This document shows, piece by piece, positions 1 through 34,047 of a DNA stretch of 34,047 bases. Made by a program: the position numbers and the translations under genes. The DNA is from an uncultured Alphaproteobacteria bacterium. GTDB taxonomy: Bacteria; Pseudomonadota; Alphaproteobacteria; Micropepsales; Micropepsaceae. Each line of letters starts with the position of its first letter. Positions within the stretch are counted from its first letter, which is position 1. The notes beneath the pieces were generated by a model. It made no database searches. It saw only the letters and a program-made list of their open reading frames with translations, and was not told the DNA's origin. The stretch covers positions 1 through 34,047 of the forward strand of contig CAILUV010000037.1 in the NCBI GenBank assembly GCA_903837555.1, written 5' to 3'.

Positions 1-45
1 GGACCATAAGCCCGCGCCCCATTTCGTACGCAGCCTGCGAAGCGA

Positions 46-255
46 CTAGCGCTTCTTGGCGGCCTTCTTCTTGGTCGCCTTCTTCGGGGCGGCCTTCTTG
101 GCAGCCTTCTTCTTGGCCGGCTTCTTGGCGGCCTTCACGACCTTGGCCTTCTTCGCCTTACGCTTCTTCTTGGCCGGCTTGCCGGTGAACAGGCCCGCAA
201 CCGCGGCTTCCAGTTCGGCCGCACGCTTGGCCAACTTGCTCTTCTTCTTTGCCAT
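46..255 (-). CDS. Lys/Ala-rich histone H1-like protein
   Basis: A 69-residue protein with a short N-terminal segment that could form a helix (residues about 5-24, including KLAKRAAELEAAVAGLF), followed by a tail made almost wholly of Lys, Ala and Pro in AAKK/PAKK repeats. This composition matches bacterial histone H1-like proteins, which bind DNA without sequence specificity through the basic tail. The ATG is preceded by an AGAGGGA Shine-Dalgarno sequence at about 8 bases. It is divergent from the glycolipid-binding gene and the two share about 100 bases of upstream DNA. Nucleoid binding is inferred from composition; no folded domain is visible. A ribosome- or RNA-binding tail protein is the alternative. 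Confidence 0.72.
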   Translation of the reverse strand: MAKKKSKLAKRAAELEAAVAGLFTGKPAKKKRKAKKAKVVKAAKKPAKKKAAKKAAPKKATKKKAAKKR

Positions 256-356
256 GACTCAATTCCCTCTAGATCAACGTTGATGGCGTGAATCTAAAGT
301 GATTCTGAGGCCAAGCAAAATCTCTGTGGACAATTTGGGGAACGAATGACCTTTCC

Positions 357-929
357 ATGCCTTCAAGCCGTATGCGTTCGCTTATCGCACACGCGCTCTG
401 GAACCGGCTGGATACACCCGGCCACGACGCCGCATTCCTTTTTGGGACAGGCGGCGGCTTCACGCTCGAAGGCACGGCGGTCTTTCGCGCCGCGCAAGGG
501 CCGGCTCGTGTCGCCTATCGCGTCGAACTGAATCCGGACTGGAGCGCGCGGAGCGGCAGCGTGACGGGCGAACTGGGCGACAGCCGCATCACCCACGACA
601 TCGCGCGCGACGCGGATGGCTGGCGGCTGGATGGCGCGCGGGTGGGCCTTGCGCATCTGCGCGACCTGGATTTCGGCTTCACACCGGCCACCAACATGCC
701 GGCGTTGCGGCGCGTGGCCCTGGCGGTTGGCGAAAGCGCGTATCTTCCAGCCGCCTGGTTCGATGTGGAAGCACCCCATCGCGACCTCATCGAACTGCCT
801 CAACACTACGAAAGATGCCGCGAAACCGCCTATTTTTACCGTTCACCGACGGCATCTTACGAAGCCGTGCTGGAGGTGGCGCCAAGTGGCTTTTCCCGGA
901 TTTATCCCGGCTTGTGGGAGATGGTTTAA
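357..929 (+). CDS. Putative glycolipid-binding protein (DUF1089/PF06475 type)
   Basis: A 190-residue protein. The pattern LDTPGHDAA near the start, GWRLDG in the middle, DLDFGFTPATNMPALRR, then Q-x-YERC, YFYRSP and the ending GFSRIYPGLWEMV match the putative glycolipid-binding family, whose fold resembles lipoprotein carriers such as LolA. No signal peptide or membrane segment is visible, so it is probably cytoplasmic. A second in-frame ATG at 369 (MRSLIAHALW) is an equally good start, because neither has a clear Shine-Dalgarno at normal spacing. It stands alone and ends at a strong bidirectional terminator shared with rpsA. The ligand in bacteria is not known. Confidence 0.75.
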   Translation: MPSSRMRSLIAHALWNRLDTPGHDAAFLFGTGGGFTLEGTAVFRAAQGPARVAYRVELNPDWSARSGSVTGELGDSRITHDIARDADGWRLDGARVGLAHLRDLDFGFTPATNMPALRRVALAVGESAYLPAAWFDVEAPHRDLIELPQHYERCRETAYFYRSPTASYEAVLEVAPSGFSRIYPGLWEMV

Positions 930-933
930 ACAA

Positions 934-961
934 AAAAGGCGCGCCTCACGGCGCGCCTTTT
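934..961. terminator. Bidirectional intrinsic terminator
   Basis: A perfect 12-bp stem, arms 934-945 and 950-961, with loop TCAC. The stem is flanked by an A-run on the left and T-run on the right, so it can act on both strands. It lies between the stop of the glycolipid-binding gene (929) and the stop of rpsA (986), which converge here. Confidence 0.88.
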
Positions 962-985
962 GAGTTTTCGTAAAGACGATGAAGA

Positions 986-2761
986 CTACTCTTCGTCAGC
1001 CTCTTCCTCGTCGGTCGAGCCGGCCTTCTTCTTCGGCGTCTTTTTCTTCAGGGCCGCACCCAGAATGTCGCCAAGGCTGGCGCCCGAGTCGGACGAGCCG
1101 AACTGCGCCACGGCTTCCTTCTCTTCCGAGATTTCGCGGGCCTTGATCGACAGGCTGACCTTGCGGGTGGCCTTGTCCATGCTGGTGACCAGCGCGTCGA
1201 CCTTGTCGCCCTTGCCGAAACGCTCGGGACGCTGGTCGTTGCGGTCACGGGCCAGGTCGGCGCGGCGGATGAAGGCGCGAACGCCGCCTTCCAGTTCCAC
1301 TTCGATGCCACCATCATTGACTTCGGTGACGGTGCCGGTGACGACCTGGTTCTTGCGCAGGGCGCCGCCCGACGGGCCGGCCTTTTCGATCGGATCGTTT
1401 TCGAGCTGCTTGATGCCCAGCGAAACGCGTTCCTTCTCGATGTCGATGTCGAGAACCTTGGCCTTGACCATCTGACCCTTTTCATAGGTCTTGATGGCTT
1501 CTTCGCCGGCTTGCGACCAGGACAGGTCGGAGAGGTGCACCATGCCGTCGATTTCGCTGTCCAGGCCGATGAACAGGCCGAACTCGGTGATCGACTTCAC
1601 TTCGCCCTCGATGATCGTGCCCGCCGGATGATTGGCGGTGAAGGCGTTCCAGGGATTTTCCTGGGTCTGCTTCAGGCCCAGGCTGATGCGGCGCTTGTTG
1701 GAATCCACTTCCAGCACGGCGACATCGACTTCCGTACCCGGCGTGACCAGCTTGGACGGGGCCATGTTCTTCTTGACCCAGGACATTTCGCTGACATGGA
1801 CCAGGCCTTCGACGCCCGGCTCCAGTTCAACAAACGCGCCATAATCGGTGACGTTGGTGACCTTGCCCTTGAACTGCACGCCGACCGGATACTTGGCGGC
1901 GACGCCTTCCCACGGGTCGGTCTGGAGCTGCTTCATGCCCAGGCTGATGCGCTGGGTTTCGTGGTTGATCTTGATGATCTGCACGGTGACGGTCTGGCCC
2001 ACCGACAGGACTTCGGTCGGATGGCTGACGCGGCGCCAGGCGATATCGGTGACGTGCAACAGGCCGTCCACGCCGCCCAGGTCCACGAAGGCGCCATAGT
2101 CGGTGATGTTCTTGACCACGCCTTCGACGATCTGCTTTTCCTGCAGGCTCGCGACGAGGCTGGTGCGCTCTTCGGCGCGGCGCTCTTCCAGAACGGCGCG
2201 GCGCGAAACCACGATGTTGCCGCGGCGGCGATCCATCTTGAGGATCTGGAACAGCTGTGGCTGGTTCATCAGCGGGCCGACATCGCGCATCGGGCGAACG
2301 TCAACCTGCGAACCGGGAAGGAAGGCCACGGCGCCGTCGAGATCGACGGTGAAGCCGCCCTTGACGCGGCCGAAGATCACGCCGGTGACGCGGGTGACAT
2401 CGGTGAAGGCCTTCTCGAGCTTGACCCAGCTTTCTTCGCGGCGGGCCTTGTCACGCGACAGCACGGCTTCACCGAGCGCATTTTCGACGCGCTCCAGGTA
2501 AACCTCGACGGTGTCGCCCACCTTGATGTCGGCGGGAATGCCGGGCATCGCGAATTCTTTGAGGGAAATGCGGCCTTCGGTCTTCAGACCGACATCGACC
2601 ATAGCGAAGTCGTTTTCAATGGCAACGATGGTGCCCTTGATGACCTGGCCTTCCTGGGGGGACTGGGTTTCGAAGCTCTGCTCCAGCATCGCCGCGAAAT
2701 CGTCGCGCGAAGGAGCGGAAATGGAATTGTCGGAACGTTCTTTGGTTGCGGCGCGAGCCAT
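986..2761 (-). CDS. rpsA: 30S ribosomal protein S1
   Basis: A 591-residue protein with six S1 (OB-fold) RNA-binding repeats at roughly residues 37-103, 121-187, 208-276, 293-363, 380-450 and 467-537. Recurring motifs are GAFVDLG/GAFVELE, EGLVHVSEMSW and RRISLGLKQ. S1 binds the 30S subunit through its first repeats and holds mRNA leaders with the rest. The C-terminus carries a KKKTPKKK basic patch followed by an acidic DEEEADEE tail, slightly longer than the usual 560-570 residues. An AGGA sits 9 bases before the ATG. It follows cmk on the same strand after 128 bases, the usual alphaproteobacterial order. Confidence 0.98.
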   Translation of the reverse strand: MARAATKERSDNSISAPSRDDFAAMLEQSFETQSPQEGQVIKGTIVAIENDFAMVDVGLKTEGRISLKEFAMPGIPADIKVGDTVEVYLERVENALGEAVLSRDKARREESWVKLEKAFTDVTRVTGVIFGRVKGGFTVDLDGAVAFLPGSQVDVRPMRDVGPLMNQPQLFQILKMDRRRGNIVVSRRAVLEERRAEERTSLVASLQEKQIVEGVVKNITDYGAFVDLGGVDGLLHVTDIAWRRVSHPTEVLSVGQTVTVQIIKINHETQRISLGMKQLQTDPWEGVAAKYPVGVQFKGKVTNVTDYGAFVELEPGVEGLVHVSEMSWVKKNMAPSKLVTPGTEVDVAVLEVDSNKRRISLGLKQTQENPWNAFTANHPAGTIIEGEVKSITEFGLFIGLDSEIDGMVHLSDLSWSQAGEEAIKTYEKGQMVKAKVLDIDIEKERVSLGIKQLENDPIEKAGPSGGALRKNQVVTGTVTEVNDGGIEVELEGGVRAFIRRADLARDRNDQRPERFGKGDKVDALVTSMDKATRKVSLSIKAREISEEKEAVAQFGSSDSGASLGDILGAALKKKTPKKKAGSTDEEEADEE

Positions 2762-2889
2762 ATAGTGGAGTCCTAACAGTCGTTCATGCCAACCGGCGGC
2801 ACAAAGCCATCGGCGGACTTCCCAGGCGAATGCCCAGGCGGTTGGGTTGTAGAGAAGTAAGCGGGATGCCCTTAGGCCGCCGGGCCTCC

Positions 2890-3579
2890 TTAGCCCCTGT
2901 GGCGGTCCTTGAGCGCGCCTTCGACCTTGGGAGAAACCAAGGCAAGGGCTGCCGCGAACGCCGCGTCTATACCCAAATCGGTGGTATCCAGCAAGTCGGC
3001 GTCCGGAGCCTGTTTCAGGGGCGAAACCGGGCGGTTCTTGTCGGCTTCGTCCCGGGCGCCCAGCTCGGCCACCACGTCCTGCTCGGCCCGGCGGATGCCC
3101 ATGGCCTTGAGTTCCGCCCAGCGGCGGCGGGCCCGGATTTCCAGGTTGGCGTCGACATAGAGCTTGGCGGTGGCGCTGGGGCAGATGACCGTGCCGATAT
3201 CTCGCCCGTCCATCACCGCGCCCGGACCGCCGCCCGGCGGGCTGGACAGGAAGTTCTTCTGGAAATCGAGCAGCGCGGTGCGGACCGCCGGGATGGCGGC
3301 GACGTGCGACGCCGCCTTGCCCACAATGTCGGTGCGGATGCGCGGATCGCCCGCCAGGTTGAAATCGATGGTCTGGGCGCCGCGCAGGGCGTCGGCCTCG
3401 TTCGACGGATCACCGCCCGACTCCAGGACGCTGAAGGCTGCAAGCCGATAGAGCGCGCCGGAATCCAGATGGGCGAAGCCGAAATGGGCCGCCAGCTTCT
3501 TGGCCAGCGTGCCCTTGCCGGATGCGGCGGTACCGTCGACCGCGATGACGATGCTGGAGGCTTTGGCGGGGTCGTTCAT
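2890..3579 (-). CDS. cmk: Cytidylate kinase
   Basis: A 229-residue (d)CMP kinase that uses ATP to phosphorylate CMP/dCMP for pyrimidine nucleotide supply. The Walker A loop GTAASGKGT is at residues 16-24, LDSGALYR follows at the CMP site, and [14 protein letters not shown] carries the family's conserved [14 protein letters not shown] and [17 protein letters not shown] match the lid and the C-terminal Cmk signature. Its ATG overlaps the stop of aroA as ATGA, indicating translational coupling, and rpsA lies downstream. This aroA-cmk-rpsA arrangement is standard. Confidence 0.97.
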
Positions 3580-4922
3580 GGCGCTTCCAATACCGCACCA
3601 AGGCCACGCATCAAATCCTGATATTCGGGGAATGACGTGGCGATCATGGTGACGTCATCCACCATCACCGGCGTTTGCGAGGCCATGCCCATTGTCAGGA
3701 AGCTCATGGCGATGCGGTGATCCATATGGGTTGGTACCGTGCCGCCACCTTTGACGCCGTCCTGCCCCTGCCCGTCAACGATCAGGTCGTCATGCTCGAT
3801 TGTATACGGCACGCCGTTCAGTTTCAGGCCATGGGCCACCGCTTCCAGGCGGTCGCTTTCCTTGACGCGCAATTCTTCCAGCCCGCGCATCGCGGTCCTG
3901 CCGGTGGCAAAGGACGCGGCAACCGCCAGGATGGGATACTCGTCGATCATCGAGGGCGCGCGCTCCGGCGGCACCTCGATGCCCTTGAGCTGCGAATGGC
4001 GCACGACCAGATCGCCGATCTCTTCGCCGCCGCTGACGCGCCTGTTGGTGACTTTGATCTGCCCGCCCATCTCAACCAGAGTCTGGATCAGACCAGTGCG
4101 ACGGGGATTGAGCAGGATGGCGGGAATCTGGATATGCGAACCCGGCACGATCAGCGCCGCGACCAGCGCGAAGGCCGCCGACGACGGATCGCGCGGCACT
4201 TCCACCGTGCAGCCCGTCAGCTTCGCGGGGCCTTCCAGCGTGATGGTTTCGCCGGCGGCACCATGCGGCTCGACCGATATCTTTGCGCCGAATGCCGCCA
4301 GCATCTTTTCGCTGTGATCGCGGGTCAGTGTGGTCTGGGTGAGCTTCGTGGTGCCACGGGCGTTCAGCGCCGCCAGCAGCAGCGCCGACTTTACTTGCGC
4401 CGACGCGACCTCAATGACTTTCTCGATCGCCTTGGCATCCTTGGCGCCATGAAGTGTGAGCGGCATCAGGGCTTTCTCGCCCTGCCCTTCATAGGTGACG
4501 CCAAAGGCCATCAGCGGCGCCACCACCCGCGCCATCGGGCGTGACTTTAAAGAGGCGTCGCCGGTGAAGATGGCCGAGATCGGCGTGGTGGCCATGGCTC
4601 CCATTACCAGCCGCGAGCCGGTGCCCGAATTGCCAAAATCCAGTTCGGCGGACGGGCTTTTCCAGTTTCCCACCCCAAGGCCGGTGACGCGCCAGGATCC
4701 CGGCCCATCCTGGGTCAGGGTGGCACCGAAGCCGCGCAGGGCCCCGGCGGTGGAATGGACATCGCCCGATTCCAGCAGACCGGTAATGCGGGTTTCGCCA
4801 TTGGCCAGCGCGCCCAGGATCAGGGCGCGCTGCGAAATGGATTTGTCGCCCGGTATCTGGGCCGTCCCCGTCAGGGGGGCGGCGCGGCGGGCACGCAATG
4901 GGGCGGGATTGGCGTTATGCAT
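3576..4922 (-). CDS. aroA: 5-enolpyruvylshikimate-3-phosphate synthase
   Basis: The shikimate-pathway enzyme joining shikimate 3-phosphate and phosphoenolpyruvate to give EPSP. From the chosen ATG it is 448 residues, the normal size. Motifs include [14 protein letters not shown] near the N-terminus, [55 protein letters not shown] and the end region [14 protein letters not shown]. The sequence is of the class II type. However, the glyphosate-relevant position in GNSGTG is Gly, as in sensitive enzymes, not the Ala found in CP4. The frame stays open upstream to 5033, but that extension would run across the TTG start of the divergent gene and lacks family similarity. Confidence 0.96.
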
Positions 4923-5007
4923 CAGGGGCTTCAAAAGACCTTTACAGGCGGGGCAACCCGTGGCAAACGCGCCCCTCCAACAACCTCTTCTTGCGGGAAG
5001 CATCATC

Positions 5008-5514
5008 TTGGTCAAGGCAGATCTTGGAACCAAAAGGGCATGCCCCAGCTGTGCGGCCAGGTTTTACGACCTGACCAAGCGGCCGATCGAATGCCCCAAA
5101 TGCGGTTTCAGCTACGAGCCCGAAGCGCTGTTCAAGCAGCGCCGCAGCCGTGTGGCCGAGACCGTTGATGCCGGTGCCGTTCGGGCCGCCGACAGCGAGG
5201 ACGAGGACGACGAGGACGACGAGGATGACGACAACGAGTCCGATTCCGAGGATGAAGACGAAGAAGCCGAAGCCGTTGTCGAGGCGCCGCTGAAGATCGC
5301 GGCGACCGGCGAGGACGAGGACGAAGACGCCGAGGAAGAAGAAGCCGAAGCGGAATCGGGCATGTCGGTGGTTGACGCCGACGAAGCCGACGGCATCGAG
5401 GATATCGAAGACGATGAAGACGAGGAAGACAACGACCTCCTCGGCGAAGTGGAAGACGAGGAAGACGATGTCTCCGGCATCATCGACCCGGGCATTTCCA
5501 AGGACGAAAGCTAG
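5008..5514 (+). CDS. TIGR02300-type acidic zinc-ribbon protein
   Basis: A 168-residue protein read from TTG at 5008, with CGGGAAG about 7 bases upstream. The N-terminus [14 protein letters not shown] aligns with the alphaproteobacterial TIGR02300 family (usually starting MAKPELGTKR). Residues about 11-35 hold two CxxC pairs (CPSC and CPKC), a likely zinc ribbon. From about residue 65 onward it is dominated by Asp/Glu, with long DED and EEE runs, so it is probably disordered and strongly negative. It is divergent from aroA and directly upstream of tRNA-Ala, a conserved location in the class. The function of the family is unknown. Confidence 0.85.
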
Positions 5515-5526
5515 TTTTCTGTTTGC

Positions 5527-5557
5527 GGATCGGATACCAGACCGATCCCAATATTGG
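5527..5557. repeat. Short inverted repeats before tRNA-Ala
   Basis: GGATCGG (5527-5533) and CCGATCC (5542-5548) form a 7-bp stem with an 8-base loop. The perfect palindrome CCAATATTGG (5548-5557) touches it. There is no T-run, so termination of the preceding gene here is uncertain. The sites lie where the tRNA promoter must be and could influence it. Confidence 0.4.
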
Positions 5558-5560
5558 TAC

Positions 5561-5636
5561 GGGGCCATAGCTCAGCTGGGAGAGCGCCTGCATGGCATGC
5601 AGGAGGTCAGCGGTTCGATCCCGCTTGGCTCCACCA
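5561..5636 (+). tRNA. tRNA-Ala (anticodon GGC)
   Basis: A 76-base cloverleaf with encoded CCA. The acceptor strand GGGGCCA pairs with TGGCTCC. The anticodon stem CCTGC/GCAGG (5587-5591/5599-5603) closes the loop ATGGCAT with anticodon GGC at 5594-5596, reading GCC and GCU. The T loop GTTCGATC is intact. The 3' half of the gene also forms one arm of a long inverted repeat with downstream DNA. Confidence 0.97.
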
Positions 5637-5706
5637 ATTTCCCGCCGCACTGGCGGAAATCATTCATCACCATAGTGGATTGCGGGAAATTGGTGGAGCC
5701 AAGCGG
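5621..5706. repeat. 25-bp perfect inverted repeat including the tRNA-Ala 3' end
   Basis: Bases 5621-5645 (the last 16 bases of tRNA-Ala including CCA, plus 9 flanking bases) are repeated exactly in inverted orientation at 5682-5706. The 36-base spacer holds a smaller hairpin (5642-5646 with 5652-5656). Matching stops abruptly at both ends, so this is a copied segment and not chance palindromy. It may be a relic of an integration event or a functional trailer structure. Confidence 0.8.
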
Positions 5707-5790
5707 CCTCACCTGCGCCGCGCTGTTGCAGCCGAGGCGGCGCTAGCGCCAGCGTAGCGCGCCGCCGCTGGCTGCGCGCGGCGCGTGAGG
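5707..5790. repeat. 84-base GC-rich long palindrome
   Basis: It begins at the base after the tRNA-copy repeat. Stem 1 pairs 5707-5723 with 5776-5790 (15 bp, one two-base bulge). Stem 2 pairs 5728-5733 with 5770-5775. Stem 3 pairs 5736-5743 with 5759-5766, leaving a 15-base loop. The sequence is almost only G and C and has no convincing coding frame. It resembles dispersed palindromic elements of the REP type, although no second copy is present in this window. Confidence 0.7.
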
Positions 5791-5861
5791 CGCGCAGGCA
5801 CCCTGCCGAACCAATGATGGCGAGGGTGACTCGATCTATCTTCACCGCTAATCTCCCGTTC

Positions 5862-6566
5862 ATGCGCTTCACCAACAAACACATCGTCGTCACGGGCGCC
5901 GCCTCCGGGCTGGGCCTTGCCATCGCCAAGGCCGCCGAGGCCGAAGGCGCCACCATCACCGCCATCGACCGCGTCGCCTCGCCCTTCGCGACCAGCCGCA
6001 TCTGCGACATCGCCGATGAGGAACAGGTCAAGCGGGCCTTGTCCGGCCTTTCGCGGATTGACGCGGTGGTGAACAGTGCCGGCATCGCCCGCCGCGCCAA
6101 GGTCGATGAGACCGACATGGCCGATTACGACGCTGTGATGGCCGTGAATGTGCGCGGCGCCTTCCTGGTGTCGAAATACGCCCTGCCCCAGCTTCGCGCG
6201 TTCGGCGGATCGGTGGTGCACCTGTCGTCGGGCGTGGCCACCACCGGCACGCGCAACCGCGCCGCCTACAGCGCCAGCAAGGGCGCTATCATCTCGCTGA
6301 CCCGCAACATGGCGCTGGACTATGCGGCCGACAAAGTGCGGGTGAACTGCATCTGCCCAGGCTTCGTCAACACGCCGCTGCTGGCCAACCTGCCGGACGA
6401 GCGCCGCGCCAAGCTGACCGCCCTGCATCCGCTGGGCCGCATGGGCGAGCCCGAAGACATCGCGCACATGGCGCTGTTCCTGATTTCCGACCAGGCCTCG
6501 TGGATCACGGGCCAGGCCATCGCGGTGGATGGCGGTTTCAATGTCGGCCACAGCGACGATATCTAG
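5862..6566 (+). CDS. Short-chain dehydrogenase/reductase (SDR)
   Basis: A classical NAD(P)-dependent SDR of 234 residues from the chosen ATG. It has the cofactor motif TGAASGLG near the N-terminus, an NSAG variant of NNAG, the active-site Ser in HLSSG, the YSASK catalytic Tyr/Lys pair, PGFVNTPL, and the C-terminal ITGQAIAVDGGF. The frame is open from 5814, but MRFTNKHIVVTG matches the usual SDR beginning and lies outside the palindromic DNA. The GMC gene follows after 9 bases, so the two probably act on the same alcohol or sugar. The substrate cannot be read from sequence. Confidence 0.92.
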   Translation: MRFTNKHIVVTGAASGLGLAIAKAAEAEGATITAIDRVASPFATSRICDIADEEQVKRALSGLSRIDAVVNSAGIARRAKVDETDMADYDAVMAVNVRGAFLVSKYALPQLRAFGGSVVHLSSGVATTGTRNRAAYSASKGAIISLTRNMALDYAADKVRVNCICPGFVNTPLLANLPDERRAKLTALHPLGRMGEPEDIAHMALFLISDQASWITGQAIAVDGGFNVGHSDDI

Positions 6567-6575
6567 GATTCTGGT

Positions 6576-8093
6576 TTGAGCGAATTCGTCGACGCCCGTA
6601 CCCTTCCCGCCGGCATGGTGCTGACGCCTGATATCGCCATCGTGGGCGGCGGCCCCGCCGGAATTTCGCTGGCCATGGCGCTGGCAAACAATACCAAGCT
6701 CGACCTCCTGCTGCTGGAATCCGGCAGCGCCAATTTCGATCCGGCGGTGCAGGCGCTCTATACCGGTAGCCAGAGCGGCGACGCTTACGCGCCGCTGGAA
6801 GTGGGGCGCTTGCGCACGCTGGGCGGCGGCACCAATCACTGGGGCGGCTGGTCGCGGCCGCTGGACGCCATCGATTTCGAAAAACGCGACTGGGTGCCCC
6901 ATTCGGGCTGGCCGTTCCCCAAAGCCGCGCTGGATGCCTATTACCCCATCGCGCAGAACCTGATCGAGGCCGGGCCGTGGATTTACGACAAGGGCGACAG
7001 CGTCGCGGCGGCCAACGCGCCGATGATGCCGCTGGGCGAAGGCGGTCTCTACACAAGCTGGTTCCAGTTTTCGAAGATGCGCGGCGATGTGGTGCCGACC
7101 CGCTTTGGCGCTCGGTATGAGGGAAGCCTGAAGGCGGCGGCCAACATCAAGCCGCTGCTGAACGCCAACGTCACCGCCGTCCGCCTGACGCCGAACGCGC
7201 AGCAAGTCGACCGGCTGGACGCCGCAACGCTGAATCCAGAGGGCGGCATCGGCAAACGCTTCACCATCAGGCCGCGCCATGTGGTGATGGCGGCGGGCGG
7301 TATGGAGAATGCCCGGTTGCTGCTGGCCTCAAATGACGTGATGAAAGCCGGCGTGGGCAACCAGAATGACTTGGTCGGCCGCTTCTTCGGTGACAATCCC
7401 ATCCCGCGCAATGTCGCCACACTGGTCGTGTTTGGCGGCAAGCTGGCGTCCTATTACGGCAGCACCCAGACATTGGGTGAGGCGCGGATGCGGGCCGTGT
7501 TCGCGCCCACCGCCGCCTTCGCGCGCAGCAAGAAGGTGATGGGTTCGCTGACCACGCTGGAATATCCGGTGGAGCTGGACGACATCGGCAAGGCCGCCGT
7601 CATCACCGCCGCCAACGCGCTGGGCGTTGATGCATCGTCCGCCCGCGCCTATTCGGTGGGCTGCGGCATGGAGTTGCTGCCCGACCGCGACCGCCGCCTG
7701 ACGCTGACGGGTGAGACGGATGCGCTGGGCCTGCCGCGGCTGAAGCTGCACAACATTGTCAGCGACGCCGATTTCGCGCTGTACCGCCAGACGCTCGCCG
7801 AGCTGGGACGCCAGGTATTGGCCTCCGGCGCCGGACTGCTGCGCATCAATTGCAGCCGCCGCGAGGACTGGCTGAAGAACATGGATTGGGGCCACCACCA
7901 TCTGGGCACGGTGCGCATGCATGTTGATCCCCGGCAGGGCGTGGTCGATGGCGACGGCAAGGTGCATGGCATCGCCAACCTGTTCGTGGCGGGCAGCGCG
8001 GTGTTTCCCACCTATGGCGCGTCCAATCCCACCCTGAACCTGATCGCGCTGACGCTGCGGCTGGCCGACCATCTCAAAAAGGTGGCCACATGA
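6576..8093 (+). CDS. GMC-family FAD-dependent oxidoreductase
   Basis: A 505-residue flavoprotein starting at TTG with AGGA 7 bases upstream. The dinucleotide-binding GGGPAG is at residues 24-29. Further motifs are LLLESG, GGGTNHWGGW before the flavin site, a GMENARLLL stretch, the active-site region WGHHHLGTVRM, and the C-terminal GASNPTLNLIALTLRL. GMC enzymes oxidise alcohol groups of sugars or polyols. It has no signal peptide, but the next gene overlaps it by ATGA and encodes a small Tat-signal protein. The complex is therefore probably exported together to the periplasm, as in gluconate/sorbitol dehydrogenases. No cytochrome subunit is encoded nearby. Confidence 0.9.
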   Translation: MSEFVDARTLPAGMVLTPDIAIVGGGPAGISLAMALANNTKLDLLLLESGSANFDPAVQALYTGSQSGDAYAPLEVGRLRTLGGGTNHWGGWSRPLDAIDFEKRDWVPHSGWPFPKAALDAYYPIAQNLIEAGPWIYDKGDSVAAANAPMMPLGEGGLYTSWFQFSKMRGDVVPTRFGARYEGSLKAAANIKPLLNANVTAVRLTPNAQQVDRLDAATLNPEGGIGKRFTIRPRHVVMAAGGMENARLLLASNDVMKAGVGNQNDLVGRFFGDNPIPRNVATLVVFGGKLASYYGSTQTLGEARMRAVFAPTAAFARSKKVMGSLTTLEYPVELDDIGKAAVITAANALGVDASSARAYSVGCGMELLPDRDRRLTLTGETDALGLPRLKLHNIVSDADFALYRQTLAELGRQVLASGAGLLRINCSRREDWLKNMDWGHHHLGTVRMHVDPRQGVVDGDGKVHGIANLFVAGSAVFPTYGASNPTLNLIALTLRLADHLKKVAT

Positions 8094-8431
8094 ACCGCCG
8101 GGCGCTAATCGCGGGACTGGCAGCGGCCGGCGCGGCGGTGGCCGCAGGCCTGTATCGCTTCACCGATGTGTTCGTGAAACACCATCCGGCGACGCCGTAC
8201 GACGATTTGCTGACTCATCTGCCCGACCGCGACCAGGCCAAGCGGCTGGGCGCGCTGGTAAAGGGAACGCCCGATGCGAATGCGCTGGCGGCGCAGTTGA
8301 GAGGCAAAATGCCCCGTGGGTTGAGTGCCGCGGCCAAGGCCGACATTGCGGCGGGGCGACTGGTGGAAGTCGAAGGCTGGCTGCTGCCGCAAAGCATGGT
8401 GCTGCTGGCGGCGCTGGCGGCAAAAAGCTAA
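8090..8431 (+). CDS. Small Tat-signal partner of the GMC dehydrogenase
   Basis: A 113-residue protein with N-terminal NRRALIAGLAAAGAAVAAGL, a twin-arginine-like signal followed by a hydrophobic stretch. The mature part ends with RLVEVEGWLLPQSMVLLAALA, recalling the G-W-x-L-S-x-T-E ending of small proteins encoded next to GMC dehydrogenases. It overlaps the GMC gene as ATGA, so the pair is very likely stoichiometric. The role, as export escort and electron-transfer or stability subunit, is inferred from context. It is shorter than the subunit-3 protein at 28864 and not obviously the same family. Its stop overlaps that of the converging pabBC by 4 bases. Confidence 0.75.
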   Translation: MNRRALIAGLAAAGAAVAAGLYRFTDVFVKHHPATPYDDLLTHLPDRDQAKRLGALVKGTPDANALAAQLRGKMPRGLSAAAKADIAAGRLVEVEGWLLPQSMVLLAALAAKS

Positions 8432-10104
8432 GCGGCTTTGCCCGGGATAAGCCCGCGCAGCGAATTACCGAAGTAAAATCCACCCTTCAGGTCACCCGGC
8501 GTCAACACGCCTTCGCGCGCCCTGCCCTGCTCGATCAGCTCGGCGCGCAAACAGCCGCCCAGCACGCCGGCGGAAATCGGCGGCGTCAGCAACACCCCAT
8601 CACGCTCGACAAAGATATTGCTGCGCGCACCTTCGGTCAGTTCGCCGCGCTCGTTGCAGAAGACAACCTCGTCCGTTCCGAGCCGCTTGACTTCATCCTC
8701 GTACAGTTCGCGCCAACTGGTCTTGTGGCGCAGCAGAAGATCGGCGCTATCTGTCCGCTCCGGCGAAACGGCGTAACGCCAATGGGACGGATTGGCCGCC
8801 AATTCATAAGCCACTGCCGCGTGATCGCCCTGCTCGTTCAAGGTCAGGCGCACGCGCTGGGCATCCGTCTTCCCTGTCACCGCATGATGCAGCGCGATGC
8901 GGGCGGCGCAGGAATCAAATGCCAAACCCAAAATCCGCGCCGAGGCTTCCATGCGGGCGAAATGGCGATCAAGACGAACAAAAGCGCTGTCCCATTTCAA
9001 AGTCTCGATCAACTCCAGCGGGCGCCTGTCACGCTCGAAGAAACGTGCTTTCAGGAGACACTCGGCATATTCGCTGTCTTCACGCGAATCCTGCACCACT
9101 CCGCCGCCGATGCCCAGTTCGCCGCGGTTGCCCATGATGGTCAGCGTGCGAATGGCAACGTTGAACCGCGCCGACCCGTCGGGCGCAAAATGCCCGACCG
9201 CGCCGCAATAAGCGCCGCGCGGAGAGCTTTCCAGCGCCCGCAGAATTTCCATGGCGCGTATCTTGGGCGCACCGGTGACCGAGCCGCAGGGAAACAGCGC
9301 CCGCAGAATATCGGCCACGCCAGCGTCGGCGCGTTTTTGCGCCGTCACAGTCGATACCATGGTGTGCAGAGTGGGATAGGTTTCGACCTTGTACAGATCG
9401 GACACTGCCACGCTGCCGCCTTGCGCAATGCGGCTGAGATCGTTGCGGATCAGATCCACGATCATCAGATTCTCGGCGCGGTCCTTGGCGCTGGCCGATA
9501 GGCGCGCGCGTTCGCTGTCATCGTCGCCGCCCCTGGACGCGGTGCCCTTCATCGGGCGGGTCGTCAGGCGGCCGTCAGCGCAGACATCAAAGAACAGCTC
9601 TGGCGACAGGCTCACGATCTGGCGCACCCCGTCATCGACAAAGGCGCAATGCGGCGCACCGCTCGCCTTGCGCAGTTGCTCATAAAGCGCGCGCGCATCA
9701 CCCAGGAACGCAAAGCGGGCCCGGAAACTGAGATTGGCCTGATAGATGTCGCCGGCGGCGATGTAATCCTTCACCGCCGCGAACCGCAGGCCGTAAGCAC
9801 CCGCGTCCCATTCGGGCGTCAGCGGACCAGCATAGGCCCGCCCTGTCAGGGCCGGGGCGGTGCCCGGCGCGTCGAACACGCCCAGCCGCAGCAGCGGGCG
9901 TTTGGGGGTATGGTGGATCAGCCGGGGTTCCAGCGCATAGCCCAGCTCATATCCCAGCCAGCCCGCCACATGCCGCCCCTGCGCCAGGGCGGCCTGCGCG
10001 GCTGCCAGGGCCACCGGCACCTCATCAGGCCCGTCTGCGCCTATGACCTGCCGGGGAGCGGCGAAAACCTGCCGTCCGGACACATCATCGAGGAGAACCA
10101 GCAT
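8428..10104 (-). CDS. pabB: Aminodeoxychorismate synthase I / 4-amino-4-deoxychorismate lyase fusion
   Basis: A 558-residue bifunctional folate enzyme. The N-terminal 375 or so residues are a chorismate-binding PabB domain (AAGDIYQANLSFR, TRPMKGTASRGGDDD, ENLMIVDLIRNDL, CGSVTGAPKIRAMEIL, GIGGGVVQDS). The remainder is a class IV aminotransferase-fold PabC domain (LIETLKWD, FCNERGELTEGARSNIFV, GVLGGCLRAELI). Together they convert chorismate toward p-aminobenzoate, given an amidotransferase subunit encoded elsewhere. The start is the ATG at 10104 with AAGGG 6 bases upstream; a TTG two codons earlier has no room for a Shine-Dalgarno. It is divergent from the heat-shock unit. Confidence 0.94.
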   Translation of the reverse strand: MLVLLDDVSGRQVFAAPRQVIGADGPDEVPVALAAAQAALAQGRHVAGWLGYELGYALEPRLIHHTPKRPLLRLGVFDAPGTAPALTGRAYAGPLTPEWDAGAYGLRFAAVKDYIAAGDIYQANLSFRARFAFLGDARALYEQLRKASGAPHCAFVDDGVRQIVSLSPELFFDVCADGRLTTRPMKGTASRGGDDDSERARLSASAKDRAENLMIVDLIRNDLSRIAQGGSVAVSDLYKVETYPTLHTMVSTVTAQKRADAGVADILRALFPCGSVTGAPKIRAMEILRALESSPRGAYCGAVGHFAPDGSARFNVAIRTLTIMGNRGELGIGGGVVQDSREDSEYAECLLKARFFERDRRPLELIETLKWDSAFVRLDRHFARMEASARILGLAFDSCAARIALHHAVTGKTDAQRVRLTLNEQGDHAAVAYELAANPSHWRYAVSPERTDSADLLLRHKTSWRELYEDEVKRLGTDEVVFCNERGELTEGARSNIFVERDGVLLTPPISAGVLGGCLRAELIEQGRAREGVLTPGDLKGGFYFGNSLRGLIPGKAA

Positions 10105-10140
10105 CTGCAACCCTTGATTGTACCATGCCCCAAGGGCCGC

Positions 10141-10168
10141 CTTGAACGAGAACGAAACGGCACCATAT
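10141..10168 (+). promoter_or_regulatory. Sigma-32 (RpoH)-type heat-shock promoter
   Basis: CTTGAA at 10141-10146 matches the sigma-32 -35 element exactly. After 14 bases, CACCATAT (10161-10168) matches the CCCCATnT -10 element at all but one fixed position. The predicted start at about 10175 falls at the base of the first leader hairpin. The next genes encode Hsp20 and DUF1150 proteins. Confidence 0.7.
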
Positions 10169-10175
10169 CAGATCA

Positions 10176-10238
10176 GGACCCGCCCTGCCTTAGAGGGGGC
10201 AATCCGGTCCACAGCCGCTCAAAGGAGGGCTGAGAGTG
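10176..10238 (+). promoter_or_regulatory. Candidate ROSE-like RNA thermometer
   Basis: Two successive hairpins fill the leader. The first pairs GGACC (10176-10180) with GGTCC (10206-10210) and GCCC (10182-10185) with GGGC (10197-10200). The second pairs CAGCC (10212-10216) and CTC (10218-10220) with GAG and GGCTG (10225-10232), leaving G10217 bulged and AAAG as loop. The AGGAGG Shine-Dalgarno is wholly inside this second stem, next to the GTG start at 10236. A bulged G in a (C/T)CGCT strand opposite the Shine-Dalgarno is the hallmark of ROSE elements, which regulate hsp20 genes in alphaproteobacteria. Confidence 0.65.
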
Positions 10239-10511
10239 AACAGGCATACGACATTCGCAAGCCCGTATCTGCTGGGTTTTGAACATCTCGAAAGATTGCT
10301 GGAACGCGCTGTCCAGTCGGAGCCCCACGGCAAAACGTTCCTGCACCGCGGCATCGCGGCGCGGCAATTTTTGCGCAGCTTTGTCCTGGCGGACGGCATC
10401 GAAGTCACCGCAGCCGCGTTGGCAAATGGATTGCTCAAAATCGATTTGGCCCGCAGGCCGATCCAACCGGGCGTGCGGACCGTAGAAATAACGACTGGAG
10501 GTTTATCATGA
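10236..10511 (+). CDS. Internally deleted Hsp20/IbpA-type small heat-shock protein
   Basis: A 91-residue protein started at GTG with a strong AAAGGAGG. The first 27 or so residues (FASPYLLGFEHLERLLERA) match the N-terminus of alphaproteobacterial Hsp20. Residues from about 35 (TFLHRGIAARQFLRSFVLAD, then ANGLLKIDLAR) match the second half of the alpha-crystallin domain. The intervening 50-60 residues of family members, with YPPYNIE, the AVAGF strand and the first beta strands, are missing with the frame preserved. It is either a decayed chaperone or a mini-form. Its stop overlaps the DUF1150 start (ATGA). Expression signals for heat shock are intact. Confidence 0.78.
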   Translation: MNRHTTFASPYLLGFEHLERLLERAVQSEPHGKTFLHRGIAARQFLRSFVLADGIEVTAAALANGLLKIDLARRPIQPGVRTVEITTGGLS

Positions 10512-10762
10512 CGGACAGATTTGAAGCCGATGACGTTGAAGAGGCCCGCGCCGTGGCTGGCCGTATCGCGTACATCAAGCCCACGGGCAGCGATGAAGCG
10601 CATCGCCTGGGCCTGCTTCCGGCCAATATCGAGCTGCCTGCCGGCATGAAGCTGTATGTGCTGCACGCCGAAGACGGCAGCGTGCTGGGCTTCACGGACG
10701 GGTATGAATCCGCCTATGGCGCCGCGGTGCAGAATGAACTGACCCCCGTCTCCGTCCATTGA
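10508..10762 (+). CDS. DUF1150 family protein
   Basis: An 84-residue protein whose YIKPTGSDEA, ELPAGMKLYVLHAEDGSVLGF, and ending AAVQNELTPVSVH match DUF1150 (PF06620), an alphaproteobacterial family commonly encoded directly after hsp20. The start overlaps the stop of the Hsp20 gene by ATGA, so it is translationally coupled and shares the heat-shock promoter. No signal peptide or membrane segment is visible. The biochemical role of the family is not established; a co-factor role with Hsp20 is inference from the gene pairing. Confidence 0.88.
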   Translation: MTDRFEADDVEEARAVAGRIAYIKPTGSDEAHRLGLLPANIELPAGMKLYVLHAEDGSVLGFTDGYESAYGAAVQNELTPVSVH

Positions 10763-10786
10763 CGCGGCAAGGGTTTTGAAAACAGG

Positions 10787-10816
10787 AAAAGCCGGGCCTT
10801 CGGGTCCGGCTTTTTT
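10787..10816 (+). terminator. Intrinsic terminator with UUCG tetraloop
   Basis: An 8-bp GC stem (10791-10798 with 10803-10810) closes the loop TTCG and is flanked by AAAA and a run of six T. It ends the Hsp20-DUF1150 unit 25 bases after the stop. Confidence 0.92.
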
Positions 10817-10836
10817 GTTGGGCAAAGATTGCTAAT

Positions 10837-11514
10837 ATGCTGCCCATGCGCACCACACTCTTCGGCGTTACCGCCGCCCTCGCCCTTCTTGTCGCCGCTC
10901 CCGCCTTTGCCCAGAGCGCCGAACCCGAAGTCGTCAATCCGCTGCCGCCGCAGCCCTTGTCTGTGGAGCCCGCGCCCAGCAATCCGCCCATGACGGGCCC
11001 CAAGCTGCTGATCTCCACCAGCATGGGCGACATCACCCTGCAGCTCGACGCCGTGCGCGCGCCCAAAAGCGTGGCCAACATCCTGGCCTATGTGAAGCGC
11101 AAGCATTATGACGGCACCATCGTTTATCGCGTCGCGCCCGGCTTTGTGGTGCAGATGGGAAGCTGGGAAAGCGCCACCAAGGGACGCAGCGTTTTCGCCG
11201 CGCCCGTGCCGCTGGAATCCAACAACGGCCTGTCCAACCTGCGCGGCACCGTGGCGCTGGCGCGCGAGGAAGGCCCCGACACCGCCAAGGCCGAGTTCTT
11301 CATCAACCTGGTCGACAATTTCAACCTGAACCGCAATCCCAACGATCCCGGCGTCAACACCGGCTATGCCGTGTTTGGCCAGGTGATCGGCGGCATGGAT
11401 GTGGTAGACAAGATCGGCAATGTGGCGGTGGGCGACAATGGCCCGATGCCGGGCCAGGCGCCGGTAACGCCGATCCCCATCAAGCGGATCGCGGTTATAA
11501 AGGAATCGCCTTAA
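10837..11514 (+). CDS. Exported cyclophilin-type peptidyl-prolyl isomerase
   Basis: A 225-residue cyclophilin with a signal peptide (RTTLFGVTAALALLVAAPAFA-Q, cleavage near residue 25), so it acts in the periplasm on proline bonds of folding proteins. The mature part has TSMGDITLQLDAVRAPKSVANI, YDGTIVYRVAPGFVVQMG, a core with RGTVALARE and AEFFINL in place of FFI, and GYAVFGQVIGGMDVVDKI. An in-frame ATG at 10846 is an alternative start that removes only three residues. Its stop overlaps the converging ptsN stop. It shows the short-loop prokaryotic form, with a Pro-rich linker at residues 30-52. Confidence 0.93.
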   Translation: MLPMRTTLFGVTAALALLVAAPAFAQSAEPEVVNPLPPQPLSVEPAPSNPPMTGPKLLISTSMGDITLQLDAVRAPKSVANILAYVKRKHYDGTIVYRVAPGFVVQMGSWESATKGRSVFAAPVPLESNNGLSNLRGTVALAREEGPDTAKAEFFINLVDNFNLNRNPNDPGVNTGYAVFGQVIGGMDVVDKIGNVAVGDNGPMPGQAPVTPIPIKRIAVIKESP

Positions 11515-11984
11515 GCGGCGGCGCTGCCAGTGCCGTTCTTGTCACCTGTCAGGATCGCGTAGATCGCTTCGGCGGTGGACGCTGCGCGCAGCTTTTCGCA
11601 GATGCCCTTGTCGCGCAGCAGGCGCGAAACCTTGGCCAGCGCCTTCAGATGATCGGCGCCGGCATTTTCCGGGGCCAGCAGCATGAACACCAGATCGACG
11701 GGCTGGCTGTCGACGGCTTCATAATCAATCGGGCTTTCCACCCGCGCGAAGATGCCCATGATGGACTTGGCTTCGCTCATCCGGCCATGCGGGATCGCAA
11801 TGCCGGAACCCACGCCGGTGGTGCCCAGGCGCTCGCGCTCCACCAGCGTCTCGAAGATTCGGCGCTCGGAAATATGAGTCAGGGCGTGACAGCGCGCCGC
11901 CAGTTCCTGCAGTAGCTGCTTCTTGGACTGTGCCTTCAACGCCGGCAAAATGGCGTCGGGCGCGAGCAGATCGGCAATGTTCAT
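11511..11984 (-). CDS. ptsN: PTS IIA-like nitrogen-regulatory protein PtsN
   Basis: A 157-residue EIIA-Ntr protein of the nitrogen phosphotransferase system. The phosphorylatable His66 lies in the signature GSGIAIPHGR. LVFMLLAPENAGADHLKALA and the RLLRDKGICEKLRAA helix are typical. PtsN receives phosphate from NPr and regulates targets linked to potassium, nitrogen and carbon status. The ATG at 11984 has GGGA 6 bases upstream; the adjacent TTG is unlikely. It closes the rpoN operon, but the usual hpf gene before it is absent and a hairpin-rich leader is present instead. Confidence 0.95.
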   Translation of the reverse strand: MNIADLLAPDAILPALKAQSKKQLLQELAARCHALTHISERRIFETLVERERLGTTGVGSGIAIPHGRMSEAKSIMGIFARVESPIDYEAVDSQPVDLVFMLLAPENAGADHLKALAKVSRLLRDKGICEKLRAASTAEAIYAILTGDKNGTGSAAA

Positions 11985-12001
11985 CAACAGTCCCGGTGAG
12001 G

Positions 12002-12055
12002 TCCGCGCGCATGATAGTTCCGCGCGGAGATGTTACCGCCCTGCGGTTACAGGGC
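12002..12055 (-). promoter_or_regulatory. Two strong hairpins in the ptsN leader
   Basis: TCCGCGCG (12002-12009) pairs perfectly with CGCGCGGA (12021-12028) around an 11-base loop. GCCCTG (12038-12043) pairs perfectly with CAGGGC (12050-12055). Neither has a T-run. On the minus-strand transcript they come after rpoN and before ptsN, so they could act as an mRNA processing or attenuation structure. Confidence 0.45.
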
Positions 12056-12140
12056 CCCTGCTCAAAAGCGGCGGGTTCATAGGCCGCCCCCCCAATATTG
12101 TCAATCTTGACTTGGGCGGGTGCAAAGAAGCGCCGGAATT

Positions 12141-13670
12141 TTACCGGTAACTTGCGGCCTGGGGCACTTCGCCCGCCTTCAACCGGCGGCGTTCGACCGA
12201 TGAGGGAATGCGCAGGGCTTCGCGATATTTCGCCACCGTGCGGCGCGCGATGTTCACGCCGTCAGCCGTCAGCAGCGCGACGATGCGATCGTCAGAGAGG
12301 ATTTCGCGGGGCCCCTCATTTTCAATCATCTCGCGAATGCGGTCGCGCACCGCTTCGGCGCTGTGCGATTCGGCGCCGTTTATCGACTGGATCGAGGCCG
12401 TGAAGAAATATTTCAACTCGAACAGGCCACGCGGCGTGGAGATGTACTTGTTCGAGGTGACGCGGCTAACGGTGGATTCATGCATCGAAATCGCGTCGGC
12501 AATGATTCGAAGATTCAGCGGACGCAGGTGACGCACGCCATGGGTCAGGAACGCATCCTGATGACGCACGATCTCGCTGGCCACCTTGAGGATGGTGCGG
12601 GCGCGCTGGTCCAGGCTCTTCACCAGCCAGTTGGCGTTGTTCAGGCAGTCGGCCAGGTAATTCTTGCTGTCCTTGTCGCGCGCCGTTTTCGACACGGTGC
12701 CATAATACTGGTTGTTGACCAGCAGGCGCGGCAGCGTGTCGGAATTCAGTTCAATCAGCCAGCCGCCATCGGGCCCGACCTTCACGAACACGTCGGGCAC
12801 CACCGGCGTCACCGGTTCCGAGCCAAAGGCCAGGCCCGGCTTGGGGTTGAGCTGCCGGATCTCGGAGATCATGTCGGCAATGTCTTCGGCATCAACGCCA
12901 CAGAGCGCCGTCAACTGCCCCATGTCGCGGCGCGCCACCAGGTCGAGACGCGTCATCAACGCTTCCATGGCGGGATCGAAACGGTCTTTCGCCTTCAATT
13001 GCAGCGACAGGCATTCGGCCAGATCGCGGGCGCCCACGCCGACAGGATCGAAACCCTGCAGCACGCCCAGCACGGCCTGCACGTCTTCGATTTCGCAGCC
13101 CAGCCGATTGGCGACATCCATCAGGTCGGCGCGCAAATAGCCGGTCTCATCAACCGCATCGATCAGCGCCAAAAGGATCATGCGATCCTCGGGCAGCAAA
13201 GCGGCGATGGAAAGCTGGCCTTCCAGATGATCCTTCAGCGACAGTTCGGCAGCGACCGAGGATTCCAGCCCGTCTTCGCCTTCATAGGCATTGCCGGACT
13301 TCACCGTGGTCCAGTCGGTCAGCGAACCGGACTGCGGGCCTTCGGTGGCGCGGGGGGCGGGAATGTCGCCGTCATACATGTTGTCGTGGGCTGCCTGGTC
13401 CATGTCGGCGGTCTTGGAAAAGTCGTCGCGCGACAGGGCTTCATCGGCGCGTTCGCCCGCGCTGTCAGCGGCACTTTCGCCGGCATCCTGAACCGGCGCG
13501 GCTTCGCGGTCGTCGCGTTCCAGCAGCGGGTTCTTTTCCAGTTCGGATTCGCAGTATTCGGCCAGTTCGATGTTGGACAGTTGCAGCAGCTTGATGGCCT
13601 GCTGCAATTGCGGCGTCATGACCAGCGATTGGCCCTGCCGAATTTCCAGTCTTTGCCCAACGCCTGCCAT
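12141..13670 (-). CDS. rpoN: RNA polymerase sigma-54 factor
   Basis: A 509-residue sigma-54. The activator-interacting region I (LEIRQGQSLVMTPQLQQAI, LLQLSNIELAEYCESELEKN) is followed by an acidic region II, a core-binding domain (LLPEDRMILLALID, FDPVGVGARDLAECL, QLNPKPGLAFG), then the HTH region (LRIIADAISMHESTVSRVTSNK) and the RpoN box ARRTVAKYREALRIPSS near the end. It directs transcription from -24/-12 promoters with enhancer-binding proteins. Only 6 bases separate it from lptB upstream. This lptB-rpoN linkage is conserved across proteobacteria. Confidence 0.98.
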   Translation of the reverse strand: MAGVGQRLEIRQGQSLVMTPQLQQAIKLLQLSNIELAEYCESELEKNPLLERDDREAAPVQDAGESAADSAGERADEALSRDDFSKTADMDQAAHDNMYDGDIPAPRATEGPQSGSLTDWTTVKSGNAYEGEDGLESSVAAELSLKDHLEGQLSIAALLPEDRMILLALIDAVDETGYLRADLMDVANRLGCEIEDVQAVLGVLQGFDPVGVGARDLAECLSLQLKAKDRFDPAMEALMTRLDLVARRDMGQLTALCGVDAEDIADMISEIRQLNPKPGLAFGSEPVTPVVPDVFVKVGPDGGWLIELNSDTLPRLLVNNQYYGTVSKTARDKDSKNYLADCLNNANWLVKSLDQRARTILKVASEIVRHQDAFLTHGVRHLRPLNLRIIADAISMHESTVSRVTSNKYISTPRGLFELKYFFTASIQSINGAESHSAEAVRDRIREMIENEGPREILSDDRIVALLTADGVNIARRTVAKYREALRIPSSVERRRLKAGEVPQAASYR

Positions 13671-13676
13671 GAAATC

Positions 13677-14474
13677 CTACAGCGAGAATTTTTCCCCGAG
13701 ATAGACGCGCCGCACATCGCGGTCGCTGACGATCTCGGTCGGGGTGCCCTCTTTCAGCACCCGTCCGTCATGAAGAATGTAAGCGCGGTCGATCACATCG
13801 AGCGCGTCGCGCACGTTATGGTCGGTGATCAGAACGCCGATGCCGCGATTCTTGAGATGCTTGACCAGGTCGCGGATTTCGCCCACCGCGATGGGGTCGA
13901 TGCCGGCAAAGGGTTCGTCGAGCAGGATGTAGGACGGATGGGTCGCCAGGCAGCGCGCGATCTCGACACGCCGGCGTTCGCCGCCCGACAGCGCCACCGA
14001 CGGGGTGTTGCGGATATGGGTAATGCCGAACTCGGCCAGCAGCGCTTCGACCATGGCTTCCAGGCGGGCACCATCAGGCTCCAGCAGTTCGGCGGTGGCG
14101 CGAATATTCTGCTCGGCGGTCAGGCCACGGAAGATAGAAGCTTCCTGCGGCAGGTAGCCGATTCCCAGGCGGGCGCGGCGGTACATGGGAAGGCGGGTCA
14201 CGTCATGGCCATCGACTTCGATGGTGCCGGTGTCGGCCGCGATCAGGCCGGTGATCATATAGAAGCAGGTGGTCTTGCCGGCGCCGTTTGGGCCCAGCAG
14301 GCCGACCGCCTCGCCGCGCTTTAACGAAAGAGAAACCGAACGCACCACGGGGCGCTTGTTGAAGCTCTTGCCGATGCGGTTGACGACCAGGCCCTTGCCG
14401 CCATCGACAAGGCGCAGGCTGTCGCCGGCGTTTTCGCCGTCACTTTCCAGGGATTGTGGGCTTTGATCGGTCAT
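13677..14474 (-). CDS. lptB: LPS export ABC transporter ATP-binding protein
   Basis: A 265-residue ABC ATPase that powers LptFG in extracting LPS from the inner membrane. It has Walker A GPNGAGKTT at residues 61-69, Q-loop YLPQEASIFRGL, signature LSGGERRRVEIAR, Walker B YILLDEPFAGIDP and switch His in ITDHNVRD. The start at MTDQSPQSLES avoids overlap with lptA; a longer frame to 14582 has no similarity to the family. The N-terminus carries about 30 extra residues before VNRIGKSF compared with E. coli LptB. It lies between lptA and rpoN. Confidence 0.96.
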   Translation of the reverse strand: MTDQSPQSLESDGENAGDSLRLVDGGKGLVVNRIGKSFNKRPVVRSVSLSLKRGEAVGLLGPNGAGKTTCFYMITGLIAADTGTIEVDGHDVTRLPMYRRARLGIGYLPQEASIFRGLTAEQNIRATAELLEPDGARLEAMVEALLAEFGITHIRNTPSVALSGGERRRVEIARCLATHPSYILLDEPFAGIDPIAVGEIRDLVKHLKNRGIGVLITDHNVRDALDVIDRAYILHDGRVLKEGTPTEIVSDRDVRRVYLGEKFSL

Positions 14475-14535
14475 TGGCAAAAACCATGCCTGTTTGTGTT
14501 TAAGGAACTGTGAAAATGCATTTTTCGCGCACAGC

Positions 14536-15072
14536 CTAGTTCCTGGGCGCCCCGGAATTGGGGGAGAATATTGCCTGCACACGGCCGCCGGGCGAGTTCT
14601 GGCTTTTGACCCCGCCGCCCAACGTGGCCTGTCCGGTGACCAGATTGACGCTGAGCTGCGAGCCCCGCATCACGTCCTTGCCCTTCTTGAGCACGACATT
14701 GCCGTTCATGGTGACGATCTTGCGCGGCACGTCATAGACGCCATTCTCGCCGGTGGCGGTGCCGCTGGCCGGCGAGTCCACCACCACATTGCCGGTGGCG
14801 TTCACCTTGTCGGCATTGCCGTCCACCGTGCTCACGCGCACCGAATTGGCGCGCAGCTTCATGTCGCCCTGCGTGACGACGACATTGCCCCTCCAGGTAC
14901 CGGTCTTGCCGTTCAGATCAGCCTGAAAGGAATCGGAATCGATGTTGATGGGGGCGTCGGCGCGCTTGGCGGCGGGCTTTGCCGTGGGCTTGGCGGGCGT
15001 TTGGGCTTGCAACGAACCGCCGACGGCGGCGCCGATCGCAAATGCCAGCGTGAAAGCGAGAATTTTCTTCAT
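14536..15072 (-). CDS. lptA: LPS transport periplasmic protein LptA
   Basis: A 178-residue OstA-like protein with a signal peptide (KKILAFTLAFAIGAAVGGSLQA-Q) and an Ala/Pro/Lys linker to about residue 38. The mature domain has alternating short beta strands such as INIDSDSFQADL, TWRGNVVVTQGDMKLRANSV, KVNATGNVVV and GSQLSVNLVTGQATL. LptA bridges LptC and the outer-membrane LptD in the periplasm. Its ATG overlaps the lptC stop (ATGA). Confidence 0.94.
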   Translation of the reverse strand: MKKILAFTLAFAIGAAVGGSLQAQTPAKPTAKPAAKRADAPINIDSDSFQADLNGKTGTWRGNVVVTQGDMKLRANSVRVSTVDGNADKVNATGNVVVDSPASGTATGENGVYDVPRKIVTMNGNVVLKKGKDVMRGSQLSVNLVTGQATLGGGVKSQNSPGGRVQAIFSPNSGAPRN

Positions 15073-15725
15073 TTGTTTGATCCGTGAAGGGTCATGCGGA
15101 CATTGCCGGTGAGGGTGAGAAGATTGGTATTGCGGTCGGCATGAAAGCCGTCAGCGCGGAACGCGCCGTCAGGCCCCCGTCCCGTCACTTCCTGATGGCC
15201 GTGCACAACGCTCTGCTTGAGGTTCATCGAGGCGCTGGCGCTGTGCAGTTCGTAACCGGTATCGGTGAACAGATCGATGCCCCCATTCAACTCGAGCCGG
15301 CCCGCCGCCATGTCCACCATGCCAGCGCGGGCGCGGGCGTTGATCCAGCTCGTCCTGTCCAGCGCCAGATCGGCTTCAAGGTTTTTCAGGCTGGCCTTCT
15401 TGGCGTTCTTGGCGTCCTGCACCGCCATGTCGGCAGTGATGACGAAGGGGTTGCCCTTGGCGTCAGCCCCGGTCAGGCGCGGCTTGACCATGGCCAGATC
15501 ATTTTCCACCCGGCCCAGCATTTCATACGACATGGTGAGCTGGCGCGGCTGGCGCTGCACAAAGAAGAAGGCCAGCACCGCCGCGATGATCAGGAAAGCG
15601 CCCAGCGACAGCAGTCGCTTCATCAGCGAGACGAACTTCGAATAGCGCAAGGCTTCCTTCGCCGTGGTGCGAACACGGCTCGACCAGTCATATTGCGGGG
15701 CGTCCGGGTTGGCCTCCATGCTCAT
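15069..15725 (-). CDS. lptC: LPS export protein LptC
   Basis: A 218-residue inner-membrane protein. Near residues 40-60 one transmembrane helix (LLSLGAFLIIAAVLAFFFV) anchors a periplasmic beta domain that passes LPS to LptA. Family-like segments include PRLTGADAKGNPFVITADMA, GRLELNGGIDLFTDTGYELH, and the closing NLLTLTGNVRMTL. The start at 15725 has GGGGTTGG upstream; ATG at 15719 is also possible, and the frame is open to 15803 only by running into kdsD. It follows kdsD after 10 bases and overlaps lptA by ATGA. Confidence 0.92.
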   Translation of the reverse strand: MSMEANPDAPQYDWSSRVRTTAKEALRYSKFVSLMKRLLSLGAFLIIAAVLAFFFVQRQPRQLTMSYEMLGRVENDLAMVKPRLTGADAKGNPFVITADMAVQDAKNAKKASLKNLEADLALDRTSWINARARAGMVDMAAGRLELNGGIDLFTDTGYELHSASASMNLKQSVVHGHQEVTGRGPDGAFRADGFHADRNTNLLTLTGNVRMTLHGSNK

Positions 15726-15735
15726 GCCAACCCCG

Positions 15736-16740
15736 TCATATGAGACCGGCGCGCAGGCAGTCGTGGATGTGCAGGATGCCGGCGGGCTTGCCACTGCCCT
15801 CATCCACCACGAAAAGCTGGGTGATCTTTTTCTCCGTCATCAGGCCCAGCGCTTCGGCGGCGAGCTGATCGGGGCGGGCAATCTGCGGCCCCCTGGTCAT
15901 CACATCGCGCGCGGCGCGGTTCTCGAATCCCTGCTCGGCATGGCGCCGCACATCGCCATCGGTGACGATACCCACCAGGTTGCCCACATCGTCGACGATG
16001 CCGACACACCCCATCCGGCCAGACGCCATGGTCAGCAGCACATCGCGCATGCCGGTGTTTTGCGCCGCCAGCGGCATCTCGCCGCCGCTGTGCATCAGGT
16101 CGCAGACGCGCACCAGGGCGCGGCCCAGCGATCCGCCGGGATGAAAATCGCGATACTGGTCGGGCGAGAAGCCCTTGCGCTCCATCAACGCGACCGCCAG
16201 CGCATCGCCCAAGCTCAGCATCATGGTGGTGGAGGTGGTAGGTGCCAGCCCCATGGGACAGGCTTCGGGCTCACGCGGCAGCACCAGCTTCACGTCCGCA
16301 GCCTTGATCAGCGTGGAGTCCGGATTGGCGCCGATGGCGATGATGGGAAGGCCGTGACGCTTGGCATAGGTGATGAGGTCCGACAGCTCCGCCGTTTCGC
16401 CGCCCCAGGACAGCAGCAGCAGCGCGTCCTGGCGGGTGATGGCGCCCATGTCGCCATGGCTGGCTTCGGCGGGATGAACGAAATAGGCCGGGGTGCCGGT
16501 GGATGACAGGGTCGCGGCGATCTTGCGGGCGATGTGGCCCGATTTGCCCATGCCGCTGACGATGACGCGGCCCTTGGCGGCCAACACCAGATCCACCGCG
16601 TGGGTGAAGTCGCCATTCAGGCAGTCGGCCAGGGTGCCAAGCGCCGTGGCGGCCGTGGTCAGCACCCGGCGGGCTGCCGACAGGTCGCTGGCGGCTGCGC
16701 CGCCCGTCACGGGAGTGAGTCTGGCCTTGGAGGATGACAT
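15736..16740 (-). CDS. kdsD: Arabinose 5-phosphate isomerase (KpsF/GutQ family)
   Basis: A 334-residue protein with an N-terminal SIS domain (VIVSGMGKSGHIARKIAATLSS, HPAEASHGDMGAI, LLSWGGETAEL) and two CBS domains at the C-terminus (VLLTMASGRMGCVGIVD, VTDGDVRR, MTEKKITQLFVVD, GILHIHDCLRAGL). It converts ribulose 5-phosphate to arabinose 5-phosphate, the first committed step of Kdo synthesis. Its linkage to lptCAB fits, because Kdo is in every LPS molecule. It leads the minus-strand operon; a TATAAT -10 sequence is 26 bases upstream. Confidence 0.95.
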   Translation of the reverse strand: MSSSKARLTPVTGGAAASDLSAARRVLTTAATALGTLADCLNGDFTHAVDLVLAAKGRVIVSGMGKSGHIARKIAATLSSTGTPAYFVHPAEASHGDMGAITRQDALLLLSWGGETAELSDLITYAKRHGLPIIAIGANPDSTLIKAADVKLVLPREPEACPMGLAPTTSTTMMLSLGDALAVALMERKGFSPDQYRDFHPGGSLGRALVRVCDLMHSGGEMPLAAQNTGMRDVLLTMASGRMGCVGIVDDVGNLVGIVTDGDVRRHAEQGFENRAARDVMTRGPQIARPDQLAAEALGLMTEKKITQLFVVDEGSGKPAGILHIHDCLRAGLI

Positions 16741-16765
16741 TTAAGCCTTTGATATTAATACGTAA

Positions 16766-16771
16766 TTATAC
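16766..16771 (-). promoter_or_regulatory. Candidate -10 box of the kdsD-lpt-rpoN operon
   Basis: On the minus strand the sequence is TATAAT, in an AT-rich patch (16748-16789) that is unusual for this GC-rich window. It lies 26 bases before the kdsD ATG. No good -35 is visible at 16-18 bases, so the assignment rests on the -10 and the AT context. Confidence 0.4.
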
Positions 16772-16828
16772 GCATATCAGCTTAAGCTTCTCCGGGTTAC
16801 GGAGGCGTTAAGCGAATTTCGTGCCAAG

Positions 16829-16864
16829 TTTCGCGCGAAATGGGACGGACCGCAAGGCGGCCCG
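16829..16864. repeat. Perfect palindrome and GC hairpin between kdsD and rnd
   Basis: TTTCGCGCGAAA (16829-16840) is a perfect 12-base palindrome. CGGACCGC (16846-16853) pairs with GCGGCCCG (16857-16864), including one G-T pair, around AAG. The hairpin lies 62 bases downstream of the rnd stop but lacks a T-run. The palindrome could be an operator for kdsD. Confidence 0.4.
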
Positions 16865-16925
16865 GTTTACGGTGCAAACGTGCCGTCTACTGAAGGACTA
16901 ACGGGCGAAGATGTCCCCGCGCACG

Positions 16926-17537
16926 TCAGTGCGCAAAAATATCAACGTCTTCCCAGCCAGCCAGATCGAGTTCGGCGCGGGCCGGCAGGAAGTCGAAACT
17001 GGCCTGGGCCAGGTGGGTGCGCCCTTCGCGCGCCAGCATCGCATCCAGCACGGTCTTGAGCTGGTGCAGGTGCGCGACATCGTTGGCGGCATAGGACAAC
17101 TGTTTTTCGGTGAGAACCTTGGCGCCCCAGTCGGACGACTGCTGCTCCTTGGACAGTTCGACGCCCAGCAGCTCGCGCACCAGATCCTTTAAGCCATGCT
17201 TGTCGGTATAGGTGCGCACCAGCTTGGAGGCGATCTTGGTGCAATAGACCGGCTTGCACTCCACGTTCAGATACCGGCGGAACATGCCGATGTCGAAACG
17301 GGCGAAATGGAACAGCTTGGTGACGTTTGGGTCGGCCAGCATCTTCTTCAGATTGGGCGCGGCGTAATTGCCGGCGGCGAACTGCACCGCATGGCACACG
17401 CCATCGCCCGACGACAATTGGGCCAGGCAGAGCCGGTCGCGGAACGGGTTGAGCCCCAGCGTTTCGGTATCGATCGCCACCACCGGACCCAGATTGAGCC
17501 CGTCCGGCAAGTCGTTCTGATGCAGCTTGATCTTCAT
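16926..17537 (-). CDS. rnd: Ribonuclease D, short form
   Basis: A 203-residue 3'-5' exonuclease consisting only of the DEDDy domain. Catalytic residues are seen as D23 and E25 in AIDTETLGL, D82 in HFARFDIGMF, and Y149 and D153 in LSYAANDVAHL. The two HRDC domains of E. coli RNase D are absent, as is usual for this short alphaproteobacterial form. It trims structured RNA such as tRNA precursors. It sits upstream of kdsD on the same strand with 185 bases between, the conserved alphaproteobacterial order. Confidence 0.93.
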   Translation of the reverse strand: MKIKLHQNDLPDGLNLGPVVAIDTETLGLNPFRDRLCLAQLSSGDGVCHAVQFAAGNYAAPNLKKMLADPNVTKLFHFARFDIGMFRRYLNVECKPVYCTKIASKLVRTYTDKHGLKDLVRELLGVELSKEQQSSDWGAKVLTEKQLSYAANDVAHLHQLKTVLDAMLAREGRTHLAQASFDFLPARAELDLAGWEDVDIFAH

Positions 17538-17576
17538 GACGGCTCAATAGCGCAGGAAGCGTTAAATTCATAGACT

Positions 17577-18272
17577 ATGGCCATGCAGACAGGCCGGGCC
17601 AGGCAATTACGGGAGCAATGGGGCGGAATCGCCTTTTCCGTATTGTTGCATGGCGTGCTGGTGCTGGCCCTGATCTGGTATCTGGCGGGCAGGCCGTCGC
17701 TGGAAGAAACCGTATTCCGCGCCCTGCCCGTTGATCTGGTCATTGGCGGCACGATGGGACAAGGCAGCGCCGCGCCACCTGCGCGCATGCAGGTGACAAG
17801 GCCGCAAGCCGACAGCGCACCGGTGCAATCCGGCACCAGGCCCAACAGCGTGCGCATGCCGGTCGATCCGATGACCGCGCGGCTGCAGGCGCTGGCGCAG
17901 CTTCGCGGTGCCGATACCGCGCTGGCCAGTGCCGATGCTGGCAGCGGCGGCGCAGGCGGCGGTGACGGCAATTACGCGTTGAAGGATTTTATCCGGGCCC
18001 AGATATTGCGGCGCTGGCTGCCCGATCTGGGCGTTGCAGGCGCGCGCAACCTGCCTGTGGTGGTGGAGGTGCGGTTGCTGCGCAGCGGCGTCATCGAGGA
18101 TGTGCGCATTGTCGATCAGGTGCGCTTTCACAATGACGGGACATTCCGCAACATGGCGCTGAGCGCGCGCAACGCCGCGCTGCTGGCATCGCCGATCCAA
18201 CTGCCGCCCGGACGTTACGACCGCGTCACGGTGCTGAACATCGATCTCGATCCCAAGGCCGCGCTACGGTAG
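17577..18272 (+). CDS. TonB/TolA-like energy-transducing protein
   Basis: A 231-residue protein. One N-terminal membrane helix (IAFSVLLHGVLVLALIWYLAG) with a cytoplasmic basic start is followed by a Pro/Ala/Gln-rich periplasmic linker (about 65-135). The C-terminal domain, DFIRAQILRRWLPDL then LPVVVEVRLLRSGVIEDVRIVDQ, resembles the TolA/TonB C-terminal fold in its RRW and VxVxLxxxGxI patterns. No ExbBD or TolQR genes are nearby, so the partner is unknown. It is divergent from rnd with only 39 bases between, and its stop overlaps the converging SUMF1-type gene by 9 bases. Confidence 0.68.
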   Translation: MAMQTGRARQLREQWGGIAFSVLLHGVLVLALIWYLAGRPSLEETVFRALPVDLVIGGTMGQGSAAPPARMQVTRPQADSAPVQSGTRPNSVRMPVDPMTARLQALAQLRGADTALASADAGSGGAGGGDGNYALKDFIRAQILRRWLPDLGVAGARNLPVVVEVRLLRSGVIEDVRIVDQVRFHNDGTFRNMALSARNAALLASPIQLPPGRYDRVTVLNIDLDPKAALR

Positions 18273-19163
18273 ATCGCGCGCCAGTCGAAATCCGGTCAGC
18301 GTGGAATAATCATAATCGCCGCTGCCATTTTCCGCTGCGCCCGCGCGCGCAGCGCTGCGGATAAATATCGGCACATTGTTCCACGAACCGCCGCGAATGC
18401 TGCGCCGGATGCAGAATGCGTCCTTCCAGGCGCTGCCATCGGTGGGCGCGCCGACATAAGACGGATGCCAGCAATCGGCGGTCCATTCCCAGGCATTGCC
18501 CAGCATGCCCACCACACCGAACGGATTGGGCGCAAAGCTGGTCACCGGGGCCAGCAGCTTGTTGTCCCACTGGCTGCCGCAGCCATTGCAGTTGGCATGG
18601 CCCTGCCCGATCTCTTCGCCCCACCAGCGCGCGGTGCTGGTGCCGGCGCGCGCGGCATATTCCCATTCCGCCTCACTGGGCAGGCGATAGGGATTACGAT
18701 TGCTCAGCGCCGGTCGGGCGGCGCGGGCGCGTGCATTGATCCAGGCGACAAAGGCTTCCGCGTCTTTCCAGTCCAGGCATACCGCCGGCCACAAGGGCGG
18801 CTCGACATCCGTGGGTGTCGCGGCCTGGCCGCGGAACAACTGCTTCCAGCCCAGCCCCCACATTTCATTGCAGGGCTTGGGGCGGTAGCCGGTGGCGTTG
18901 AGAAACGACAGGAACTGGGCGCTGGTGACCGGGTATTTTCCCAGCGCAAAAGCCTTGATGGTCACCACATGCTGAGGGCCTTCGGAATCAAAACGGCCGG
19001 CTTCGCGGGCCGGGCTGCCCATCAGGAATTTTCCGGCCGGGATCGCCACCATCTCCGGGCATTCGGCGCATTCGGTGAAATTGCGCTCCAGCGGCGCCTG
19101 TCCGCCCACCAAAACAACGACAGCCAGATGCAGGAAGATGCGCGGCAGGATCATGGCGTGCAT
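18264..19163 (-). CDS. Exported SUMF1/FGE-fold protein lacking the formylglycine cysteines
   Basis: A 299-residue protein with a signal peptide (residues about 1-21). The SUMF1 fold is clear: EMVAIPAGKFLMGS, HVVTIKAFALGKYPVTSAQF, AVCLDWKDAEAFVAWIN, YRLPSEAEWEYAARAGT, NPFGVVGMLGNAWEWTADCW and the end SIRGGSWNN with GFRLAR. True formylglycine-generating enzymes have two catalytic Cys shortly after RGGSW; here the segment reads NNVPIFIRSAAR with none. It is therefore not expected to activate sulfatases, and none is encoded nearby. Other Cys residues (C30, C33 and CNGCG) may form disulfides in the periplasm. The role is unknown. Confidence 0.85.
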   Translation of the reverse strand: MHAMILPRIFLHLAVVVLVGGQAPLERNFTECAECPEMVAIPAGKFLMGSPAREAGRFDSEGPQHVVTIKAFALGKYPVTSAQFLSFLNATGYRPKPCNEMWGLGWKQLFRGQAATPTDVEPPLWPAVCLDWKDAEAFVAWINARARAARPALSNRNPYRLPSEAEWEYAARAGTSTARWWGEEIGQGHANCNGCGSQWDNKLLAPVTSFAPNPFGVVGMLGNAWEWTADCWHPSYVGAPTDGSAWKDAFCIRRSIRGGSWNNVPIFIRSAARAGAAENGSGDYDYSTLTGFRLARDLP

Positions 19164-19216
19164 AAGAGCAGGAACGGGCGGGCACGCAACGAGTTTTGGC
19201 TTAAAGAAGAGACATC

Positions 19217-19762
19217 ATGACCCAAATCACCCATTCCGAAGTCATTGCCTTCTGGCGCGAGGCCGGACCCAGCAAATGGTTCGGCGGCGGCCCGGCGTTC
19301 GACGCCGAGATACGGGAGCGCTTCAGCGATACCCATCTGGCGGCGGCGCGGGGCGATCTGGCGGACTGGGAAAACACGGCGGAAGGGGCGCTGGCGCTGT
19401 TGCTGCTGGTCGACCAGTTTCCCCGCAACCTGTACCGCCACTCGGCGCATGCCTTCGCCACCGACGAGATGGCGCGGTCGGTCGCCGAGCGGGCGCTGGC
19501 GCGTGGCTTCGACGCCAAGACCGATGCGGCGCTGCGCGCTTTCTTCTACCTGCCCTTCGAGCATCACGAGGATGCCGCGTCCCAGGCGCGGGCCGTGGCC
19601 TTGTTTGAAAAGCTTGGCGACAAAATGGGGCTGGAATACGCCCAGCTCCATGCCGACCTGATTGCCCGCTTCGGGCGCTTTCCGCATCGCAACGCGGTGA
19701 TGGGACGAATTTCCACACCCGAAGAGATCGCGTACCTCGCGCAAGGCGGTTTCGCGGGCTGA
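19217..19762 (+). CDS. DUF924 family protein
   Basis: A 181-residue all-helical protein. The start EVIAFWREAGPSKWFGG, LLLLVDQFPRNLYRHSAHAFATDEMA, AFFYLPFEHHEDAASQ, and RFGRFPHRNAVMGR are the signatures of DUF924 (PF06041), related to TPR-like helical proteins. AAGAAGAGAC precedes the ATG. It is 24 bases from the glycerate kinase on the same strand and may share its transcript. The family has no established function; no signal peptide is present. Confidence 0.92.
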   Translation: MTQITHSEVIAFWREAGPSKWFGGGPAFDAEIRERFSDTHLAAARGDLADWENTAEGALALLLLVDQFPRNLYRHSAHAFATDEMARSVAERALARGFDAKTDAALRAFFYLPFEHHEDAASQARAVALFEKLGDKMGLEYAQLHADLIARFGRFPHRNAVMGRISTPEEIAYLAQGGFAG

Positions 19763-19786
19763 AACATCTCTTTATAACCGCCGCCC

Positions 19787-20884
19787 ATGCATATCCTGAT
19801 CGCCTGCGACTCCTTCAAAGACGCGCTTGCCGCCGACGGCGTTTGCCGCGCCATCGCCGCTGGCCTGCGCCAGAGCCACCCCACGGCACGCATCACCGAG
19901 ATGCCCTTGTCTGACGGCGGCGAAGGCCTGCTGGATGTGCTGCGTGGACCGCTGGGGCTTTCCTGGATGGAAAAGGACGTCGCCGATCCCCTGGGCCGCG
20001 TCATCAAAGGCCGCTATGGCCTGTCGGCTGACCGCCAGACCTGTGTGGTGGAAATGGCGGAGGCCAGCGGGCTGCAGCGGTTGACGCTGGCGGAGCGCAA
20101 TCCGCTTGCCGCCTCCACCTTCGGCACGGGTCAGTTGCTGGCCGACGCCAAAACCCATGGCGCCAGGCGTGCGATTCTGGCGATCGGCGGCAGCGCCACC
20201 AATGATGCCGGCATCGGCGCGGCCGCGGCGCTGGGCTGGGGTTTCCTGGATGCCCGCGGCAATGCCGTGGAGCCCAATGGCGCAAACCTGAAGAACGTCA
20301 CACGGCTGGTCCCGGTGTCCGCGCCTTTCGAGAGCATGGAAGTGCTGTGCGACGTGACCAACCCGCTGTTCGGCCCCACCGGCGCGGCCTGGATTTACGG
20401 CCCGCAAAAGGGCGGCACCACCGAAAGTCTCACCGTCCTGGACGAAGGCCTTCGCCACATCGCGGCGCTGGTGAAAGACCAGCTTGGCCGAGACATCGCC
20501 ACCACGCCCGGCGCGGGCGCGGCGGGCGGACTTGGCTTCGGCGCCATGGCCTTTTTCGGCGCCACGCTTCGGCGCGGCATTGAAATCGTGCTCGACATGA
20601 CGGGCTTCGACGCCGCGGCAAAGCAGGCCGACGTGATCATCACCGGCGAAGGTCATCTGGATGGGCAGAGCGCGCAGGGCAAACTGATCCAGGGCCTGTG
20701 TGGGCGTGCCGGAATCACGCCTGTGATCGCGCTGAGCGGCAAGCTGTCGGCCTCGCCCGAGCAGCTTAAGGCTATCGGCCTCAAAGCCGCCTATTGCATC
20801 AATGCGGAAGAAAAGCCGCTGGCCGAGATGCTCGCCAACACCGCCGCCAATCTGGAAAAGACCGCTGCAAAACTGACGCTCTAA
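19787..20884 (+). CDS. Glycerate 2-kinase
   Basis: A 365-residue kinase of the GarK/GlxK family (PF02595), which phosphorylates D-glycerate to 2-phosphoglycerate with ATP. Visible motifs are the start ILIACDSFKDALAA, MPLSDGGEGLLDVL, VEMAEASGLQRL, AILAIGGSATNDAGIG, GAGAAGGLGFG and TGEGHLDGQSAQGK. Length matches the family (about 375-380). It could act downstream of the hydroxypyruvate isomerase at 29578 through tartronate semialdehyde, but no reductase for that step lies in the window. The gene converges on the EEP-family gene with 10 bases between stops. Confidence 0.94.
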   Translation: MHILIACDSFKDALAADGVCRAIAAGLRQSHPTARITEMPLSDGGEGLLDVLRGPLGLSWMEKDVADPLGRVIKGRYGLSADRQTCVVEMAEASGLQRLTLAERNPLAASTFGTGQLLADAKTHGARRAILAIGGSATNDAGIGAAAALGWGFLDARGNAVEPNGANLKNVTRLVPVSAPFESMEVLCDVTNPLFGPTGAAWIYGPQKGGTTESLTVLDEGLRHIAALVKDQLGRDIATTPGAGAAGGLGFGAMAFFGATLRRGIEIVLDMTGFDAAAKQADVIITGEGHLDGQSAQGKLIQGLCGRAGITPVIALSGKLSASPEQLKAIGLKAAYCINAEEKPLAEMLANTAANLEKTAAKLTL

Positions 20885-20894
20885 GATTGGCGCT

Positions 20895-21587
20895 TTAATG
20901 AATCCCGATCAGCGCGCTGTCTTCCAGCGACGGCGTGCGGAAGGCGCCCGACACGGTGATATCCAGCACCATGGGGTGATGATCGCTGGGGCCCTTATCC
21001 AGAACCTCCGAAGCCGAACAGACCAAGCCGCGCGCAATGCAGCGATCCAGCCGCAGATTGACGATCTTGCCGGCGCGGTGCGTGCGTCGGCGCGGCCCGA
21101 TATCCGTGAAGCCCTGAAGCCCCACCGGACCCACCGCATTGAAATCGCCGATGATGGCGGCCGGGCCTTCCATCTGCTCGATGATGTGACGAAGCTGGAA
21201 GCGGTTGAGAAACTGGCCATGGCTAAGATGCACATTGGCAAACGTGATGTCGCGAAAGCTGATCAGTTGCGCCAGGCGCGGCGGCACCCGCCCCGGCAGG
21301 ATGGAGCCCGGCAGGCGCAGTTCGGTGGAGGCCGGAAAGGGATGCGGGCTCCAGGCCGCAAGGCCATAGATTCGAGACTGCATGGGATGACGGAAAAAAT
21401 GCCCGCCCACCAGCGACGGCAGGGTGACGATGTCTTCGGTGCATTCCTGCAGCAGCAACAGGTCGGGGTGATGACTTCTCACCAGCTTGGCGACATCCTC
21501 CACGCCAGCACCGACCCGGCGCAGCAGATTCCAGCTCACCACGCGCAGCGGACTGTCGGCGGAATGATTGGGGAAGGACGGCGCCAT
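20895..21587 (-). CDS. Endonuclease/exonuclease/phosphatase family protein
   Basis: A 230-residue metal-dependent phosphodiesterase/phosphatase of the EEP superfamily. The expected catalytic elements appear in order: VVSWNLLRR (Asn), LLLLQEC (Glu), FANVHLSHGQ (His), AIIGDFNAVGP (Asp-Asn) and GPSDHHPMVL (Asp-His). No signal peptide is present. It is divergent from cardiolipin synthase with 111 bases between. A role in phospholipid or nucleic-acid phosphodiester cleavage is possible, but the substrate cannot be told from the sequence. Confidence 0.9.
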   Translation of the reverse strand: MAPSFPNHSADSPLRVVSWNLLRRVGAGVEDVAKLVRSHHPDLLLLQECTEDIVTLPSLVGGHFFRHPMQSRIYGLAAWSPHPFPASTELRLPGSILPGRVPPRLAQLISFRDITFANVHLSHGQFLNRFQLRHIIEQMEGPAAIIGDFNAVGPVGLQGFTDIGPRRRTHRAGKIVNLRLDRCIARGLVCSASEVLDKGPSDHHPMVLDITVSGAFRTPSLEDSALIGIH

Positions 21588-21698
21588 ATTCGGCCCTGAA
21601 TGCGTTATAGAAAACGATGCCTATTTAAACTGGCGGAATTTCAGCAAGTTTCAAGTCTATATCCCTGAACAGCATAAGAAAAACGGCCCAACCGGAAA

Positions 21699-23129
21699 AT
21701 GTTTCCCCTCCCCATCACATGGTCCGCCCCGCTGCTGGAGGCGGTGGCTCTGGTCTTCTATGTCCTGCTGGCCGGGTCGGTGACGGTCGATATCCTGCTC
21801 AAAAAGAACGACGTCCCCCGCGCCCTGGGCTGGATCGGCCTGGTCTGGCTGACGCCGATCTTCGGCGGGCTGCTCTATTACCTGTTTGGCATCAACCGGG
21901 TGACGCGCCGCGCCGTCAAAATGCGCTGGCTGGATGCCCGGAAGGGCGGCCCGGGCGCTGCCTGTCCCGACACGGCGGAGCATATCGCGCTGCTGTGCGC
22001 CGCCAGCGGGCGGATCACGGGCGAGCCGCTGGCCGCAGGCAACGCCATGCGGGTGCTGGATAGCGGCGACGAAGCCTATGGCGTGATGCTGGACGAGATA
22101 CGCGGCGCCAAGAACTGTATCGCCCTCACCTCCTATATCTTCCGCAACGACGCGGCGGGGCGCCAGTTCGCCGACACCCTGATCGAAGCGGCGCAGCGCG
22201 GCGTGAAGGTGCGCGTGCTGCTGGACGGCATCGGCGCCGGCTATTTCTTCATTCCTATCCTGCACCGCATGCGGGCGGGTGGGGTTCTGTGCGAACGCTT
22301 CCTGCACACCTGGTTGCCCTGGCGCATGCCCTTCCTCAACATGCGAAACCATCGCAAGGTGCTGGTGGTGGACGGCCGCGTCGCTTTCACCGGCGGCATG
22401 AATATCGGGGCCGAAAATTCCAGGCGTCTCTCCGGTGCGGATGCCATCACCGACACCCATTTCCGTCTCGAAGGGCCGGTGGTGCGGGTGATCATGGATG
22501 CCTTCGCGCGCGACTGGACCTTCACCACCGAGGAAGTGCTGGACGATCATTGCTGGTGGCCGCCACTGGCGCCGGTCGGCGACGTCTTCGCGCGCGGGGT
22601 GCGCTCAGGCCCCGATGCCGACATCTACAAATCGGAAATGATCCTGGGCGCGGCGCTGTCGCTGGCCCGCAAGCGCATCCGTATCGTCACGCCCTACTTC
22701 CTGCCCGACCCGCGACTGCAATTTGCCATCGCCCAGGCCGGCATACGCGGCGTGGAGGTGCAGATCGTCATCCCCACCAAGACCGACCAGATCGTGATGG
22801 ACTGGGCCATGCGCGGGCACCTGCGCTTCTTCCGGCATATCAAGGCCTGCATCATCGCCACGCCCAAACCGTTCGATCATTCCAAGCTGTGCACTGTGGA
22901 TGGGGAATGGAGCTGGATCGGCTCGTCCAACTGGGACGCGCGCAGCCTGCGACTGAATTTCGAGCTGGATGTGGAATGCGTCAACCGCGATTTCACCGCC
23001 CGGTTGGACGCGATCATCGACGACAAGATCGCGCGCGGAACCCGCATCGAACCCGAAGCGCTGGCATCGGAGCGCATGTGGTGGCGGCTGCGCAACGCGG
23101 CGGCGCGGCTGCTGATGCCTTATCTTTGA
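21699..23129 (+). CDS. cls: Cardiolipin synthase (phospholipase D family)
   Basis: A 476-residue membrane enzyme. Two N-terminal membrane helices (LLEAVALVFYVLLAGSVTVDI; ALGWIGLVWLTPIFGGLLYYL) precede two phospholipase D HKD motifs: NHRKVLVVDGRVAFTGGMN and DHSKLCTVDGEWSWIGSSN. This is the ClsA-like architecture that joins two phosphatidylglycerol molecules to cardiolipin plus glycerol. The last residues overlap the stop of the converging MFS gene by 10 bases. Start choice rests on the membrane segment; only a close GGAAA precedes the ATG. Confidence 0.93.
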   Translation: MFPLPITWSAPLLEAVALVFYVLLAGSVTVDILLKKNDVPRALGWIGLVWLTPIFGGLLYYLFGINRVTRRAVKMRWLDARKGGPGAACPDTAEHIALLCAASGRITGEPLAAGNAMRVLDSGDEAYGVMLDEIRGAKNCIALTSYIFRNDAAGRQFADTLIEAAQRGVKVRVLLDGIGAGYFFIPILHRMRAGGVLCERFLHTWLPWRMPFLNMRNHRKVLVVDGRVAFTGGMNIGAENSRRLSGADAITDTHFRLEGPVVRVIMDAFARDWTFTTEEVLDDHCWWPPLAPVGDVFARGVRSGPDADIYKSEMILGAALSLARKRIRIVTPYFLPDPRLQFAIAQAGIRGVEVQIVIPTKTDQIVMDWAMRGHLRFFRHIKACIIATPKPFDHSKLCTVDGEWSWIGSSNWDARSLRLNFELDVECVNRDFTARLDAIIDDKIARGTRIEPEALASERMWWRLRNAAARLLMPYL

Positions 23130-24187
23130 TTCTTGGCGATCCACCAGATCGCCAGGCCACCCAGCGCCAGCCCCGCGCCGACAAAGCCGGTGGAGGAAAG
23201 ACCCAGCCCATGCGCGATGGCGATGCCGCCCAGCAGCGGCCCCAGCGCGTTGGCGACATTGAAGGCGGAATGGTTGAGCGCGGCCGCCAGCGTCTGCGCC
23301 TCACCCGCGACATCCATCAGCCGCGTCTGCAGCACTGGGCCCATTGCCCCGCCAAGGCCAATCAGAAAAACCGCCAGCGTGATGGTCCAGATATTCCCGG
23401 TCAGGAAACTGTAGAGACACAGCGTGGCGGCGAACCACAACAGCAGCCAGCCCGCCAGCGCCATCAGGTTGCGATGGGCAAAACGCGGCACAACCATCAA
23501 CCCGATCATCATGCCGGCTCCGAACACGGCAAACACCGGTGGTATCCAGGACGGCGGCGCCTGCGTCACCACCAGCAAGGTGTCGGCCAGATAGGTGTAG
23601 ACCGTGAAGAAGCCGCCGAACCCAACCGCGCCGATGCCCAGCGTCAGCCACAGATGTCGGTTCTTCAGCCCGCGCAGTTCAGCGAGCGGACTGGCGTCTT
23701 TTGCGGGCGGCTGGTGCGGCGCAAAGAGCGCCACCAATGCCGCGGTCAGCAGCGACAGGATCGCCACGACGCCAAAGCCCCAGCGCCAACCTGCCGCCTG
23801 GCCCAGCCAGGTCGCCGCCGGCACGCCCACAATGGTGGCCGCCGTCAGCCCCATCAGCACCCGAGCCGACGCCTGGGCGCGGCGCTCGTGCGACACCAAC
23901 GACGCCGCCACCAGCATGGCGATGCCGAAATAGGCGCCGTGCGGCAGGCCGCTGAGAAAACGCAAGGCCATCATCGTCTCATAGGATGTCACCAGGCCAG
24001 TCAGCCCGTTGGCCAGCGCGAAGAGCAGCATCAGGCCAACCAGCAAGGTCCGGCGCGCGATTCTGGCGGCCAGCACCGCGATCAGCGGCGCGCCGATCAC
24101 CACGCCCAGCGCATAGGCGCTGATCACATGCCCGGCGGTCGGCGCGTCGATGCCCAGGTCCCGCGCAAAGTATGGCAGCAGGCTCAT
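23120..24187 (-). CDS. MFS exporter of the AraJ/DHA1 type, start unresolved
   Basis: A major facilitator with SLLPYFARDLGID, ISAYALGVVIGAPLIAVLAAR (motif A region), RFLSGLPHGAYFGIAMLVAASLV, a central loop and six C-terminal membrane segments. It resembles AraJ-like drug/sugar efflux proteins of about 390 residues. The ATG at 24187 gives only 355 residues and cuts off the first membrane helix. The same frame continues upstream as FALAVGGFAIGTTEFATM, the family's normal helix 1, and stays open to a stop at 24314-24316. No in-frame ATG, GTG or TTG exists there, so either a CTG (24286 or 24247) is used or the start has been lost. Confidence 0.88.
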   Translation of the reverse strand: MSLLPYFARDLGIDAPTAGHVISAYALGVVIGAPLIAVLAARIARRTLLVGLMLLFALANGLTGLVTSYETMMALRFLSGLPHGAYFGIAMLVAASLVSHERRAQASARVLMGLTAATIVGVPAATWLGQAAGWRWGFGVVAILSLLTAALVALFAPHQPPAKDASPLAELRGLKNRHLWLTLGIGAVGFGGFFTVYTYLADTLLVVTQAPPSWIPPVFAVFGAGMMIGLMVVPRFAHRNLMALAGWLLLWFAATLCLYSFLTGNIWTITLAVFLIGLGGAMGPVLQTRLMDVAGEAQTLAAALNHSAFNVANALGPLLGGIAIAHGLGLSSTGFVGAGLALGGLAIWWIAKNQR

Positions 24188-24392
24188 GGTGGCGAATTCG
24201 GTGGTGCCGATGGCAAAGCCGCCAACGGCCAGCGCGAAATGGACCAGATCAGGATGAGCCGGATTGGAAGATGATGCGCGCGACAGGAAAAGACCTTGCG
24301 TTGGACGCCTGATCTATAGACGCGTCCGGTGGGCGAACAATGCGGCTAAACCGCACCGTAGATATTTGCGGCGTATCTCTGCCGCGCCCCTA

Positions 24393-26087
24393 TCAGACCG
24401 GCCCGGATGCCGAATGCGCGTAGAGCCCGATCATGGCACCCACAAATCCTCCCGCCACCTTGGTGCTGAGGATCGTGCCGTCGGCATCGGAGAGCAGCGG
24501 CGTCCAACCGCCTTGCCCCGCCCCGGTGCGGTACGAAAAATCATATCGCCCACCGCGCGCCCTGATCTGCACCTGCGCCGTGGCGTCCGCGAGCGCCACC
24601 GAAGCCAGAACCACCCCATCCACCGGATCGCTGGCTCCCGCACGGCGCTCAACCCGCAGCATCCGGCGACCACCGTCATTGACGATGCCGATGAAATAGT
24701 AGTGCGCATCGTCCTGATAAACAGCGAGCCCAGCCTTGTCGCCCGGCATGGGCGCGGCAAAGCTGAGGCTGGTGGCGGCGGTCATGGCGATATGCTGTTG
24801 GCGGCGTGCGACAAAGCTGGGTTGCAGTTTTTCGCCGATGCGCGGCGCGCGCGCGGTGAGCTTCAGCGCGCCACCGCGCAGATGGTGCCAGGCGGATTTG
24901 GGCACACGCGGCGTCATCCAGTACGGCGCCAGCGCCTTGCCATCAAATTCCTCGCGCAGGACGAAATTGCCGCTGTTGGGAATAGCAGGCGGCTTTTCAC
25001 GCGGCAGGTCTGGGTAATGCACCACCGGCGCAACCGCCTGGCCCGGCGCGGTTATGATCGGCCAGCCGTCACGCCAGTGCACCGGCAACAGGAAAGTCTC
25101 GCGGCCCGTATTATAGAGATCGTCGCCATAGGGGCGGATGGCCAGGAATGTCGCCCACCATTCGCCGTTCTGGGTTTCGACAAAGTCGGCATGCCCAGCC
25201 GAGGTCACAGCATACTGGCGCAGGGGGTCAAGATCGCGCTGGGTCAGGATGGGCCGGGGATACGCAGTCCATGGTCCGTCCGGGCGATCGCCGCGATAGA
25301 CCACCTGGGAATGGTTGATCGCCGTGCCGCCTTCGGCAGTGATCAGGTAATAGCGACCTTCGCGCTTGAAGATATGCGGTCCCTCGGCCCAGATCGGCTT
25401 TTGCGAAATATCCACGCCGCCATCGACGATCATGGTCGCCGGACCGGCGGTCTTGAGCGTCTTGAGATCGAAACGCCGGATCCAGATGGCGCGGTGGCCT
25501 TCATACAGCACCGGACCGGCCGGGGCGCCATTGTTCATCAGCCAGGCCGTGCCGTCGTCATCGACGAAAAGCGAAGGATCGATGCCTGGTACATCCCTGA
25601 TCCAGACCGGATCGGACCACGGGCCAGCGGCATTCTTGGCGGTGATGACAAAATTTCCGCCGCAATCCACGCAGGTGTTGACGATGTAGAAGACACCATT
25701 GTGATGCGAAATGGACGGCGCAAAAACGCCGCGCGACAGACCCAAGCCGTCGAAATCCAGCATGCCAGGCCGATCAATGGCATTGCCGATCTGCGTCCAG
25801 TGCACCAGATCGCGGCTGCGGAATACCGGCAGGCCGGGGAAATAAGTGAAGGTGGACGCGGTCAGATAATAGTCATTGCCCACCCGCGTGATGCTGGGAT
25901 CGGAATAAAAGCCCGACAGGACCGGATTGCGGTATTCGTTTGGTCCGGCCGGAAAATTGAAGACCGTGTCGTTTCCGGCATATTCGAACCAGTCGAAGCT
26001 GGCGGGCGCCGGTCCTTGCGCCTGGCCCGGAAGGACCGCCAGCAATGCCAGCGAAAGCCCCGCCAGAACACCCCTCACCGCCTTCAC
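24393..26087 (-). CDS. Exported GH43 glycoside hydrolase (beta-xylosidase/arabinofuranosidase type)
   Basis: A 564-residue protein with a signal peptide (residues about 1-24, GLSLALLAVLPGQAQG). The five-bladed GH43 propeller carries the catalytic base D63 (GFYSDPSITRVGNDYYL), D170 in VPGIDPSLFVDDDG and the acid E235 in WAEGPHIFKREG. From about residue 370 a C-terminal beta-sandwich (NFVLREEFDGKALAPYWM, then AGLAVYQDDAHYYFIG) is the usual GH43 accessory domain. Likely substrates are xylo- or arabino-oligosaccharides. Its start overlaps the esterase stop (ATGA), placing it last in the operon that also encodes the GMC dehydrogenase. Confidence 0.93.
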   Translation of the reverse strand: MKAVRGVLAGLSLALLAVLPGQAQGPAPASFDWFEYAGNDTVFNFPAGPNEYRNPVLSGFYSDPSITRVGNDYYLTASTFTYFPGLPVFRSRDLVHWTQIGNAIDRPGMLDFDGLGLSRGVFAPSISHHNGVFYIVNTCVDCGGNFVITAKNAAGPWSDPVWIRDVPGIDPSLFVDDDGTAWLMNNGAPAGPVLYEGHRAIWIRRFDLKTLKTAGPATMIVDGGVDISQKPIWAEGPHIFKREGRYYLITAEGGTAINHSQVVYRGDRPDGPWTAYPRPILTQRDLDPLRQYAVTSAGHADFVETQNGEWWATFLAIRPYGDDLYNTGRETFLLPVHWRDGWPIITAPGQAVAPVVHYPDLPREKPPAIPNSGNFVLREEFDGKALAPYWMTPRVPKSAWHHLRGGALKLTARAPRIGEKLQPSFVARRQQHIAMTAATSLSFAAPMPGDKAGLAVYQDDAHYYFIGIVNDGGRRMLRVERRAGASDPVDGVVLASVALADATAQVQIRARGGRYDFSYRTGAGQGGWTPLLSDADGTILSTKVAGGFVGAMIGLYAHSASGPV

Positions 26088-27136
26088 TTGACGGGCTGCT
26101 TCACGAATGCCGCCACGTCCCGCGCCGCCAGCGTTTCCACGCCGGGCTTGCCCAGGAAGCCCAGATCGCGGAACCAGTCTGTAAAGCGCGCCGGCCAGGT
26201 GCCCAGCGCGGTGCCGTCGCGATAGCTCATGCCCCGGCCATGCAGGCCGATGGCGTAGATGTGCATCTCCAGGTTGGGAATGCCGGCATCCAGCATGGCG
26301 GCGAAATATTCATCGGCCCAAACCGCATGCACCTTGTCGCCGTAACCGGGGCAGACGATGAAGGATGGCGGCGCATCCCTGGGGATCGGCGGCTTGCCGC
26401 CCTTGGTGAACAGCGACGGTCCCGGATAGATCGAACCGACGAAATCCGGACGCGAGGTGATACCGGCGAGCGGGTCGGACGCGCCGTTATTCTTCGCGTC
26501 GAACTCCGGATACTGGATGGCGGCCGCCATCGCCAGTTCCGCCCCCGCCGAGAAGCCCATCACGCCGATCTTCTTGGGATCGATGCCCCATTCCTTGGCA
26601 TGGGCGCGCACCAGGCGGATGGCCTGTTGCAGGTCATAGACCGCGTCGAGCTTGGCATCATAGCCATCCTGGCGCAGACGATGGCGCAGGATGATGGTGG
26701 TGACGCCGTAATTCCAGAAGAAGGGCACCGGATCGATGCCTTCGATGCCAACTACCAGCGTCTTGTGACCGCCGCCCGGCACCAGGATGATGGCGGCGCC
26801 AGTATTGTCGGCGGGGCGCACCCGATGCACTTCGATGGACGGATTGTGGATGTTCAGAATGCGCTCCACCCGGCCTGGCACCACTGGGTCCATGGTGTAG
26901 GTCTCGGCTTCATGCACACGCTTAGCGTTCAGGAAAGATGAACCCGCCGGCCAGACCGGCATCACGATGCCGCCGGGCAAAAGCGCCTGCGGCTGATAGG
27001 GTTTGCCTTTGACCATCGGGCCTGGCTTGGGGATCATCTGCGCCGGCGGTATCGGCGGCAATTGCGCCTGCGCGAACGCCGCAGTGGCGACCGCCAGAAA
27101 ACCGGCGGCGAAAAGAATGCGTTTGTCCCAGCCCAT
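26084..27136 (-). CDS. Exported alpha/beta hydrolase, carbohydrate esterase-like
   Basis: A 350-residue protein with a signal peptide (DKRILFAAGFLAVATAAFAQA). The alpha/beta-hydrolase core has AAIILVPGGGHKTL (oxyanion hole HG-like region), VTTIILRHRL, nucleophile motif GVMGFSAGAELA, and a late ...PPSFIVCPGYGDKVHAVWA Asp region. This pattern fits BD-FAE/acetylxylan-esterase-like enzymes that remove acyl groups from hemicellulose. The start has a good AGGGGAA upstream; a frame open to 27244 would overlap the GMC gene. It lies 20 bases after the GMC gene and overlaps the GH43 start, so a joint function on decorated xylan is likely. Confidence 0.87.
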   Translation of the reverse strand: MGWDKRILFAAGFLAVATAAFAQAQLPPIPPAQMIPKPGPMVKGKPYQPQALLPGGIVMPVWPAGSSFLNAKRVHEAETYTMDPVVPGRVERILNIHNPSIEVHRVRPADNTGAAIILVPGGGHKTLVVGIEGIDPVPFFWNYGVTTIILRHRLRQDGYDAKLDAVYDLQQAIRLVRAHAKEWGIDPKKIGVMGFSAGAELAMAAAIQYPEFDAKNNGASDPLAGITSRPDFVGSIYPGPSLFTKGGKPPIPRDAPPSFIVCPGYGDKVHAVWADEYFAAMLDAGIPNLEMHIYAIGLHGRGMSYRDGTALGTWPARFTDWFRDLGFLGKPGVETLAARDVAAFVKQPVK

Positions 27137-27156
27137 ACTGTTCCCCTGATAAATTC

Positions 27157-28848
27157 TTAGATAGCGTTCGCCTTGACCTGTTTGACGGCGTAATCGGCGG
27201 CACGCGCCGTCAGCGCCATGAAGGTCATTGACGGATTGACGCAACTGGTCGACGCCATCTGCGCCCCGTCGGTGATAAACAGGTTGGACGCGTCATGCGC
27301 CTGGCTCCAGCGGTTGACCACCGATTTGGTAGGATCGGCGCCCATGCAGGCGCCGCCCATTTCGTGAATGGCGTCGCCCGGCACATGCGTCTCGCTGGAT
27401 GATCCGACATTCACCAGCCCGGCGGCGCGCAGCATCTTCTGGCCTTCGATGGCGGAATCGCGCAGCAGCTTCATCTCGTTCGAACGGAAAGTGACGTTGA
27501 ACACGCCCAGCGGCACGCCGAAGCGGTCGACCTTGCTGGGATGCAAGGTCAGTGTGTTGTCGCGGTAGGGCAGACATTCCGCGAAGGTGGTGAAGCGCAG
27601 CGTCCAGGGGCCATAACCACGCAAGCCTTCCTTCATGGACTTGCCGAAGCCGACCGGCGCGGCGGTGTTGCGGCTGGCGGCGCCCTGCATGCCATAGCCA
27701 CGCACGAAGTCGGCATCGGTATCCTGGCCGTTGATGTTGCGGAAACGCGGGATATAGACGCCGTTGGGACGGCGGCCATAGGCGATATAGGGATCAAGCT
27801 CGCCCTGCGGCACCGAACCCCAGACATAGGTGCGGAAGGCATGGTCCATCATGTAGCGGCCCAGCGTGCCGCTGGAATCAGCGAAACTGCGCTCGCTGCC
27901 CGGTAGGCGCGAATTGAGCAGGATCTGCACCGAGGCATTGGTCGAGGCGCAGAGGAACACGATGCGCGAGCGGTAGACCTTCGCCTGCATGGTGTTGGTA
28001 TCGATGGCGCGCACGCCAGTGACACGCTTGGTCACCGGATCATATTCCAGGCTGGTCACCACCTGTTCGGACAACAGGGTCAGGTTGTTGGTGGCCCGCG
28101 CCGCCGGCAGGGTCACGGCCTGGGTCGAGAAATACGCGCCGAACGAACAGCCGCGGGCGCATTGCGAGCGGCTCTGGCAACGGGTGCGCCCCTGCTCCGG
28201 CTTGTCCTCGGTCATGTTGGCCGTGCGGGTGGAAATCAGCTTGCGACCCGGCATCGCCTTTTCCAGCCGTTCCTTCGCCCAAATCTCGGCGATGTTCAGC
28301 GGATGCGGCGGCTGGAATTCGCCGTCGGGAAGCTGCGGCAAGCCCTCTTTCGAACCGGCAATGCCGGCATACTTCTCGACATAGGAATACCAGGGCGCGA
28401 TTTCGTCATAGGAGATCGGCCAGGGACTGCCATGACCGTCGCGGGCATTGGCTTCGAAATCGATCTTGCTCCAGCGCAGCGATACGCGGCCCCAGATCAG
28501 CGACTTGCCGCCGACCTGATTGGGACGCACCCAGCGATAGGGTTTGGATCCCTGATAGTCGAACGGGTTGAGGCGGTCGTTGCTGTAAAAATGGGTTTGC
28601 GCCGTGTTGGCGGCGCCGCCCCACTTGGCCATGGGGTAATCGCGCTCGACCTCGGCGGGCGGCAGCGTGCCGCGATAGGGAAGCTCCCATGGCCCCAGGC
28701 TTTCGGTGGTGTAGTCGGTCTGATGCTCGACCATCCGGCCGCGTTCCAGCATCAGCACCTTCATGCCCTTTTCGGTCAGTTCCTTGGCCGCCCAGCCGCC
28801 GCTGACGCCGGAGCCGATGACAATCGCGTCAAAATCGTAAGTCGCCAT
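27157..28848 (-). CDS. GMC dehydrogenase large subunit (gluconate/glucoside dehydrogenase type)
   Basis: A 563-residue FAD protein. GSGVSGG at residues 12-18 binds the dinucleotide; MLERGRM ends the fold. NQVGGKSLIWGR, the Cys-rich RCQSRSQCARGCSFGAYFST, VFLCASTNASVQILLNS, then EMGGACMGADP and the closing CVNPSMTFMALTARAADY match gluconate 2-dehydrogenase/glucoside 3-dehydrogenase large subunits. There is no signal peptide; export probably relies on the Tat signal of the neighbouring subunit, 15 bases upstream. It likely oxidises a sugar or glycoside in the periplasm, feeding electrons to a cytochrome not encoded here. It is a different subtype from the GMC protein at 6576. Confidence 0.92.
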   Translation of the reverse strand: MATYDFDAIVIGSGVSGGWAAKELTEKGMKVLMLERGRMVEHQTDYTTESLGPWELPYRGTLPPAEVERDYPMAKWGGAANTAQTHFYSNDRLNPFDYQGSKPYRWVRPNQVGGKSLIWGRVSLRWSKIDFEANARDGHGSPWPISYDEIAPWYSYVEKYAGIAGSKEGLPQLPDGEFQPPHPLNIAEIWAKERLEKAMPGRKLISTRTANMTEDKPEQGRTRCQSRSQCARGCSFGAYFSTQAVTLPAARATNNLTLLSEQVVTSLEYDPVTKRVTGVRAIDTNTMQAKVYRSRIVFLCASTNASVQILLNSRLPGSERSFADSSGTLGRYMMDHAFRTYVWGSVPQGELDPYIAYGRRPNGVYIPRFRNINGQDTDADFVRGYGMQGAASRNTAAPVGFGKSMKEGLRGYGPWTLRFTTFAECLPYRDNTLTLHPSKVDRFGVPLGVFNVTFRSNEMKLLRDSAIEGQKMLRAAGLVNVGSSSETHVPGDAIHEMGGACMGADPTKSVVNRWSQAHDASNLFITDGAQMASTSCVNPSMTFMALTARAADYAVKQVKANAI

Positions 28849-28863
28849 GTCTGTGCTTTTCGA

Positions 28864-29427
28864 TCAGGAGGAAAAAACGCGCCGGACCTCGGCATAGGGA
28901 TAGGCGCCGTCATAACGACCGGGCACCGGCAGATAGATGCGCTCCTGCTTGCAGCCGATCTCGGAGGAGTAATAGCCGAGGATCACCATCTGGCGGCAGT
29001 GCTCAAAGAAGGTGCGGGCCAGACCCGGCACCGCATTTTCCATCGCCAGGGTCAGGACCGCGTCCTGCGCTTCCGGGTTCAGGCCCGGCAGCGGTCGCGC
29101 GTACCGCACGCGGGCATAGCCATCCAGCACGCCCAACCCCGCCAGGAATTCGTTGCGGTCGGTCGGCTCGTACCAGTCGGCCATCATCATTTCGATGAAG
29201 GCTGGAACACCGGCGGCGATGGCGCCGGGCGTGTCGGTAGTGGGAATAATGCGTTCGGCGATAGCCGCAACCAGGGCGCGCTGTTCTTCGGTGAAAAGAA
29301 CGCGCGACGCGGTGAAGCCGGCCTGCGTGCCAGCCGCTTCGGCGGCGCGGGCCAGGGGCGCGACCAGGGACGATCCGAACAGCGCGGCGGCGCCCAGCAT
29401 CCATTCGCGCCGGTTGGTGTTCAACAT
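28864..29427 (-). CDS. Gluconate 2-dehydrogenase subunit 3 family protein
   Basis: A 187-residue protein with a Tat signal (NRREWMLGAAALFGSSLVAP-LARA). The mature part begins with FTEEQRALVAAIAERIIPTTDTPGAIAAGVPAFIE, the hallmark of PF13618, and continues with ADWYEPTDRNEFLAGL, FFEHCRQMVILGYYSSEIG and YDGAYPYAEVR. It is the small subunit of a periplasmic FAD dehydrogenase and carries the GMC partner through the Tat pathway. It leads the operon subunit 3 - GMC - esterase - GH43 on the minus strand. The 150 bases before it are shared with the divergent hyi gene. Confidence 0.93.
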   Translation of the reverse strand: MLNTNRREWMLGAAALFGSSLVAPLARAAEAAGTQAGFTASRVLFTEEQRALVAAIAERIIPTTDTPGAIAAGVPAFIEMMMADWYEPTDRNEFLAGLGVLDGYARVRYARPLPGLNPEAQDAVLTLAMENAVPGLARTFFEHCRQMVILGYYSSEIGCKQERIYLPVPGRYDGAYPYAEVRRVFSS

Positions 29428-29577
29428 GCTGTCGTCTTCCTTCTTTGCCGCAGGTTGGCCGCCTGTATAAACAGAGTCTATCGCTTTTGCGCGGGCAGGT
29501 TTTTGTGCAGATGCGAACGCGCCGCATGACAGAAAGTCGGCATGGCGCTAGGTTCCACCAAAATCATACGAAATGTC

Positions 29578-30339
29578 ATGCCGCTGAAATTTGCCGCCAA
29601 CCTGTCCTGGATGTTCAACGAATGGTCTTTCCCCGACCGTTTCGCGGCCGCCGCCGATGCGGGGTTCAGCGCGGTGGAATATCTGTTTCCGTACGAACTT
29701 CCCCCGGACGAAATCGCCCGACTGCTGGCACGCCATGGCCTCAAACAGGTGCTGTTCAACATGCCGCCGGGCAACTGGGCGGCGGGCGAAAAAGGCACCG
29801 CCTGCCTGCCCGCGCGGCGGGACGAATTCCGCGCCTCGGTGAACACGGCCCTCACCTATGCCCGCGCCAGCGGCACGCCGCGCCTGCACCTGATGTCCGG
29901 CGTCGGATCTGGCGATACCGCGCTGGCGGCCTATCGCGATGCCGTGGCCTGGGCATGCGATGCCGCTGGCGAGATCGACATCCTGCTGGAGCCGATCAAC
30001 AACCGCGACGTGCCGGGATACCTGATGAATGATTTCGGTCTGGCGGCCAGAATCATCAGCGAACTGAGACGGCCAAACCTGAAACTGCAGTTCGACGTCT
30101 ATCATCGCCAGATCATCCATGGCGATGTGACGCGCGGACTGGAAAGCCTGATGCCCATCACCGGCCATATCCAGATTTCCTCAGCGCCCTCACGCCACGA
30201 ACCGATGAGCGGGGAGCTGGATGACCGGCGCGTGTTCGAGCTGATCGAAAAGCTGGGCTACTCCGGCCATGTGGGCTGCGAATACAATCCCGCTGCCGGC
30301 ACGCTGGCCGGGCTTGGCTGGATTAAGGCGTTCGCCTAG
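29578..30339 (+). CDS. hyi: Hydroxypyruvate isomerase family protein
   Basis: A 253-residue TIM-barrel isomerase. [65 protein letters not shown] (metal-binding Glu), [14 protein letters not shown] and [17 protein letters not shown] closely follow E. coli Hyi/OtnI. The family interconverts hydroxypyruvate and tartronate semialdehyde or isomerises 2-oxo-tetronate; sequence alone does not decide. The start at 29578 is preferred over 29542 because [10 protein letters not shown] is the usual beginning. It is divergent from the dehydrogenase operon and converges on uxuA with a 4-base overlap of stops. Confidence 0.92.
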
Positions 30340-31388
30340 CCGCGCGCCGGCGCGAACTTGCTGACCGCTTCCCACAAGCCGTTGAGATAGACCGCGCCCA
30401 GAGCCCGGTCATACAGGCCATAACCGGGCCTACCCTTCTCGCCCCAGATCATGCGGCCATGATCGGGCCGCACATAACCTTCGAAGCCGACATCGTGATA
30501 CGCCTTGACGATCGCGGCCATATCCAATGAACCACAATCGGATTTGTGCGCGGTCTCTTCAAAATCGCCCGCGGCGTTGACCTTGACGTTGCGCAGATGC
30601 GCGAAGTGGATGCGCCCCTGCCCGCCGAATTCGCGCACCAGCGCCTCGACATTGTTCTCAGGCCCGGCGCCCAGCGATCCCGAACATAATGTCAGGCCAT
30701 TGGCCGGGCTGTCGACGATGCGCAGCAGCCGTTCCAGGTCATCGCGATTCTTGACGATGCGCGGCAGGCCGAAGATGGGACGCGGCGGATCGTCGGGATG
30801 GATCGCCATGCGGATGCCGCTTTCTTCCGCCACCGGCACGATGGCCTGGAGGAAGTAGCCCAGATGCTGCCAGAGTTTTTCCGCGTCGATCTTGCTGTAT
30901 TCGTCGAGCAGCGCCTTGAGTTCTTCCGGCTTGTAGCTGGAATCCCAGCCGGGCAATGAGATGCCTTTGCTGACATCGACGGCTTCAATTTCCCTGGTGC
31001 TGAAGGTCAGCGTGGTGGAGCCGTCAGGCAGCACCTTTGCCAGGGATGTACGCGTCCAGTCGAACACCGGCATGAAATTGTAGCAGATGACTTTGATGTC
31101 AGCCTTGCCCAGGTTGCGGATGGTCTGCTGGTAGTTGGCGATCAGCTTGTCGCGGCTGGGCTTGCCCAACTTGATGTCTTCATGCACCGGCACGGACTCG
31201 ATCACATCCAGCGCCAATCCATGCGATTCCACCTTGGCTTTCAGATCGAGGATGCGGTCCGTCGGCCAGACTTCTCCCACCGGCACATCATAGATGGCCG
31301 AGACGATACCGTGCATGCCGGGAATCTGGCGGATATAGGCGAGAGAAACCGGATCGCTGTCGCCAAACCAGCGGAAGGACATCTTCAC
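30336..31388 (-). CDS. uxuA: Mannonate dehydratase
   Basis: A 350-residue enzyme that dehydrates D-mannonate to 2-keto-3-deoxygluconate in glucuronate catabolism. [100 protein letters not shown], and [13 protein letters not shown] contain the conserved His/Cys/Asp metal and active-site residues. GTG at 31388 has GGAG 9 bases before it; ATG at 31382 is the alternative. An open frame to 31781 is only the antisense of the adjacent flavoprotein. A uronate supply from glucuronoxylan fits the GH43 and esterase genes. Confidence 0.95.
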
Positions 31389-31438
31389 TAAAGGATACTC
31401 CGTGCCAAACGGGCGATAGCTGAAGCGAAAAGCCTCTG

Positions 31439-33043
31439 TCAGGCAAGGCCCAATCGCTTTCGGTCCCGCAACAAAGCCTGGGCTGCATTGTGTCCGGGAA
31501 CCCCGGTGACGCCGCCGCCAGGATGTGCGCCCGAACCACACAGATAAAGCCCGTCCAGCGGCATGCGATAATCGGCATGGCCCAGCACGGGGCGGTTGGA
31601 GAAGAGCTGATCCAGCCCCATCTTGCCATGAAATATATCGCCACCGGTCAGGCCGAAACGACGCTCCAGATCCAGCGGCGACAGCGCCTGACGCCCGAGC
31701 ACGGATGCGGCAAAGCCCGGCGCGTAGCGATCGATCTGCGCGATGACGGCATCGGCGGCTTCCTCGCGGCGCCCATCCCATCCCCCCGGTACGTCATAGG
31801 CAAAGTGCTGGCAGAACAGGCTGGCGACATGCGCGCCCTTGGGCGCCAGGCAGTCATCCAACGTGGACGGGATCAGCATTTCGACAATCGGCTCTCTGGA
31901 AAAGCCGTCCAGCCGCGCGGACGTGTAGGCGCGATCCATGTAACCCAGCGAGGGCGCCATAATGATGCCGGCGGTGAGGTGGTCACCGGGATTCGGCAAG
32001 GCGGAAAAGCGCGGCAACTCCGACAGCGCGACATTCATGCGGAAGGTGGCGGACTCGCATTGCCAATGCGCCATGCGCTGCAGCACATCAGGCATCACAG
32101 CACCACTTGGGATCAAGTGGGTGAACAGCAGTTTGGGATTGATTCCAGCGATCACCGCCTTGGCGCGATACGCTGTGCCGCCCGCCACTGCGCCCACCGC
32201 CCTGCCGCCTTCGACGATGACTTCGCGCACCGGCACATTGAGCCGGATATCGACGCCTTTTTCACGCGCAGCCCTTGCCATGGCCTGGGTGATGGCACCC
32301 ATGCCGCCGATGGCATGACCCCAGGCGCCTTCCACACCTTCCGTATTGCCGAACACATGATGCAGCAGCACATAGGCTGAACCGGGCGTGTAAGGACTGG
32401 CGTAATTGCCCACGATAGAATCGAAACCGAAAAGCGCCTGCACCAGATCGTGACTGAAATAGCGGGAAAGAATGTCGGCAGCCGACTTGGTGAAAAAGTC
32501 CGACAGATTTCGCTGTTCTTCCAGCGAAAGGCCGCGCAGGTCATTGCCCAGCTTGAGCAGCGCCAGCATATCGGCCAGCCCGCCACCGGCATTGGGCGGC
32601 GCACGCAGCAGCCATTGCCGCAGAATGCCGACCACCGATTGCAGCGCCGCGGCATAAGCGTCATAATTTTCAGCGTCCTTGGGGCTGTGCCGCGCAATCT
32701 CGCGTCTCGTCAGCCCTCCGCGCCCGGACAGCAGATAGTCATCCGTCAGGGTCGGCAGGAAGTTGTCGGTCTTGCGCAGCACGATGCGCAGGCCATGCTC
32801 GCGCAGCCGCATATCGGCAATGATCTTGGGATTGAGAAGACTGATCGTGTAGCTGGCGACCGAATTGCGGAAGCCGGGATGAAACGCTTCCGTCACCGCC
32901 GCGCCACCTACAACATCGCGCGCTTCGAGCATCGTGACCGAGTAACCCCGACTGGCGAGGTACCAGGCGCAGACAAGCCCGTTATGACCCGCGCCGATAA
33001 TCAGAATGTCGGAGTGTGACCGGGCGTCCAGGACAGTATCCAC
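31439..33043 (-). CDS. Phytoene-desaturase-like FAD/NAD(P) oxidoreductase
   Basis: A 534-residue flavoprotein related to the CrtI/PYROXD2 family. The dinucleotide fold [19 protein letters not shown] is near residue 15-33, followed by [14 protein letters not shown] and GFRNSVASY. Later parts show [20 protein letters not shown], a long insertion, and the C-terminal flavin motif [23 protein letters not shown]. The start is GTG with no obvious Shine-Dalgarno. It lies 50 bases upstream of uxuA on the same strand. The substrate is unknown; there is no carotenoid gene nearby, so a carotenoid role is not supported. Confidence 0.88.
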
Positions 33044-33161
33044 AAAACGGATGCGATGCTGTTTTACGCAACCCTTTGGGGTCGCGCCAGCCTTTCGGCG
33101 GTCGACGCCGCCATTCGAAACAAGGATTGCCCAGAGAGGACAAAGGCGAACTGACCGGCGA

Positions 33162-33626
33162 TCAGCGCCACCGTTTCGGCCCCTTGCCGCCGCAGCCGCA
33201 ACGGCAGCCGATCGGCTTTATGTGCGTATCCCAATATTCCCGGCCATAGTCGTAACCGAATTCCTCGCCCGCCTTGATGGCCCGCCTTGCCATGATGAAG
33301 ACGCGCTGCGCCTTCACATCTTCCATCGGCTCGCAATTGGGATAGCAGGAATGGTTGATATACCGCGCCACGTTTTTGCGGCCCTTGCCATCGATGGCCA
33401 ACTCGTTCTCGAGCTCGAAAAAATACTTGCCACGGCTGCGCTTCAGCTCCTCATCCGTGACGACTGGCCCCCAATATTCCGCGACGACTTCGCCCTTTTT
33501 GATCGGGCCTGTCGCAAACAGCCCAAGACCGTGCGCCCCGCGCTTCACGCGAACATGATCGTGCAGCTTGCGCTTCACAGGGGCCGCGGCCTTGGAAGCC
33601 GGACGGACAGTCTTTCGTTTTTTCAT
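33162..33626 (-). CDS. SET-domain protein-lysine methyltransferase
   Basis: A 154-residue protein. A basic N-terminal stretch (KKRKTVRPASKAAAPVKRK) precedes a compact SET domain: HGLGLFATGPIKKGEVVAEYWG (cofactor loop), ARYINHSCYPNCEP (the pseudoknot NHSC) and GEEFGYDYGREYW with catalytic Tyr. It ends with a Cys-rich post-SET-like CRCGCGGKGPKRW. Such proteins transfer methyl groups from S-adenosylmethionine to lysine. The start at 33626 is chosen over a frame open to 33788, which lacks similarity. Targets in bacteria are mostly unknown; Lys-rich histone-like or ribosomal proteins are candidates. Confidence 0.9.
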   Translation of the reverse strand: MKKRKTVRPASKAAAPVKRKLHDHVRVKRGAHGLGLFATGPIKKGEVVAEYWGPVVTDEELKRSRGKYFFELENELAIDGKGRKNVARYINHSCYPNCEPMEDVKAQRVFIMARRAIKAGEEFGYDYGREYWDTHIKPIGCRCGCGGKGPKRWR

Positions 33627-34047
33627 CTCAAACCGCGCAAGTGGACCGGCACACGGGCGAACACCGTGAACAGGACGTGCTTTTTTGGAAAAGTCACCCC
33701 GGCCCGATGTCCACGAACATCGCCGAAAGTAGGAATGGTGCCCAGAAGAGCCCAAGCAAGAATTATCTAATATCTTGAATCCGTTCATATTTTTAGTTTT
33801 TCGAATTGGCTTCGTACCAACACTGTACCAACAATTATAGTTGAATTGACTGATACAACAACCTTACCAACTCGTGCTTTCCAAACAAAGAGCTGAGAAT
33901 TTGATTGGTAGTCTTGGCCAGATTCAAATCTCCCCGATAGGCTTCAAGCGCGAGACAATCGGCGCACGGTAGCCTGCCGTAGCTTCCCAACTATCTCTTC
34001 AGCACTATGCCGTTTCCTAGCCAGTCCTCTTCTCCTCCGTGATCAAA
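33627..34047. other. AT-rich gene-poor right end
   Basis: Beyond the SET gene the base composition falls sharply, with stretches such as 33771-33850 rich in A and T. I see no intact gene in this stretch. It holds three direct copies of TACCAAC (33815-33821, 33826-33832, 33865-33871) and a degenerate transposase fragment near its end. This looks like decayed or transferred DNA. Confidence 0.6.
33944..34024 (-). pseudogene. IS3-family transposase OrfA fragment
   Basis: The minus strand encodes LARKRHSAEEIVGKLRQATV and six more residues before a stop at 33944-33946. The segment RKRHSAEEIVGKLRQA is the well-known beginning of IS3-family OrfA proteins, which bind the IS ends with a helix-turn-helix. 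A CTG stands where the ATG would be, and the expected continuation (Q-G-K, then EQTYYRWR) is missing, so the piece is a remnant of about 26 codons. Confidence 0.6.

Follow-up and report, generated by a model that had tools for sequence, protein, structure and literature searches.

A predicted ROSE-like hairpin in the leader of a heat-shock operon with a shortened hsp20 gene and a larA-like gene in an alphaproteobacterium of the Micropepsaceae

In a 2005 survey by Waldminghaus and colleagues, hsp20 genes of Caulobacter were reportedly among the ROSE candidates. Caulobacter is also counted among the bearers of classical ROSE elements in the work on Pseudomonas ibpA (PMC3669281), which describes leaders of 61–62 nt that fold into two hairpins, stand under sigma-32 control and have a second hairpin whose melting was shown by probing and reporters. 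A minimal two-hairpin ROSE element with double heat control, as the original prediction had proposed for the locus analyzed here, is therefore an already published design. The ibpA leader of Escherichia coli (ROSE_2) likewise combines sigma-32 with an RNA thermometer on small heat shock protein (Hsp) genes; additionally, IbpA represses its own mRNA via the 5′ UTR, which requires an arginine of the alpha-crystallin domain (PMC10474464). LarA of Caulobacter is a DUF1150 protein that activates Lon, and its gene shares a predicted sigma-32 operon with that of a small Hsp (shsp2-larA; PMC10665427); the main text of that paper on shsp2-larA does not contain the word thermometer.

The window analyzed here is a stretch of 34,047 nt (contig CAILUV010000037.1, assembly GCA_903837555.1) from an uncultured alphaproteobacterium of the family Micropepsaceae; genomes and loci are designated below by G and L numbers. 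The consensus of sigma-32 promoters is CTTGAA, 12–16 nt and CCCCATNT, and the window contains an RpoH (sigma-32) type promoter with a single mismatch to it at positions 10,141–10,168 (+ strand): CTTGAA at 10,141–10,146, a 14-nt spacer and CACCATAT at 10,161–10,168, exactly where the original prediction had placed them. Its assignment to sigma-32, made by sequence, is supported as well: up to two mismatches to CTTGAA/CCCCATNT were found in 34 of 37 related leaders (leader L003 was too short to score), versus 0.5% of shuffled regions, and the same genome encodes an RpoH above the curated cut-off. Transcription would then start near position 10,175. A pattern scan of positions 10,100–10,900 retrieved neither sigma-70 promoters nor terminators. 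The divergent gene at 8,428–10,110 (− strand), for a fused chorismate-binding (PabB-like) and class IV aminotransferase (PabC-like) protein, has as its upstream region the same 125-nt gap that holds the heat-shock promoter.

The leader is about 60 nt long (63 nt if taken as 10,176–10,238) and reaches the GTG at 10,236; RNA folding predicts in it two hairpins, with the coordinates that had been proposed. Hairpin I (10,176–10,210, +) consists of GGACC...GGUCC with an inner stem; it has a folding energy of −13.9 kcal/mol, 36 of 300 base shuffles were equally stable, and its sequence differs among relatives. Hairpin II (10,212–10,232, +), the predicted ROSE-like thermosensor, is indicated by folding, by conservation and by covarying outer pairs, and is composed of CAGCC, the bulged G10217 and CUC, an AAAG loop, and GAG followed by GGCUG. 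Its 5 + 3 pairs thus make the 8-bp stem with a single bulged G anticipated by the original prediction, and the anti-Shine-Dalgarno motif read from the sequence is CCGCU (10,215–10,219, +). The Shine-Dalgarno AGGAGG of the shortened hsp20 (10,223–10,228, +) had been described as enclosed in full, which is correct for its last four bases, whereas A10223 and G10224 lie unpaired inside the loop. The GTG-started gene expected downstream is hsp20 (Pfam PF00011). As in Pseudomonas ibpA, there is a short two-hairpin leader with the Shine-Dalgarno in the second hairpin, a sigma-32 promoter, a small Hsp gene, and a YYGCU-type strand with a G opposite the Shine-Dalgarno (PMC3669281). Conversely, the strand in the window reads CCGCU and not U(U/C)GCU, the gene starts with GTG, hsp20 carries an internal deletion and is followed by larA, and the leader is more stable than the Pseudomonas leaders (−27.4 kcal/mol versus −15 and −21.5 kcal/mol in PMC3669281, where the program version may differ). 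In the leader of the second hsp20 of this genome (L002, on contig C36 of G000), the only further one that the search retrieved there, the Shine-Dalgarno likewise lies in a hairpin with one bulged base (CAACGCUU...GGAGGUUG), and Rfam gave no ROSE match.

The strand masking the Shine-Dalgarno had been predicted to follow the U(U/C)GCU of ROSE elements, but it reads CCGCU in the window and C(C/U)GCU in 38 of 38 genus-like leaders. Scanning with the ROSE covariance models, as had been suggested, also failed to place the element in a known family, because neither Rfam ROSE (RF00435) nor ROSE_2 (RF01832) matched the window at gathering or lax thresholds. RF01832 matched nowhere in the genome, which sets the element apart from the E. 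coli ibpA leader, and RF00435 likewise had no match in the genome. Nor was there any ROSE or ROSE_2 match, at lax thresholds, in 22 further loci (15 from other alphaproteobacteria, six genus-like loci and the second hsp20 of this genome). At the gathering threshold, Rfam recognized nothing in the window except a tRNA gene (5,561–5,633, +). The element shares with rhizobial ROSE (RF00435) its position in an hsp20 leader and the Shine-Dalgarno hairpin, and differs from it in the missing RF00435 match, in having two hairpins instead of the classical three to four, and in the first base of the motif. Since one defining motif and the Rfam matches are lacking, we describe the element as ROSE-like and do not file it in an Rfam family. 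What stands of the proposed minimal ROSE type is a short hsp20 leader with two hairpins, the Shine-Dalgarno paired in the 3′-proximal one, and a bulged G; by these sequence features, the element of the window is a ROSE-like variant. RF00435 does match elsewhere in the genus and class: a search of 41 genomes gave ten matches with E values up to 1, of which a single one is above the cut-off. Nine of the ten begin 307–351 nt upstream of an hsp20 match and have an Hsp20 motif just behind, while the larA C-terminus was found at none of the ten; these nine therefore precede other hsp20 genes and not hsp20-larA. The tenth (G015, E 1), with no hsp20, is probably a chance match.

Hairpin II is conserved beyond chance, which does not apply to its folding energy. 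Leaders of relatives were collected by searching for the protein of the downstream gene in 61 genomes, taking the loci of the best 30 matches, and in GTDB (80 loci). The 38 genus-like leaders comprise 25 taken by kinship (the window locus and the same-genus loci returned) and 13 from GTDB, added on visual inspection once the leaders were known. The paralog L002, L044 (broken frame, start not found), L033 (the same record as L003) and copies of G-numbered loci (L037–L041, L045, L047, L055, and L106) were excluded, and the loci of same-genus matches such as G002, G003, G005, G020, G024, and G030 enter only the larA count given below. Counted over leaders that share ancestry, and hence overstating the independent evidence, the bulged base is a G in 38 of 38; standard pairs occur in 297 of 304 cells (eight pairs in 38 leaders), compared to 210 of 304 and 147 of 266 after a shift of the 3′ arm by one position; and pairing at the two variable outer pairs is kept in 70 of 76 cells, where 2000 re-dealings of the 3′ arms gave 51.7 on average and never more than 62. 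In the subset of equal loop length (15 leaders, 14 distinct) pairing was complete (112/112 cells versus 37 to 65% with slid arms), six cells had changed on both sides, and the covariation score was reached by none of 500 shuffles; coarser measures were reached by 60 (pairs changed on both sides) and 28 (further pair types) of 500. Within 40 nt of the start, YYGCU is present in all 38 genus-like leaders and in 58 of 61 other alphaproteobacterial leaders, while shuffles gave averages of 2.5 and 5.5, respectively.

In the genome of the window, the hairpin pattern had one match, at the site described here, and the reversed control had none. The bare pattern matched in 47 of 60 genus genomes, but the reversed control also matched many of them, and we therefore discarded it as a specific marker. 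A covariance model of the hairpin, whose training set includes the window, scored this site best in its genome (41.9 bits, the next 24.2). Beyond the genus-like set its reach was narrow, with 15 matches up to E 5 in 72 loci: four in an hsp20 leader (L072, L109, L113, and L118, the last two falling inside RF00435 matches) and 11 elsewhere.

The original prediction missed both an internal deletion in hsp20 and the intact larA/DUF1150 gene that follows. The shortened hsp20 (10,236–10,511, +; Pfam HSP20) starts with GTG, encodes 91 aa and lacks around 48 codons with respect to its 139-aa orthologs, through an in-frame internal loss whose junction is located by alignment near 10,310. The lost residues begin ahead of YPPYNI and end around RGKQ, which removes at least the first third of the alpha-crystallin profile; the Pfam match (E 1e-6) covers profile positions 36–102 of 102, compared to 6–102 in an intact 139-aa ortholog, and the 91-aa product does not contain a complete alpha-crystallin domain. 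The distance from the hairpin to larA is 293 nt in the window versus 437 nt in G001. The retained codons show dN/dS ratios of 0.06 to 0.27 with eight intact orthologs, compared to 0.37 to 0.57 for the decayed hsp20 of G036 with three orthologs, where dN is raised by an ungapped comparison of the N-terminal stretch, which is out of register. For larA, the ratio was 0.078 in the one pair G000 and G036. The low ratios of the window hsp20 imply that the deletion is young, or false, or that the short protein is still under selection.

The larA-like gene (10,508–10,762, +; 84 aa, Pfam PF06620, E 7.6e-15) overlaps with its start the stop codon of hsp20 (ATGA) and has its own Shine-Dalgarno, GGAGG, at 10,497–10,501. 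Its product ends in PVSVH, so that a DUF1150 domain, a place in a small Hsp operon and a C-terminal His are all found; from these sequence features it is likely a Lon activator, and a full-length Lon above the curated cut-off is encoded in the same genome. The locus thus resembles shsp2-larA of Caulobacter in the order small Hsp gene and DUF1150 gene, in sigma-32 and in the conserved C-terminus with its terminal His (PMC10665427), and differs from it in the shortened Hsp20. A probable intrinsic terminator, read by eye, follows larA at 10,787–10,816 (+; GCCGG..TTCG..CCGGC and a T run). After the operon there is a gene for a single-domain cyclophilin (10,837–11,514, +); the genes at this position in G006 and G008 (412 and 409 aa) appear by eye to encode two cyclophilin-like domains in tandem.

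Within the genus, hsp20 is being lost repeatedly while larA is kept. DUF1150 is present in 55 of 60 genus genomes, in one of them (G018) with an internal stop, and in all 42 of those with a completeness of 90% or more and a contamination of 5% or less. From the 60 genomes, 56 larA loci were found and 55 judged, with G081 excluded because its contig begins ~21 nt before larA; this set is less selected than that of the leaders, and the hairpin pattern and Hsp20 motifs applied to it were devised after leaders and proteins had been seen. When a reading frame before larA that retains four or all five of the Hsp20 motifs is taken as intact, hsp20 is open at 48 of the 55 loci, including that of G015 in spite of a late stop codon, and damaged or gone at seven. 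These seven are the window, with its in-frame deletion; G036, with several indels and no Pfam match remaining; G079 (the same locus as L044), with a deletion and a frameshift; G018 (L181), with damage to the hsp20 start codon and to both genes; and G006, G008, and G083, where hsp20 is gone or reduced to mere scraps. As the lesions differ among loci, several of these losses were probably independent, to judge from the sequences. In L181, a deletion has apparently joined hsp20 to larA; a TAG stands where the two meet, CTG has replaced the start codon, and the hairpin is intact.

The hairpin was found at 51 of the 55 larA loci: all four loci whose hsp20 is damaged have it, as do 47 of the 48 where hsp20 is open (in G082, also with an open hsp20, it has a divergent form), but none of the three that lack hsp20, which is an argument against a need for it by larA alone. 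In G006 and G008, the end of a consensus RpoH promoter lies 74 and 90 nt upstream of larA, respectively, and only a poor match, with three mismatches, precedes larA in G083. The loci concerned in G008 and G006 (L132 and L135) have CTTGAA-N14-CCCCATCT with no mismatch before larA and no hsp20, and L153 (G083) is a larA without hsp20. In G008 there also persists a GTCGCT...GGAGGAC stretch that resembles a remnant of the hairpin. A relocation of the thermometer to larA was considered for G006 and G008, where the Shine-Dalgarno of larA is paired, but was discarded because 104 and 98 of 300 shuffles matched the opening cost. The assembly G075 contains two hsp20-larA operons (L143 and L156), each with its own hairpin; with a listed contamination of 6%, one of them may be foreign.

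The reading that we favor, with a probability of roughly 0.7, is that this is the control region of a heat-shock operon, in which an RpoH promoter, a heat-loosened ROSE-like hairpin and a coupled larA would act together and LarA would maintain the selection. For the window we infer a temperature response, a transcription start and a coupling of hsp20 to larA as follows. Heat would raise RpoH, and RNA polymerase with RpoH would start near 10,175, producing an mRNA with a stable 5′ hairpin and then the ROSE-like hairpin, in which the hsp20 Shine-Dalgarno would pair with CCGCU across the bulged G. Warming would loosen hairpin II at the bulged G and so free the Shine-Dalgarno; ribosomes entering at the hsp20 start would traverse the short frame to the ATGA and boost the translation of larA. 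Selection on the control region would then be maintained by LarA, a putative Lon activator, as hsp20 is lost. Several results count against this reading: no melting is predicted, the leader is more stable than those of Pseudomonas, the opening cost of the Shine-Dalgarno is ordinary, the strict motif and an Rfam match are missing, the retained hsp20 codons of the window look constrained, the hairpin is absent at the three loci without hsp20, and the promoter of G083 is poor.

The folding energies bear on whether hairpin II responds to temperature at all. The energy of the leader is ordinary (z −0.79; 41 of 200 shuffles fold at least as well), and the cost of opening the Shine-Dalgarno was equalled or exceeded in 62 of 300 shuffles of the upstream bases. 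The leader was folded at temperatures up to 60°C, and even there hairpin II stayed closed in the minimum free energy structure; opening AGGAG costs 4.7 kcal/mol at 25°C and 3.7 kcal/mol at 42°C. Such high and barely temperature-dependent stability is what a static brake would show, that is, a hairpin that merely lowers translation while heat induction comes from the sigma-32 promoter alone. A plain brake has no need, however, of the unpaired G that is invariant among the 38 leaders, and the same calculation leaves the proven ibpA element of E. coli unmelted: its cost goes from 3.7 to 3.5 kcal/mol with an 80-nt leader and from 1.6 to 1.8 with a 60-nt leader. Folding at 25–45°C, which had been proposed as a check, thus shows no melting in a model that shows none for a known thermometer either; for this reason the energy model cannot decide on melting, and we dropped thermodynamics as proof of a thermometer, given also that shuffles fold equally well. 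We consider a static brake unlikely. In another reading, the leader may also, or mainly, be bound by an autorepressing small Hsp, by analogy with E. coli IbpA and the repression of its own mRNA (PMC10474464), and the operon would then be released from repression by the loss of part of the alpha-crystallin domain. The second Hsp20 of this genome would be at hand for such a role, with an uninterrupted frame and its own bulged hairpin over the Shine-Dalgarno, but binding of an alphaproteobacterial Hsp20 to its leader would be a further assumption, and we regard autorepression as very unlikely.

The shortened hsp20 admits alternatives of its own. It could be an assembly artifact or a population variant, in which case the element would be an ordinary hsp20-larA thermometer; the assembly is in 101 contigs and the retained codons appear fully constrained, as would suit such an origin. 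Against it stand the different lesions in G036, G079, and G018 and the disappearance of hsp20 before larA in G006, G008, and G083: with other kinds of lesions and outright absences in relatives, the loss seen across the genus can hardly all be artifact, and for the window itself we consider this explanation rather unlikely. Alternatively, the 91-aa protein might be a working mini-Hsp20 under selection, as the low dN/dS over its retained codons and the preservation of the frame and of the ATGA overlap would suggest. We find this very unlikely, because the protein lacks at least the first third of the alpha-crystallin profile and a young deletion accounts for the same ratios.

Under the favored reading of a heat-controlled operon whose selected product is LarA, LarA may by now be a more important product of the operon than Hsp20. 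A bolder version would have the whole control region, RpoH promoter and ROSE-like thermometer, switch its client, the small Hsp being repeatedly lost, the promoter kept for LarA, and the thermometer kept with it as long as a damaged hsp20 persists, whose broken frame would act as a translated leader coupling the thermometer to larA. We propose this version only tentatively and think it somewhat improbable; the hsp20 of the window may still matter, or its deletion may be very young, since its retained codons show no relaxed selection. At this locus, a likely RNA thermometer that goes unmatched by the Rfam models would control a heat-shock operon for a likely Lon activator. In the natural series of intact, damaged and absent hsp20 genes before larA, the needs for the small Hsp and for LarA can be distinguished, and these genomes would test the functional relation between small Hsp and LarA suggested in PMC10665427.
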